Shown piece by piece: positions 1-38,763 of a stretch of 38,763 nt of DNA. The translations under genes were made by a program, and so were the position numbers. The DNA comes from Candidatus Nitrosopumilus sp. (lineage in GTDB: Archaea; Thermoproteota; Nitrososphaeria; Nitrososphaerales; Nitrosopumilaceae), in assembly GCA_021268355.1 (NCBI GenBank), contig JAJETY010000012.1, positions 1-38,763 of the forward strand. The letters run 5' to 3'. The notes beneath the pieces were generated by a model. It did no database searches. It was not told where the DNA came from and worked only from the letters and a program-made list of their open reading frames with translations. How positions within the stretch are numbered: the stretch's first letter is position 1; the number at the start of each line of letters is the position of its first letter.

Positions 1-191
1 AAATCAGTGATTTTGAGGCTAGTTCTAGAAGTAATGTGCCTAAGTTGTCTTAGTTTTTCTTTCAAAAATCCTAGAATTAATGAGAATATACCTACATAGT
101 ATCTCTAAACTGGTTTTGATAAACCGATTTACTTTTTCCGTCATCTCTAGGAAAAATTACGGTAAAATTGCTATAATTTTTAATTATAAAA

Positions 192-1310
192 TTAAAATGA
201 CTTTAAAATTCCAAAATGAGTATTTCGTTGAGCAGGTGTACGTCCTATCTCTTTTACCATAGTTGCAAGTTCATCGACAGAAGAACTGGTTGCTTTACCT
301 GCAGCACGATAAATTTCTTCTGAGAAAGCAGTTCCAACTAAATCACTTCCTCCATTAGATAATGCAACCTGAGCTAGTTTCTTACCATATGCTACCCAGT
401 AAACAGAAATGTTATTCAAATAATTTGCAAGCATGAGTCTAGACAATGCAATTATTCTCAAGTCATATACAGAAGAACATTCATTATTTACCAGGTTTTC
501 TTGTTCAAGCTCAGTGTTATCGAGGCTAAATTTTAATGGAATTAGTGTCAGGAATCCATTTGTTTTCTTTTGCAAGTCACGAATTTTTATTAAGTGATCA
601 ACAACATGTTCAGGTTTTTCAATATGACCATAAAGCATGGTTACATTACTTTTAATTCCCATGTTGTGTGCCTCCTCAATTACATCCAACCATTCTTGTC
701 CAGTGCATTTTCCACGTACAATCTTTTTTCTAATTTCTGGATGAAACAATTCAGCTCCTCCACCAGGCATCGAATCCAAACCTGCATCTTTAAGACGTGA
801 TAAAATTTCTTTAGTAGAATTTTTTGTAAGTTTTGAGAGATAAAAAATTTCTGCAGCAGTTAAAGCTTTGATGTTAAGTTGAGGGTGATTTTTTTTAATG
901 GTTTTCATCATGTCTTCGTAGTATTCGAGTGGAAGTTTTGGATGAAATCCTCCAACAATGTGCACTTCTGTTGCACCCATTTGTTTTGCTATTCCAACTC
1001 TTTGTTCAATTTCTTGTGGAGTTAGTGTGTAAGCATCTTCGGCACCTTCTTTTCTATAAAATGCACACATCTGACAACTTGCTGCACATACGTTTGTGTA
1101 ATTCATGTAATAAGATGCTGCAAAAGTAACTGTGTCACCAACTAGATCTTTTCTACTTTTATCAGCTACAGCACCTAAAAGATGGAGATTATCATAATTC
1201 ATCAATTCTAGACCGTCGTTGTAAGACAGTTCCTCGCCCGCAATTGCTCGATCAAGGGCTTTAGAATCGCCTACTAATTGCTCCAACATACAATAATTCA
1301 ACGCCTTCAT
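192..1310 (-). CDS. Radical SAM enzyme of the CofH/MqnE family (probable aminofutalosine synthase-like)
   Basis: Radical SAM enzyme acting in the cytosol. The cluster-binding CxxxCxxC is visible as C75, C79 and C82 (NVCAASCQMC). It is followed by a GGFHP motif near 120 and a PGGGAEL segment, both seen in the CofH/MqnC/MqnE group. The stretches 'HIVGGFHPKLPLEYYEDM' and 'MLYGHIEKPEHVVDHL' recall MqnE, which makes aminofutalosine for menaquinone. CofH, which joins tyrosine to a flavin precursor for coenzyme F420, is the main alternative, and both pathways are plausible in this lineage. The frame is open to a TTG at 1334, but ATG at 1310 gives a more usual start and 372 residues, normal for the family. 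Family call is firm; the exact reaction is uncertain. Confidence 0.85.
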   Translation of the reverse strand: MKALNYCMLEQLVGDSKALDRAIAGEELSYNDGLELMNYDNLHLLGAVADKSRKDLVGDTVTFAASYYMNYTNVCAASCQMCAFYRKEGAEDAYTLTPQEIEQRVGIAKQMGATEVHIVGGFHPKLPLEYYEDMMKTIKKNHPQLNIKALTAAEIFYLSKLTKNSTKEILSRLKDAGLDSMPGGGAELFHPEIRKKIVRGKCTGQEWLDVIEEAHNMGIKSNVTMLYGHIEKPEHVVDHLIKIRDLQKKTNGFLTLIPLKFSLDNTELEQENLVNNECSSVYDLRIIALSRLMLANYLNNISVYWVAYGKKLAQVALSNGGSDLVGTAFSEEIYRAAGKATSSSVDELATMVKEIGRTPAQRNTHFGILKSF

Positions 1311-1365
1311 GATATATTCCTTAGTTAGGCTCAAGAAATAAGTAACCTATCCAAATTATTGGAGT

Positions 1366-1539
1366 ATGGTTCTACCATTAGTAGATGAGCATAAACCAAA
1401 ATGTTACCTATGCCATGAGGGATTTCAAAATTTAGAAGATCTTAGAGAACATCAGAATTCAAAACACAAAGAGTTTTTTGAATCACATGAAAAAGAGATG
1501 AATAGAGAACCTGCACCAGGCGATGTTACTGTATTCTAA
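1366..1539 (+). CDS. C2H2 zinc-finger mini-protein (57 aa)
   Basis: Short gene encoding 57 residues from an ATG. It holds one classical C2H2 finger, CYLCHEGFQNLEDLREHQ followed by NSKH. The Zn ligands are C13, C16, H29 and H34, and the hydrophobic F and L sit at their usual finger positions. The tail is acidic and charged. It may bind nucleic acid or act as an adaptor; the target is unknown. Its end overlaps the end of the minus-strand TPR gene by 14 bases. It lies divergent from the radical SAM gene. The intact finger makes chance coding unlikely. Confidence 0.75.
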   Translation: MVLPLVDEHKPKCYLCHEGFQNLEDLREHQNSKHKEFFESHEKEMNREPAPGDVTVF

Positions 1540-2023
1540 TTTTCTCATTATTGATTGATTCAAGTAAATCTTGAGCTACATCTTTTGAAATACTAGCCAA
1601 ATCAAATTCTTTGTCTATAGATAATGCTTTTTTGAAATGTTTTAAAGCATCCTGAAGGTTTCCGGTTTCACCTAAAGATAGTCCTTTGTATGCCAATGCC
1701 ATCGCACATTTTTTATCAATTTTTAAAACTGCATCATAACAATCCATTGCGTCTTTGTATTGTTCGTTAGAATGTAATGCAGTTCCCTTGTTAAGCAATG
1801 CATCAATATTTTTTGGAGAAATAAGCAAAGCTTTGTCATAGGTTCTAATTGCAAGTTTAATTCTACCCATGTTTTGTAATGTTACACCCTTATCAATCAG
1901 AGCGCCAATGTTTGAAGGTTCATTTTTTAAAACAAGATCATATAAGCAGAGAGCATCATCAAAATCACCATCTTCAACACATTCGTAAGCTTCTGCCAAC
2001 ATCCGATCTATGTTATTCAACAT
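1526..2023 (-). CDS. Tetratricopeptide repeat (TPR) protein
   Basis: All-helical protein of 165 residues made of about four TPR units of 34 residues. The repeat signature is visible several times: 'GDFDDALCLYDLVLKNEPSN', 'GRIKLAIRTYDKALLISPKN', 'EQYKDAMDCYDAVLKIDKK' and 'GNLQDALKHFKKALSIDKE'. TPR arrays act as protein-binding scaffolds; no catalytic domain or signal peptide is present. It follows the smaller TPR gene (2075-2302) on the same strand after a gap of about 50 bases, so the two may be co-transcribed. Its partner cannot be named from sequence. Confidence 0.85.
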   Translation of the reverse strand: MLNNIDRMLAEAYECVEDGDFDDALCLYDLVLKNEPSNIGALIDKGVTLQNMGRIKLAIRTYDKALLISPKNIDALLNKGTALHSNEQYKDAMDCYDAVLKIDKKCAMALAYKGLSLGETGNLQDALKHFKKALSIDKEFDLASISKDVAQDLLESINNEKIRIQ

Positions 2024-2074
2024 ATCACATAATATTTTGTTAATAATATAGATTCACTAATTGTCAACAATCGA

Positions 2075-2302
2075 TCAAGATGAATTTCTGTCACGTGGAT
2101 CAATTTTTAGAGATTTATTAAAACAGTCCATGGCCTCCTCGTATCTACCAAGACTTCTTAGAGAAATCCCTTTGTAGTTCCATAAATCAGGATCATTTTG
2201 ATTCAAAAGTAGAGCCTGTTCAAAAAATCCTAGAGCATCTTCAAAATTTCCTTCCTCAAGTAGAATTTTGGCTTTAGAAACTAGTTCCTCAATCTCATTC
2301 AT
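2075..2302 (-). CDS. Small TPR protein (75 aa)
   Basis: Two TPR units in 75 residues: 'GNFEDALGFFEQALLLNQND' and 'GRYEEAMDCFNKSLKIDPRD'. The repeats resemble those of the 165-residue TPR gene just downstream, so the two may have arisen by duplication of a repeat block or by splitting of one longer ancestor. It starts at an ATG and ends soon after the second repeat. Function beyond protein binding cannot be said. Confidence 0.75.
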   Translation of the reverse strand: MNEIEELVSKAKILLEEGNFEDALGFFEQALLLNQNDPDLWNYKGISLRSLGRYEEAMDCFNKSLKIDPRDRNSS

Positions 2303-2422
2303 ACATGAATTGAATCATCATTTGTTTTAAATTTAAAGTGCTAAAATATTACAAGGCTAAAATCTGAACAAATTTTTAGAAATTTAATCAAAATTTAAAT
2401 AAATTTTTTTAACACATTATTT

Positions 2423-2866
2423 GTGAATCTAGATAAAACAGATGATAAAATTCTCAGAAGTCTTTTGGAGGATGCAAGGTTATCTGCAAGACAATTGGCA
2501 TTAAAACTAGGAATGTCTACAGTTACAGTTCTATCAAGAATAAAAAAAATGGAGAATGAGAAAATCATAAAAGGTTATTCAGCAATAATTGATCATGAAA
2601 AACTTGGATATACGCTTACAGCAATAATTGAAATAATTGCAAGAAATGATAAAGTTTTAGTTATTGAAGAAGAAATATCAAAGTTTCAGAATGTTTGTGG
2701 GGTTTATGACATTACAGGATCAACAGACACCATAATTATTGCAAAATTTAAAGAAAGAAGTGAACTGAGTAAATTTGTAAAAGAATTAGCTTTAATTCCT
2801 GATGTCGAAAATACAATTACACATCTAGTATTAAATACAACAAAAGAAGATTTTAGGTTATCATAG
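2423..2866 (+). CDS. Lrp/AsnC-family transcriptional regulator
   Basis: Feast/famine regulator of 147 residues, the normal size. The N-terminal winged helix covers about residues 1-55 (DDKILRSLLEDARLSARQLA, then a recognition helix STVTVLSRIKKM). The C-terminal RAM ligand-binding domain covers about 65-140. Such proteins form dimers to octamers and respond to amino acids or other small molecules. The start is GTG at 2423, about 25 bases after a TATA-like ATTTAAATA at 2393-2401, so the mRNA is probably leaderless. The J-domain gene follows 10 bases later and may be co-transcribed. The ligand is unknown. Confidence 0.9.
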   Translation: MNLDKTDDKILRSLLEDARLSARQLALKLGMSTVTVLSRIKKMENEKIIKGYSAIIDHEKLGYTLTAIIEIIARNDKVLVIEEEISKFQNVCGVYDITGSTDTIIIAKFKERSELSKFVKELALIPDVENTITHLVLNTTKEDFRLS

Positions 2867-2876
2867 TGAAAAAATA

Positions 2877-3425
2877 TTGAAAATAACAAGTATTTTTTTA
2901 ATTTCATTAGTTTTAGTATTGGTTCAAACATCATATGCGCAACAAAATGAATCAGATATGGAATTAGATGTCTCTGATGAAGAAAAAACCATCATATTCG
3001 GAGGTTTTGCATTAGCTGTAATAGGATTATTCCTATTTTTAGCCAGAGACATAATACTGAGAAAAAAAACCTCATACGACAAAGAAGAATTAGAATCTAA
3101 AAAAGACAAGACCAATGAAAAATATCATTCTGATTGGGGAGATGACTATGAGGAAATTGGAACAAGGAGAAACACAGTAAAAGATAAGGAATTCAGGGAC
3201 GCTGCAAGAAACGATGAGCTTCCAAATTATTATGAAGTTTTAGGGGTTTCAAGAGATGCGACACGGGAAGAAATAAAGAAAAGCTTTAGAGAACTTGCAA
3301 AAAAAACTCATCCAGATAGAACAAAAGAAGATTCAGAAGAAGAAATGTCAAAAATAAATAAAGCGTACGAGGTTCTTTCAGACGAAGATAGTAGAGAGAG
3401 ATATGACAAGTATTTCATCAATTAA
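2877..3425 (+). CDS. Membrane-anchored J-domain (DnaJ-like) protein
   Basis: The protein has a signal peptide or first membrane helix at residues 1-21, a short outside segment, a transmembrane helix at about 38-60, a charged linker, and a C-terminal J domain at about 117-178. The essential HPD tripeptide is at 145-147, between helices II and III. J domains stimulate ATP hydrolysis by Hsp70 (DnaK); here the domain would sit on the cytosolic face of the membrane. There is no G/F region, zinc domain or substrate-binding domain, so it is not canonical DnaJ. The start is TTG at 2877, just after the Lrp gene. A specialised role in membrane-protein folding or recruitment is inference. Confidence 0.85.
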   Translation: MKITSIFLISLVLVLVQTSYAQQNESDMELDVSDEEKTIIFGGFALAVIGLFLFLARDIILRKKTSYDKEELESKKDKTNEKYHSDWGDDYEEIGTRRNTVKDKEFRDAARNDELPNYYEVLGVSRDATREEIKKSFRELAKKTHPDRTKEDSEEEMSKINKAYEVLSDEDSRERYDKYFIN

Positions 3426-3826
3426 TTAGATTCCAGTTTAACAATAATCATACTAAGTTCAATCGAATCAGGTGTTTGAACACTGTTTGTAAGATTAGTA
3501 AATATTTCTAAATTTTTTAAATTACTTTCAGCATCAATAGAGGTAGTGATTTTTAGTTCTCCGAATTCAGTATTAGGTCCAAGCATATTGTTTGTTAACA
3601 GAGGCACTACAGAAAGATCTTCAATAATTCCTTTCATTTTATATGCAAATTTATCTGAAAAATATACCCCGCCACGTGTAGTTGGTTCATTTACAGGAAT
3701 TGATGAATGAGTAACTAGTACATGTGTCAAAGGATAAGATTTTTCTTTTAGATGCAAAGTGAATTTTAATGAATGAGACTCTGCAAAACCGATTAATGAT
3801 TTTAAAAGATTTTCATCTACAGTCAT
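3422..3826 (-). CDS. Conserved-looking hypothetical protein (134 aa)
   Basis: I do not recognise this family. The 134 residues look like a soluble alpha/beta protein, with no signal peptide, membrane helix or cysteine motif. Starts at ATG 3826. It ends tail-to-tail with the J-domain gene, overlapping by four bases, and its start faces the HD-GNAT gene across about 100 bases, so it probably has its own promoter there. Base composition matches its neighbours. Confidence 0.65.
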   Translation of the reverse strand: MTVDENLLKSLIGFAESHSLKFTLHLKEKSYPLTHVLVTHSSIPVNEPTTRGGVYFSDKFAYKMKGIIEDLSVVPLLTNNMLGPNTEFGELKITTSIDAESNLKNLEIFTNLTNSVQTPDSIELSMIIVKLESN

Positions 3827-3926
3827 TTAAAAAGAAAAATTCGACAATTCTATTGAATCTTTCTAAATTGAAAAAATGATTGATTTTTCAGATCATCTTT
3901 AAAAATAAGAAAAATATCGTTTGAGT

Positions 3927-5240
3927 ATGCAACTATTTGCAACCACTCAAGACATGAGAAAAAATATTCTTGATTTGCTTATAGAAAACAGATTAGAAGA
4001 TGATTGTTTTGTTGAAATGTTAGATTATACAATTGATCTATTTGAAAGCAGGGGTTTAGGGAGAGATTATTACGGATACCACAATATCAATCATGAATTA
4101 GAAGTGACATATTTTTCACTTTTAGTATCAAATCAAGAGAAAATAAAACTTACAAATGAAGATGTAAAATATCTATACGTTGCAGCTCTGTTTCATGACT
4201 TTGATCCTGAAAAAAATGTTGACAAACCACATGAACAAAGTGTTTTGAAATTCATAGCTACAGATAAGAAACTAAGTCAGTTAATCAAAACTGCAAAAAT
4301 TGATTTAGAAATTATCAAAGTTTTAATTTTAAGAACTACGTATCCATGGGCTGGTGAATTGAGAAAGAATGCTGAAGAGCAAATCAAACAATGTTTTCAG
4401 AATTCAGAACTAACTAGAAACAACAAAGAATATCAAGATCACATAATGGAGTTAGGATGGTATCTTACAGTTGTAGATAGAATCAGTGGTTATGCTCTGG
4501 GGGATTTTTCAAAGGCTATGGAGATGGCAAAAATGAATGCTCATGCACTAGCATGGAGGCCTTCATTAATCGTTAGAAGTGCTGTTGCATATTTTGAAGA
4601 ATTATTAAACAAAGAAACAGATATGGTCAAACCAGTTCTAAAAGTTCTTTCAAATGAAATGAGAAAGAATTTCTTTGATACAGTTCTATCATTTATGCGG
4701 ATCAGACAACAAGAAATTACTATTCAAGCAGATACTGCATACAAGAATCTCAAATTAATTCCAACAATAGAATGTATGTCCACTAGGAATCTACCAGAAT
4801 TTATCAATTCATTACACGATATTTTACTAGAATTACCAAGACCGTTGCAATTTTTAGATGATTTTGAAAAATCAGTAAAAGATCCAGATACAATAATTAC
4901 CACATTGAGATTAAATGGAAAAAAAGGAGAGATAGTTGGGTATGCCAAAGGTGGGCCATTGGAGAGATACAATCTTCGTGAGGAGATTCGAGATGAAAAT
5001 TATGGTTTAGGAAATACAGTATTTTTAGAACCTATCGCAGTAAAAATGGGCTATTGGGGCCTTAAAGGCGGAAGTGAAATGCGACACATGTTTGTAATGC
5101 AAGCACATTCTAAAAAATACAAGCATCTAACAAGTTTTGCACTGCGGGATGTTATTAGTGCTAGAATAGAAAAAGAACATGCAGAGTTCGTACAACAGTT
5201 TGATCCAGAGCGATGGGATTATTATCGAATTAAGATATAG
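3927..5240 (+). CDS. HD-domain protein with C-terminal GNAT-like domain
   Basis: The 437-residue protein appears to join two domains. The N-terminal part looks like an HD metal-dependent phosphohydrolase: a histidine cluster 'YHNINHE' (H52, H56), the HD pair at 90-91 ('LFHDFD'), and a later Asp near 184 ('VVDRIS'). The C-terminal ~110 residues resemble an N-acetyltransferase: 'GEIVGYAKGG' as a central strand, then 'LEPIAVKMGYWGLKGGSEM', which matches the acetyl-CoA-binding motif A layout. Nucleotide or phosphate-ester hydrolysis would be the usual HD role; the substrate is unknown. ATG at 3927 is preferred over the in-frame TTG at 3921. The GlcD-type gene follows 9 bases later. Confidence 0.7.
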   Translation: MQLFATTQDMRKNILDLLIENRLEDDCFVEMLDYTIDLFESRGLGRDYYGYHNINHELEVTYFSLLVSNQEKIKLTNEDVKYLYVAALFHDFDPEKNVDKPHEQSVLKFIATDKKLSQLIKTAKIDLEIIKVLILRTTYPWAGELRKNAEEQIKQCFQNSELTRNNKEYQDHIMELGWYLTVVDRISGYALGDFSKAMEMAKMNAHALAWRPSLIVRSAVAYFEELLNKETDMVKPVLKVLSNEMRKNFFDTVLSFMRIRQQEITIQADTAYKNLKLIPTIECMSTRNLPEFINSLHDILLELPRPLQFLDDFEKSVKDPDTIITTLRLNGKKGEIVGYAKGGPLERYNLREEIRDENYGLGNTVFLEPIAVKMGYWGLKGGSEMRHMFVMQAHSKKYKHLTSFALRDVISARIEKEHAEFVQQFDPERWDYYRIKI

Positions 5241-5249
5241 AATCAGTAA

Positions 5250-6695
5250 ATGAACTCATTAGAAAATGAATTATCTAAAAATATTGAGGGGGAGGTCCAT
5301 TCTGAAAAAGAATTTAGAAATTTCTACTCCGTTGATGCAAGTTCATACATAATTAGACCAAAAATTGTAGTTATTCCTAAAAATGAAGACGATATAATAA
5401 AAACAATAAAGATTGCAAAAAAATCTAAAACAACAGTAACAGTGCGTGGTGGAGGTACAGGTTTGGTAGGAAGTGCATTAAACAATGGAATCATTTTAGA
5501 TATGAAAAATTTTGATTCGATAAAAATTAGAAAAAACATAGTTGTTGTTGGAACAGGAGTAATCAAAGGAAAATTAGATATGGAATTAGAAAAGATGAAA
5601 AAATTTTTCCCACCAAATCCATCAATAGGTTCATTCTGCTCAATTGGAGGAATGGTTGGTAACAACTCAAGTGGAAGTAGAAGTTTGAAATATGGTAGTG
5701 TAATTGATAATGTTTTAGAGATTTCAGTAATTGATGGAAAAGGTAAAAAAATTATTCTCCCAAAAAATGAAAAGTATGGGAAAAAGATTTTTGAAAAGAT
5801 CAAAATTGATTATAAAAATTTTCCAAAGGTTTCTAAAAATTCTTCAGGTTATCGAATCGATTCAATTGAATCAGAAAAAGATAGTCACAAAATCATTATT
5901 GGTTCAGAAGGAACATTAGGTATTGTTACTTCAGTTAAATTAAAAATTAGAAATATCCCTGAAAAAAGAATTCTTTTTGTAGTCGAATACAATTCTCTTA
6001 AAAATTGTATTAATGACTCAATAACACTTTCTAAAACAAATCCATCAGCAATAGAATTTGTTGATAGACCAACACTAAAACAGATTGATCATGATTTTCA
6101 AAAAAATACAAAATGTTTGCTTTTTGTAGAATATGATGAAAAAATTATTCAAAATGAAAAAAAACTTACTAGTTCAATTTCAGGTAAAATTATTAAAAAA
6201 TTAACAAAAAAAGAGGATATTCATAAATGGTGGAAATTTAGAGATTCATCTCTACATTATAGCCTTAAAAGCATAAAAAAAGAAGAAAGAATTCCGCATG
6301 TTATAGAAGATGCCGCAGTCCCAATTGAAAAATTACCAGAATTATTTGAAATTATAGAAAAAATTAACAAAAAATTCAAAACAAAGTCGATTGTTTATGG
6401 GCACATTGGTAATGGTAATCTTCATGTCAGATTAGTTGGAGACAGGAAAAAAACAGAATTAATCAAAACCATAGCAGCAAAGTATTTTCATGAAATTATA
6501 AAAAATAGTGGCACGATAACTGCAGAACATGGTGATGGTTTAGCCCGTTCTGAATTTATTAAAATGCAATACGGTAAGAAAAACTATCAAACATTTCAAG
6601 AAATTAAAAGATTATTTGATCCAGATTATATTTTGAATCCAGGAAAAATAATTAGTAAAAAAAGTACAATAACAAAAAATTTTGAAATACTGTAG
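5250..6695 (+). CDS. FAD-linked oxidase of the GlcD / D-lactate dehydrogenase type
   Basis: Flavoprotein of 481 residues. It has the PCMH/VAO FAD-binding domain with 'RGGGTGLVG' at 66-74 and 'NPSIGSFCSIGGMVGNNSSG' near 130-150. The C-terminal FAD-oxidase domain carries 'HIGNGNLHVRL' and 'TAEHGDGLARSEF', the metal and substrate motifs of the family. Members oxidise 2-hydroxy acids such as D-lactate or glycolate and pass electrons to quinone or cytochrome. There is no C-terminal iron-sulfur domain, so this is the short GlcD/Dld form. Nine bases separate it from the HD-GNAT gene, suggesting one transcript. The substrate is not determinable by eye. Confidence 0.9.
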   Translation: MNSLENELSKNIEGEVHSEKEFRNFYSVDASSYIIRPKIVVIPKNEDDIIKTIKIAKKSKTTVTVRGGGTGLVGSALNNGIILDMKNFDSIKIRKNIVVVGTGVIKGKLDMELEKMKKFFPPNPSIGSFCSIGGMVGNNSSGSRSLKYGSVIDNVLEISVIDGKGKKIILPKNEKYGKKIFEKIKIDYKNFPKVSKNSSGYRIDSIESEKDSHKIIIGSEGTLGIVTSVKLKIRNIPEKRILFVVEYNSLKNCINDSITLSKTNPSAIEFVDRPTLKQIDHDFQKNTKCLLFVEYDEKIIQNEKKLTSSISGKIIKKLTKKEDIHKWWKFRDSSLHYSLKSIKKEERIPHVIEDAAVPIEKLPELFEIIEKINKKFKTKSIVYGHIGNGNLHVRLVGDRKKTELIKTIAAKYFHEIIKNSGTITAEHGDGLARSEFIKMQYGKKNYQTFQEIKRLFDPDYILNPGKIISKKSTITKNFEIL

Positions 6696-6904
6696 TATGT
6701 TTGATTTGTTTGATTAAAAAAATTCAATTCAAATTAAATTTATAATTTCTTGAGATCAATTTGAGAAGGTTTTGATTAAAAAATAATGATTGATTAAAAT
6801 CAAAAATAAATAATTATTTAAAAAATTCGTATAATTTCTACCTCATTGTATCCAAATAACAACCATTACGAAAAAAATCGTTCAAAAGATAAAAAATTAA
6901 GATC

Positions 6905-6960
6905 GGAGGTTTGCCTATTAGTGAAAAAAGTTCAACAAGGTCTTGCTAATAGAACCTCGA
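6905..6960 (+). promoter_or_regulatory. Leader hairpin that would mask a Shine-Dalgarno site
   Basis: GAGGTT (6906-6911) can pair with AACCTC (6953-6958), and CTATTAG (6915-6921) with CTAATAG (6946-6952). This gives 13 base pairs with a TGC bulge and a loop of about 24 bases; TC/GA can extend the base past a bulged G. The 5' arm contains GGAGGT (6905-6910), a perfect Shine-Dalgarno sequence, and ends on the first base of a GTG codon. The nearest TATA-like elements are at about 6813-6834, so the hairpin would lie in an unusually long 5' leader. Confidence 0.55.
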
Positions 6961-6977
6961 GCCTAATTACTGTATGA
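6921..6977 (+). CDS. Possible 18-residue leader peptide upstream of the DUF5679 gene
   Basis: A GTG codon ten bases after the GGAGGT site opens a frame for MKKVQQGLANRTSSLITV. Its TGA stop overlaps the ATG of the DUF5679 gene as ATGA, the classic layout for translational coupling. The Shine-Dalgarno site and the start lie in one arm of a 13-bp hairpin. A short peptide could equally be chance; the site, the hairpin and the coupled stop-start together make it worth recording. No database support was available. Confidence 0.35.
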   Translation: MKKVQQGLANRTSSLITV

Positions 6978-7117
6978 CAATAGGATATTGCGTAAAGTGC
7001 CGTGATAAACGAGAAATCGGTGGCGCTAAACCATACACAATGAAAAATGGTAAACCTGCAATCAAAGGTACATGCCCAACATGCAGTACAGCCATTTTCA
7101 GAATTGGTAGAGGATAA
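6974..7117 (+). CDS. DUF5679-like small zinc-ribbon protein (47 aa)
   Basis: A 47-residue protein with two CxxC knuckles, 'YCVKCRDKREIGGAKP' and 'KGTCPTCSTAIFRIG' (C6, C9, C34, C37), separated by 'YTMKNGKPAI'. This matches the layout I know for DUF5679, a single zinc ribbon widespread in archaea and some bacteria. The role is unknown; similar mini-ribbons often bind nucleic acid or a partner protein. It is preceded by a long leader with a hairpin. The frame has no earlier start codon before an in-frame TAG at 6950. Confidence 0.8.
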   Translation: MTIGYCVKCRDKREIGGAKPYTMKNGKPAIKGTCPTCSTAIFRIGRG

Positions 7118-7133
7118 ATTTCAATTAAGAAAT

Positions 7134-7385
7134 TCAATACTGCCATTCGTCAGTAAGACCATTCCATAGCGAACGCATTGGGGATGGATCTTTTTCTATT
7201 TCTTCTGTTATTCTGTTTTTTAGTACAAAAAAGAAATTTTCCAAAGCATCAATTCCCCCATCATCATACAATTCCTTGCCAATTGCTGTAATTCGGTTAT
7301 GTTTTTCAGAAATTTCTGAAGAATCAGGATTTTGCAGGCAAAATGTCATCAAATCAATTAATTCCTCTTCAAGCATGAAATCCAT
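7134..7385 (-). CDS. Hypothetical small acidic protein (83 aa)
   Basis: Unrecognised. The 83 residues are rich in Glu and Asp and predicted mostly helical ('EEELIDLMTFCLQ', 'GGIDALENFFFVLKNRITEE'), with no membrane helix or metal motif. Starts at ATG 7385. It ends 16 bases from the convergent DUF5679 gene and lies downstream of the 124-residue unknown on the same strand with a ~50-base gap. Confidence 0.6.
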   Translation of the reverse strand: MDFMLEEELIDLMTFCLQNPDSSEISEKHNRITAIGKELYDDGGIDALENFFFVLKNRITEEIEKDPSPMRSLWNGLTDEWQY

Positions 7386-7437
7386 ATAAAATCTGGAATA
7401 GTTATCAAATTTTAGGTTTTACAAAAAATAAAAGAGA

Positions 7438-7812
7438 TTACTTCAGACGTCTGTAAATCTCTTTGAATTCTAAGGAAAGATTGTAGGACAGATTAAGCAA
7501 ATGAACCAGTTGATTCATGGATGTTTTATCATGTCCAAGTTGCCTTAGAATGGTCAATGCTTTTTGAGGTGAGCTTGACTGCAATTGATTTTGTCCAGAC
7601 CAAGTTTTGAATGCTTCTTCAACGTCCAAACTAAAGTTCAAAACAAATTCTTTCCAATTAGGCATTGCCTTAATTGCCTTTTGAGTTAACAATACTTGTG
7701 ATAATTCACGAAACTCATTTTTTCTATCAACATACAGCATGCCTAAAGCTTGTTGAATTTTTTCCTCCTTGTATTTAGGAGCATTTAACATGTACATTCC
7801 TGCGATACTCAT
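7438..7812 (-). CDS. Hypothetical helical protein (124 aa)
   Basis: Unrecognised. The sequence looks all-helical, with amphipathic segments ('EEKIQQALGMLYVDRKNEF', 'SMNQLVHLLNLSYNLSLEF') and no signal peptide, zinc motif or known catalytic motif. ATG at 7812. Its gene lies downstream of the superoxide dismutase gene on the same strand, but 111 bases separate them, so a separate promoter is possible. Confidence 0.6.
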   Translation of the reverse strand: MSIAGMYMLNAPKYKEEKIQQALGMLYVDRKNEFRELSQVLLTQKAIKAMPNWKEFVLNFSLDVEEAFKTWSGQNQLQSSSPQKALTILRQLGHDKTSMNQLVHLLNLSYNLSLEFKEIYRRLK

Positions 7813-7923
7813 ATTTTATTTCGGCTATAATCAGTGATAAATTGTATAGTTGATTCTCTGAAAAGTTATTACAATTTCTGCTGAAAATTAAACAAATGTT
7901 TGTAATTAAAAAGAAATTAATCG

Positions 7924-8547
7924 TTACTCTGAAAGTTCTGAAAACCGATTTTCAACATAATCCCAATTAACAACATTCCACCACTCTTCAACATAATCAG
8001 ATCTTCGATTTTGATATTTTAGATAGTAGGCATGTTCCCAAACATCCAAACATAATAATGGAATTTTTTGTTTAGTCCAAGGACTAGTTTGATTTTCAGT
8101 TGTAATTATTTCAATTCTATTGTATGTTGAATTAAATACTAACCAACACCATCCACTACCTTGAATTCCAATTGCAGACTCTGAAAAAACTTTCTTAAAA
8201 TTAGTGAAATCATTAAAATAAACATCTATTGCGTCTTCTATTTTTCCACCGGGAGATTTTTCAGAGTTCGGAGTCATTATTTCCCAAAATAATCGGTGAT
8301 TTTCAAATCCTCCACCGAAAAAATTAATTTTATTTCGACCTATTTCAGGAATTGATTTAAGATCAGATAGTATTGATGTGATATATTGTGGATGTGAAGC
8401 ACTTCCTATGTCTTCAAGAGTTTTGTTTAATCCATCAACATATGATTGATGATGTTTTTGATGATGTATTTTCATTGTTTGTGCATCAATGAATGGTTCT
8501 AATTCATCGTATTCGTAAGGCAGTCTAGGAAGCTCATATCGAACCAT
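7924..8547 (-). CDS. sod: Fe/Mn superoxide dismutase
   Basis: Converts superoxide to oxygen and hydrogen peroxide, important for an obligately aerobic ammonia oxidiser. All four metal ligands of the Fe/Mn family are visible: H28 in 'MKIHHQKHHQSYV', H84 in 'ENHRLFW', and D168 and H172 in 'LDVWEHAYYLKYQNRR'. The 207-residue length is standard and there is no signal peptide, so it is cytosolic. The usual 'GGGHxNH' segment reads 'GGGFENH', with Phe in place of the non-ligand His. Metal preference cannot be settled by eye. Starts at ATG 8547 with its own upstream region. Confidence 0.93.
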   Translation of the reverse strand: MVRYELPRLPYEYDELEPFIDAQTMKIHHQKHHQSYVDGLNKTLEDIGSASHPQYITSILSDLKSIPEIGRNKINFFGGGFENHRLFWEIMTPNSEKSPGGKIEDAIDVYFNDFTNFKKVFSESAIGIQGSGWCWLVFNSTYNRIEIITTENQTSPWTKQKIPLLCLDVWEHAYYLKYQNRRSDYVEEWWNVVNWDYVENRFSELSE

Positions 8548-8624
8548 AGTTTATAATTTAAAAATCCACATATATTCTTCAAGAAAGAATCAAGTTTTTA
8601 TTCAAAATTAAATTTCTTTGTTTA

Positions 8625-9206
8625 TTGGTACATCCAGAAATCAAAGAAATTTTTTCAAATAAGGAAGAAACCGAGATTTTTTTTGAATGGATTTCAAAAC
8701 AGATGGATGAAAAAGGTAGATTATTACAATTTTTCAAATGGCACATAGACGTGATTTCAGAGGTTATTAATGAAATTGAAATTACTCAAAAAATAAATTT
8801 ATCAGATAAGAATGAGGCAGAAACTTGGGCTAACATATTTCTAAAAAATTATGATGAAAAAATAAGAATTATGAGAAAAAATAGTAATCATATTTTTGAA
8901 AGATTTCATGAATTAAAGAGCCAATTTGACAAGATTATCACTCTACATAAACAGCATCAAGAAGAATCAGAAGAGATAATGCAAGTATTTCTCAATAAAC
9001 ATGAGTTACTAGTGGGAAAAATCATTTTTTCATATAGAGAATTATGGTTTTTAGCAAATCGCATTAAAAACTCTAATTTCAAAATTGGTTCAATTTTTGA
9101 ATATCATGAATGGGTGAAAAATAATTTTTCGAAGCTGAAAAGAAATAAGGAAACGTTAGAAGATATCAAATTATTGATTAACAGTAGAAAAGATGATAAG
9201 AGTTGA
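8625..9206 (+). CDS. Hypothetical coiled-coil protein (193 aa)
   Basis: Unrecognised helical protein, Lys- and Glu-rich, with probable coiled-coil at about residues 75-125 ('FERFHELKSQFDKIITLHKQ') and near the C-terminus. It has no membrane segment or metal motif. The start is probably TTG at 8625, since the next in-frame ATG would remove about 26 residues. It precedes the winged-helix gene by 15 bases, so the two are likely one operon and may work together, for example as a regulator and its partner; that is inference. Confidence 0.65.
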   Translation: MVHPEIKEIFSNKEETEIFFEWISKQMDEKGRLLQFFKWHIDVISEVINEIEITQKINLSDKNEAETWANIFLKNYDEKIRIMRKNSNHIFERFHELKSQFDKIITLHKQHQEESEEIMQVFLNKHELLVGKIIFSYRELWFLANRIKNSNFKIGSIFEYHEWVKNNFSKLKRNKETLEDIKLLINSRKDDKS

Positions 9207-9221
9207 AAGAGGAAAAATATC

Positions 9222-9836
9222 ATGAGAAAGTTAGGGACTATTGATTTAGAAATTTTGCATTTAGCAGTAAAAGAGAAAGGGACGTTTAACGAAACTAATC
9301 TTGAAAACTCTAAGTTAAAGAGACTGGGGGTTGGAAAAATTTTAGATTCTTTGGCATCTTTAAAGGATAGAAAATTTCTCTCTTTAAATAGTGACGGTTC
9401 ATTTTCCATAACTCCTGTTGCTAGAGAAATTTTGTGGAGTAATACAATTCCGAATTGGGCCAAAGTTCTTCGTCTTTTACAAATAAGATCATGCAGTATG
9501 GAAGAAATTATCGATATTCTAAGATTGCCTGAAAATAAAATTTTTGAAGAGATTGAGAGACTAAGAAAAAATCAGCTGGTTCTAATGTCCCCCCAAAGAC
9601 AGGAAGATAAAATTATCAAAGTGTATGAGATTTTGCCAGAAGGTATTGAAGAAATCGATAAAACAGAGACAGATGGATTTGAGAAAGTAATGTTTGGAGA
9701 GATAAAACCAGAAGTAGAAATTTTGAGCATGATTGACGAAATAAAAAAAGATGTCCAGGATTCTCAAATTGACTTAGAAAAGAAGAACAAAATTGTTGAT
9801 AAACTATCAACCCTCAAATCAAAACTGAATATTTGA
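9222..9836 (+). CDS. Winged-helix DNA-binding-like protein (204 aa)
   Basis: The N-terminal ~70 residues resemble a winged helix ('GTIDLEILHLAVKEKGTF', then a strand pair 'KFLSLNSDGSFSITPVAREIL'). A second helix-turn-helix-like unit lies at about 78-130 ('SMEEIIDILRLPENKIFEEI'). A helical, possibly coiled-coil tail ends the protein. It probably binds DNA and regulates transcription or serves as a chromatin-type protein; the target is unknown. AGAGG at 9 bases before the ATG may act as a ribosome site. Its stop abuts the stop of the convergent SNF2 gene. Confidence 0.65.
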   Translation: MRKLGTIDLEILHLAVKEKGTFNETNLENSKLKRLGVGKILDSLASLKDRKFLSLNSDGSFSITPVAREILWSNTIPNWAKVLRLLQIRSCSMEEIIDILRLPENKIFEEIERLRKNQLVLMSPQRQEDKIIKVYEILPEGIEEIDKTETDGFEKVMFGEIKPEVEILSMIDEIKKDVQDSQIDLEKKNKIVDKLSTLKSKLNI

Positions 9837-11561
9837 TTATTTTGAACGTATTTTATCCTGAATTTGAGCTAAAATTAGTTCAGCTTTATCCTTGTTTTCA
9901 AAGTTTTCTGAATTTTCATCCATGATTTCATCAATTTCATAGCTCTTGTCTACCAAGACATTTGCAACATGATCATCCAAAGTACCATTTCCAATCAAGT
10001 AGTATGCAAACACTGTATTTTTTTGCCCTATTCTATGCAATCTATCTTCAGCCTGTCTATGAATTGCAGGACTCCAATCAAGTTCTGCAAAAATAACATA
10101 TTTTGCCCTAGTTAAATTGATACCAACGTTTCCTGCACGGATTCCAGCAATCATTAATTTTGATTCTCCCTTTTGAAATTTGTCAATCTGATCCTGTCTC
10201 ATGGTATCAGATTGTCCACCAATAATCGATACCGGTGAAAATTCTTCCAGGCTCTCATGAAGTAATTTATGAATAACTTTATGATGACAAAAGACTACAA
10301 CACTTTCTTCTATCTCCATTATGTTTTTAACAAAATTGATTACATGAGGTAGTTTTGCTAAACCAGCAATTTGTCTTTCACTTTGAATTGCTCTATGATA
10401 TGAAGCAGATTTTGAAAATTCAGTGTCAGCATCTTTTTGCTCTTCTTCTAATTTTTTCCAAATTTTATCCAGTTCTTCAATATAGTAATCAGTATCTGCT
10501 GCAATCACTTCTTTATATCGAACTTTGTCTTTGAGTTCCTTTAACACGTCAGATTTTTTTCGGCGCAACATCACATGTTTTTGTAATTCATTTCGTAATG
10601 ATGCTCGCTTGTTTTCTAATACTATGGCCTTACCTTTATCATTTACATAACAAAAGTATTCACAGAATTCTTTGAAACTTCCCAACAATCCAGGCTTTAG
10701 TATATCAATAATTGGCCAAATTTCAGAACCACGATTATAGATAGGAGTTCCAGAAAGACCAATTCTATAGGAGACAGATGGTAGAGCAGCTAATTTCTTA
10801 ATGGATTTGTATTTTTGAGTTGTTTTAGATCTTAGATTATGGACTTCATCACAAACAATGGTTTTGATTCCAACATCAGTTAAATCATCAAATCTTTTGA
10901 AAAGTAATTCATAGTTAATTATGTAGATGTCAGTTTTAGGTAATTCTTTCTTCTTTCCTGTGCGTATTAATGTGACACTAGGAGATTCAGATTCTATCAA
11001 TCTGCCATTTCGACTCTTTTTCTTAAGAAATTTTTCAATTTCCCTTTCCCAGTTGTTTAATGTGACTAAAGGTGCAACCACTAAAACAGGAAAAGTTTGT
11101 TTCTCAGTGGCAACATAAGATAGAGTTTGAACTGTTTTTCCAAGTCCCATTTCATCAGCTAGTAGTGCATTACCAGACGATTTCATGAGAAAATCCAATC
11201 CCTCCTTTTGGAAATTAAGTAATTTGCCTCGGAATTGTTCTCCGGTTTTTGCTCGTTTTAGTTTGTGTTTTACAGGAGGAAGTGCTGGTTTTGGAGCATA
11301 TGTTTTTACAATTTTTCGTTGCCACGTAGTTTTTGATAAAATATCAAGAGGGTACCTATCTAGGATCAATTTGATTTGTTTTACACTTTCAGTACTGTCA
11401 GGAATAATAACTTCATTCACATTCTCACCATACCATGCTTCAGGCACCAACCTAGAGATCATGCTTACAGCACGCTCACCTGTTACTTTCCAGCACCAGA
11501 TTTTTGAGTATTTGTCAAGAACATACTCAAGGGTCCCAATATTTTCCATGGATGTTTCCAT
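9837..11561 (-). CDS. SNF2-family DEAD/DEAH helicase-like ATPase
   Basis: Superfamily 2 ATPase of the SNF2 type, 574 residues. Motifs in order: Q-like 'NFQKEGLDFL' near 116, Walker A 'ADEMGLGKT' at 135-143, motif II DEVH at 238-241, motif III 'LSGTP' at 269-273, and in the second RecA lobe 'GIRAGNVGINLTRA' and motif VI 'QAEDRLHRIGQ' near 510. SNF2 enzymes translocate on duplex DNA to remodel or remove bound proteins. Lengthwise it resembles short SMARCAL1-like enzymes; the ~110-residue N-terminal region is of unclear fold. Starts at ATG 11561, with a second ATG four codons later. No accompanying methylase or nuclease of a defence system is nearby. Confidence 0.92.
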   Translation of the reverse strand: METSMENIGTLEYVLDKYSKIWCWKVTGERAVSMISRLVPEAWYGENVNEVIIPDSTESVKQIKLILDRYPLDILSKTTWQRKIVKTYAPKPALPPVKHKLKRAKTGEQFRGKLLNFQKEGLDFLMKSSGNALLADEMGLGKTVQTLSYVATEKQTFPVLVVAPLVTLNNWEREIEKFLKKKSRNGRLIESESPSVTLIRTGKKKELPKTDIYIINYELLFKRFDDLTDVGIKTIVCDEVHNLRSKTTQKYKSIKKLAALPSVSYRIGLSGTPIYNRGSEIWPIIDILKPGLLGSFKEFCEYFCYVNDKGKAIVLENKRASLRNELQKHVMLRRKKSDVLKELKDKVRYKEVIAADTDYYIEELDKIWKKLEEEQKDADTEFSKSASYHRAIQSERQIAGLAKLPHVINFVKNIMEIEESVVVFCHHKVIHKLLHESLEEFSPVSIIGGQSDTMRQDQIDKFQKGESKLMIAGIRAGNVGINLTRAKYVIFAELDWSPAIHRQAEDRLHRIGQKNTVFAYYLIGNGTLDDHVANVLVDKSYEIDEIMDENSENFENKDKAELILAQIQDKIRSK

Positions 11562-11675
11562 AATTTGTCGATAGAATGTTTTTTTGCCTTATGAATCTTC
11601 ATGTTTTTCCCGATCACTAAAAAAACAAACAGAAATCTCCAAGAGTTAAAATATGATCATGTTTTTACGTATTGG

Positions 11676-11718
11676 AAAAATGTCATTTTAGGACATTAAT
11701 CAAAATAATGACATTTTT
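11676..11718. repeat. Inverted repeat with three half-sites in a divergent promoter region
   Basis: AAAAATGTCATT (11676-11687) and AATGACATTTTT (11707-11718) form a perfect 12-base inverted repeat. A third half-site, GACATT (11692-11697), lies between them and can pair with AATGTC (11679-11684). The repeat sits between the divergent SNF2 and PAC2 genes, about 80 bases before the PAC2 start. It may be an operator for a dimeric regulator or an alternative-pairing RNA element. Confidence 0.5.
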
Positions 11719-11798
11719 TATTTAGACGTGTATTAACAAAAATTCCTAGATATAAAAAATCAGAACATGTTTAAAGTTTATTACGTTTTTAATGAATT

Positions 11799-12479
11799 GT
11801 GGATTTCAAACAGGAAAAAGAACCAGATGTTCAAAAACCCATTTTGATTGCAGCAATGCAAGACATGGGAAATGTGGGAAGCATTGTAATTAATTTCATA
11901 AATGATTCGTTAAGAACTAAAACATTCAGGATTTCAAAAACACCATTTCCAACGTATGTGGTAGATAGAGGTGGATATATTGATCTACCAGATGAAAGTT
12001 GGGAATATAGATTTACAGAAGACTTGATTATTTTTGGAGGAGGAAAAGGACAACCTCAGAACACCAGCGAGTTAAATGAATTGTGTCAAGACGTCATAGA
12101 TGTTGCAAAAAAGTATTCTGCAAAATTCATTTACACGTTAGGAGGTTTTCACACAAATAGACCTTTAGAAAACAATCCTAAAACATACATTACTACAACA
12201 TCACGTGAATTGACTAAACAGATGGAAGAATTAGGTGTGGACATTACACCACAAAAGTCAATCATTACAGGATTCAATGGGTTAATCCTAGGATTTGCAA
12301 AAAAGAACGGAATTCATGGAATTGGAATGTACGGTGAACTTAATGAGCCCGAAATACCACAATATCGTGCATCTATAAGCATAATCAAAACCCTTGAGAA
12401 ACTTACCTATAGAAAATTCGGAGATATTAGTAGATTAGAAATACTAGCCCAAGAAATTGAAAGAAAATTCAAAAGTTAA
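11799..12479 (+). CDS. PAC2-family protein (proteasome assembly chaperone-like)
   Basis: The 226 residues fit the PAC2 family: 'LIAAMQDMGNVGSIVINFI' at the N-terminus, then 'DLIIFGGGKGQPQ', 'YTLGGFHTNRP', 'ITGFNGLILGFAKKNGIHGIGMYGE'. The fold is purine nucleoside phosphorylase-like. Eukaryotic PAC2 helps assemble proteasome alpha rings; the archaeal role is less certain and may be a chaperone-like or small-molecule function. It starts at GTG 11799, about 26 bases after a TATA-like TTTAAAG at 11770-11776, so it is probably leaderless. No proteasome gene is nearby. Confidence 0.88.
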   Translation: MDFKQEKEPDVQKPILIAAMQDMGNVGSIVINFINDSLRTKTFRISKTPFPTYVVDRGGYIDLPDESWEYRFTEDLIIFGGGKGQPQNTSELNELCQDVIDVAKKYSAKFIYTLGGFHTNRPLENNPKTYITTTSRELTKQMEELGVDITPQKSIITGFNGLILGFAKKNGIHGIGMYGELNEPEIPQYRASISIIKTLEKLTYRKFGDISRLEILAQEIERKFKS

Positions 12480-12482
12480 TTT

Positions 12483-12617
12483 TTAGTGAGAATTTCCCAC
12501 CGGGTGAGGTTCAGTATTTTCATCATGACAATCACAGGAACACAAGTGTGTTTTGTGATTATTCATACAATCAATGCATTCAAAATGCTTTCTAGTTTCA
12601 CAAGCAGCACAGATCAT
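12483..12617 (-). CDS. Cys/His-rich zinc mini-protein (44 aa)
   Basis: A 44-residue frame with dense metal ligands: 'MICAACETRKHFECIDC' (C3, C6, C14, C17) followed by 'NNHKTHLCSCDCHDENTE' (C26, C28, C30 and several His). The layout recalls a B-box or other double-zinc fold. ATG at 12617. It ends four bases from the convergent PAC2 gene. The function is unknown; the seven cysteines in 44 codons argue against chance in AT-rich DNA. Confidence 0.65.
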   Translation of the reverse strand: MICAACETRKHFECIDCMNNHKTHLCSCDCHDENTEPHPVGNSH

Positions 12618-12670
12618 ATCATTATTTTATAATTCATAGATGAATTTGAATTTTTTCTTGTTTATGCAAC

Positions 12671-13330
12671 CTAATAGTCTATACCGCTTCTAGTCAGTAG
12701 ATCATTTGTTAAATCTAGATATCCTTGTGGATCTAATTCCTTGACGAATCCGCCATCAATGTTTATGAGATAAACCGAATGTAAACGCGCGTGTAAAATA
12801 TCATCATATTCAATTGGAGGGTTTTTGTAGTATCGATCGCATAAATTTTTTACTTTTTGAACATCTTCTTTTTGTCTAGCATTTGGAGGAAGTAAGAATA
12901 TTTTTGGAATAGGTAAAATTCCGGTTGCGGGACTTGCTAATGAAAATTTAGAACAGTGTTTACTATATCGTGCAATCTTACTCATTATTCGTGCTGTGAA
13001 ATAATCTATAGTATCCATCGCATGTTCAGGAGGGGTAAAACCAGTTTCAATCTCAATAATTGTATTTCCACCACCCTTCTTGGCAAATACATCACAGACC
13101 AAAATCTCTGAAATATCTTTTTCCACATCTACAGAATAACCTCTAGAAATCAAATTACTCGCACAAATCATCTCCAATACAGAATGGTTGATCTTTACTA
13201 GATTTTTTTGATACATTTCGATTAATTGTTGTCTTACATAGTTTAGTTTGGGACGATCCTTGTCTTGCAGATTGACCGATAATTTTTCAGTCATATCATA
13301 TACATCGTTTCGAAATTTCTCTAAATCCAT
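12671..13330 (-). CDS. Restriction-endonuclease-fold-like protein (219 aa)
   Basis: The middle of this 219-residue protein has a pattern like the PD-(D/E)xK nuclease core: helix 'HSVLEMICASNLISRGYSV' with E53, then D80 in 'ILVCDVFAKK', then 'TIIEIETG' with E93 and E95. The usual catalytic Lys after the second acid is replaced (E-I-E), so it may be inactive or use a displaced base such as one in 'ARIMSKIARYSK'. The remaining C-terminal half is unrecognised. ATG at 13330; no methylase, helicase or toxin partner is adjacent. The fold call is a visual inference. Confidence 0.6.
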   Translation of the reverse strand: MDLEKFRNDVYDMTEKLSVNLQDKDRPKLNYVRQQLIEMYQKNLVKINHSVLEMICASNLISRGYSVDVEKDISEILVCDVFAKKGGGNTIIEIETGFTPPEHAMDTIDYFTARIMSKIARYSKHCSKFSLASPATGILPIPKIFLLPPNARQKEDVQKVKNLCDRYYKNPPIEYDDILHARLHSVYLINIDGGFVKELDPQGYLDLTNDLLTRSGIDY

Positions 13331-13486
13331 AATTCAAGATTAGATAAATTTGGGGGTTTAAGAACAATCTGAAAATGATTTCCCCAAGATGAGCATGAAA
13401 TTAGTCAAAATTAATCAAATAAAATTGAAAATTAGATAATTTTTCTTCATACTTTGTCTTAACAATAGAAATCTATACCATTCCCT

Positions 13487-14401
13487 GTGTACAAAAAAAT
13501 AGGATTTGTAGGAATTTTTTCATTTTTAATCATTCTTTCAGCTGTTCAGACATCTGAGGCTGAATTATGGGAACTTATCATAGACCTCAATTTAGATAAG
13601 ACTGTAATAGTTTCAGGTGAAACTTTAGTAGTTTCAGGAAAAGTTGTAGACCACTCTTACAAACCCATTAGAGGTGCAGAGATTTTAGTAAGAACAGGTT
13701 CTGAGACAACAAAAGCATTCACAGACCCATGGGGTGTGTTTAGTGCAGAATTTGATAACTTTGAAAGAGTTCCAGGAACTTATACAATTAATGTAGTTGG
13801 GACTTGGTATGGCATGACAGGATTAGAATCCACCCAAGTTCAAGTTAAAGGAGATGCATCTCCGATATTGTTGTTACAACAAAAATTAAACACGGATGAA
13901 GCAATTAAGTATCTTAGTTCAAATGAAAGTGACTTTGTGAAAGATCCAATTGGACAAAGATTATTCAAATATTATCATAATTTATTGCATGAATTAATTT
14001 TAGAAAATAAAGAAGCAAGTAAACCAAATCTTGAGGAATTATTTGTACAAGAACAAAGAATAATTGCAAATGAACTAAAAGAGCAAGCAATAGAAGAATT
14101 CAAACCTGGAAGTGGTGTTTATGATGGATTAAAGTATCAGTACTACATCAATAGTTTAAAACCTGAGATAAAAGACATCGTATCAAGCCAATTGAATTTT
14201 ACAAAAAATTTATTTGAAGAAGCCCAAATTGTCAGAGACCAAATTATTGCAGATGGAGGTACACATGATGAAGCCCATAAGGCATATTTGGAAATGCTGT
14301 CCATTCCAAGAGAAAAGTTAGAACAGTTTAATGATCAAAAACTTCAGGAATTAGATAATACAGATAACCCAGTTGAAGATACAAAAGAAATGAATGATTG
14401 A
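13487..14401 (+). CDS. Exported protein with an Ig-like/carboxypeptidase-regulatory-like domain
   Basis: Residues 1-26 form a signal peptide ('FLIILSAVQTSEA' then Glu). Residues ~30-120 look like a beta-sandwich of the carboxypeptidase regulatory or bacterial Ig type: 'VSGETLVVSGKVVDHSYKPI', 'GAEILVRTGS', 'GVFSAEF' and 'PGTYTINVVGTW'. The rest, about 130-304, is helical and acidic. It is probably a cell-surface or pseudoperiplasmic protein. GTG at 13487 is the only start that keeps the signal peptide. Binding partner unknown. Confidence 0.75.
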   Translation: MYKKIGFVGIFSFLIILSAVQTSEAELWELIIDLNLDKTVIVSGETLVVSGKVVDHSYKPIRGAEILVRTGSETTKAFTDPWGVFSAEFDNFERVPGTYTINVVGTWYGMTGLESTQVQVKGDASPILLLQQKLNTDEAIKYLSSNESDFVKDPIGQRLFKYYHNLLHELILENKEASKPNLEELFVQEQRIIANELKEQAIEEFKPGSGVYDGLKYQYYINSLKPEIKDIVSSQLNFTKNLFEEAQIVRDQIIADGGTHDEAHKAYLEMLSIPREKLEQFNDQKLQELDNTDNPVEDTKEMND

Positions 14402-14446
14402 TAAATTATACGTGTGGCTTATATCCAAAATTTACAAAGTTTATTC

Positions 14447-14614
14447 ATGAAGATAGATATTCCAATACCTTGCCCAAATTGTGGGGGAAAAATGTATTCA
14501 GTCTGTTATGAATCAACATTTTCTCTTCTAAAGAAAAGAAGTTGGCAAGTATGCAAAGAATGTAATTTTGAAAGGAATTCAGAGGATTTCAAAAAGACTA
14601 TTTGCTGTGCATAA
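14447..14614 (+). CDS. Small zinc-ribbon protein (55 aa)
   Basis: Two cysteine pairs, 'CPNCGGKMYSVCYES' and 'VCKECNFERN', fit a zinc ribbon, and the protein ends 'TICCA' with two further Cys. The frame is open upstream to GTG 14414, but ATG 14447 lies about 26 bases after a TATA-like TTATATC (14420-14426), so a leaderless 55-residue protein is preferred. Function unknown; nucleic-acid or protein binding is typical of such ribbons. Confidence 0.65.
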   Translation: MKIDIPIPCPNCGGKMYSVCYESTFSLLKKRSWQVCKECNFERNSEDFKKTICCA

Positions 14615-14667
14615 CAGCACCCTTTTTTCTAAACAATTTTTAACTATAATAAGACAAAAATTTCAGA

Positions 14668-15003
14668 TTGAAGGTATTTCATAAGCATGATTGTGTCACT
14701 TGTAAAAAAACAATATCTGAATTTGAAAGAATGAATGCAGATCTTGATAAAAGAGATTTCTTTAAAGATCCTTTTTCAGAATCAGAGTTGAAAAAAATCA
14801 TAAAAATGTCCGGGAAAAAACCTTCAGAATTATTGAGAAAAAGGGATAAAATGTACAAGGAATTAGATTTAGGAAACGTCAAAAAAACGGATGTTCAAAT
14901 AATTAAATTGATGGTTAAATTTCCAGGATTAATTTTAAGACCAATTATCATATTGGATAACAAAATGTATGTTGGAAAAATCGATGCATCAAAAATAAAA
15001 TAA
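14668..15003 (+). CDS. ArsC/Spx-family thioredoxin-fold protein
   Basis: The 111 residues match the ArsC/Spx fold: 'HDCVTCKKT' near the N-terminus supplies a CxxC-type redox pair (C9, C12), and 'LILRPIIILDNKMYVG' near residue 90 carries the RPI cis-proline motif of the family. Members include glutaredoxin-linked arsenate reductases and the Spx transcription partners; a CxxC member is more likely a thiol-redox protein. No arsenic genes are adjacent, so arsenate reduction is not assumed. TTG at 14668 lies downstream of a TATAAT-like element (14644-14649). Confidence 0.75.
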   Translation: MKVFHKHDCVTCKKTISEFERMNADLDKRDFFKDPFSESELKKIIKMSGKKPSELLRKRDKMYKELDLGNVKKTDVQIIKLMVKFPGLILRPIIILDNKMYVGKIDASKIK

Positions 15004-15005
15004 TT

Positions 15006-15248
15006 TCAGGGATTTTCTTTCTTGAATATTCTAATTGCTTCCAAATGGGAACAATTAGCTTTAAGGCCCTTTCCATGATGAAACTTGTAAAAATTTTTGA
15101 ATCCAGGACATTCACATGTATCAGACGTTACAAAATATGATTTATCAGGATCAGATGATGATTTTATTTGGAACAAATCATCTTCGATTTTTACAACTCC
15201 CCCATTTTCAACAAGTTTTTTTGCTTTTCGAATTGTGTTTGCACTCAT
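15006..15248 (-). CDS. SWIM zinc-finger protein (80 aa)
   Basis: The protein is essentially one SWIM finger. The pattern CxC...CxH is seen as 'DTCECPGFKNF' and 'LKANCSHLEAIRIFKKE'. SWIM domains bind DNA or protein and occur in SNF2 ATPases, MuDR transposases and Sws1-type recombination factors. A free-standing SWIM protein in archaea could act with a recombinase; this is inference. Starts at ATG 15248 and ends convergent with the ArsC-like gene (two bases apart). Confidence 0.8.
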   Translation of the reverse strand: MSANTIRKAKKLVENGGVVKIEDDLFQIKSSSDPDKSYFVTSDTCECPGFKNFYKFHHGKGLKANCSHLEAIRIFKKENP

Positions 15249-15266
15249 AGTGATTCTAAGAATATA

Positions 15267-15575
15267 TCATTTTTTACTCTTTAATTTTTTTAACATGTTT
15301 GCCCAATCTTCATCCTGAGCCATAGCATTTAGATATAGAAGTTCAAATGTCCATGCGATAATTTCACTCCAAATTGCTTTAAGAGATTCATCATCAGTCC
15401 ATAAAACGCTTGTTTTTACGGCATTCATAGCTAGAATATTTTTTGAGTTTTTTGTGGGATTCCTGTTCCATTTTGTTATCACTCTATCACAAAATTCCAA
15501 AATTTCTTTTTTAGTTAGAACTAATTTGTCAGGATCAAAGGCATCATAAGATTTGGACTTACGAGGATTTTTCAT
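15267..15575 (-). CDS. Hypothetical helical protein (102 aa)
   Basis: Unrecognised. The N-terminus is basic ('MKNPRKSKSYDAFDP'), and the body looks helical with Trp residues ('SLKAIWSEIIAWTFELLYLN'). No membrane helix, metal motif or signal peptide is convincing. It starts at ATG 15575 and ends 18 bases before the SWIM gene on the same strand, so the two may share a transcript. Confidence 0.6.
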   Translation of the reverse strand: MKNPRKSKSYDAFDPDKLVLTKKEILEFCDRVITKWNRNPTKNSKNILAMNAVKTSVLWTDDESLKAIWSEIIAWTFELLYLNAMAQDEDWANMLKKLKSKK

Positions 15576-15631
15576 ATTTCATCAATGTACTGTTCAATTA
15601 TAATTTTTTAGAGTAATAATTTCATAAATTC

Positions 15632-15640
15632 TTAAATATC
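15632..15640 (+). promoter_or_regulatory. TATA box ahead of the candidate structured RNA
   Basis: TTAAATATC matches an archaeal TATA element. Its centre lies about 25 bases before position 15660, exactly where the 8-bp RNA stem would begin. A second TATA-like ATTATAAAC (15743-15751) is placed at the proper distance for the permease start at 15774, so the upstream element seems to serve another transcript. Confidence 0.5.
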
Positions 15641-15644
15641 TTTT

Positions 15645-15664
15645 TCGTCATCATTTAATGACGA
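15645..15664. promoter_or_regulatory. Possible operator palindrome at the RNA transcription start
   Basis: TCGTCAT-CATTTA-ATGACGA is a perfect 7-base inverted repeat with a 6-base spacer, straddling the predicted start of the RNA. It could be a repressor site. If transcription began upstream, its right half (GACGA) would instead compete with the 15660-15715 stem. Confidence 0.4.
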
Positions 15665-15715
15665 GAGATCTGCTTTTCTGCCCAGGATATGCCTAGAGTT
15701 CGTTTCACTCTCGTC
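15660..15715 (+). ncRNA. Candidate small structured RNA
   Basis: GACGAGAG (15660-15667) pairs perfectly with CTCTCGTC (15708-15715), enclosing 40 bases. Inside, ATCTG (15668-15672) can pair with CAG-GAT (15683-15688) with one bulge. AGAG near 15695 can also pair with CTCT at 15708, an alternative that would break the outer stem. The segment has its own TATA box and the next gene has another, so it is probably a free-standing RNA of roughly 60-80 bases rather than a leader. It matches no tRNA, box C/D or riboswitch class I can recognise. Confidence 0.45.
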
Positions 15716-15773
15716 AAATTAGTTTTAAATCAAGTTTCAAATGATTATAAACTGATTTTCATATTTCTGATTA

Positions 15774-16826
15774 TTGGGTGTTAAAAGATACGTTGCAACA
15801 AGAGCTGCAACTATGTTTGGAGTCTTAATGATTACACTACTAATCACCATTTCACTTGTGGGCTCCAATATGGATACAATTCTTAAACAGGGGATAGTTT
15901 TTCAGGTTCGTTCTGAAATTACCGAGAATCCCTCAATTGCAGAAAGTTTTTCATCAGTAGATGAATTTGAAGGATTTATTCAAAATCAAATTGATCAGAG
16001 AACCAAAATTTTAGGTTTGGATGAACCATGGTATTCACCACAACGAATTGGACTTACAATGTACAAGATTTTATTCTTAGATTTTGGACATGCTACTTTT
16101 TTAACAAGTGATTCTGGTTCTTCAGATGTTAAAGATATAATTTTTGAGAAACTTCCCAGAACAATTCTTTTGTTTACAACAGCGACAATTATTATCTCAG
16201 TAATCGGGATATTTTTAGGTGCTTTATCTGCAAGTAAGGTTGGTTCAGTAATAGATAGAATAACATCTAGTTTTGCAATAATTAGTTCAAGTTTTCCAGT
16301 TTGGTGGATTGGCATGTTAATGATATTTCTATTTGCTTTTACTTATCAGATTTTTCCTGCAAGAGCAACACCAGATATTCCTTCATCAGAACCTGGATAC
16401 ATTGTTTCATTATTGTATCATATGGCATTACCGTTAATTACAATTGTAATGATTGGTTTTGGTTCATGGGCATATTTGGTTAGAAACTTCATGGTGGGAA
16501 TCATACAAGAAGATTTCATTATGGCAAAAAGAACAATCGGAATAAAACAAAAAAAGATAATCTATTCTCATGCTTTAAAAAATGCAGCACCGCCTATTGT
16601 GACAATTCTTGCTTTGAGTCTATCAGGTTCACTAGGAGGAGCAATCATTACAGAAGCAGTATTTGATTGGCCAGGAATGGGAAGATTGTATTTTGAAGCA
16701 ATCACAGTTATGGATTTGCCCGTAATTATTGGGGCAACTTACATTCTAACTGTATTTTTCCTAGTAAGCATATTCATCGCAGATCTTCTTTATGGGTATT
16801 TTGATCCTAGAGTGAGGACAGGGTAA
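15774..16826 (+). CDS. ABC transporter permease, DppB/OppB type
   Basis: Inner-membrane subunit of an oligopeptide/dipeptide/nickel-type ABC importer, 350 residues. The N-terminus 'YVATRAATMFGVLMITLLIT' is the first membrane helix, followed by an outside loop and about five further helices. The cytoplasmic EAA loop that docks the ATPase is visible as 'FIMAKRTIGIKQKKIIYSHALKNAAPP'. The C-terminus 'LLYGYFDPRVR' is typical. TTG at 15774 is about 27 bases after a TATA box (15743-15751). It overlaps the DppC-type gene by one base. No binding protein or ATPase gene lies in the window. Confidence 0.9.
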   Translation: MGVKRYVATRAATMFGVLMITLLITISLVGSNMDTILKQGIVFQVRSEITENPSIAESFSSVDEFEGFIQNQIDQRTKILGLDEPWYSPQRIGLTMYKILFLDFGHATFLTSDSGSSDVKDIIFEKLPRTILLFTTATIIISVIGIFLGALSASKVGSVIDRITSSFAIISSSFPVWWIGMLMIFLFAFTYQIFPARATPDIPSSEPGYIVSLLYHMALPLITIVMIGFGSWAYLVRNFMVGIIQEDFIMAKRTIGIKQKKIIYSHALKNAAPPIVTILALSLSGSLGGAIITEAVFDWPGMGRLYFEAITVMDLPVIIGATYILTVFFLVSIFIADLLYGYFDPRVRTG

Positions 16827-18193
16827 TGAGTAGTATAACACCCCAGGAAATCAAAGAAGAGTTTTTGAAAAGCAAGATTGGTATTGTAGGCATTACAATA
16901 CTAGTAATTCTTATCACTACATCGATAATTGCAGTTATCACAATTCCAGTTGAAACATTTCAAGAATGGAATAATCCTGCAAATTGGATTTCATATCCCA
17001 AAGTTGCCATTCCTATTTGGGTAAATCTTTTCATGGTAGAAAAGATTCCTGAACATAGAATATTTGAAAATCCCAACATCCAGACTAATTCGGAAAATGA
17101 GATTTTCTCATCATCTCATAAATTTGGCATGAATTTTGATTATGAATTTTTTCCAAACGATTTCATCTATGTTTTTTCATCAGAATATTCTGAATCTGTA
17201 TTAATGCAAATCAAAGTGATTAGACCAGATGGAATAAAATTAGATTTATTGTCAACATCACTGCCATTCTCCAATACTAGAACAATTCATAGTGAAAGAA
17301 TTTTTTCTACAGATGAGTCAATAAAGAAAAATCTACTGTTACAGTCGGAGAAATTTGATTTTAATTTAGAAAAATTATCTGTCGAAGATATTGTTTTCTC
17401 ACAAACTAAAACTAATCAACCACTCAAAGGTAACTATATTTTTTCAATTGATACATTCTCAGTTGGAACAGATATTGTAAACCATGAATCAAAATTAATC
17501 ATAGGAGGAAAAGCATTTGGAGTTATGGGAACAGACGAACTAAGAAGAGACCTTGCTATTGGTCTGCTTTGGGGAACTCCGTTGGCATTGTTTATTGGAC
17601 TAGTCGTATCCATTGCTTCTGTAATTATGGGATTATTGTATGGGGTGTATGCAGGATTCAAAGGTAAAAAAACAGACGAAGTCATGATGAGATTTAATGA
17701 TGTGATATACGCATTACCAGCACTGCCATTCCTCATTATTTTATCAGTCACAATTAGTAACAGCATATTTGTTCTGGTTGGATTTTTAATGATTTTTGGG
17801 TGGGTGGGTATTGCAAAGGTTGCCAGAAGTATGTCACTACAAATTAAGACTAGAGGATATGTTGATGCAGCAAATATGATGGGACAAAAAAATTCCAAAA
17901 TTGTTCTTAAGCATATTTTGCCACAATTACTTCCGTATGCATTTGCAAGTATTGCCATTTCTGTACCAGCGGCTATAACGACCGAAGCAGGTTTGAGTTT
18001 TCTAGGATTAGGTGATCCATCTTTTCCAACATGGGGACATATTCTTCACGATGCAAATACTTTCGGAGCCGCTGCTAGAGGATTATGGTGGTGGATAATT
18101 CCACCAGGTGTGATGATTGCGATTACAGGATTAGCTTTTGTGTTTATAGGAAATGCACTTGATTCAATTGTTAATCCAAAACTTAAACGATGA
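16826..18193 (+). CDS. ABC transporter permease, DppC/OppC type, with a large outside insertion
   Basis: Second permease of the pair. The C-terminal ~225 residues are a normal DppC core: 'LRRDLAIGLLWGTPLALFIGL', EAA loop 'YVDAANMMGQKNSKIVLKH', and 'AGLSFLGLGDPSFPTWGHIL'. At 455 residues it is about 150 longer than usual. The extra part (~residues 50-225) lies between the first and second membrane helices, so it should be outside the cell, and contains beta-like sequence ('VLMQIKVIRPDGIKLDLLS'). It might capture substrate or contact a binding protein; that is inference. Start ATG overlaps the stop of the first permease gene. Confidence 0.9.
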   Translation: MSSITPQEIKEEFLKSKIGIVGITILVILITTSIIAVITIPVETFQEWNNPANWISYPKVAIPIWVNLFMVEKIPEHRIFENPNIQTNSENEIFSSSHKFGMNFDYEFFPNDFIYVFSSEYSESVLMQIKVIRPDGIKLDLLSTSLPFSNTRTIHSERIFSTDESIKKNLLLQSEKFDFNLEKLSVEDIVFSQTKTNQPLKGNYIFSIDTFSVGTDIVNHESKLIIGGKAFGVMGTDELRRDLAIGLLWGTPLALFIGLVVSIASVIMGLLYGVYAGFKGKKTDEVMMRFNDVIYALPALPFLIILSVTISNSIFVLVGFLMIFGWVGIAKVARSMSLQIKTRGYVDAANMMGQKNSKIVLKHILPQLLPYAFASIAISVPAAITTEAGLSFLGLGDPSFPTWGHILHDANTFGAAARGLWWWIIPPGVMIAITGLAFVFIGNALDSIVNPKLKR

Positions 18194-18505
18194 TCAGAAA
18201 TAACTTCGTATTGTATTGATTGCAGAGTCGTTTAGTTTTATGGTGTATGTCTGAGAATTAGGATCAGTTTGTTTTGTTTGAGCTAGAATTTCAGTGAATT
18301 TTGTCTTTTCCTCTTCCGTGGATCCTGCCTCATGCGTACAGAGATTGAATGCTTTAAGATTAAGATTATTTTTTAGCAAGTGTGCGATGAATTGTTTATA
18401 CTCTTCAGGATTTGTCCAATCTTTGTTTTTTTCACCACAGGCAGAAATCCACACATCAACAGAATTATGAAATATTACCTTTTGTCGAATTTCATCTAAA
18501 GACAT
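18194..18505 (-). CDS. Hypothetical protein (103 aa)
   Basis: Unrecognised small soluble protein with helical N-terminal half and a beta-like C-terminus ('QTYTIKLNDSAINTIRSYF'). It has two Cys (in 'SACGEK' and 'NLCTHEAG') but no clear zinc motif. Starts at ATG 18505, overlapping by 14 bases the end of the zinc-ribbon membrane protein gene upstream, so the two are co-transcribed. Its stop lies immediately after the convergent permease stop. Confidence 0.6.
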   Translation of the reverse strand: MSLDEIRQKVIFHNSVDVWISACGEKNKDWTNPEEYKQFIAHLLKNNLNLKAFNLCTHEAGSTEEEKTKFTEILAQTKQTDPNSQTYTIKLNDSAINTIRSYF

Positions 18506-18836
18506 TTTTAGAAATCAGCACGTTCATTTTAGAACCACAACGTGGACATGAACCACCTTTGTGTTTGTTGTTACATACAAGACACACATATCGTACACCG
18601 CCGGAACCGCCTTGGGATCCCATTCCAAAGAATCCACCACCGCCGGAGCCAGAATCACTACCTCCATAGCTTCCTCTCATACGATTCATGTATCGTCTTC
18701 TCAGAATTAGTGGAAACGCAATAAAGATTGCAAGTGCGGCACCCAAACCATATGGGAATGGTAAGACCATTTGCAATCCTATGCTGATAGCTAGTGAAGC
18801 AAATAAGAATATCAAATAGGTTTTGTAATTAAACAT
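18492..18836 (-). CDS. Two-helix membrane protein with Gly/Ser linker and C-terminal zinc ribbon
   Basis: Two membrane helices occupy about residues 5-46 ('YLIFLFASLAISIGLQMV' and 'GLGAALAIFIAFPLILRRR'). They are followed by a basic stop-transfer segment, a Gly/Ser-rich flexible stretch at about 55-80, and a zinc ribbon 'CLVCNNKHKGGSCPRCGSK' (two CxxC). The ribbon should face the cytosol. The design suggests a membrane-tethered binding module; the partner is unknown. Starts at ATG 18836. Confidence 0.7.
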   Translation of the reverse strand: MFNYKTYLIFLFASLAISIGLQMVLPFPYGLGAALAIFIAFPLILRRRYMNRMRGSYGGSDSGSGGGGFFGMGSQGGSGGVRYVCLVCNNKHKGGSCPRCGSKMNVLISKNVFR

Positions 18837-18910
18837 TTGATTGAAAGTACCTTGAAAAAGGTTATAAAGTTTTGTCGGTTTTTTTGAAATTCCACTAGAT
18901 TTTTGAATTT

Positions 18911-19309
18911 CTATTCTGTTGAAAGAGGAATTTTATTTCCACTACTATCCCATGCAAAAACTGATTCATCATCATATGGGGATTTGACTATAATGGAAAC
19001 CAATCCAAAAAAATTATTCAAATCCGAAACAGTGGGTTCAGAAAGACCACTAGGGTGAGAGTGTACAATACCAACATAACTCATATCAAATGGCAAAAAA
19101 GAATTTGGAATTCCTGCAAATGTATCTCCAGTGTAATTAAATGGAGGAATCACAAGACCGTCAACTTTAATTTCACCATTTTTTGATTTACCTTTAAGAA
19201 TTAAGATTCCTTCTTCAGGATGTTTCATTTGACAATATGACAAAATACTATCTAGTACTTCTTTTTGTAGAACTACCTTACGTTCAAATTTTTTCTTTTT
19301 GAACAACAT
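18911..19309 (-). CDS. JAMM/MPN-domain metalloprotease
   Basis: Zinc isopeptidase-like protein of 132 residues. The JAMM signature is present: an upstream Glu in 'HPEEGILIL', then 'HSHPSGLSEPTVSDL', giving H-x-H, seven residues, Thr (usually Ser), two residues, and Asp. Archaeal JAMM proteins remove ubiquitin-like SAMP modifiers or process MoaD/ThiS-like sulfur carriers. ATG at 19309 is preferred over the in-frame TTG at 19321. It follows the coiled-coil gene on the same strand by about 30 bases, so they may be an operon. The Ser-to-Thr change keeps the hydroxyl and is probably tolerated. Confidence 0.85.
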   Translation of the reverse strand: MLFKKKKFERKVVLQKEVLDSILSYCQMKHPEEGILILKGKSKNGEIKVDGLVIPPFNYTGDTFAGIPNSFLPFDMSYVGIVHSHPSGLSEPTVSDLNNFFGLVSIIVKSPYDDESVFAWDSSGNKIPLSTE

Positions 19310-19340
19310 GATGTCTATCAAAAAGTGAACTAATTTAATT

Positions 19341-20621
19341 TTAGGACATCAAAACACTGTATTTTGTATTAGAAAATGACCTCAATTTTTTCTCAATTTT
19401 AGATACTAATTGCGGAATGCTAGAATCAATCTCATGAATTTCAGCCTTAAATGTTTCATATTTTAGTTCCAAATCATTCTTGACTTCATTGGTTTTATTT
19501 AATTCAGATTCCAAGGAGATCAGTTTTTCAGAACGAAGTGAATTAAGTTCAGCAGAAAGTTTTTGATGTTTTTGGAAATATTCAGAAACTTGAGAGATAA
19601 ATCCATTAATTGTTTCTTCAGTTTCAGTAATTTGCGAGAGCGTTTTGTCTACATCCTTTACTGATATAGAACCTGAAGTGATACCTTTTCTGACATTTTC
19701 TAATATCATTATTATGGAGTCCTTGTTTTCTGGAGTTAACACATCAAAAGGATTTTCTACTAGTTTAGATAGTGTGCCTTTTTGATCTTTGTCCAAAGAT
19801 GATGAATACTCATATCTTCCTAAGGGTCTAGAGATTTTTGTGAATTGTGAATCAATTTCACTTTTGATTTTGGTTTTTTCATTTTCAAATAAATCTAGAG
19901 ATTTTTTTGATTCCAAGTATTTGTGATATTCATTTGAAGATTTAATTTCATCAATTGATTTTTTTAGTGAAGAGAGTTGTTTATTTACAGATTCTAATTC
20001 ATTATGAGTGTCAGAAATTTTTTGTGTTTTTTCAATCTTAGTGGATTTGAGATTTTCAATTTTCTTCAAAGAACTTAGAATTTCATCAGAGTTAGACTTC
20101 GTATTATCAAAATTTTCTAGAATGTCATGAATATCAGAATAATTTTGATTCATTACTTCTAAATTATCTTTTAACTGAGTGGCATATTTTTTTGCAAAGA
20201 TGTGAATTACTCTGGTTTGACGACCTAAAACATCTCCGACTTTTTTTAAAATCTGATTCAAAGAGTTATCTAGTTTTTTAGCATCATCTATTGAAGATAC
20301 TTGAGGAAGACTCACAACACCTTTCTTAATAATATCAATAACCTGTTTTTTCCCTCTAACTACAATAATTGCAAGGTGTTTATCGATATCATCAACATTC
20401 AGGGTATCTTTTTCAAGCATATTTCCCACCTTGATTAAGTCATCTATCAAAGGAGCAGTCCCATTTCGGATATTTTTTACTTCAGAAACAGTTTGTGATT
20501 CACGAAGTTTTTGAAGTTCGTTGACAATTTTTTTCACTTCTGGTAAAGAAACATCTTTTGTTTGAGGTATTTCTTCTACAGGTTTCTCCTCTTGTTTCTT
20601 TTTACCCCAACCGAAGACCAT
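19341..20621 (-). CDS. Long coiled-coil protein (426 aa)
   Basis: Largely helical and charged protein with long heptad-like stretches at roughly residues 180-250 and 330-410 ('HNELESVNKQLSSLKKSIDEI', 'QKHQKLSAELNSLRSEK'). The N-terminus 'MVFGWGKKKQEEK' is basic and could touch the membrane or DNA. The ATG at 20621 is preferred over a TTG 57 bases upstream, which would run into the divergent promoter region. Structural, SMC-like or ESCRT-like roles are possible but not shown; no ATPase motif is present. It is followed by the JAMM gene on the same strand. Confidence 0.75.
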   Translation of the reverse strand: MVFGWGKKKQEEKPVEEIPQTKDVSLPEVKKIVNELQKLRESQTVSEVKNIRNGTAPLIDDLIKVGNMLEKDTLNVDDIDKHLAIIVVRGKKQVIDIIKKGVVSLPQVSSIDDAKKLDNSLNQILKKVGDVLGRQTRVIHIFAKKYATQLKDNLEVMNQNYSDIHDILENFDNTKSNSDEILSSLKKIENLKSTKIEKTQKISDTHNELESVNKQLSSLKKSIDEIKSSNEYHKYLESKKSLDLFENEKTKIKSEIDSQFTKISRPLGRYEYSSSLDKDQKGTLSKLVENPFDVLTPENKDSIIMILENVRKGITSGSISVKDVDKTLSQITETEETINGFISQVSEYFQKHQKLSAELNSLRSEKLISLESELNKTNEVKNDLELKYETFKAEIHEIDSSIPQLVSKIEKKLRSFSNTKYSVLMS

Positions 20622-20693
20622 TTGATAATATTTGTTTAGGGGGATTAAAAATGGTTGTACAAAATTTAAAACTCGCAAGATTCGAGGTATAAT

Positions 20694-21155
20694 ATGACAA
20701 AATTATTGAAAAAATCATTCCATACAGGCACAGTTAAAAAATCTGTAAAGATCAAAGCATCAAAAGACAAAGTTTGGAGAAAAGTTAGCAACATCGTTGG
20801 ACTTCCAACTTGGTTAGTTGATGTTAAAAATACAACATACCTATCAAAAAAGAAGAAAGATGTTGGTGCAATTAGATTAATCACATTTGCTGATGGGAGT
20901 CAAATTGAAGAGCATGTAGTTGCGTGGAAAACAGGAGAGTATTTCACCTATGTTGCCACCGATGGACTGCCATTAAGGGTGTATGTTGCAACTATTTCCA
21001 TCAAACCAAAATCAAAAAATCTGGTAGAACTAACGTGGCAATCTTATCTCAACAGTAAAAAAATGTCTGAAAAGGAATTCACAGAGTTCTTAGCTTTTAT
21101 GGGTTCATTTTACGAAGCATCACTAGAAAATCTCAAAGCATTATTAGAAAAATAA
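20694..21155 (+). CDS. SRPBCC-fold protein (polyketide cyclase/START-like)
   Basis: The 153 residues follow the SRPBCC pattern: 'VKKSVKIKASKDKVWRKVSN' as first strand and helix, 'GLPTWLVDVKNTTYL', 'GAIRLITFADGSQIEEHVVAW', a strand 'NLVELTWQSYL', and a long C-terminal helix 'EFTEFLAFMGSFYEASLENL'. Such proteins bind hydrophobic ligands in a deep cavity and sometimes act as cyclases or lipid carriers. The ligand is unknown. ATG at 20694, divergent from the coiled-coil gene. Confidence 0.8.
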   Translation: MTKLLKKSFHTGTVKKSVKIKASKDKVWRKVSNIVGLPTWLVDVKNTTYLSKKKKDVGAIRLITFADGSQIEEHVVAWKTGEYFTYVATDGLPLRVYVATISIKPKSKNLVELTWQSYLNSKKMSEKEFTEFLAFMGSFYEASLENLKALLEK

Positions 21156-21210
21156 CACTAGATTATTTTTCGGGTTAAAATGTAAATACTGTGAATCTTC
21201 AGATGATATT

Positions 21211-21552
21211 ATGTCCGATATGAGATTTATACTCATAGGTGTAGGTCTGACCTTTGTTGGTTTTCTTGTTTTAGGAGTAATGGGAGGACAGTATCAGGCA
21301 GCAACATTTGAGGAAAACGAATTTGGCACATGTTACGAATATTTTGAAGACAGACCACCACAGCAGATTAATTGTTCATTTAAGGTAATGGATCAATCCT
21401 TGTTTTTTGCATTAGTAATTGGATTGCTTGCCGCGGGCGCAATTGGATTGGTTAAGGGCGTAAGAGGGGATTGGGACAGTAAAGTAAAACCAGAAGATAT
21501 GGTAGGACCAGGGAATTCACAAAGTGAGGATTCTGAAGGTAAACAAGATTAA
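21211..21552 (+). CDS. Small two-helix membrane protein (113 aa)
   Basis: Membrane helices at about residues 5-25 ('FILIGVGLTFVGFLVLGVM') and 63-83 ('SLFFALVIGLLAAGAIGLV'). Between them is a ~35-residue outside loop with two Cys ('GTCYEYF', 'INCSF') that could form a disulfide. The acidic C-terminal tail ends 'SEDSEGKQD'. ATG at 21211. A CACTAG-containing site lies about 50 bases upstream at 21152-21161. Function unknown. Confidence 0.7.
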   Translation: MSDMRFILIGVGLTFVGFLVLGVMGGQYQAATFEENEFGTCYEYFEDRPPQQINCSFKVMDQSLFFALVIGLLAAGAIGLVKGVRGDWDSKVKPEDMVGPGNSQSEDSEGKQD

Positions 21553-21635
21553 GTGTTTTTTTTAGATTTTATTTTTTCGTAAATTTCAGATTCATCTTCT
21601 TCCATTCTTTGGAAATATACTTCTTCATATGGCAT
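21549..21635 (-). CDS. Possible mini-protein (28 aa)
   Basis: A 28-residue frame from ATG 21635, rich in Glu and Tyr ('MPYEEVYFQRMEEDESEIY'), with codon choice like its neighbours and a TATA-like element just upstream (about 21650-21656). It overlaps the convergent membrane-protein gene by four bases. Short length means chance cannot be excluded; conservation would decide. Confidence 0.3.
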   Translation of the reverse strand: MPYEEVYFQRMEEDESEIYEKIKSKKNT

Positions 21636-21704
21636 TTTTAACATTACATTATATCCAAATTTCCTTTTAAGGTTAAGGAATCACATCTATAGAATTAGCC
21701 TCAA

Positions 21705-22082
21705 TTAGTGCGATTCAATGATTTGTTTCATATGATTTACCATATCTCCAATCTCTTCAATTCTGTGATTGAATTGGTCATCACTTAATTCATCAGGTTT
21801 GTTCAGAGTAATCAAAATTTCAGAATAATCGCCATTTGAAACTACTCTCATTGGAATGTCCCAAACAGATTCTTCATCAACATATTGATGGTCTAAAATT
21901 CCTAAAGATTTGTTTTCGTTGAATTTTAATTTAGACTTTCCATGTGGTCCTGTAAAGTACCACCAACCGTCAGAATTTACTTTTGCATCTGGCATCATTT
22001 TTGAAGGAAGTTGTAAAATGGCATCAAAAGCATCTCCTGTTTTTTTCTTAACTGTAACGGTAATTGTCCTAGATCTTGACAC
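21705..22082 (-). CDS. SRPBCC-like hypothetical protein (125 aa)
   Basis: Looks like a compact helix-grip protein: an N-terminal strand 'TITVTVKKKTGDAFDAILQL', conserved-looking 'WWYFTGPHGKSKLKFNENKS', a strand pair around 'GILDHQYVDEESVWDIPMRV', and a C-terminal helix 'QFNHRIEEIGDMVNHMKQII'. This ordering fits SRPBCC proteins, but the match is weaker than for the gene at 20694. It begins at GTG 22082. Function unknown. Confidence 0.65.
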   Translation of the reverse strand: MSRSRTITVTVKKKTGDAFDAILQLPSKMMPDAKVNSDGWWYFTGPHGKSKLKFNENKSLGILDHQYVDEESVWDIPMRVVSNGDYSEILITLNKPDELSDDQFNHRIEEIGDMVNHMKQIIESH

Positions 22083-22145
22083 GCTTTCAAAGAAAATTAA
22101 TGATTAAAAAGGATATAGTAGAAATCACATGATTGAGGATAAAAT

Positions 22146-22322
22146 CTACTTATTTAGGAAATCTTTGATTTTTTTAAGATTTTCAACGTTTGATTCGTGG
22201 AACATCACCATAGATTCAGCAAGGGAGTTTGGAAGGATGGTTTTGAGATTACTGACTAATTCATCTCCACTTGTAATCATATTATCAATAAGCTTATCTA
22301 TTTCGTTTTTTTCGTTGACCAT
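22146..22322 (-). CDS. Small helical protein (58 aa)
   Basis: Frame of 58 residues from ATG 22322 ('MVNEKNEIDKLIDNMITSG' ... 'ESNVENLKKIKDFLNK'), amphipathic and probably two or three helices. The plus-strand frame over the same bases lacks protein-like features. It lies 22 bases after the RAM-domain gene on the same strand, suggesting co-transcription. Family not recognised. Confidence 0.5.
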   Translation of the reverse strand: MVNEKNEIDKLIDNMITSGDELVSNLKTILPNSLAESMVMFHESNVENLKKIKDFLNK

Positions 22323-22344
22323 CTAGCCTAGATCAAACCCTATC

Positions 22345-22578
22345 TTAATTATCTTTTTTTATGAGAGTTGCAGTAGAGCGAACCTTATCGAGTTTTTGGA
22401 TATTCCACGAAACAATTTCTCGTATTTTTTCAAAATTTTCTGCTTGTAATTTAACTAGCATATCATGCGTTCCAATTGTTTCAAAGACATCTTTAACTTG
22501 TTCCAGTTCCTTTAGTTTTTCAATGATTTCGGCTTCTGCACCTAATTCACAATTTAACATAACGTAAGCGTCAGTCAT
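22345..22578 (-). CDS. Stand-alone RAM domain (Lrp/AsnC ligand-binding domain)
   Basis: The 77 residues match the C-terminal RAM domain of Lrp/AsnC regulators without any helix-turn-helix: 'DAYVMLNCELGAEAEIIEKL', 'VKDVFETIGTHDMLVKLQAE', 'IVSWNIQKLDKVRSTATLI'. Free RAM proteins form oligomeric rings, bind amino acids, and may modulate full-length Lrp proteins by mixed assembly. The full-length Lrp at 2423 in this window is one possible partner, but that is speculation. ATG at 22578. Confidence 0.85.
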   Translation of the reverse strand: MTDAYVMLNCELGAEAEIIEKLKELEQVKDVFETIGTHDMLVKLQAENFEKIREIVSWNIQKLDKVRSTATLIKKDN

Positions 22579-22636
22579 GAATCTAACAAATAGTATTGAT
22601 TATTTAAAGATGGAGATTTTAGGGTTGGCTAAGAGG

Positions 22637-23389
22637 TTATGGGAATTTGTTTAAGACAGCAACATAACTTGCAAATCTATGATTTTTTGGTTTGACTAGT
22701 TTTTGATGATATTTTTTTATTGGTTTTCCAATTGCTCCTTTTAGTCCCAAAGGTCCCATAACATACTTTTTGTCATCAGCCCAACTTAGAACTTCATCAG
22801 AAGGCGCATAATAATTTATGATTTTTTTATCAACTACAGTCTGAAGTAATTTACCATATTTTTTTGAAGAAGGAACGTCTTCAGTTATTGAAGCTCCAAA
22901 GAAATACACACTTTCCAAAATTCCGGAATTCTGTTTCTTTTTAGCAAGATATTCAATTGTACTCAATATTACTTGAGATCCTAGAGAGTGACCCATTAAT
23001 CTAATTCGTGTTTTTGGATTAGTTTCCTTAAAATCTTCTATGAATCTACCTAAATTTCGTCCGTTCTTTTTTGCAATACTTTGTCCAACAGCCAAAGCAT
23101 GCTTTGCATGTTTTATGAGATGGGCACCAGTAGTGTTTGAATCATAACTGAATCCTATAACCGGGTGAACGTAACCTAATTTTCTTAATCGATTCCGTGC
23201 CAATATTGCTTTTGCAATAGCTCCTGCATTATCATTTCTTAACCCATGAATCATTATTGTGATTTCTTTAGGTTCAATCAATTTCTCAAAATCTTTTTTT
23301 GGATATAGAAAATAGTTATTTTTCTTCAAAGTTTTTCCAGTTTTCAGATCATAGTATCCTCGAGTTGAAATTCTGGGAATAGATTTCAT
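22637..23389 (-). CDS. Alpha/beta-hydrolase-like protein
   Basis: Serine hydrolase-type protein of 250 residues. It shows an oxyanion motif 'IMIHGLRNDNAG', the nucleophile elbow 'GHSLGSQ' (Ser about 135), a likely acid in 'APSDEVLSW', and a late His in 'KPKNHRFASY'. This resembles lipases and esterases of the DUF900/PGAP1-like kind. The frame is open back to a TTG at 23428, but ATG 23389 begins one base after the metG stop, a more usual operon layout. Substrate unknown; no signal peptide. Confidence 0.8.
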   Translation of the reverse strand: MKSIPRISTRGYYDLKTGKTLKKNNYFLYPKKDFEKLIEPKEITIMIHGLRNDNAGAIAKAILARNRLRKLGYVHPVIGFSYDSNTTGAHLIKHAKHALAVGQSIAKKNGRNLGRFIEDFKETNPKTRIRLMGHSLGSQVILSTIEYLAKKKQNSGILESVYFFGASITEDVPSSKKYGKLLQTVVDKKIINYYAPSDEVLSWADDKKYVMGPLGLKGAIGKPIKKYHQKLVKPKNHRFASYVAVLNKFP

Positions 23390-23390
23390 T

Positions 23391-25046
23391 TTATTCAGAG
23401 GGTCCAAGTTGTTTTTTGTATTTTTCAATATCTATTTCATCAACTCGAGCAAATAACGGAGAAGGTTCTCCAAGTAGGTGTCCAGAAGAGACACCCAAAA
23501 CAGATGAATCGTTCCAGTTTTGCTCATCAACATTTCCATCTAATCCAAGCTGAACCCAAATGCTTTGAGCAGATTTTGGAATAAATGGAAATACTGCAAT
23601 TGCCAAGCTTCTAACAGCATTTACTGAGAGGTAAACACAACTAGAAGTGCCAGGTCCTTTTTTCCAAGGTTCTTTATGCTGAAAATACTGATTAAAAAAA
23701 GATGAAAACTCCATTATTTTCTTTAATGCCCTATCAAGATGGTTCTGTTCCATTAAAGAGCCAACATCAGAAGATAGAGATTTAATTTTTTGTTCAGCTT
23801 CTGAATCTTTGTCATCAAAATCTTCAGGATCAGGAATTCTTCCATCAAATGCTTTTTTTGTAAATCCCAATGCACGATTGATAAAATTTCCCAAATTTCC
23901 AATTAATTCAGAGTTAATTCTAGTTGTAAAATCATCCCAGTCAAAGTTCAAATCATCCTGAGAATAGGGATTTATTGAGATAAGATAAAATCTCAAATAA
24001 TCTGCAGGGTAATATTCTAAGAACTGTTTTAGACCAATGTACCAGTTACGGCTTTTTGAGATTTTTTTTGATTGGAGTGTCAAATGGCCTCTAGTTGGGA
24101 TAAAGTCAGGTAATTTGTATTCACTTTCAATACCTAATCTCATAGCAGGTAAAAAGAGATAATGATGATACACGATATCTTTTCCAATAAAATGATAAAT
24201 GTCAGCAGAATTCCAAAACTCTTTTCCATTAATGCCTTTATCGTTTAGAAATTTTAGAGCTGTAGAGATGTATGCTAAATGGTTATCAAACCAACCATAA
24301 AACACCTTATTTTTTGCATTATCAAGTGGCACAGGTACGCCCCAAGTAATATCACGAGTAATATCCCAATCTATTAAACCAGATTTTATCCAGTTTTGCA
24401 CATATTTTTTTACATCTTTTTGAAGATTGGTATTTTCATCTAACCATTTTGATAGAGAGTCTCCAAAATTTTTGAGTTTGAAGAAATAATGAGTTGTTTT
24501 TTCTTTTGTTGGAGGTTGATTGCATAATGAGCATTTTGGATTTTTGATTTCTTCAGGAACCCGACCGCAGCTCTCACAAAGATCAGAATATTGATCTTCA
24601 GCATTACAGTATGGACACGTACCTTTGACATATCTATCAGGAAGGAATTTTTTATCATTATTACAATAAAACTGAATGATCTCCTGCTCGTAAATGTGAC
24701 CAGCATCATTGAGTTTTTTGAAAACATCTTGAACAAATTCAATATTTTCAGGAGAGCTAGTTTTGTAAAAATAATCAAAATTTATGTCAAATGCGCTAAA
24801 GTCTTCATAATCACGTTTATTCCAATGAGCAACATACTCAGCAGGTGTTTTACCTTCTTTTTCAGATTGAATTAGAATAGGAGTTCCAAAATCATCTGAT
24901 GCACATACATAATATGCCTCTACTCCATTTTGTTTTAGAAATCGTGTTGTTACATCAGCTGGCAGATAAGTAGATGCAACATGACCTAAGTGAATTTCAC
25001 CATTAGCATATGGTAACGCACTGGTAATGATAGCTTTTTTGTTCAT
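23391..25046 (-). CDS. metG: Methionyl-tRNA synthetase
   Basis: Class I aminoacyl-tRNA synthetase charging tRNA-Met, 551 residues. It has the HIGH-type signature HLGH at 19-22 and KMSKS-type KISKS at 328-332. CxxC knuckles at 144-147 (CPYC), 157-160 (CESC) and 172-175 (CSLC) belong to the connective-peptide zinc region of archaeal MetRS. The C-terminus ends after the anticodon-binding helical domain, without the EMAPII-like tRNA-binding domain that some MetRS carry. It lies 37 bases after ahcY and one base ahead of the hydrolase gene; ahcY makes homocysteine, the precursor of methionine, so the grouping makes metabolic sense. Confidence 0.96.
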   Translation of the reverse strand: MNKKAIITSALPYANGEIHLGHVASTYLPADVTTRFLKQNGVEAYYVCASDDFGTPILIQSEKEGKTPAEYVAHWNKRDYEDFSAFDINFDYFYKTSSPENIEFVQDVFKKLNDAGHIYEQEIIQFYCNNDKKFLPDRYVKGTCPYCNAEDQYSDLCESCGRVPEEIKNPKCSLCNQPPTKEKTTHYFFKLKNFGDSLSKWLDENTNLQKDVKKYVQNWIKSGLIDWDITRDITWGVPVPLDNAKNKVFYGWFDNHLAYISTALKFLNDKGINGKEFWNSADIYHFIGKDIVYHHYLFLPAMRLGIESEYKLPDFIPTRGHLTLQSKKISKSRNWYIGLKQFLEYYPADYLRFYLISINPYSQDDLNFDWDDFTTRINSELIGNLGNFINRALGFTKKAFDGRIPDPEDFDDKDSEAEQKIKSLSSDVGSLMEQNHLDRALKKIMEFSSFFNQYFQHKEPWKKGPGTSSCVYLSVNAVRSLAIAVFPFIPKSAQSIWVQLGLDGNVDEQNWNDSSVLGVSSGHLLGEPSPLFARVDEIDIEKYKKQLGPSE

Positions 25047-25083
25047 CAGATATTGTCAAAAGCAGTATTGGGGTTAAGAAGTT

Positions 25084-26325
25084 TTACCAACTATTGGCAT
25101 ATTTTACTTGTTCTGGAGTAAGTTTATCAATTTTTACATCCATTGCTTTTAGTGCATCAACTGCAACTTGACTATCAATTTCTTGAGGTACATTGATAAT
25201 TTTATTTTCCATTTTTTTGTGATTGTTGAGTATATACAAGACAGATAAAATTTGATTTGAAAATGATTGTGCCATTACTTCAGGAGGATGTCCTTCTGCT
25301 GCAACTAAGTTTGCAAGACGTCCCTGTCCAATCAAATACACCTTCTTACCATTTTGCAACACACATTCATCAAGTGCAGGACGGACTTCTTTAACAGATT
25401 TTGATTTCTTTAGTAAAAATTCACTATCAATTTCAACATCAAAGTGACCTACATTTCCCATTATTGCACCTTCTTTCATCTTTAAGATGTGTTCTTTTCT
25501 AATTACACTTGTCATTCCAGTACATGTGATGAAGATGTCACCTAATTTTGCAGCTTGTGCCATTGGCATTACTTCAAAACCATCCATGTGAGCTTCCAAT
25601 GCTTTTACCGGATCAATCTCAGTAACAATTACCTTAGATCCCATTCCATGACACCTGGATGCAACACCGCGTCCAACCCAACCATATCCAACAACAACAA
25701 CACGTTTTGATGCCATAAGTAAGTTCATGGCACGTAGATAACCATCAATTGTACTTTGACCAGTACCATATCGATTATCAAACATGTGTTTTGTGTATGC
25801 TTCATTAACCAATATTACAGGATAACGTAATTTTCCTTGATTCTCAACTGCTCTTATTCTAGTAACACCAGCAGTGGTTTCTTCGGTCGCACCTATAATT
25901 TTCATATTTTTAAATCGCTTATCAAAATGAGCTTTTACATTCATGTCTGCACCATCATCTGTGAGAATGGTTGGATTATGTTTTAGAACTTGATCAATAC
26001 ACCAGTCATATTCTTTAACAGACTGACCATGCCATGCATATACGTGAATTCCTTGAGATGCCAAAAATGCTGCAATATTGTCTTGAGTTGTTAATGGGTT
26101 ACCGCCACAACAGGCTACGTTTGCTCCTAGTTCTTTAGCTCCCATTAGCAAAACAGATGTTTCTTTTGTAATATGGAGACAGAATCCAAGAGTAATACCT
26201 TTGAGTGGCTTTGATTTCTTTAATCGATTAATAGTATTATCTAAAATTTGCATATGTGATCTTGCCCATTCATATGATAATTTTCCATCTTTGATCAACT
26301 TTGGGCTAGATTTTACTTTGCTCAT
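25084..26325 (-). CDS. ahcY: S-adenosylhomocysteine hydrolase (adenosylhomocysteinase)
   Basis: NAD-dependent enzyme that splits S-adenosylhomocysteine to adenosine and homocysteine, clearing the product of methyl transfers. The 413-residue length is the short archaeal/bacterial form. Visible motifs: substrate-site 'HITKETSVLL', 'GGNPLTTQDN' (about 75-83), 'DDGAD' at 123-127, 'EETTAGV', and the NAD fold 'GYGWVGRG' at 213-220. A TATA-like TTTTATATC on the minus strand at about 26347-26355 suits a leaderless start at ATG 26325. It leads the ahcY-metG-hydrolase group. Confidence 0.96.
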   Translation of the reverse strand: MSKVKSSPKLIKDGKLSYEWARSHMQILDNTINRLKKSKPLKGITLGFCLHITKETSVLLMGAKELGANVACCGGNPLTTQDNIAAFLASQGIHVYAWHGQSVKEYDWCIDQVLKHNPTILTDDGADMNVKAHFDKRFKNMKIIGATEETTAGVTRIRAVENQGKLRYPVILVNEAYTKHMFDNRYGTGQSTIDGYLRAMNLLMASKRVVVVGYGWVGRGVASRCHGMGSKVIVTEIDPVKALEAHMDGFEVMPMAQAAKLGDIFITCTGMTSVIRKEHILKMKEGAIMGNVGHFDVEIDSEFLLKKSKSVKEVRPALDECVLQNGKKVYLIGQGRLANLVAAEGHPPEVMAQSFSNQILSVLYILNNHKKMENKIINVPQEIDSQVAVDALKAMDVKIDKLTPEQVKYANSW

Positions 26326-26400
26326 GCAGAAAACCCTTGTTCGGAGATATAAAATTCTATCATGCGAATGTAAATAAATGACAAAATTAACAAAAAGTCA

Positions 26401-26703
26401 TTGGCTTGGAAAAAAATTGCAGAAAAAGGAGATATTGACTCAGGTAAAGGAAAAGCATTCAAAATTGAAGGAAAGCAGATAGCAATTTTCAATCAAGATG
26501 GATATCATGCAATAGACGATCTATGTGTTCATCAAGACGGGTCAATAGCACCAGGCAAGCTTGATGGAGATATTGTAGAATGTCCGTTGCATTTCTGGCA
26601 CTATAACATTAAGACTGGAGAACTAACAGACTATCTCAAAGATGTTAAACTAGAGACATATCCAGTTGAAGCTAGGGACGATGGAATTTACGTAGATATT
26701 TAG
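26401..26703 (+). CDS. Rieske-type ferredoxin
   Basis: Soluble electron carrier of 100 residues with a Rieske [2Fe-2S] centre. The two ligand pairs are C42/H44 ('LCVHQDGS') and C61/H64 ('ECPLHFWHYN'). The short 'PLH' loop and lack of a disulfide resemble NirD-like and dioxygenase ferredoxins rather than bc1 Rieske proteins. The partner oxidoreductase is not in the window. TTG at 26401 is about 26 bases after a TATA-like GTAAATAAAT (about 26370-26380). It precedes nadE by 45 bases. Confidence 0.92.
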   Translation: MAWKKIAEKGDIDSGKGKAFKIEGKQIAIFNQDGYHAIDDLCVHQDGSIAPGKLDGDIVECPLHFWHYNIKTGELTDYLKDVKLETYPVEARDDGIYVDI

Positions 26704-26748
26704 AAATTTTAGGCACAATTTTTATTCTCAGTTTTTGCAAATGATTTA

Positions 26749-27546
26749 TTGAATCAAGAAATCATAGATGAGATAAAAAATCAAGATTATGCTGCGATTA
26801 CCAATTCAATTGAAAATTTTCTAGATGAACAAATGAAAAAAAATCATGCAGAAGGTCTCATTCTAGGATTAAGTGGCGGAGTAGACTCTGCTGTACTAGC
26901 ATACATTTGCAAGAGAAAGTTTCCAGATAAAACAATCGGAATAGTTATGCCAGATACTGCAATTACACCCAAATCTGAAACTGAAGATGGATTAAAAATG
27001 GTTTCACTGACTGGCATTCAATACAAGTTAATTGATATCAATCCAATTGTTAACGAATATTCAATGTATTTAGAACCAAATGAAAGAGCCAAGGGAAATC
27101 TTCGTGCAAGAATTAGAACAAATATTCTATATTATTATGCAAATGCTAAAAATTACCTAGTTTTAGGATCAAGTGATAAAAGTGAATATCTAATTGGATA
27201 TTTTACAAAATTTGGAGATGGTGCATCAGACTTAACACCAATTATTTCACTATACAAGCTTCAGGTAAGGGAGATTGCCAAATATTTAGGAGTGCCAGAA
27301 AATGTGATTGCCAAAAAAAGTAGTCCTCACTTGTGGAAAGATCATGAAGCAGAAGATGAGTTAGGAGTATCATATGAGGAAATAGATTCAATACTTTACT
27401 GTGTTTTTGATAAAAAACTATCACTTGAAGAAACCCAGAAATTAACTCAGATTGAAAATTTCAAAATTGAGAGAATTTTAGAATTAAACAAAAACAGTGA
27501 ACATAAAAGATTACCACCACAAAAGCCAGATAGAGAACAAGTATGA
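26749..27546 (+). CDS. nadE: NAD+ synthetase, ammonia-dependent
   Basis: Last step of NAD synthesis: amidates deamido-NAD using ATP and ammonia. The PP-loop 'SGGVDS' is at 42-47; 'GSSDKSEYLIGYFTKFGDGA' and 'KKSSPHLWKDHEAEDELGVSY' are family motifs for substrate binding. The 265 residues carry only the synthetase domain, with no glutaminase domain, which fits an organism living on ammonia. Start is TTG 26749. It overlaps cysS by four bases (ATGA), so both are translated from one mRNA. Confidence 0.94.
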   Translation: MNQEIIDEIKNQDYAAITNSIENFLDEQMKKNHAEGLILGLSGGVDSAVLAYICKRKFPDKTIGIVMPDTAITPKSETEDGLKMVSLTGIQYKLIDINPIVNEYSMYLEPNERAKGNLRARIRTNILYYYANAKNYLVLGSSDKSEYLIGYFTKFGDGASDLTPIISLYKLQVREIAKYLGVPENVIAKKSSPHLWKDHEAEDELGVSYEEIDSILYCVFDKKLSLEETQKLTQIENFKIERILELNKNSEHKRLPPQKPDREQV

Positions 27547-28937
27547 AACTACAAGACACGCTATCAAACTCCCAACTAGAATTAGATATTTCAAAAAAGG
27601 TGAAAATCTACCTGTGTGGAGTAACTGTTTATGATGAATCTCATATTGGCCATGCAAGGACAATCATTGTATTTGACGTATTAAGAAAATATCTAGAGGA
27701 AAAAGGAGTAGAAATAGAATTCATTCAGAACTTTACGGATGTAGATGACAAAATTATCAATAGAGCTCAAGCAGAAAATACAACTGCAGAAGTAATTAGT
27801 ACAAAGTATATTCAAAATTACTTTGAAGATTTTGACGGGCTTAATGTCAAACATGCTACAATCTATCCAAAAGCCACAGATCACATTGAAGATATCTTGA
27901 AATTCATTGAGAAGTTAATTGATAAACAAATTGCATATGTATCAAAAAATGGAGTTTATTTTTCAGTATCAAAGTTTCCAAATTATGGAAAATTATCGAA
28001 GAAGAAAATTGATGAGCTTGAATCTGGAGCAAGAATTGAAATAGATGAAGCAAAAAAAGACCCACTAGATTTTGCAGTGTGGAAATTTTCAGATGTGGAA
28101 CCTTTGTGGGAAAGTCCATGGGGAAAAGGAAGACCAGGATGGCATATTGAATGCTCTGCGATGAGTAACAAGTACCTTGGGGAAAATTTTGACATACATG
28201 GTGGAGGAAGAGATCTAATATTTCCTCATCATGAAAATGAAATTGCACAGTCAGAATCATGTACGGGTTTACAATTTGCAAAAATTTGGATGCATGTAGG
28301 AATGGTTACAATTAATGGAGAAAAGATGTCAAAATCAATTGGAAATATCAAATCAATTAAAAATGTTTTAGAAAATTGGGGCCCCAACATCATTAGGCTA
28401 TTCTGTTTATCAGGACATTATTCAAAACCAATTGATTATTCTGAAGAGCTACTCAAAGAAAATCTTACAAAATGGAGGCAGGCTGAAGTGTGTTATTATG
28501 AGTTAATTCATACAAAATCAGAAGATAACCAAAATTTAGAAGAAACCGTTTTCAAGATATCTAAAGATTTTGATAAAGCGTTGGAGGATGATTTTAACAC
28601 TCATCTAGCATTATCCGCTTTTTTCCAACTAATCAAGGAAACAAATAGACTTGCAGCCGAAGAGAAACTAGGAAATGAAGATGCACAGATAATCAAGTCT
28701 GAGTTTTTACGAATGTTAAAAATTCTTGGATTAGTAATTCCCGAGATGACTGAAAACGAAAAACAAGAAATTGACTATATGATAGAGAATAGAGAAAAGT
28801 TAAGGAAGGAAAAACAATTCCTAGAGGCAGATAAAATAAGAGACAAATTAAATGAGATGAATATAGAACTCATTGATCACAAAGTAAAAACCATCTGGAT
28901 GAAAAAAGAAATTATCAAGAGTGAAAACAAAAAATAG
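27543..28937 (+). CDS. cysS: Cysteinyl-tRNA synthetase
   Basis: Class I synthetase charging tRNA-Cys, 464 residues, normal length. HIGH is at 34-37 and KMSKS at 261-265. The catalytic-site zinc ligands align well: C25, C204, H229 and E233, the same spacing as known in bacterial enzymes. 'GPNIIRLFCLSGHYSKPIDYS' is the usual stem-contact region. It is translationally coupled to nadE by an ATGA overlap and ends six bases from a convergent gene. Confidence 0.96.
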   Translation: MKLQDTLSNSQLELDISKKVKIYLCGVTVYDESHIGHARTIIVFDVLRKYLEEKGVEIEFIQNFTDVDDKIINRAQAENTTAEVISTKYIQNYFEDFDGLNVKHATIYPKATDHIEDILKFIEKLIDKQIAYVSKNGVYFSVSKFPNYGKLSKKKIDELESGARIEIDEAKKDPLDFAVWKFSDVEPLWESPWGKGRPGWHIECSAMSNKYLGENFDIHGGGRDLIFPHHENEIAQSESCTGLQFAKIWMHVGMVTINGEKMSKSIGNIKSIKNVLENWGPNIIRLFCLSGHYSKPIDYSEELLKENLTKWRQAEVCYYELIHTKSEDNQNLEETVFKISKDFDKALEDDFNTHLALSAFFQLIKETNRLAAEEKLGNEDAQIIKSEFLRMLKILGLVIPEMTENEKQEIDYMIENREKLRKEKQFLEADKIRDKLNEMNIELIDHKVKTIWMKKEIIKSENKK

Positions 28938-28942
28938 AGGAA

Positions 28943-29257
28943 TTAAGGGGTAACCATTGCTAATTTGCCCTCAATTCTGTCATAATATCCATTTTGGTCC
29001 ATAGCAGGGACATAAAATGTTGCAGATATGACATCTCCAACACCTGCTTCACATTCTGATATTACTACAGAATGACCCAAAACAGACTCTCCAACACAGC
29101 CATATTCAGTTACGGCAATAACGGCCACATCCTCAGTAACTAGTGTTGGAACTAAATTCCAAGGAGTGAGTGTAAAAACTAGTATTACTGAAGTTGCTGC
29201 AGCCAAAATCAACATGAATTTGAGCCGTGGTGTTTTTGTAGTTGCTGTTTGTTGCAT
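28943..29257 (-). CDS. Membrane-anchored small protein (104 aa)
   Basis: One membrane helix at about residues 12-32 ('FMLILAAATSVILVFTLTPW') follows a short basic N-terminus, leaving ~70 residues outside. The outside part is beta-like and has two Cys ('YGCVGES', 'ISECEAG') that may form a disulfide. Function unknown. ATG at 29257 has GAGGAG just ahead of it. A TTAGCACTAG box lies upstream on the same strand (29314-29323), before a TATA-like GTTATATTTT. Confidence 0.7.
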   Translation of the reverse strand: MQQTATTKTPRLKFMLILAAATSVILVFTLTPWNLVPTLVTEDVAVIAVTEYGCVGESVLGHSVVISECEAGVGDVISATFYVPAMDQNGYYDRIEGKLAMVTP

Positions 29258-29313
29258 TTCTCCTCATGTTTAATAGGAATTTACAAAATATAACGTAAGG
29301 ATATTTTTTAGAA

Positions 29314-29323
29314 CTAGTGCTAA
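29314..29323 (-). promoter_or_regulatory. TTAGCACTAG box upstream of the membrane-anchored protein gene
   Basis: On the minus strand this reads TTAGCACTAG, identical to the boxes at 29937-29946 and 34690-34699. It lies about 20 bases before a TATA-like element for the gene starting at 29257. Probably a binding site of an unidentified regulator. Confidence 0.5.
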
Positions 29324-29332
29324 GAACAGAAT

Positions 29333-29767
29333 TTAAACATCTTTCATTCTTTTTGAGTAATCATAATGAAATATCTTATTGGGAGTAATTTCAATAGCGA
29401 CTTCGTTTGTAACATTTTTTTCAAGAATTTTAGATAGAACTGATTGTTTATCCCCAAGATATTTTTTCATTAAAATTTTTAGAATCTCCTCCCCCCTTTC
29501 TTCAATAATTTTAGCAGTTCCACTTCCACGAGTGCCTTTGTAAGGAGGTTTGTCAGTAGCAATCTCAAATCCACAAGAAGGATTATTTTTCAGATAAGAC
29601 ACTATTTTTGCAGACTTCTGGGTTGCGCAGTAAATTTTACCATCAATATTCTCATACCAAAGTGAAATAATATTTGGGACGCCTTCAGGGTTAATGAATC
29701 CCAATCTAATTGGAATTTTTGTGTCAGAAACTATTGGTTCAAATTTTAAATTTTGTAGTTTTTGCAT
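29333..29767 (-). CDS. PPOX-fold (pyridoxamine-phosphate-oxidase-like) flavin-binding protein
   Basis: The 144 residues fit the split-barrel FMN/F420-binding family: 'KIPIRLGFINPEGVPNIISLWYENIDGKIYCAT' in outline, then 'SAKIVSYLKNNPSCGFEIAT', 'TRGSGTAKIIEERGEEILK', and a final strand 'AIEITPNKIFHYDYSKRM'. Members oxidise pyridoxamine phosphate, reduce quinones, or bind F420 or haem; the specific cofactor is not evident. It starts at ATG 29767, six bases after the zinc-ribbon gene stop. GGTGA, which includes that stop, may act as a ribosome site. The two genes form an operon driven from the control region at 29.9 kb. Confidence 0.85.
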   Translation of the reverse strand: MQKLQNLKFEPIVSDTKIPIRLGFINPEGVPNIISLWYENIDGKIYCATQKSAKIVSYLKNNPSCGFEIATDKPPYKGTRGSGTAKIIEERGEEILKILMKKYLGDKQSVLSKILEKNVTNEVAIEITPNKIFHYDYSKRMKDV

Positions 29768-29773
29768 ATCTAT

Positions 29774-29878
29774 TCACCATTTTTTAGACAATATAGTTTT
29801 TGCATAACAAAAGTCACACGACCAATCTTCATATTCTTTTCCACATTTATCACATTTGAATACAGAGATTAAACTCAT
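29774..29878 (-). CDS. Zinc-ribbon mini-protein (34 aa)
   Basis: A 34-residue frame with two CxxC pairs: 'VFKCDKCGKEYEDWSCDFCYAKTI' in part (C9, C12, C21, C24). A TATA-like GTTATATACC on the minus strand (about 29899-29908) lies 25 bases before the ATG at 29878, so it is probably leaderless. It leads into the PPOX gene after six bases. Function unknown; it could be a redox or partner-binding ribbon for the flavoprotein. Confidence 0.65.
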   Translation of the reverse strand: MSLISVFKCDKCGKEYEDWSCDFCYAKTILSKKW

Positions 29879-29901
29879 GATATCAATATCACGTAATGGT
29901 A

Positions 29902-29945
29902 TATAACTAGAGGAAAAATCTAGTTATAGTGCTAAATTAGCACTA
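29902..29945. promoter_or_regulatory. Two palindromes in the divergent control region
   Basis: TATAACTAGA (29902-29911) and TCTAGTTATA (29919-29928) form a perfect 10-base inverted repeat around a 7-base spacer. Overlapping it, TAGTGCTAAATTAGCACTA (29927-29945) is a perfect 19-base palindrome. The left arm covers the minus-strand TATA of the zinc-ribbon/PPOX operon. CTAGTTATA recurs at 29962-29970 over the plus-strand TATA. Such density suggests a shared operator controlling both divergent operons. Confidence 0.6.
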
Positions 29946-29972
29946 GAAAAATAATTTAACACTAGTTATATA
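29937..29972 (+). promoter_or_regulatory. Promoter of the DICT-dioxygenase operon with paired TTANCACTAG boxes
   Basis: TTAGCACTAG (29937-29946) and TTAACACTAG (29956-29965) are direct repeats 19 bases apart, and the second runs straight into the TATA element TTATATAG (29965-29972). The ATG at 29994 is about 26 bases after TATA, so the mRNA is leaderless. The same layout recurs at 34690-34726. Confidence 0.6.
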
Positions 29973-29993
29973 GTATTTGAGCCTAATAAGTTC

Positions 29994-30572
29994 ATGATAC
30001 TACAGTACCAAAGTATGCTAGATGAAATTCTTACTGAATTTCCAAAACTATCAGAAGTTGAGATAACAGATATCACAGATCACAATCTTCTATGGTATCT
30101 TAGCGACTACATTAAAGCTGGTTATGTGAGATTCCAAACAGACAGAAAAGAACTGTATCGACTAAGTGTTCTACTAGAGAACTATGCAGCTAAATACAAA
30201 GTTCCTCTATTAGCTACTTTTGAGACATCTAAGAGATACAAGTATGTTGAGAATAGATACATGGAATTGGTCAAAGATATTCCAAAAGTCTGGATAGTTG
30301 GAAACTTTAACAACCCATCATTAGCCCCTCAGCCTCCCAAGAATGCAGAGGTGATTAGTTGTGATGGAACAAATCTATCTGAGATATGGATGGTCCTAAC
30401 AAAAGGAGAGAAAGGTCCTTTCGGATTAATTGCTGAAGATATGGGTGATGGAATCTATAGAGGATTCTTTTCAATAAGTCCATCTGTTATACGAAAAGCA
30501 ATTGAGAGCACAGAGAAATCTCTAAAGATAAAGATAGACTTCGATAAAAAATACGGTACAGATTATGACTGA
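29994..30572 (+). CDS. DICT-domain-like sensory protein (192 aa)
   Basis: The 192 residues contain a pattern I recognise as DICT-like: 'LLATFETSKRYKYVENRYMEL' followed by a strand 'PKVWIVGNF', then 'LSEIWMVLTKGEKGPFGLIA' and 'GIYRGFFSISPSVIRKAIE'. DICT domains are sensory modules found with diguanylate cyclases, two-component proteins and haloarchaeal regulators; the signal is unknown. The N-terminal ~65 residues are helical and have no clear DNA-binding motif. It is the first gene of a three-gene operon and overlaps the next by eight bases. A paralogue lies at 31673-32218. The DICT call is by eye. Confidence 0.65.
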   Translation: MILQYQSMLDEILTEFPKLSEVEITDITDHNLLWYLSDYIKAGYVRFQTDRKELYRLSVLLENYAAKYKVPLLATFETSKRYKYVENRYMELVKDIPKVWIVGNFNNPSLAPQPPKNAEVISCDGTNLSEIWMVLTKGEKGPFGLIAEDMGDGIYRGFFSISPSVIRKAIESTEKSLKIKIDFDKKYGTDYD

Positions 30573-30852
30573 CATTATCTGGGGCAATGGTTCCGAGATA
30601 TTGTCACCAGACTCTTTTATTCTAAATGTAACTCATAGAAAGAATGGTAATAAAGAAAATTATTCAGATGTCGAAAAAATAAAAATAATTCAAGCCGACA
30701 TTCCAGGAATGCCTCAGAATCAATCAGAGTGGAATAATGAAATTTTAGCACAATGTACAAAAGATGCTTTTCTAAAGTGTGAAATTGAAAGCCGTGATGC
30801 TTCAGGAATGATTTTAGCTAAGGTTTCTCATTCTGGTGTGGGCGGATACTAG
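30565..30852 (+). CDS. Small unknown protein between DICT and dioxygenase genes (95 aa)
   Basis: Unrecognised. Mixed polar protein with two Cys ('LAQCTKDAFLKCEIE') and a distinctive tail 'AKVSHSGVGGY'. There is no signal peptide or membrane helix. The gene overlaps the DICT gene by eight bases, and its stop codon shares one base with the GTG start of the dioxygenase gene, so the three proteins are almost certainly made together. It could be a partner, a substrate carrier or a peptide substrate of the dioxygenase; none of this is shown. Confidence 0.65.
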   Translation: MTDIIWGNGSEILSPDSFILNVTHRKNGNKENYSDVEKIKIIQADIPGMPQNQSEWNNEILAQCTKDAFLKCEIESRDASGMILAKVSHSGVGGY

Positions 30853-31625
30853 TGTGGGCTCCAATATATTCAGATAATCGAAAAATAAAGTATTCTGATT
30901 TTAAACAGATTCTAGAAGGAGAAATTCCAGGAATAGTAATAAAAAAATTTTATTCAGAAAATCAATGTGACGAAATTTTGAAAAAAATAAAAGAATACGA
31001 AATTACGTGTTTTGAAGATTCAAAACTTGAACATATTGGGCCATTCTTAATGTCATATACAACACGTAAAGAAAAATACTTGGATAAATCAAAAGAATTT
31101 CAAAAAACAACTCATTTAATATTTGAAAAAGTAGAAAATCCTTTCAATAGAATCAATAAATTGATAAATCTTTCATTACCATCATTCTCAATCTCAATTG
31201 CAAGAGAATCAGAAAGAGACATGTCTCCTTTTGTGATAAGAGTTCATAGAAAAGGAAAATCAATTCCAATCCACAAAGATAATGTAAATTACGAGGGTAA
31301 AGAGTACTCCATAGCAGATATTGAATATCAGTTATCTTGTGTTATTCATCTTCAAGAATCCGAATTTGGTGGAGACGTAATTATTTACAAAAATAAATGG
31401 AATAGAAAACATGAAAAGTATAGGAACATAGATTTTGGTTATTCATCTCAGGTTGCATCCAAAGAATCTTGTAAGATAGAAGGAATTGAAAAAGGTGATT
31501 TAGTAATTATTAATCCAAATTATTTTCACCAAGTAACTGAAATTTTAGGAGAAATACCACGAATTACTTTAGGTATGTTTTTAGGAATATATCAGAAAGA
31601 TCAAAGAATTGTAGTATGGGCATAA
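30852..31625 (+). CDS. 2-oxoglutarate/Fe(II)-dependent dioxygenase
   Basis: Cupin-type oxygenase of 257 residues. The iron triad is visible: H141 and D143 in 'SIPIHKDNVNYE', and H226 in 'NPNYFHQVTE'. R237 in 'EIPRITLGMF' is placed to bind the 2-oxoglutarate carboxylate. The strand 'YQLSCVIHLQESEFGGDVII' is typical of prolyl-4-hydroxylase-like members. The HxD motif points to hydroxylation rather than halogenation, in which the Asp is lost. The substrate is unknown. GTG at 30852 overlaps the preceding stop; translation is probably coupled. This is the effector enzyme of the DICT operon. Confidence 0.85.
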   Translation: MWAPIYSDNRKIKYSDFKQILEGEIPGIVIKKFYSENQCDEILKKIKEYEITCFEDSKLEHIGPFLMSYTTRKEKYLDKSKEFQKTTHLIFEKVENPFNRINKLINLSLPSFSISIARESERDMSPFVIRVHRKGKSIPIHKDNVNYEGKEYSIADIEYQLSCVIHLQESEFGGDVIIYKNKWNRKHEKYRNIDFGYSSQVASKESCKIEGIEKGDLVIINPNYFHQVTEILGEIPRITLGMFLGIYQKDQRIVVWA

Positions 31626-31672
31626 TAGATAGTTAATTGATCTTTCTAAATAGATGAAAATGATTTCAAAAA

Positions 31673-32218
31673 TTACTGAATATTGAATTTTTTTCCAAGA
31701 TTTTTACCCATTACGTCAACTGCATGTCTACACACAGTTGGGTTTAATGTGAAAAATCCTCGGAATTTTCCATCCTCATATTCTTCAGCAATCAGTCCAA
31801 ATGGTCCATAAGGTCCTCTAGTAATAACACTCCAAACATCAATAAGATTTGTATTTTTACAATTAATTACATCAATTTTAGGAGGAGTATCAACCTTTGT
31901 TGTGCCATAATCCGCAACTACCCAAATTTTTGGAATTTTTTCAATCATTTGTTGATATCTTTTTTCAACAAATTTGTAACGTTTGATTTTTTCAAAAGTG
32001 GCTAGTAGTGGTTGAGAATGTTCTTGAGCATAGCCTTCAATTAATTTACTGATATGGAATAATTGTTTTCTTTCAGCATGGAAATTATGATAACCTGCTT
32101 CTATGAAAGTATTCAAGTCCCACAACTGAAGTAATTTTGGATCGTCATCATGCCATTCTGCCAACTGAGGAAATTCATTCCAAACTTCACCCACAAATCC
32201 CTCATAAGATCCTGTCAT
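31673..32218 (-). CDS. DICT-domain-like sensory protein, paralogue (181 aa)
   Basis: Clear relative of the protein at 29994. Shared landmarks are 'NEFPQLAEW', 'FIEAGYHNFHAERKQLFHIS', 'PLLATFEKIKRYKFVEKRY', 'KIPKIWVVADYG', 'LIDVWSVITRGPYGPFGLIA' and 'FRGFFTLNPTVCRHAV'. It has the same domain order and length, so this is an old tandem or inverted duplication; the sequences have diverged well beyond recent copies. It is transcribed on the opposite strand, convergent with the dioxygenase gene, from ATG 32218. Signal and partner unknown. Confidence 0.65.
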   Translation of the reverse strand: MTGSYEGFVGEVWNEFPQLAEWHDDDPKLLQLWDLNTFIEAGYHNFHAERKQLFHISKLIEGYAQEHSQPLLATFEKIKRYKFVEKRYQQMIEKIPKIWVVADYGTTKVDTPPKIDVINCKNTNLIDVWSVITRGPYGPFGLIAEEYEDGKFRGFFTLNPTVCRHAVDVMGKNLGKKFNIQ

Positions 32219-32312
32219 ATGGAATGTTACTTCAAAATAAGATATAAGTCATTCTTGGCACGGGTTTGGGCATTAGCAAATTGTTTTTATTATCTAATGT
32301 TAGATGTAAAAC

Positions 32313-32717
32313 ATGGCAAGATACGAAAAAGTTCTCGACATGTTAATGGATTTTGATGAGAATATTCGATTAGCCATAATTAGTGACACTGAAGGTAATA
32401 TCCTAGTCAGTTCAAAAAGGGATGCAGTAAAGTTGCAAGTCCCTCTAGCAGAAACAAAGAGAGCCTTAAAACGAGAATCAGATGACTGGATTGATAGATG
32501 TAAGGCGGCAGACAGAGTTCCTTTAGGTGAACCACTTTACCACATCACATCATTTGAGAAATCTAAGAGAATAACACTTCCAATTGATGCATTTCATATG
32601 CTGTTTATCAGTGTGGACAACACACCAATGAAAAATACCAAGAAAAAGAGTTATGGAAGAATGGTCGAAATGGGAAAATTATTGTCAATTGTTGACTTTG
32701 TAAACACTTTCGAGTAG
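32313..32717 (+). CDS. Hypothetical protein, tandem paralogue 1 (134 aa; possibly DUF6659-like)
   Basis: Small alpha/beta protein: 'VLDMLMDFDENIRLAIISDTEGNILVSS' in outline, a central 'AETKRALKRESDDW', then 'KSKRITLPIDAFHMLFISVD' and 'SYGRMVEMGKLLSIVDFV'. The fold order recalls roadblock/profilin-like sensory proteins common in archaea; I think similar proteins are called DUF6659 but cannot confirm. It is clearly homologous to the next gene. ATG at 32313. Function unknown. Confidence 0.65.
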   Translation: MARYEKVLDMLMDFDENIRLAIISDTEGNILVSSKRDAVKLQVPLAETKRALKRESDDWIDRCKAADRVPLGEPLYHITSFEKSKRITLPIDAFHMLFISVDNTPMKNTKKKSYGRMVEMGKLLSIVDFVNTFE

Positions 32718-32747
32718 AGTTTTTATCAATTTACTTTCTCTTTTAGA

Positions 32748-32757
32748 TTATCACTAG
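32748..32757 (+). promoter_or_regulatory. TTATCACTAG box upstream of the second paralogue
   Basis: Single copy of the TTANCACTAG motif, 14 bases ahead of the TATA-like AATATTTA (32771-32778) and 47 bases before the ATG at 32804. Same ten bases as the box at 34708-34717. The first paralogue gene (32313) lacks it. Confidence 0.4.
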
Positions 32758-32803
32758 AAATTTAATTTGGAATATTTATTAACAGAAAAAAATATTGATT
32801 TTC

Positions 32804-33211
32804 ATGGATAAAGATGAAAAAATGCTCCACATGTTAATGGATTTTGATCCAACCATAAGATTTGCTGCAATTGTTGATAAAACTGGAACAATTGAAATTT
32901 ACAGTCAAAGAGAGGGTTTGAAAAATTTAGTTCCATTTGATGAGACAAAACAGACACTAAAAAGAGCATTACATGCATGGGATGAAAATGCAAGAGTTAA
33001 AGATTTTATTGGTAAAGGTATGTACAGTATTGCATCCTACAAGAAAGTTAAAAGAATTACAGTTCCTCTCGGTAATGGAAGAATGTTATACTGCACTTTA
33101 GGTAACGACCCAATTAAAACCGGAATATTTGCTCATAAAAAGAGTTATGGACATCTAGCCGACATGGGAAAAATTTTATCCATTGTTGATTTCATAAAAG
33201 ATCAAAAATAG
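32804..33211 (+). CDS. Hypothetical protein, tandem paralogue 2 (135 aa; possibly DUF6659-like)
   Basis: Homologue of the gene at 32313: 'MLHMLMDFDPTIRFAAIVDK', 'DETKQTLKRALHAW', 'KVKRITVPLGNGRMLYCTL', and the shared end 'KKSYGHLADMGKILSIVDFI'. ATG 32804 lies about 27 bases after TATA-like AATATTTA, so it is preferred over the in-frame TTG at 32795. Unlike its sister it has a TTATCACTAG box upstream, so the two copies are probably controlled differently. Function unknown; a small-ligand sensor or scaffold fold is an inference. Confidence 0.65.
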   Translation: MDKDEKMLHMLMDFDPTIRFAAIVDKTGTIEIYSQREGLKNLVPFDETKQTLKRALHAWDENARVKDFIGKGMYSIASYKKVKRITVPLGNGRMLYCTLGNDPIKTGIFAHKKSYGHLADMGKILSIVDFIKDQK

Positions 33212-33314
33212 ATAATCACCAGAAATTTTAATTAATTTTACTTTTCATTGACACAATCTATTGGATAATATTCTCATGAAAAATTATAACAATAGTGATT
33301 AAGTGGTATAAAAC

Positions 33315-34682
33315 ATGACTCTATACAAAAAATCATTATTTATTTTTAGGAGAGATCTCAGACTAAGTGATAACACAGGATTAATTGCAGCATCTCAATC
33401 TTCATCAGAAGTAATTCCAATATTCATTATTGATAATTCAATTATGAATTCTGAAAAATTTAGCGAGTTTAGATTACAATTTCTTAAGGATTGTCTGGAG
33501 GATTTAGACTCCCAGTTGAATGATAAAAAATCACATTTACACATATTTGTTGGGACCACCAATGAAATAATCTCAAAAATAATTAAGACAGTGGAAATTG
33601 ATGCAATTTTTGTTAATACAGATTACACTCCATTCAGTAAGAATCGCGACAAAAAAATTCAAAAAATTTGTAAAAATAACAATATTGATTTTATCGAGGC
33701 TGACGATATTTTACTGCATAATGTTGATATGCTGAAAACAGGTAATGGTGAACCATACAAGGTATTTACAGCATTTTATTCCAAGGCAAAAGAATTCCAA
33801 TACAGAATGCCTCAAAAATGCAAATTCGAAAACATGGCAGATGAGAGAATTAATTTTGAAAAAAATCTAGACGAAATTTCTCAATTTAGGATAAAAAATA
33901 ATCCCAATGTTAGAGAGGGTGGAAGAAAAGCATGTTTAAAACTAATTAAAAATTTAAAAAATCTAAAAAATTATGATGAGGAGAGAAACATCCCTTCAAT
34001 TAACGGAACTTCACTTTTATCAGCACATAATAAATTTGGTACTTGTTCAATTAGAGAAATTCACGAAGAGTGTATTAAAAATCTGGGTCAATCTCATACA
34101 ATTATTTCAGAACTACATTGGAGAGATTTTTTTACCTATATTATGCACCATTCACCGTACAGTTATTCTAAAGAATTTAACAAAAAATTCCAAAAAATTC
34201 CATGGAGTACAAATGAAAAGAGTTTTTCAAAATGGTGCAAGGGTGAAACAGGATTTCCCATAGTAGATGCAGGAATGAGAGAACTGAATAATTCAGGATT
34301 TATGCACAACAGAGTCAGAATGATTGTCGCATCCTTTCTCACCAAAGATTTGCACATTGATTGGAGAATGGGTGAGAAATATTTTGCTACAAAACTTATT
34401 GACTATGATCCATGTGTGAATATCGGAAATTGGCAATGGGCAGCATCCACAGGTTGCGATGCACAACCATGGTTTAGAATTTTTAATCCATGGTTACAAC
34501 AGAAGCGATTTGACCCAGAATGTAAATACATCAAAAAATGGATTCCAGAACTTGGCAAATTAGATGCCAGAACAATTCATGATTTGTGGAAAAAATACCC
34601 TGAAAATATTTCGTATCCAAAACCCATATTGGACCACAGTATGGAATCAAAATTAGCAAAAGAAATATTTTCATCCCAATAA
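33315..34682 (+). CDS. phrB: Deoxyribodipyrimidine photolyase (cryptochrome/photolyase family)
   Basis: Light-driven repair of cyclobutane pyrimidine dimers, using FAD. The N-terminal Rossmann domain begins 'LFIFRRDLRLSDNTGLI' and would hold the antenna cofactor. The C-terminal FAD domain shows 'LHWRDFFTYIMHHSP', 'WCKGETGFPIVDAGMREL', 'HNRVRMIVASFLTKDLHIDW' and 'IGNWQWAASTGCDAQPWFRIFNP', all class I CPD photolyase motifs. The 455-residue length is normal. The ATG at 33315 has a TATA-like ATTATAAC about 27 bases upstream. For a sunlit-water archaeon this is a fitting function. Cryptochrome-only signalling is unlikely but not excluded. Confidence 0.94.
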   Translation: MTLYKKSLFIFRRDLRLSDNTGLIAASQSSSEVIPIFIIDNSIMNSEKFSEFRLQFLKDCLEDLDSQLNDKKSHLHIFVGTTNEIISKIIKTVEIDAIFVNTDYTPFSKNRDKKIQKICKNNNIDFIEADDILLHNVDMLKTGNGEPYKVFTAFYSKAKEFQYRMPQKCKFENMADERINFEKNLDEISQFRIKNNPNVREGGRKACLKLIKNLKNLKNYDEERNIPSINGTSLLSAHNKFGTCSIREIHEECIKNLGQSHTIISELHWRDFFTYIMHHSPYSYSKEFNKKFQKIPWSTNEKSFSKWCKGETGFPIVDAGMRELNNSGFMHNRVRMIVASFLTKDLHIDWRMGEKYFATKLIDYDPCVNIGNWQWAASTGCDAQPWFRIFNPWLQQKRFDPECKYIKKWIPELGKLDARTIHDLWKKYPENISYPKPILDHSMESKLAKEIFSSQ

Positions 34683-34689
34683 ATTATTT

Positions 34690-34726
34690 TTAGCACTAGA
34701 AAATATGTTATCACTAGGTTATATAC
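34690..34726 (+). promoter_or_regulatory. Promoter with paired TTANCACTAG boxes and TATA
   Basis: TTAGCACTAG (34690-34699) and TTATCACTAG (34708-34717), 18 bases apart, lead directly into GTTATATAC (34719-34726 region). The ATG at 34747 is about 26 bases after TATA. The order, spacing and sequence nearly repeat those at 29937-29972, so the two promoters likely answer to the same regulator. Confidence 0.6.
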
Positions 34727-34746
34727 GATAAGATGAATTATTCACT

Positions 34747-34932
34747 ATGGCTGAAGAACAAGAATGGGCAAACTTGCTTGCTGAAGTTTTTGACAAACTT
34801 ACAGAAAAACATGCCGCAATCACATATGATTTTGACAATCTAGAGATGAAAGGCAAGGTTGAGAGAAATGGCAAGGTTATCCCAACTGGAACAGTTTCCC
34901 TATCTGGAAAACTGACTATCACCACAAAATGA
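34747..34932 (+). CDS. Small unknown protein (61 aa), candidate regulon member
   Basis: Unrecognised. Helical N-terminus ('QEWANLLAEVFDKLTEKHAA') followed by a beta-rich second half ('ITYDFDNLEMKGKVERNGKV', 'GTVSLSGKLTITTK'). No cysteine or membrane helix. The gene follows a TTANCACTAG promoter and is co-transcribed with the next gene, whose ribosome site overlaps this stop codon. Confidence 0.65.
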   Translation: MAEEQEWANLLAEVFDKLTEKHAAITYDFDNLEMKGKVERNGKVIPTGTVSLSGKLTITTK

Positions 34933-34935
34933 GGT
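34931..34935 (+). promoter_or_regulatory. Shine-Dalgarno site deciding the next start
   Basis: GAGGT overlaps the TGA stop of the 61-residue gene and lies seven bases before ATG 34943. An in-frame GTG at 34937 is too close to use this site, so ATG 34943 is preferred. Confidence 0.55.
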
Positions 34936-34942
34936 TGTGAGT

Positions 34943-35308
34943 ATGAAAAAAAGTCAACTCCCTGCCAATTTTTTATTATCTTTAACAAATGGCAAACTTA
35001 ATGTCAAATGCAATAATCAACCATCGATAAATTTTATTTCCAAAGATAACATAAGAGTTATCGACATAATTGACATTCCAATTAAAGTATCAGGAAAACC
35101 AGGTGTCATTAAGCAATTATCTGAAGCCAAAGTACTTGCAAAAAAATTGAAAACTGAAGGTGTTACTTTGGAAATTAAATTTAAGGGAGAAACAGTATTA
35201 AAATTAGGCAAAGATGCTAATCCTAAACTAGCAAAAATTGTAACCCTAAGCAGCGATATTGAAATAACAGACTTAAAAAAATTGAAAAAACTTAGTGAAG
35301 TACTATAA
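34943..35308 (+). CDS. Hypothetical protein (121 aa)
   Basis: Unrecognised soluble protein, Lys-rich, with alternating strand and helix segments ('LPANFLLSLTNGKLNVKCNN', 'PGVIKQLSEAKVLAKKLKTE', 'GVTLEIKFKGETVLKLGKD'). One Cys only. It is the second gene of the operon behind the paired-box promoter. The short gap and overlapping ribosome site argue for coupled translation with the 61-residue protein, possibly its partner. Membrane or metal features are absent. Confidence 0.65.
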   Translation: MKKSQLPANFLLSLTNGKLNVKCNNQPSINFISKDNIRVIDIIDIPIKVSGKPGVIKQLSEAKVLAKKLKTEGVTLEIKFKGETVLKLGKDANPKLAKIVTLSSDIEITDLKKLKKLSEVL

Positions 35309-35340
35309 GAGATAATTACGAGTATCAGGGATAAAGTAGA

Positions 35341-35997
35341 ATGAAAAAAACATACATCGTAATTTTCTTATTAGCTTTAGTTTCAACCAACCAAGCATTT
35401 GGACATAAACTAATTAGTCATGATGACTCTCATAGAGATTTTGAATCAGCCTTAGTTATTCCAGATCACAAAATTTCATGGGCAATTTATGAAAATTTAG
35501 GCACGAATGAGGCAAAATATTACACATTTGATGCAAAAAGGGGTGATTCATTTTATGCAAGTATTGTAATTCCCAAAATTGATGGCTTAGAATATTATTC
35601 CCCAACAATTAATTTTATAGAACCAAATGAAGACGAAGTAAAATTTTCTGTTAAAAAATTTCTATACGAAGGAGATTATCCAGGAAATGAGTTCTATGAA
35701 CCATTTGGACAGGTAACATATTGGGAAAGACAAGAAGTTAAACTCAATATACCTTATGATGGAAAATATTTTGTTGTTGTTTCTGACGAAAAAAATCAAA
35801 GTGGAAAATACAGTCTAGCCATAGGTACAATTGAAGATTTCTCAGGAGCTGATTTTTTTACAATTTTGCCCAAAGCATGGTTTGACACAAAAATTTTTGT
35901 TAACGATTATTTTTCACTTCTGGTTTTCTTTGTAATACTATTTTTGATAATTGGTCTTCCAATTTTTGTTTACCTAAAAAGAAAACAAAGAAAATAG
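35341..35997 (+). CDS. Exported single-pass membrane protein (218 aa)
   Basis: A signal peptide at residues 1-21 ends 'NQAFG' before a His-rich start 'HKLISHDDSHRD'. An outside domain at about 22-165 is beta-rich ('AKYYTFDAKRGDSFYASIVI', 'VKLNIPYDGKYFVVVSDEKN'), similar in outline to PPC-like surface domains. A C-terminal membrane helix at about 191-212 ('LLVFFVILFLIIGLPIFVYL') and basic tail anchor it. The His/Asp cluster could bind a metal, but this is only a guess. ATG at 35341, 32 bases after the previous gene. Confidence 0.75.
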   Translation: MKKTYIVIFLLALVSTNQAFGHKLISHDDSHRDFESALVIPDHKISWAIYENLGTNEAKYYTFDAKRGDSFYASIVIPKIDGLEYYSPTINFIEPNEDEVKFSVKKFLYEGDYPGNEFYEPFGQVTYWERQEVKLNIPYDGKYFVVVSDEKNQSGKYSLAIGTIEDFSGADFFTILPKAWFDTKIFVNDYFSLLVFFVILFLIIGLPIFVYLKRKQRK

Positions 35998-36006
35998 GTT
36001 AACCTA
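35995..36006. repeat. Twelve-base palindrome at the end of the surface-protein gene
   Basis: TAGGTTAACCTA is a perfect palindrome that includes the TAG stop. It may be incidental or a binding site; it is too short and lacks a T tract to be a confident terminator. Confidence 0.25.
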
Positions 36007-36032
36007 ATTTAGAAAATTTTATGCGTAAAAAA

Positions 36033-36063
36033 ATTAGTCGAATCTAATTAGTCGAATCTAATT
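36033..36063. repeat. Tandem 14-base repeat upstream of a small membrane protein gene
   Basis: ATTAGTCGAATCTA occurs twice in direct succession (36033-36046 and 36047-36060), and three bases of a third copy follow. Each unit is itself nearly palindromic (TTAG...CTAA around TCGA). It ends about 10 bases before a TATA-like TTTATTAT for the gene at 36102, a natural position for an activator or repressor site. Only two copies and no spacers, so not a CRISPR. Confidence 0.5.
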
Positions 36064-36101
36064 TTCGAGTTGTTTATTATCGATGTTAGCTATAATTAAT
36101 C

Positions 36102-36374
36102 ATGAATATGTGGAATAAATTTTGGAAGTGGTATGAAAATAAAATTCTTGGTAGCATAATTGTAATTGCAATTATTCAATTCATTCAAGTACCTCATATG
36201 GTATGGAATGCAGACATTATGCTTGAAGCAGGTCTTGTATCTAGAGTTCATCCAGTGATTGATTGGTTCCTTTATGGGGTAGATTTGATTGAGATAATTT
36301 CAATCATTAATGTTGGAATGATAATGTATAGTCTTATTAAAAAACGCCAGAGTAAACAAAAGATTAGTGCATAA
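36102..36374 (+). CDS. Small two-helix membrane protein (90 aa)
   Basis: Membrane helices at about residues 16-34 ('ILGSIIVIAIIQFIQVPHMV') and 53-75 ('FLYGVDLIEIISIINVGMIM'), an aromatic N-terminus 'MWNKFWKWYENK', and a basic tail. Function unknown. The ATG at 36102 follows a TATA-like TTTATTAT (36073-36080) and a tandem repeat, suggesting specific control. Its stop adjoins the stop of the convergent MscS gene. Confidence 0.7.
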   Translation: MNMWNKFWKWYENKILGSIIVIAIIQFIQVPHMVWNADIMLEAGLVSRVHPVIDWFLYGVDLIEIISIINVGMIMYSLIKKRQSKQKISA

Positions 36375-37199
36375 TCATTCTTTTGCTTTCCATACAACCC
36401 TTTGAGGGAAAGGAATTTCGATTCCACCCTCATCCAAAGCATTTTTTAGAACTTTAAGTAATTTTGGGGATACTTGATCCCAATCTTCTCTTGGATGCCA
36501 AACTAAAACTTCAATATTTACGCTTGAATCTGCTAATTCCTTTATTCTAAAATCAGGTTTTGGAAGAATTAATGCATATGGCATTTGATTTCTAATCGCT
36601 TTTTCCATAACAGAGATTGCACCATCAATATCTTCTCTGTACGCAATTCCGACAAGGGCCTCTGAACGCCTAACAGGCGTAGATGACAAAGAACGAATGT
36701 TTGTTGTAAAGAATGACTCATTTGGAATTCGGGTGATCGTACCATCAAATTGTCTAACCCTTGCAGAAAAAGTACTGATATCTAAAAGAGTTCCAGAAAT
36801 TCCAAGACCTGGGAGATCAACTGAATCACCCTGTTTGACGGGTTTTTCTATCATCAAAAATATTCCAGAAATTAGATTCGATACTACTGACTGAGTTGCA
36901 AAACCAATAACCACACCAAAAATTCCTCCCGCCACAAGCAATCCCGAAAGATCAACTCCAGTCGTAGAGGTAAAAACTAAAAATGAAATGACGATAATTC
37001 CAAAGTAAAGTAACTTACCCAAATTTTTTGCACTGTCTTGAGAAAGTTTTGGGGCATAGTATTTTGTGAATAGAAGTTTTACAGTTCTAGCGATTAACAC
37101 CCCTACCCCCATAATTATTCCACCTATCAACAATGAAAGAAGTGTGAGGCCGGAGGTTATCTCAATTTGATCAAGACCCTGCATAAATTCAAAAAACAT
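36375..37199 (-). CDS. mscS: MscS-family mechanosensitive channel
   Basis: Small-conductance tension-gated channel that releases solutes on osmotic downshock. The 274 residues give three membrane helices in the first ~115, with TM3 'GIFGVVIGFATQSVVSNLISGIF' in outline lining the pore. After it come the beta domain 'KPVKQGDSVDLPGLGISGTL' and 'DGTITRIPNESFFTTNIRSL', and an alpha/beta C-terminal domain. ATG at 37199 overlaps the stop of the DUF432 gene by one base (TGATG) and is preferred over the TTG one codon earlier. Coupling to DUF432 suggests a partner or modulator. Confidence 0.93.
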   Translation of the reverse strand: MFFEFMQGLDQIEITSGLTLLSLLIGGIIMGVGVLIARTVKLLFTKYYAPKLSQDSAKNLGKLLYFGIIVISFLVFTSTTGVDLSGLLVAGGIFGVVIGFATQSVVSNLISGIFLMIEKPVKQGDSVDLPGLGISGTLLDISTFSARVRQFDGTITRIPNESFFTTNIRSLSSTPVRRSEALVGIAYREDIDGAISVMEKAIRNQMPYALILPKPDFRIKELADSSVNIEVLVWHPREDWDQVSPKLLKVLKNALDEGGIEIPFPQRVVWKAKE

Positions 37200-37948
37200 C
37201 AATCAACACCCATGTTTAATTTTTTTACTAATTCCTTCCTTTCATAAGTTGGTGATTCTGTCCAATTAGTTGAAACCTTGTCAGATGAAACATCTATTGT
37301 TTCTATGGTTAGTTTTTTCTTTATAACTGCTGAAATTGAGTCTATTATCGCCCTTGATTTATCATAATATACTGAATTTTCGGTAATAGGAAAAATAACT
37401 TTTGAGATGGAATGACCTCCTTGAAGTTCATTTCCAAAATTTATTTCCATTACTGCATTTTTATAAGGAATTGAGTCATCTAAAGATTCTACAATCTCAG
37501 ATTTTGCATATTTACAAAGAGTACCTGATTCAGGAGTTCCATATAGTCCAAATCTTGAATTTAGCGGATCGCAAGTAAAAAAATCTAGTGAGTTTTTATT
37601 TTCACCATCAATTAAAAAAACTCCAATTTCAATTGGACATCTAGCAAAAATTTTTGCGTGAGAGTTTTCTGATAAAAAGACAGGAGTTTCAAGTTCCAAG
37701 TAAACATAAGAAGTTCTATGCGAAGGATGATTTAAAGGCCTTATTGGTGCAATCTCGATACGAATTTTATTATTTTTAGTTGGAATCATTTTTTCAATTG
37801 TCTTATCCTCCGAATCGCTTCTAAAATAAGAAAATACATTTTCTCCGATCTTTCTAAATTTTACATCAGTTTTTGGAAAGATGCAATCAAAATCATCATC
37901 AATTTCATATACACCATAATTTGTGTAATTAGAGTTTAATTCACTCAA
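37199..37948 (-). CDS. DUF432-family protein, partner of MscS
   Basis: The 249 residues match my memory of DUF432: an opening 'YGVYEIDDDFDCIFPKTDV', 'NKIRIEIAPIRPLNHPSHRT' with 'YVYLELETPVFLSENSHAKI', then 'CPIEIGVFLIDG' and 'SRFGLYGTPESGTLCKYAKS'. The family is archaeal, soluble and of unknown function, and I recall its genes next to MscS in other archaea. Here the genes overlap by one base. It probably modulates or senses for the channel; this is inference from context. Start is TTG 37948. Confidence 0.8.
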   Translation of the reverse strand: MSELNSNYTNYGVYEIDDDFDCIFPKTDVKFRKIGENVFSYFRSDSEDKTIEKMIPTKNNKIRIEIAPIRPLNHPSHRTSYVYLELETPVFLSENSHAKIFARCPIEIGVFLIDGENKNSLDFFTCDPLNSRFGLYGTPESGTLCKYAKSEIVESLDDSIPYKNAVMEINFGNELQGGHSISKVIFPITENSVYYDKSRAIIDSISAVIKKKLTIETIDVSSDKVSTNWTESPTYERKELVKKLNMGVD

Positions 37949-38030
37949 AACACATCTGAATTTAATTACTAGAATTTAATCTATTTGATAATGAAAGTGT
38001 ATAAACAAAATTTGAAAAATTTTCAAAATA

Positions 38031-38763
38031 TCATTGGTTTAATTCTAATAAGATGTTTAGTTTTCCAAAATCCTCATTTATTCTGAAATTATATGTTAAC
38101 GATGGATCGTAAAGGAATTGAGTACCGCCATAACCGATATTTGGACCAAACAATATGTTAAATTCTCTAGTATCCCCAGGATTTATAACAATTTGTCCGC
38201 TGGTGAAATCCATTCCAGCGTATTTGAAGGCAGTTGAACCATCCCATACATCATAAGAACAGATTTGAGGACTAGTACAATTTAGTGTAACTTTATCTGA
38301 ACTTGTATTCTCTGCAAGCATTCTGATGGAAAGTATTGCCTGACCCGTTGGAGAAATGTCAAATTCACTACCATCAGTACCGATTCCTTGCCAATAGTAA
38401 ACAATTGGACCAACTTCAAATTTTTGTGCAGTGGATTTGTACTCATAAAGTTGTATTGCCTTCTTAATTGGTTTTTCACAGTCTAGTCTTTGATATGCCT
38501 TTGTAAATTCAGAACATTTTTCAAGTTCAGTTTCAAGTGTTGCTAATTGTGGATCAGAGCTTTTTGGTTCTGAGATTTTTTCATCTACAGAATGAGTTGA
38601 TGTTGTAGAAATTAATCCTAAGGACATCAAATGTTGAATTGCATTGACAAATTCACCATCAGATGTAATTCCTTCTGCCCACCAACCTGCATTGTTCTTT
38701 ACCCAAGCAGGTACGCCTTGAGAAGATTCTGCAGACACACTAGTTGGAGGAACTTGGATGATT
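38031..38763 (-). CDS. Exported protein with the WVKNNAGWW motif, cut by the window edge
   Basis: The frame stays open to the right edge, so the N-terminus, probably with a signal peptide, is missing; a GTG at 38738 is unlikely to be the true start. It carries 'PAWVKNNAGWWAEGITSDG', then 'FVNAIQHLMSLGLIS'. This motif recurs in many thaumarchaeal exported proteins, where it likely binds a surface ligand or assembles. A short coiled stretch ('LATLETELEKCSEFTKAY') leads to a C-terminal beta-sandwich ('TLNCTSPQICSYDVWDG', 'GDTREFNILFGPNIGYGG'). Two Cys pairs could form disulfides. Function unknown. Confidence 0.75.
   Translation of the reverse strand, partial: IIQVPPTSVSAESSQGVPAWVKNNAGWWAEGITSDGEFVNAIQHLMSLGLISTTSTHSVDEKISEPKSSDPQLATLETELEKCSEFTKAYQRLDCEKPIKKAIQLYEYKSTAQKFEVGPIVYYWQGIGTDGSEFDISPTGQAILSIRMLAENTSSDKVTLNCTSPQICSYDVWDGSTAFKYAGMDFTSGQIVINPGDTREFNILFGPNIGYGGTQFLYDPSLTYNFRINEDFGKLNILLELNQ

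Follow-up and report, generated by a model that had tools for sequence, protein, structure and literature searches.

A probable stand-alone small RNA gene at a fixed chromosomal locus in Nitrosopumilus

The element and its chromosomal locus

The window analyzed here is a 38.8-kb stretch of Nitrosopumilus DNA. Within it, GACGAGAG at 15660-15667 pairs with CTCTCGTC at 15708-15715 to give the perfect 8-bp stem enclosing 40 nt that a preliminary description had pointed out; a ninth pair, 15659 T with 15716 A, lengthens this stem (P1). P1 is the sole perfect 8-bp inverted repeat in the window with 30- to 50-nt spacing and at least five G-C pairs, compared with 0.3 such GC-rich repeats expected in shuffled sequences. 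Without the G-C filter, perfect 8-bp repeats are common (36 observed versus 31 expected). The folding energy is modest (z of -1.2 for the 56-mer and -2.3 with flanks) and by itself is no proof of a structured RNA. The features assigned to the locus from the comparison of homologs are as follows.

15626..15627, + strand: BRE-like AA at -34/-33 (A in 38/39 and 37/39 homologs)
15630..15637, + strand: TATA box TCTTAAAT, -30 to -23 from the stem (-28 T in 38/39 and -25 A in 37/39 homologs)
15660..15715, + strand: predicted small RNA, structured part, 56 nt (38 genus genomes and G052, same locus)
15660..15667, + strand: P1 5' arm GACGAGAG (94.8% of P1 cells paired in 34 distinct sequences)
15672..15673, + strand: P1b GC, pairing with 15702-15703 as G-U and C-G (98.5% of cells paired; G-U to A-U and C-G to U-G changes)
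15676..15680, + strand: P2 5' arm TTCTG (98.2% of cells paired)
15681..15693, + strand: apical loop, with CC kept, a variable middle, and GCC kept (alignment)
15694..15698, + strand: P2 3' arm TAGAG, TAGAA in most relatives (exchanges at 17-39 and 18-38)
15702..15703, + strand: P1b 3' side GT (pairing in the alignment)
15708..15715, + strand: P1 3' arm CTCTCGTC (alignment and pairing)
15723..15726, + strand: U-tract, where the transcript probably ends (downstream TTTT in 37/39 homologs)

Every accepted orthologue with flanking sequence lies at the same chromosomal place, where an ArsC-like gene (+), a gene for an 80-amino-acid cysteine-rich protein (-), and often one for a 102-amino-acid protein (-) precede the RNA (+), which is followed by a peptide-type permease gene (+), sometimes with zinc-ribbon and YwbE-like genes in between. 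The 80-amino-acid protein, encoded at 15006-15248 (-) in the window and adjoining the RNA locus, is conserved and SWIM-like by eye, with no Pfam match. The 102-amino-acid protein (15267-15575, -) is likewise conserved and has no Pfam match; its gene is absent from part of the genus.

A BLAST-type search found the element to be ~80 to 86% conserved in 40 relatives. In most of them several hundred base pairs separate it from the conserved permease start, so it is conserved in its own right. The covariance search in related genomes that had been proposed earlier detected one orthologous copy in 38 of the 95 genus genomes, with E values from 3e-7 to 6e-21, plus one in G052, which belongs to another genus of the same family; no further orthologues were found in a phylum-wide search of about 400 genomes. 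One candidate (L101 in G116, E value of 8e-4) was left uncounted, since it lies away from the syntenic locus, and weak model matches in other families, together with pattern matches in non-Nitrosopumilus or viral sequences, were rejected as being in coding frames, low scoring, or off locus.

The other 57 genus genomes, some of which are incomplete, gave no match, so the RNA is dispensable; several relatives keep most of the gene order at the locus and have no RNA. On the permease tree, presence or absence of the RNA changes ~8 times, at least five of these changes being forced by well-supported branches, and the count is unsure, since two loci scored as absent (L006 and L011) are on contigs that stop near the permease. 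The simplest reading of this distribution would be that the RNA was ancestral in the genus and has been lost repeatedly.

Promoter, boundaries, and predicted fold

A TATA box had been reported about 25 bases ahead of the RNA. The sequence in question, TCTTAAAT, ends ~23 to 24 bases before the stem, and the position of the BRE/TATA is constant across 39 homologs. The information profile of these 39 distinct sequences peaks at the TATA box (-30 to -24) and at the BRE-like AA (-34/-33), is close to background from -6 to -1, and rises abruptly at +1, the first base of the stem; positions +1 to +56 are highly conserved except in the loop, and conservation ends past the 3' arm. TTTT occurs within 35 nt downstream in 37/39 homologs versus within 35 nt upstream in 7/39. 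A heterologous test has demonstrated termination at U-tracts with aCPSF1 for a thaumarchaeal orthologue (PMC8716108). A promoter, sharp boundaries, and a U-tract are the layout expected of an archaeal small RNA gene, and we infer that the locus is transcribed. Between the TATA box and the start, at about -18 to -12, many species outside the clade of the window carry a GATCGCG-like motif, a possible regulator site.

The pairing pattern was assessed in 34 distinct sequences, in which 96.4% of cells were paired overall, compared with 37 to 51% when the partners were slid by 1 to 3 columns. Most changes in the stems are one-sided and G-U compatible: in P2, the 17-39 pair changes from U-A to U-G in ten sequences, and in P1b, 13-44 changes from G-U to A-U and 14-43 from C-G to U-G. 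The search for covarying stem positions, which the preliminary description had advised, yielded two double changes, U-A to C-G at 18-38 in P2 (L040) and a change to A-U at 8-49 (L099). Compensatory changes are few (2 of 15 pairs), because the sequence is nearly invariant. The stems themselves are conserved among the relatives, so the outcome of no stem conservation, which would have spoken against the RNA, did not occur.

Read on the plus strand, the alignment contains 81 G-U cells versus 8 A-C cells, indicating that the RNA is the plus strand. The predicted P2 helix is supported by U-A/U-G/C-G exchanges that are valid on this strand only. Support for P1 in the orthologues comes mainly from conservation, and its arms are conserved so strongly that they may do more than pair. 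At its ninth position, P1 has A-U, U-A, and G-U pairs in alternation (26/39 paired versus 19 in shuffled sequences, with kinship uncontrolled). An alternative hairpin, 13-19/27-33, which appears in some minimum free energy folds (e.g., that of L009), was discarded, as 162 of 238 cells were paired, no better than in shuffles. The internal AGAG that had been offered as an alternative partner of the P1 3' arm is present at 15695-15698, but this pairing is not conserved; 24 of 34 homologs have AGAA.

The RNA also occurs in two variant forms. A second copy of the core, in G130 (L104:1543-1603, -), adjoins small zinc-ribbon genes and is closed by an unrelated 11-bp helix (chance of 0.0004). G139 has a decayed relative of this copy in the corresponding position (L162); none was found there in G000, G142, G125, or G138. 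What the second copy has retained is the core rather than P1, so it is probably the core that does the work. The RNA of G052, at the same locus in this sister genus, is a 78-nt form (L100:1564-1641, -) in which P2 is CUCU/AGAG, with C-G at 17-39, and the apical arm is lengthened by a 6-bp helix.

Partner searches and alternative explanations

The sequence had been introduced as a structured RNA preceding peptide-permease genes, and its position in the window, on the same strand and with the permease start ~60 nt downstream, would suit a leader or riboswitch of the permease operon. This association did not survive comparison. The RNA-permease distance is 400 to 1,000 nt in most homologs (range of ~100 to 1,000), YwbE-like and zinc-ribbon genes intervene in the relatives whose locus was read, and the permease is kept in relatives that have no RNA; in the window, moreover, it has its own TATA box, TTATAAAC at 15745-15752, as described previously. 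We regard a permease leader as very improbable. The same can be said of a neighboring gene's terminator hairpin or a short peptide gene. A hairpin followed by a T-run, beside which a convergent YwbE-like gene ends in some genomes, resembles a terminator, but no gene ends there in the window, where the core is still conserved, and the core is more strongly conserved than a terminator would require. An ATG that could start a peptide, at window position 15690, is not conserved, and the loop carries frame-changing indels. The alignment already goes far to refute both readings.

The size of the RNA and its hairpin with an internal loop would fit an H/ACA (pseudouridylation) guide, or a C/D (methylation) guide. 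However, the aligned sequences have neither the conserved ACA at the 3' end nor a kink-turn motif, and C (RUGAUGA) and D (CUGA) boxes are absent from the alignment. Nor did complementarity to rRNA exceed that of shuffles in an ungapped test of the whole RNA against the rRNA region of G007. No Rfam family is matched, and we give a guide RNA very little weight.

Among mRNAs, a pattern for the core, allowing up to 3 mismatches in 24 positions and with three unspecified bases picked after a match had been seen, found other matches in the 95 genomes in one motif only; from its protein motif in copies L106, L108, and L112, we take this to be uvrB. The reversed control pattern gave 0 matches. At the ENYSRHFDGRKA codons, the antisense strand of uvrB is similar to the RNA core and shares its 8-nt spacing; L108 comes from another family. 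The likeness is striking, since no further class of sites in the 95 genomes, the RNA itself aside, comes within 3 mismatches, and it could mean that the core pairs with uvrB mRNA as an antisense RNA. The pairing energies argue against coevolution, however: own pairs give -21.7, swapped pairs -21.4, and pairs with uvrB from RNA-lacking genomes a slightly better -23.8 kcal/mol. The motif also occurs in genomes without the RNA, the site is within the coding region, 15% of random synonymous uvrB versions pair equally well, and the unspecified bases of the pattern were post hoc. We consider a uvrB antisense role improbable. A site matching GTGAAAAGAATTCAATGC recurred across most of 14 genomes and was set aside, as it lies mid-gene in one conserved coding sequence, whose conservation accounts for the recurrence. 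Exact GGCAGAAAAGCA gave no match beyond the RNA locus itself, and no recurrent mRNA sites were found beyond conserved coding sequence.

Finally, the element might act as DNA, as an inverted repeat bound by protein or as a recombination or replication site. Its single copy and fixed locus, the conservation of the P1 arms as sequence, and the GC richness of the repeat would be in keeping with this. Yet the G-U tolerance of the P2 changes holds on one strand only, the element lies at precisely the start-site distance from the conserved BRE/TATA, a U-tract follows, and losses among relatives are many, leaving a DNA-level element unlikely, if less so than the alternatives above.

Proposed action and significance

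The comparison supports well the gene, its strand and boundaries, its fold, and its locus, and we are highly confident that a stand-alone structured RNA gene exists here. In the model we propose, polymerase would start at or just before 15660 from the RNA's own BRE/TATA and stop near 15726, within the U-tract, so that the RNA would be ~56 to 67 nt long. The transcript would fold into a rod. Its closing stem, P1 (8 to 9 bp), would lead by way of a small internal loop to a 2-bp step, and this in turn, across an internal loop of pyrimidines, to P2 (5 bp), capped by an apical loop whose CC and GCC are kept and whose middle varies. The part enclosed by P1, the conserved core, would do the work, with P1 chiefly holding and protecting it. 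Most likely the RNA would act in trans, its core either pairing with an mRNA or serving as the docking site for an RNA-binding protein. Since no convincing pairing partner emerged in rRNA, uvrB, or other mRNAs, a trans-acting regulatory RNA is the best-supported mechanism, one that we hold to be about evenly balanced between right and wrong. For the explanation as a whole, a stand-alone Nitrosopumilus sRNA gene with its own promoter, a rod fold, and most likely action in trans, we lean toward acceptance.

The proposal of a new small structured RNA outside the known classes holds up, given that it has a promoter of its own and sharp boundaries, keeps to one locus, varies in ways consistent with the structure, and matches no Rfam 15 family above the gathering score in the window or at seven related loci; a further search yielded hits at chance level only. 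In the openly accessible papers that we searched, there was no report of a Nitrosopumilus ncRNA gene family or of a matching RNA. Should it function as archaeal intergenic sRNAs do (PMC5867862), the RNA would represent a new family among them. The Methanosarcina mazei sRNA162, sRNA154, and sRNA41 (PMC3510493, PMC5867862) are likewise small, stand-alone intergenic genes, conserved within their genus and with stable stem-loops and conserved loops, a likeness of kind that claims no relation in sequence or structure. Archaeal H/ACA sRNAs are similar in being ~55- to 70-nt hairpins with an internal loop; unlike them, the Nitrosopumilus RNA has no ACA, kink-turn, or rRNA complementarity above shuffles. 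Metatranscriptomes (mdRNA-Seq) have also yielded marine archaeal noncoding RNAs (PMC5069720); Tan1, an archaeal ncRNA described as unknown, is set apart by its description as euryarchaeal and 229 nt long (PMC5069720).

More tentatively, this could be the first genus-wide trans-acting regulatory RNA described for Nitrosopumilus, with a swappable closing stem that would present a bipartite core, UGCUUUUCUGCC...GCCUAGAAUUCGUUUCA, to dock a dedicated protein or pair with mRNA, and with a core that could be duplicated to new loci. Nitrosopumilus species oxidize ammonia and abound in the ocean. For posttranscriptional regulation in these archaea, an sRNA that is compact, well bounded, and single copy, whose promoter is defined and which is present in named genomes (N. 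salaria BD31 and SCGC AAA799-D11), would be a directly testable entry.
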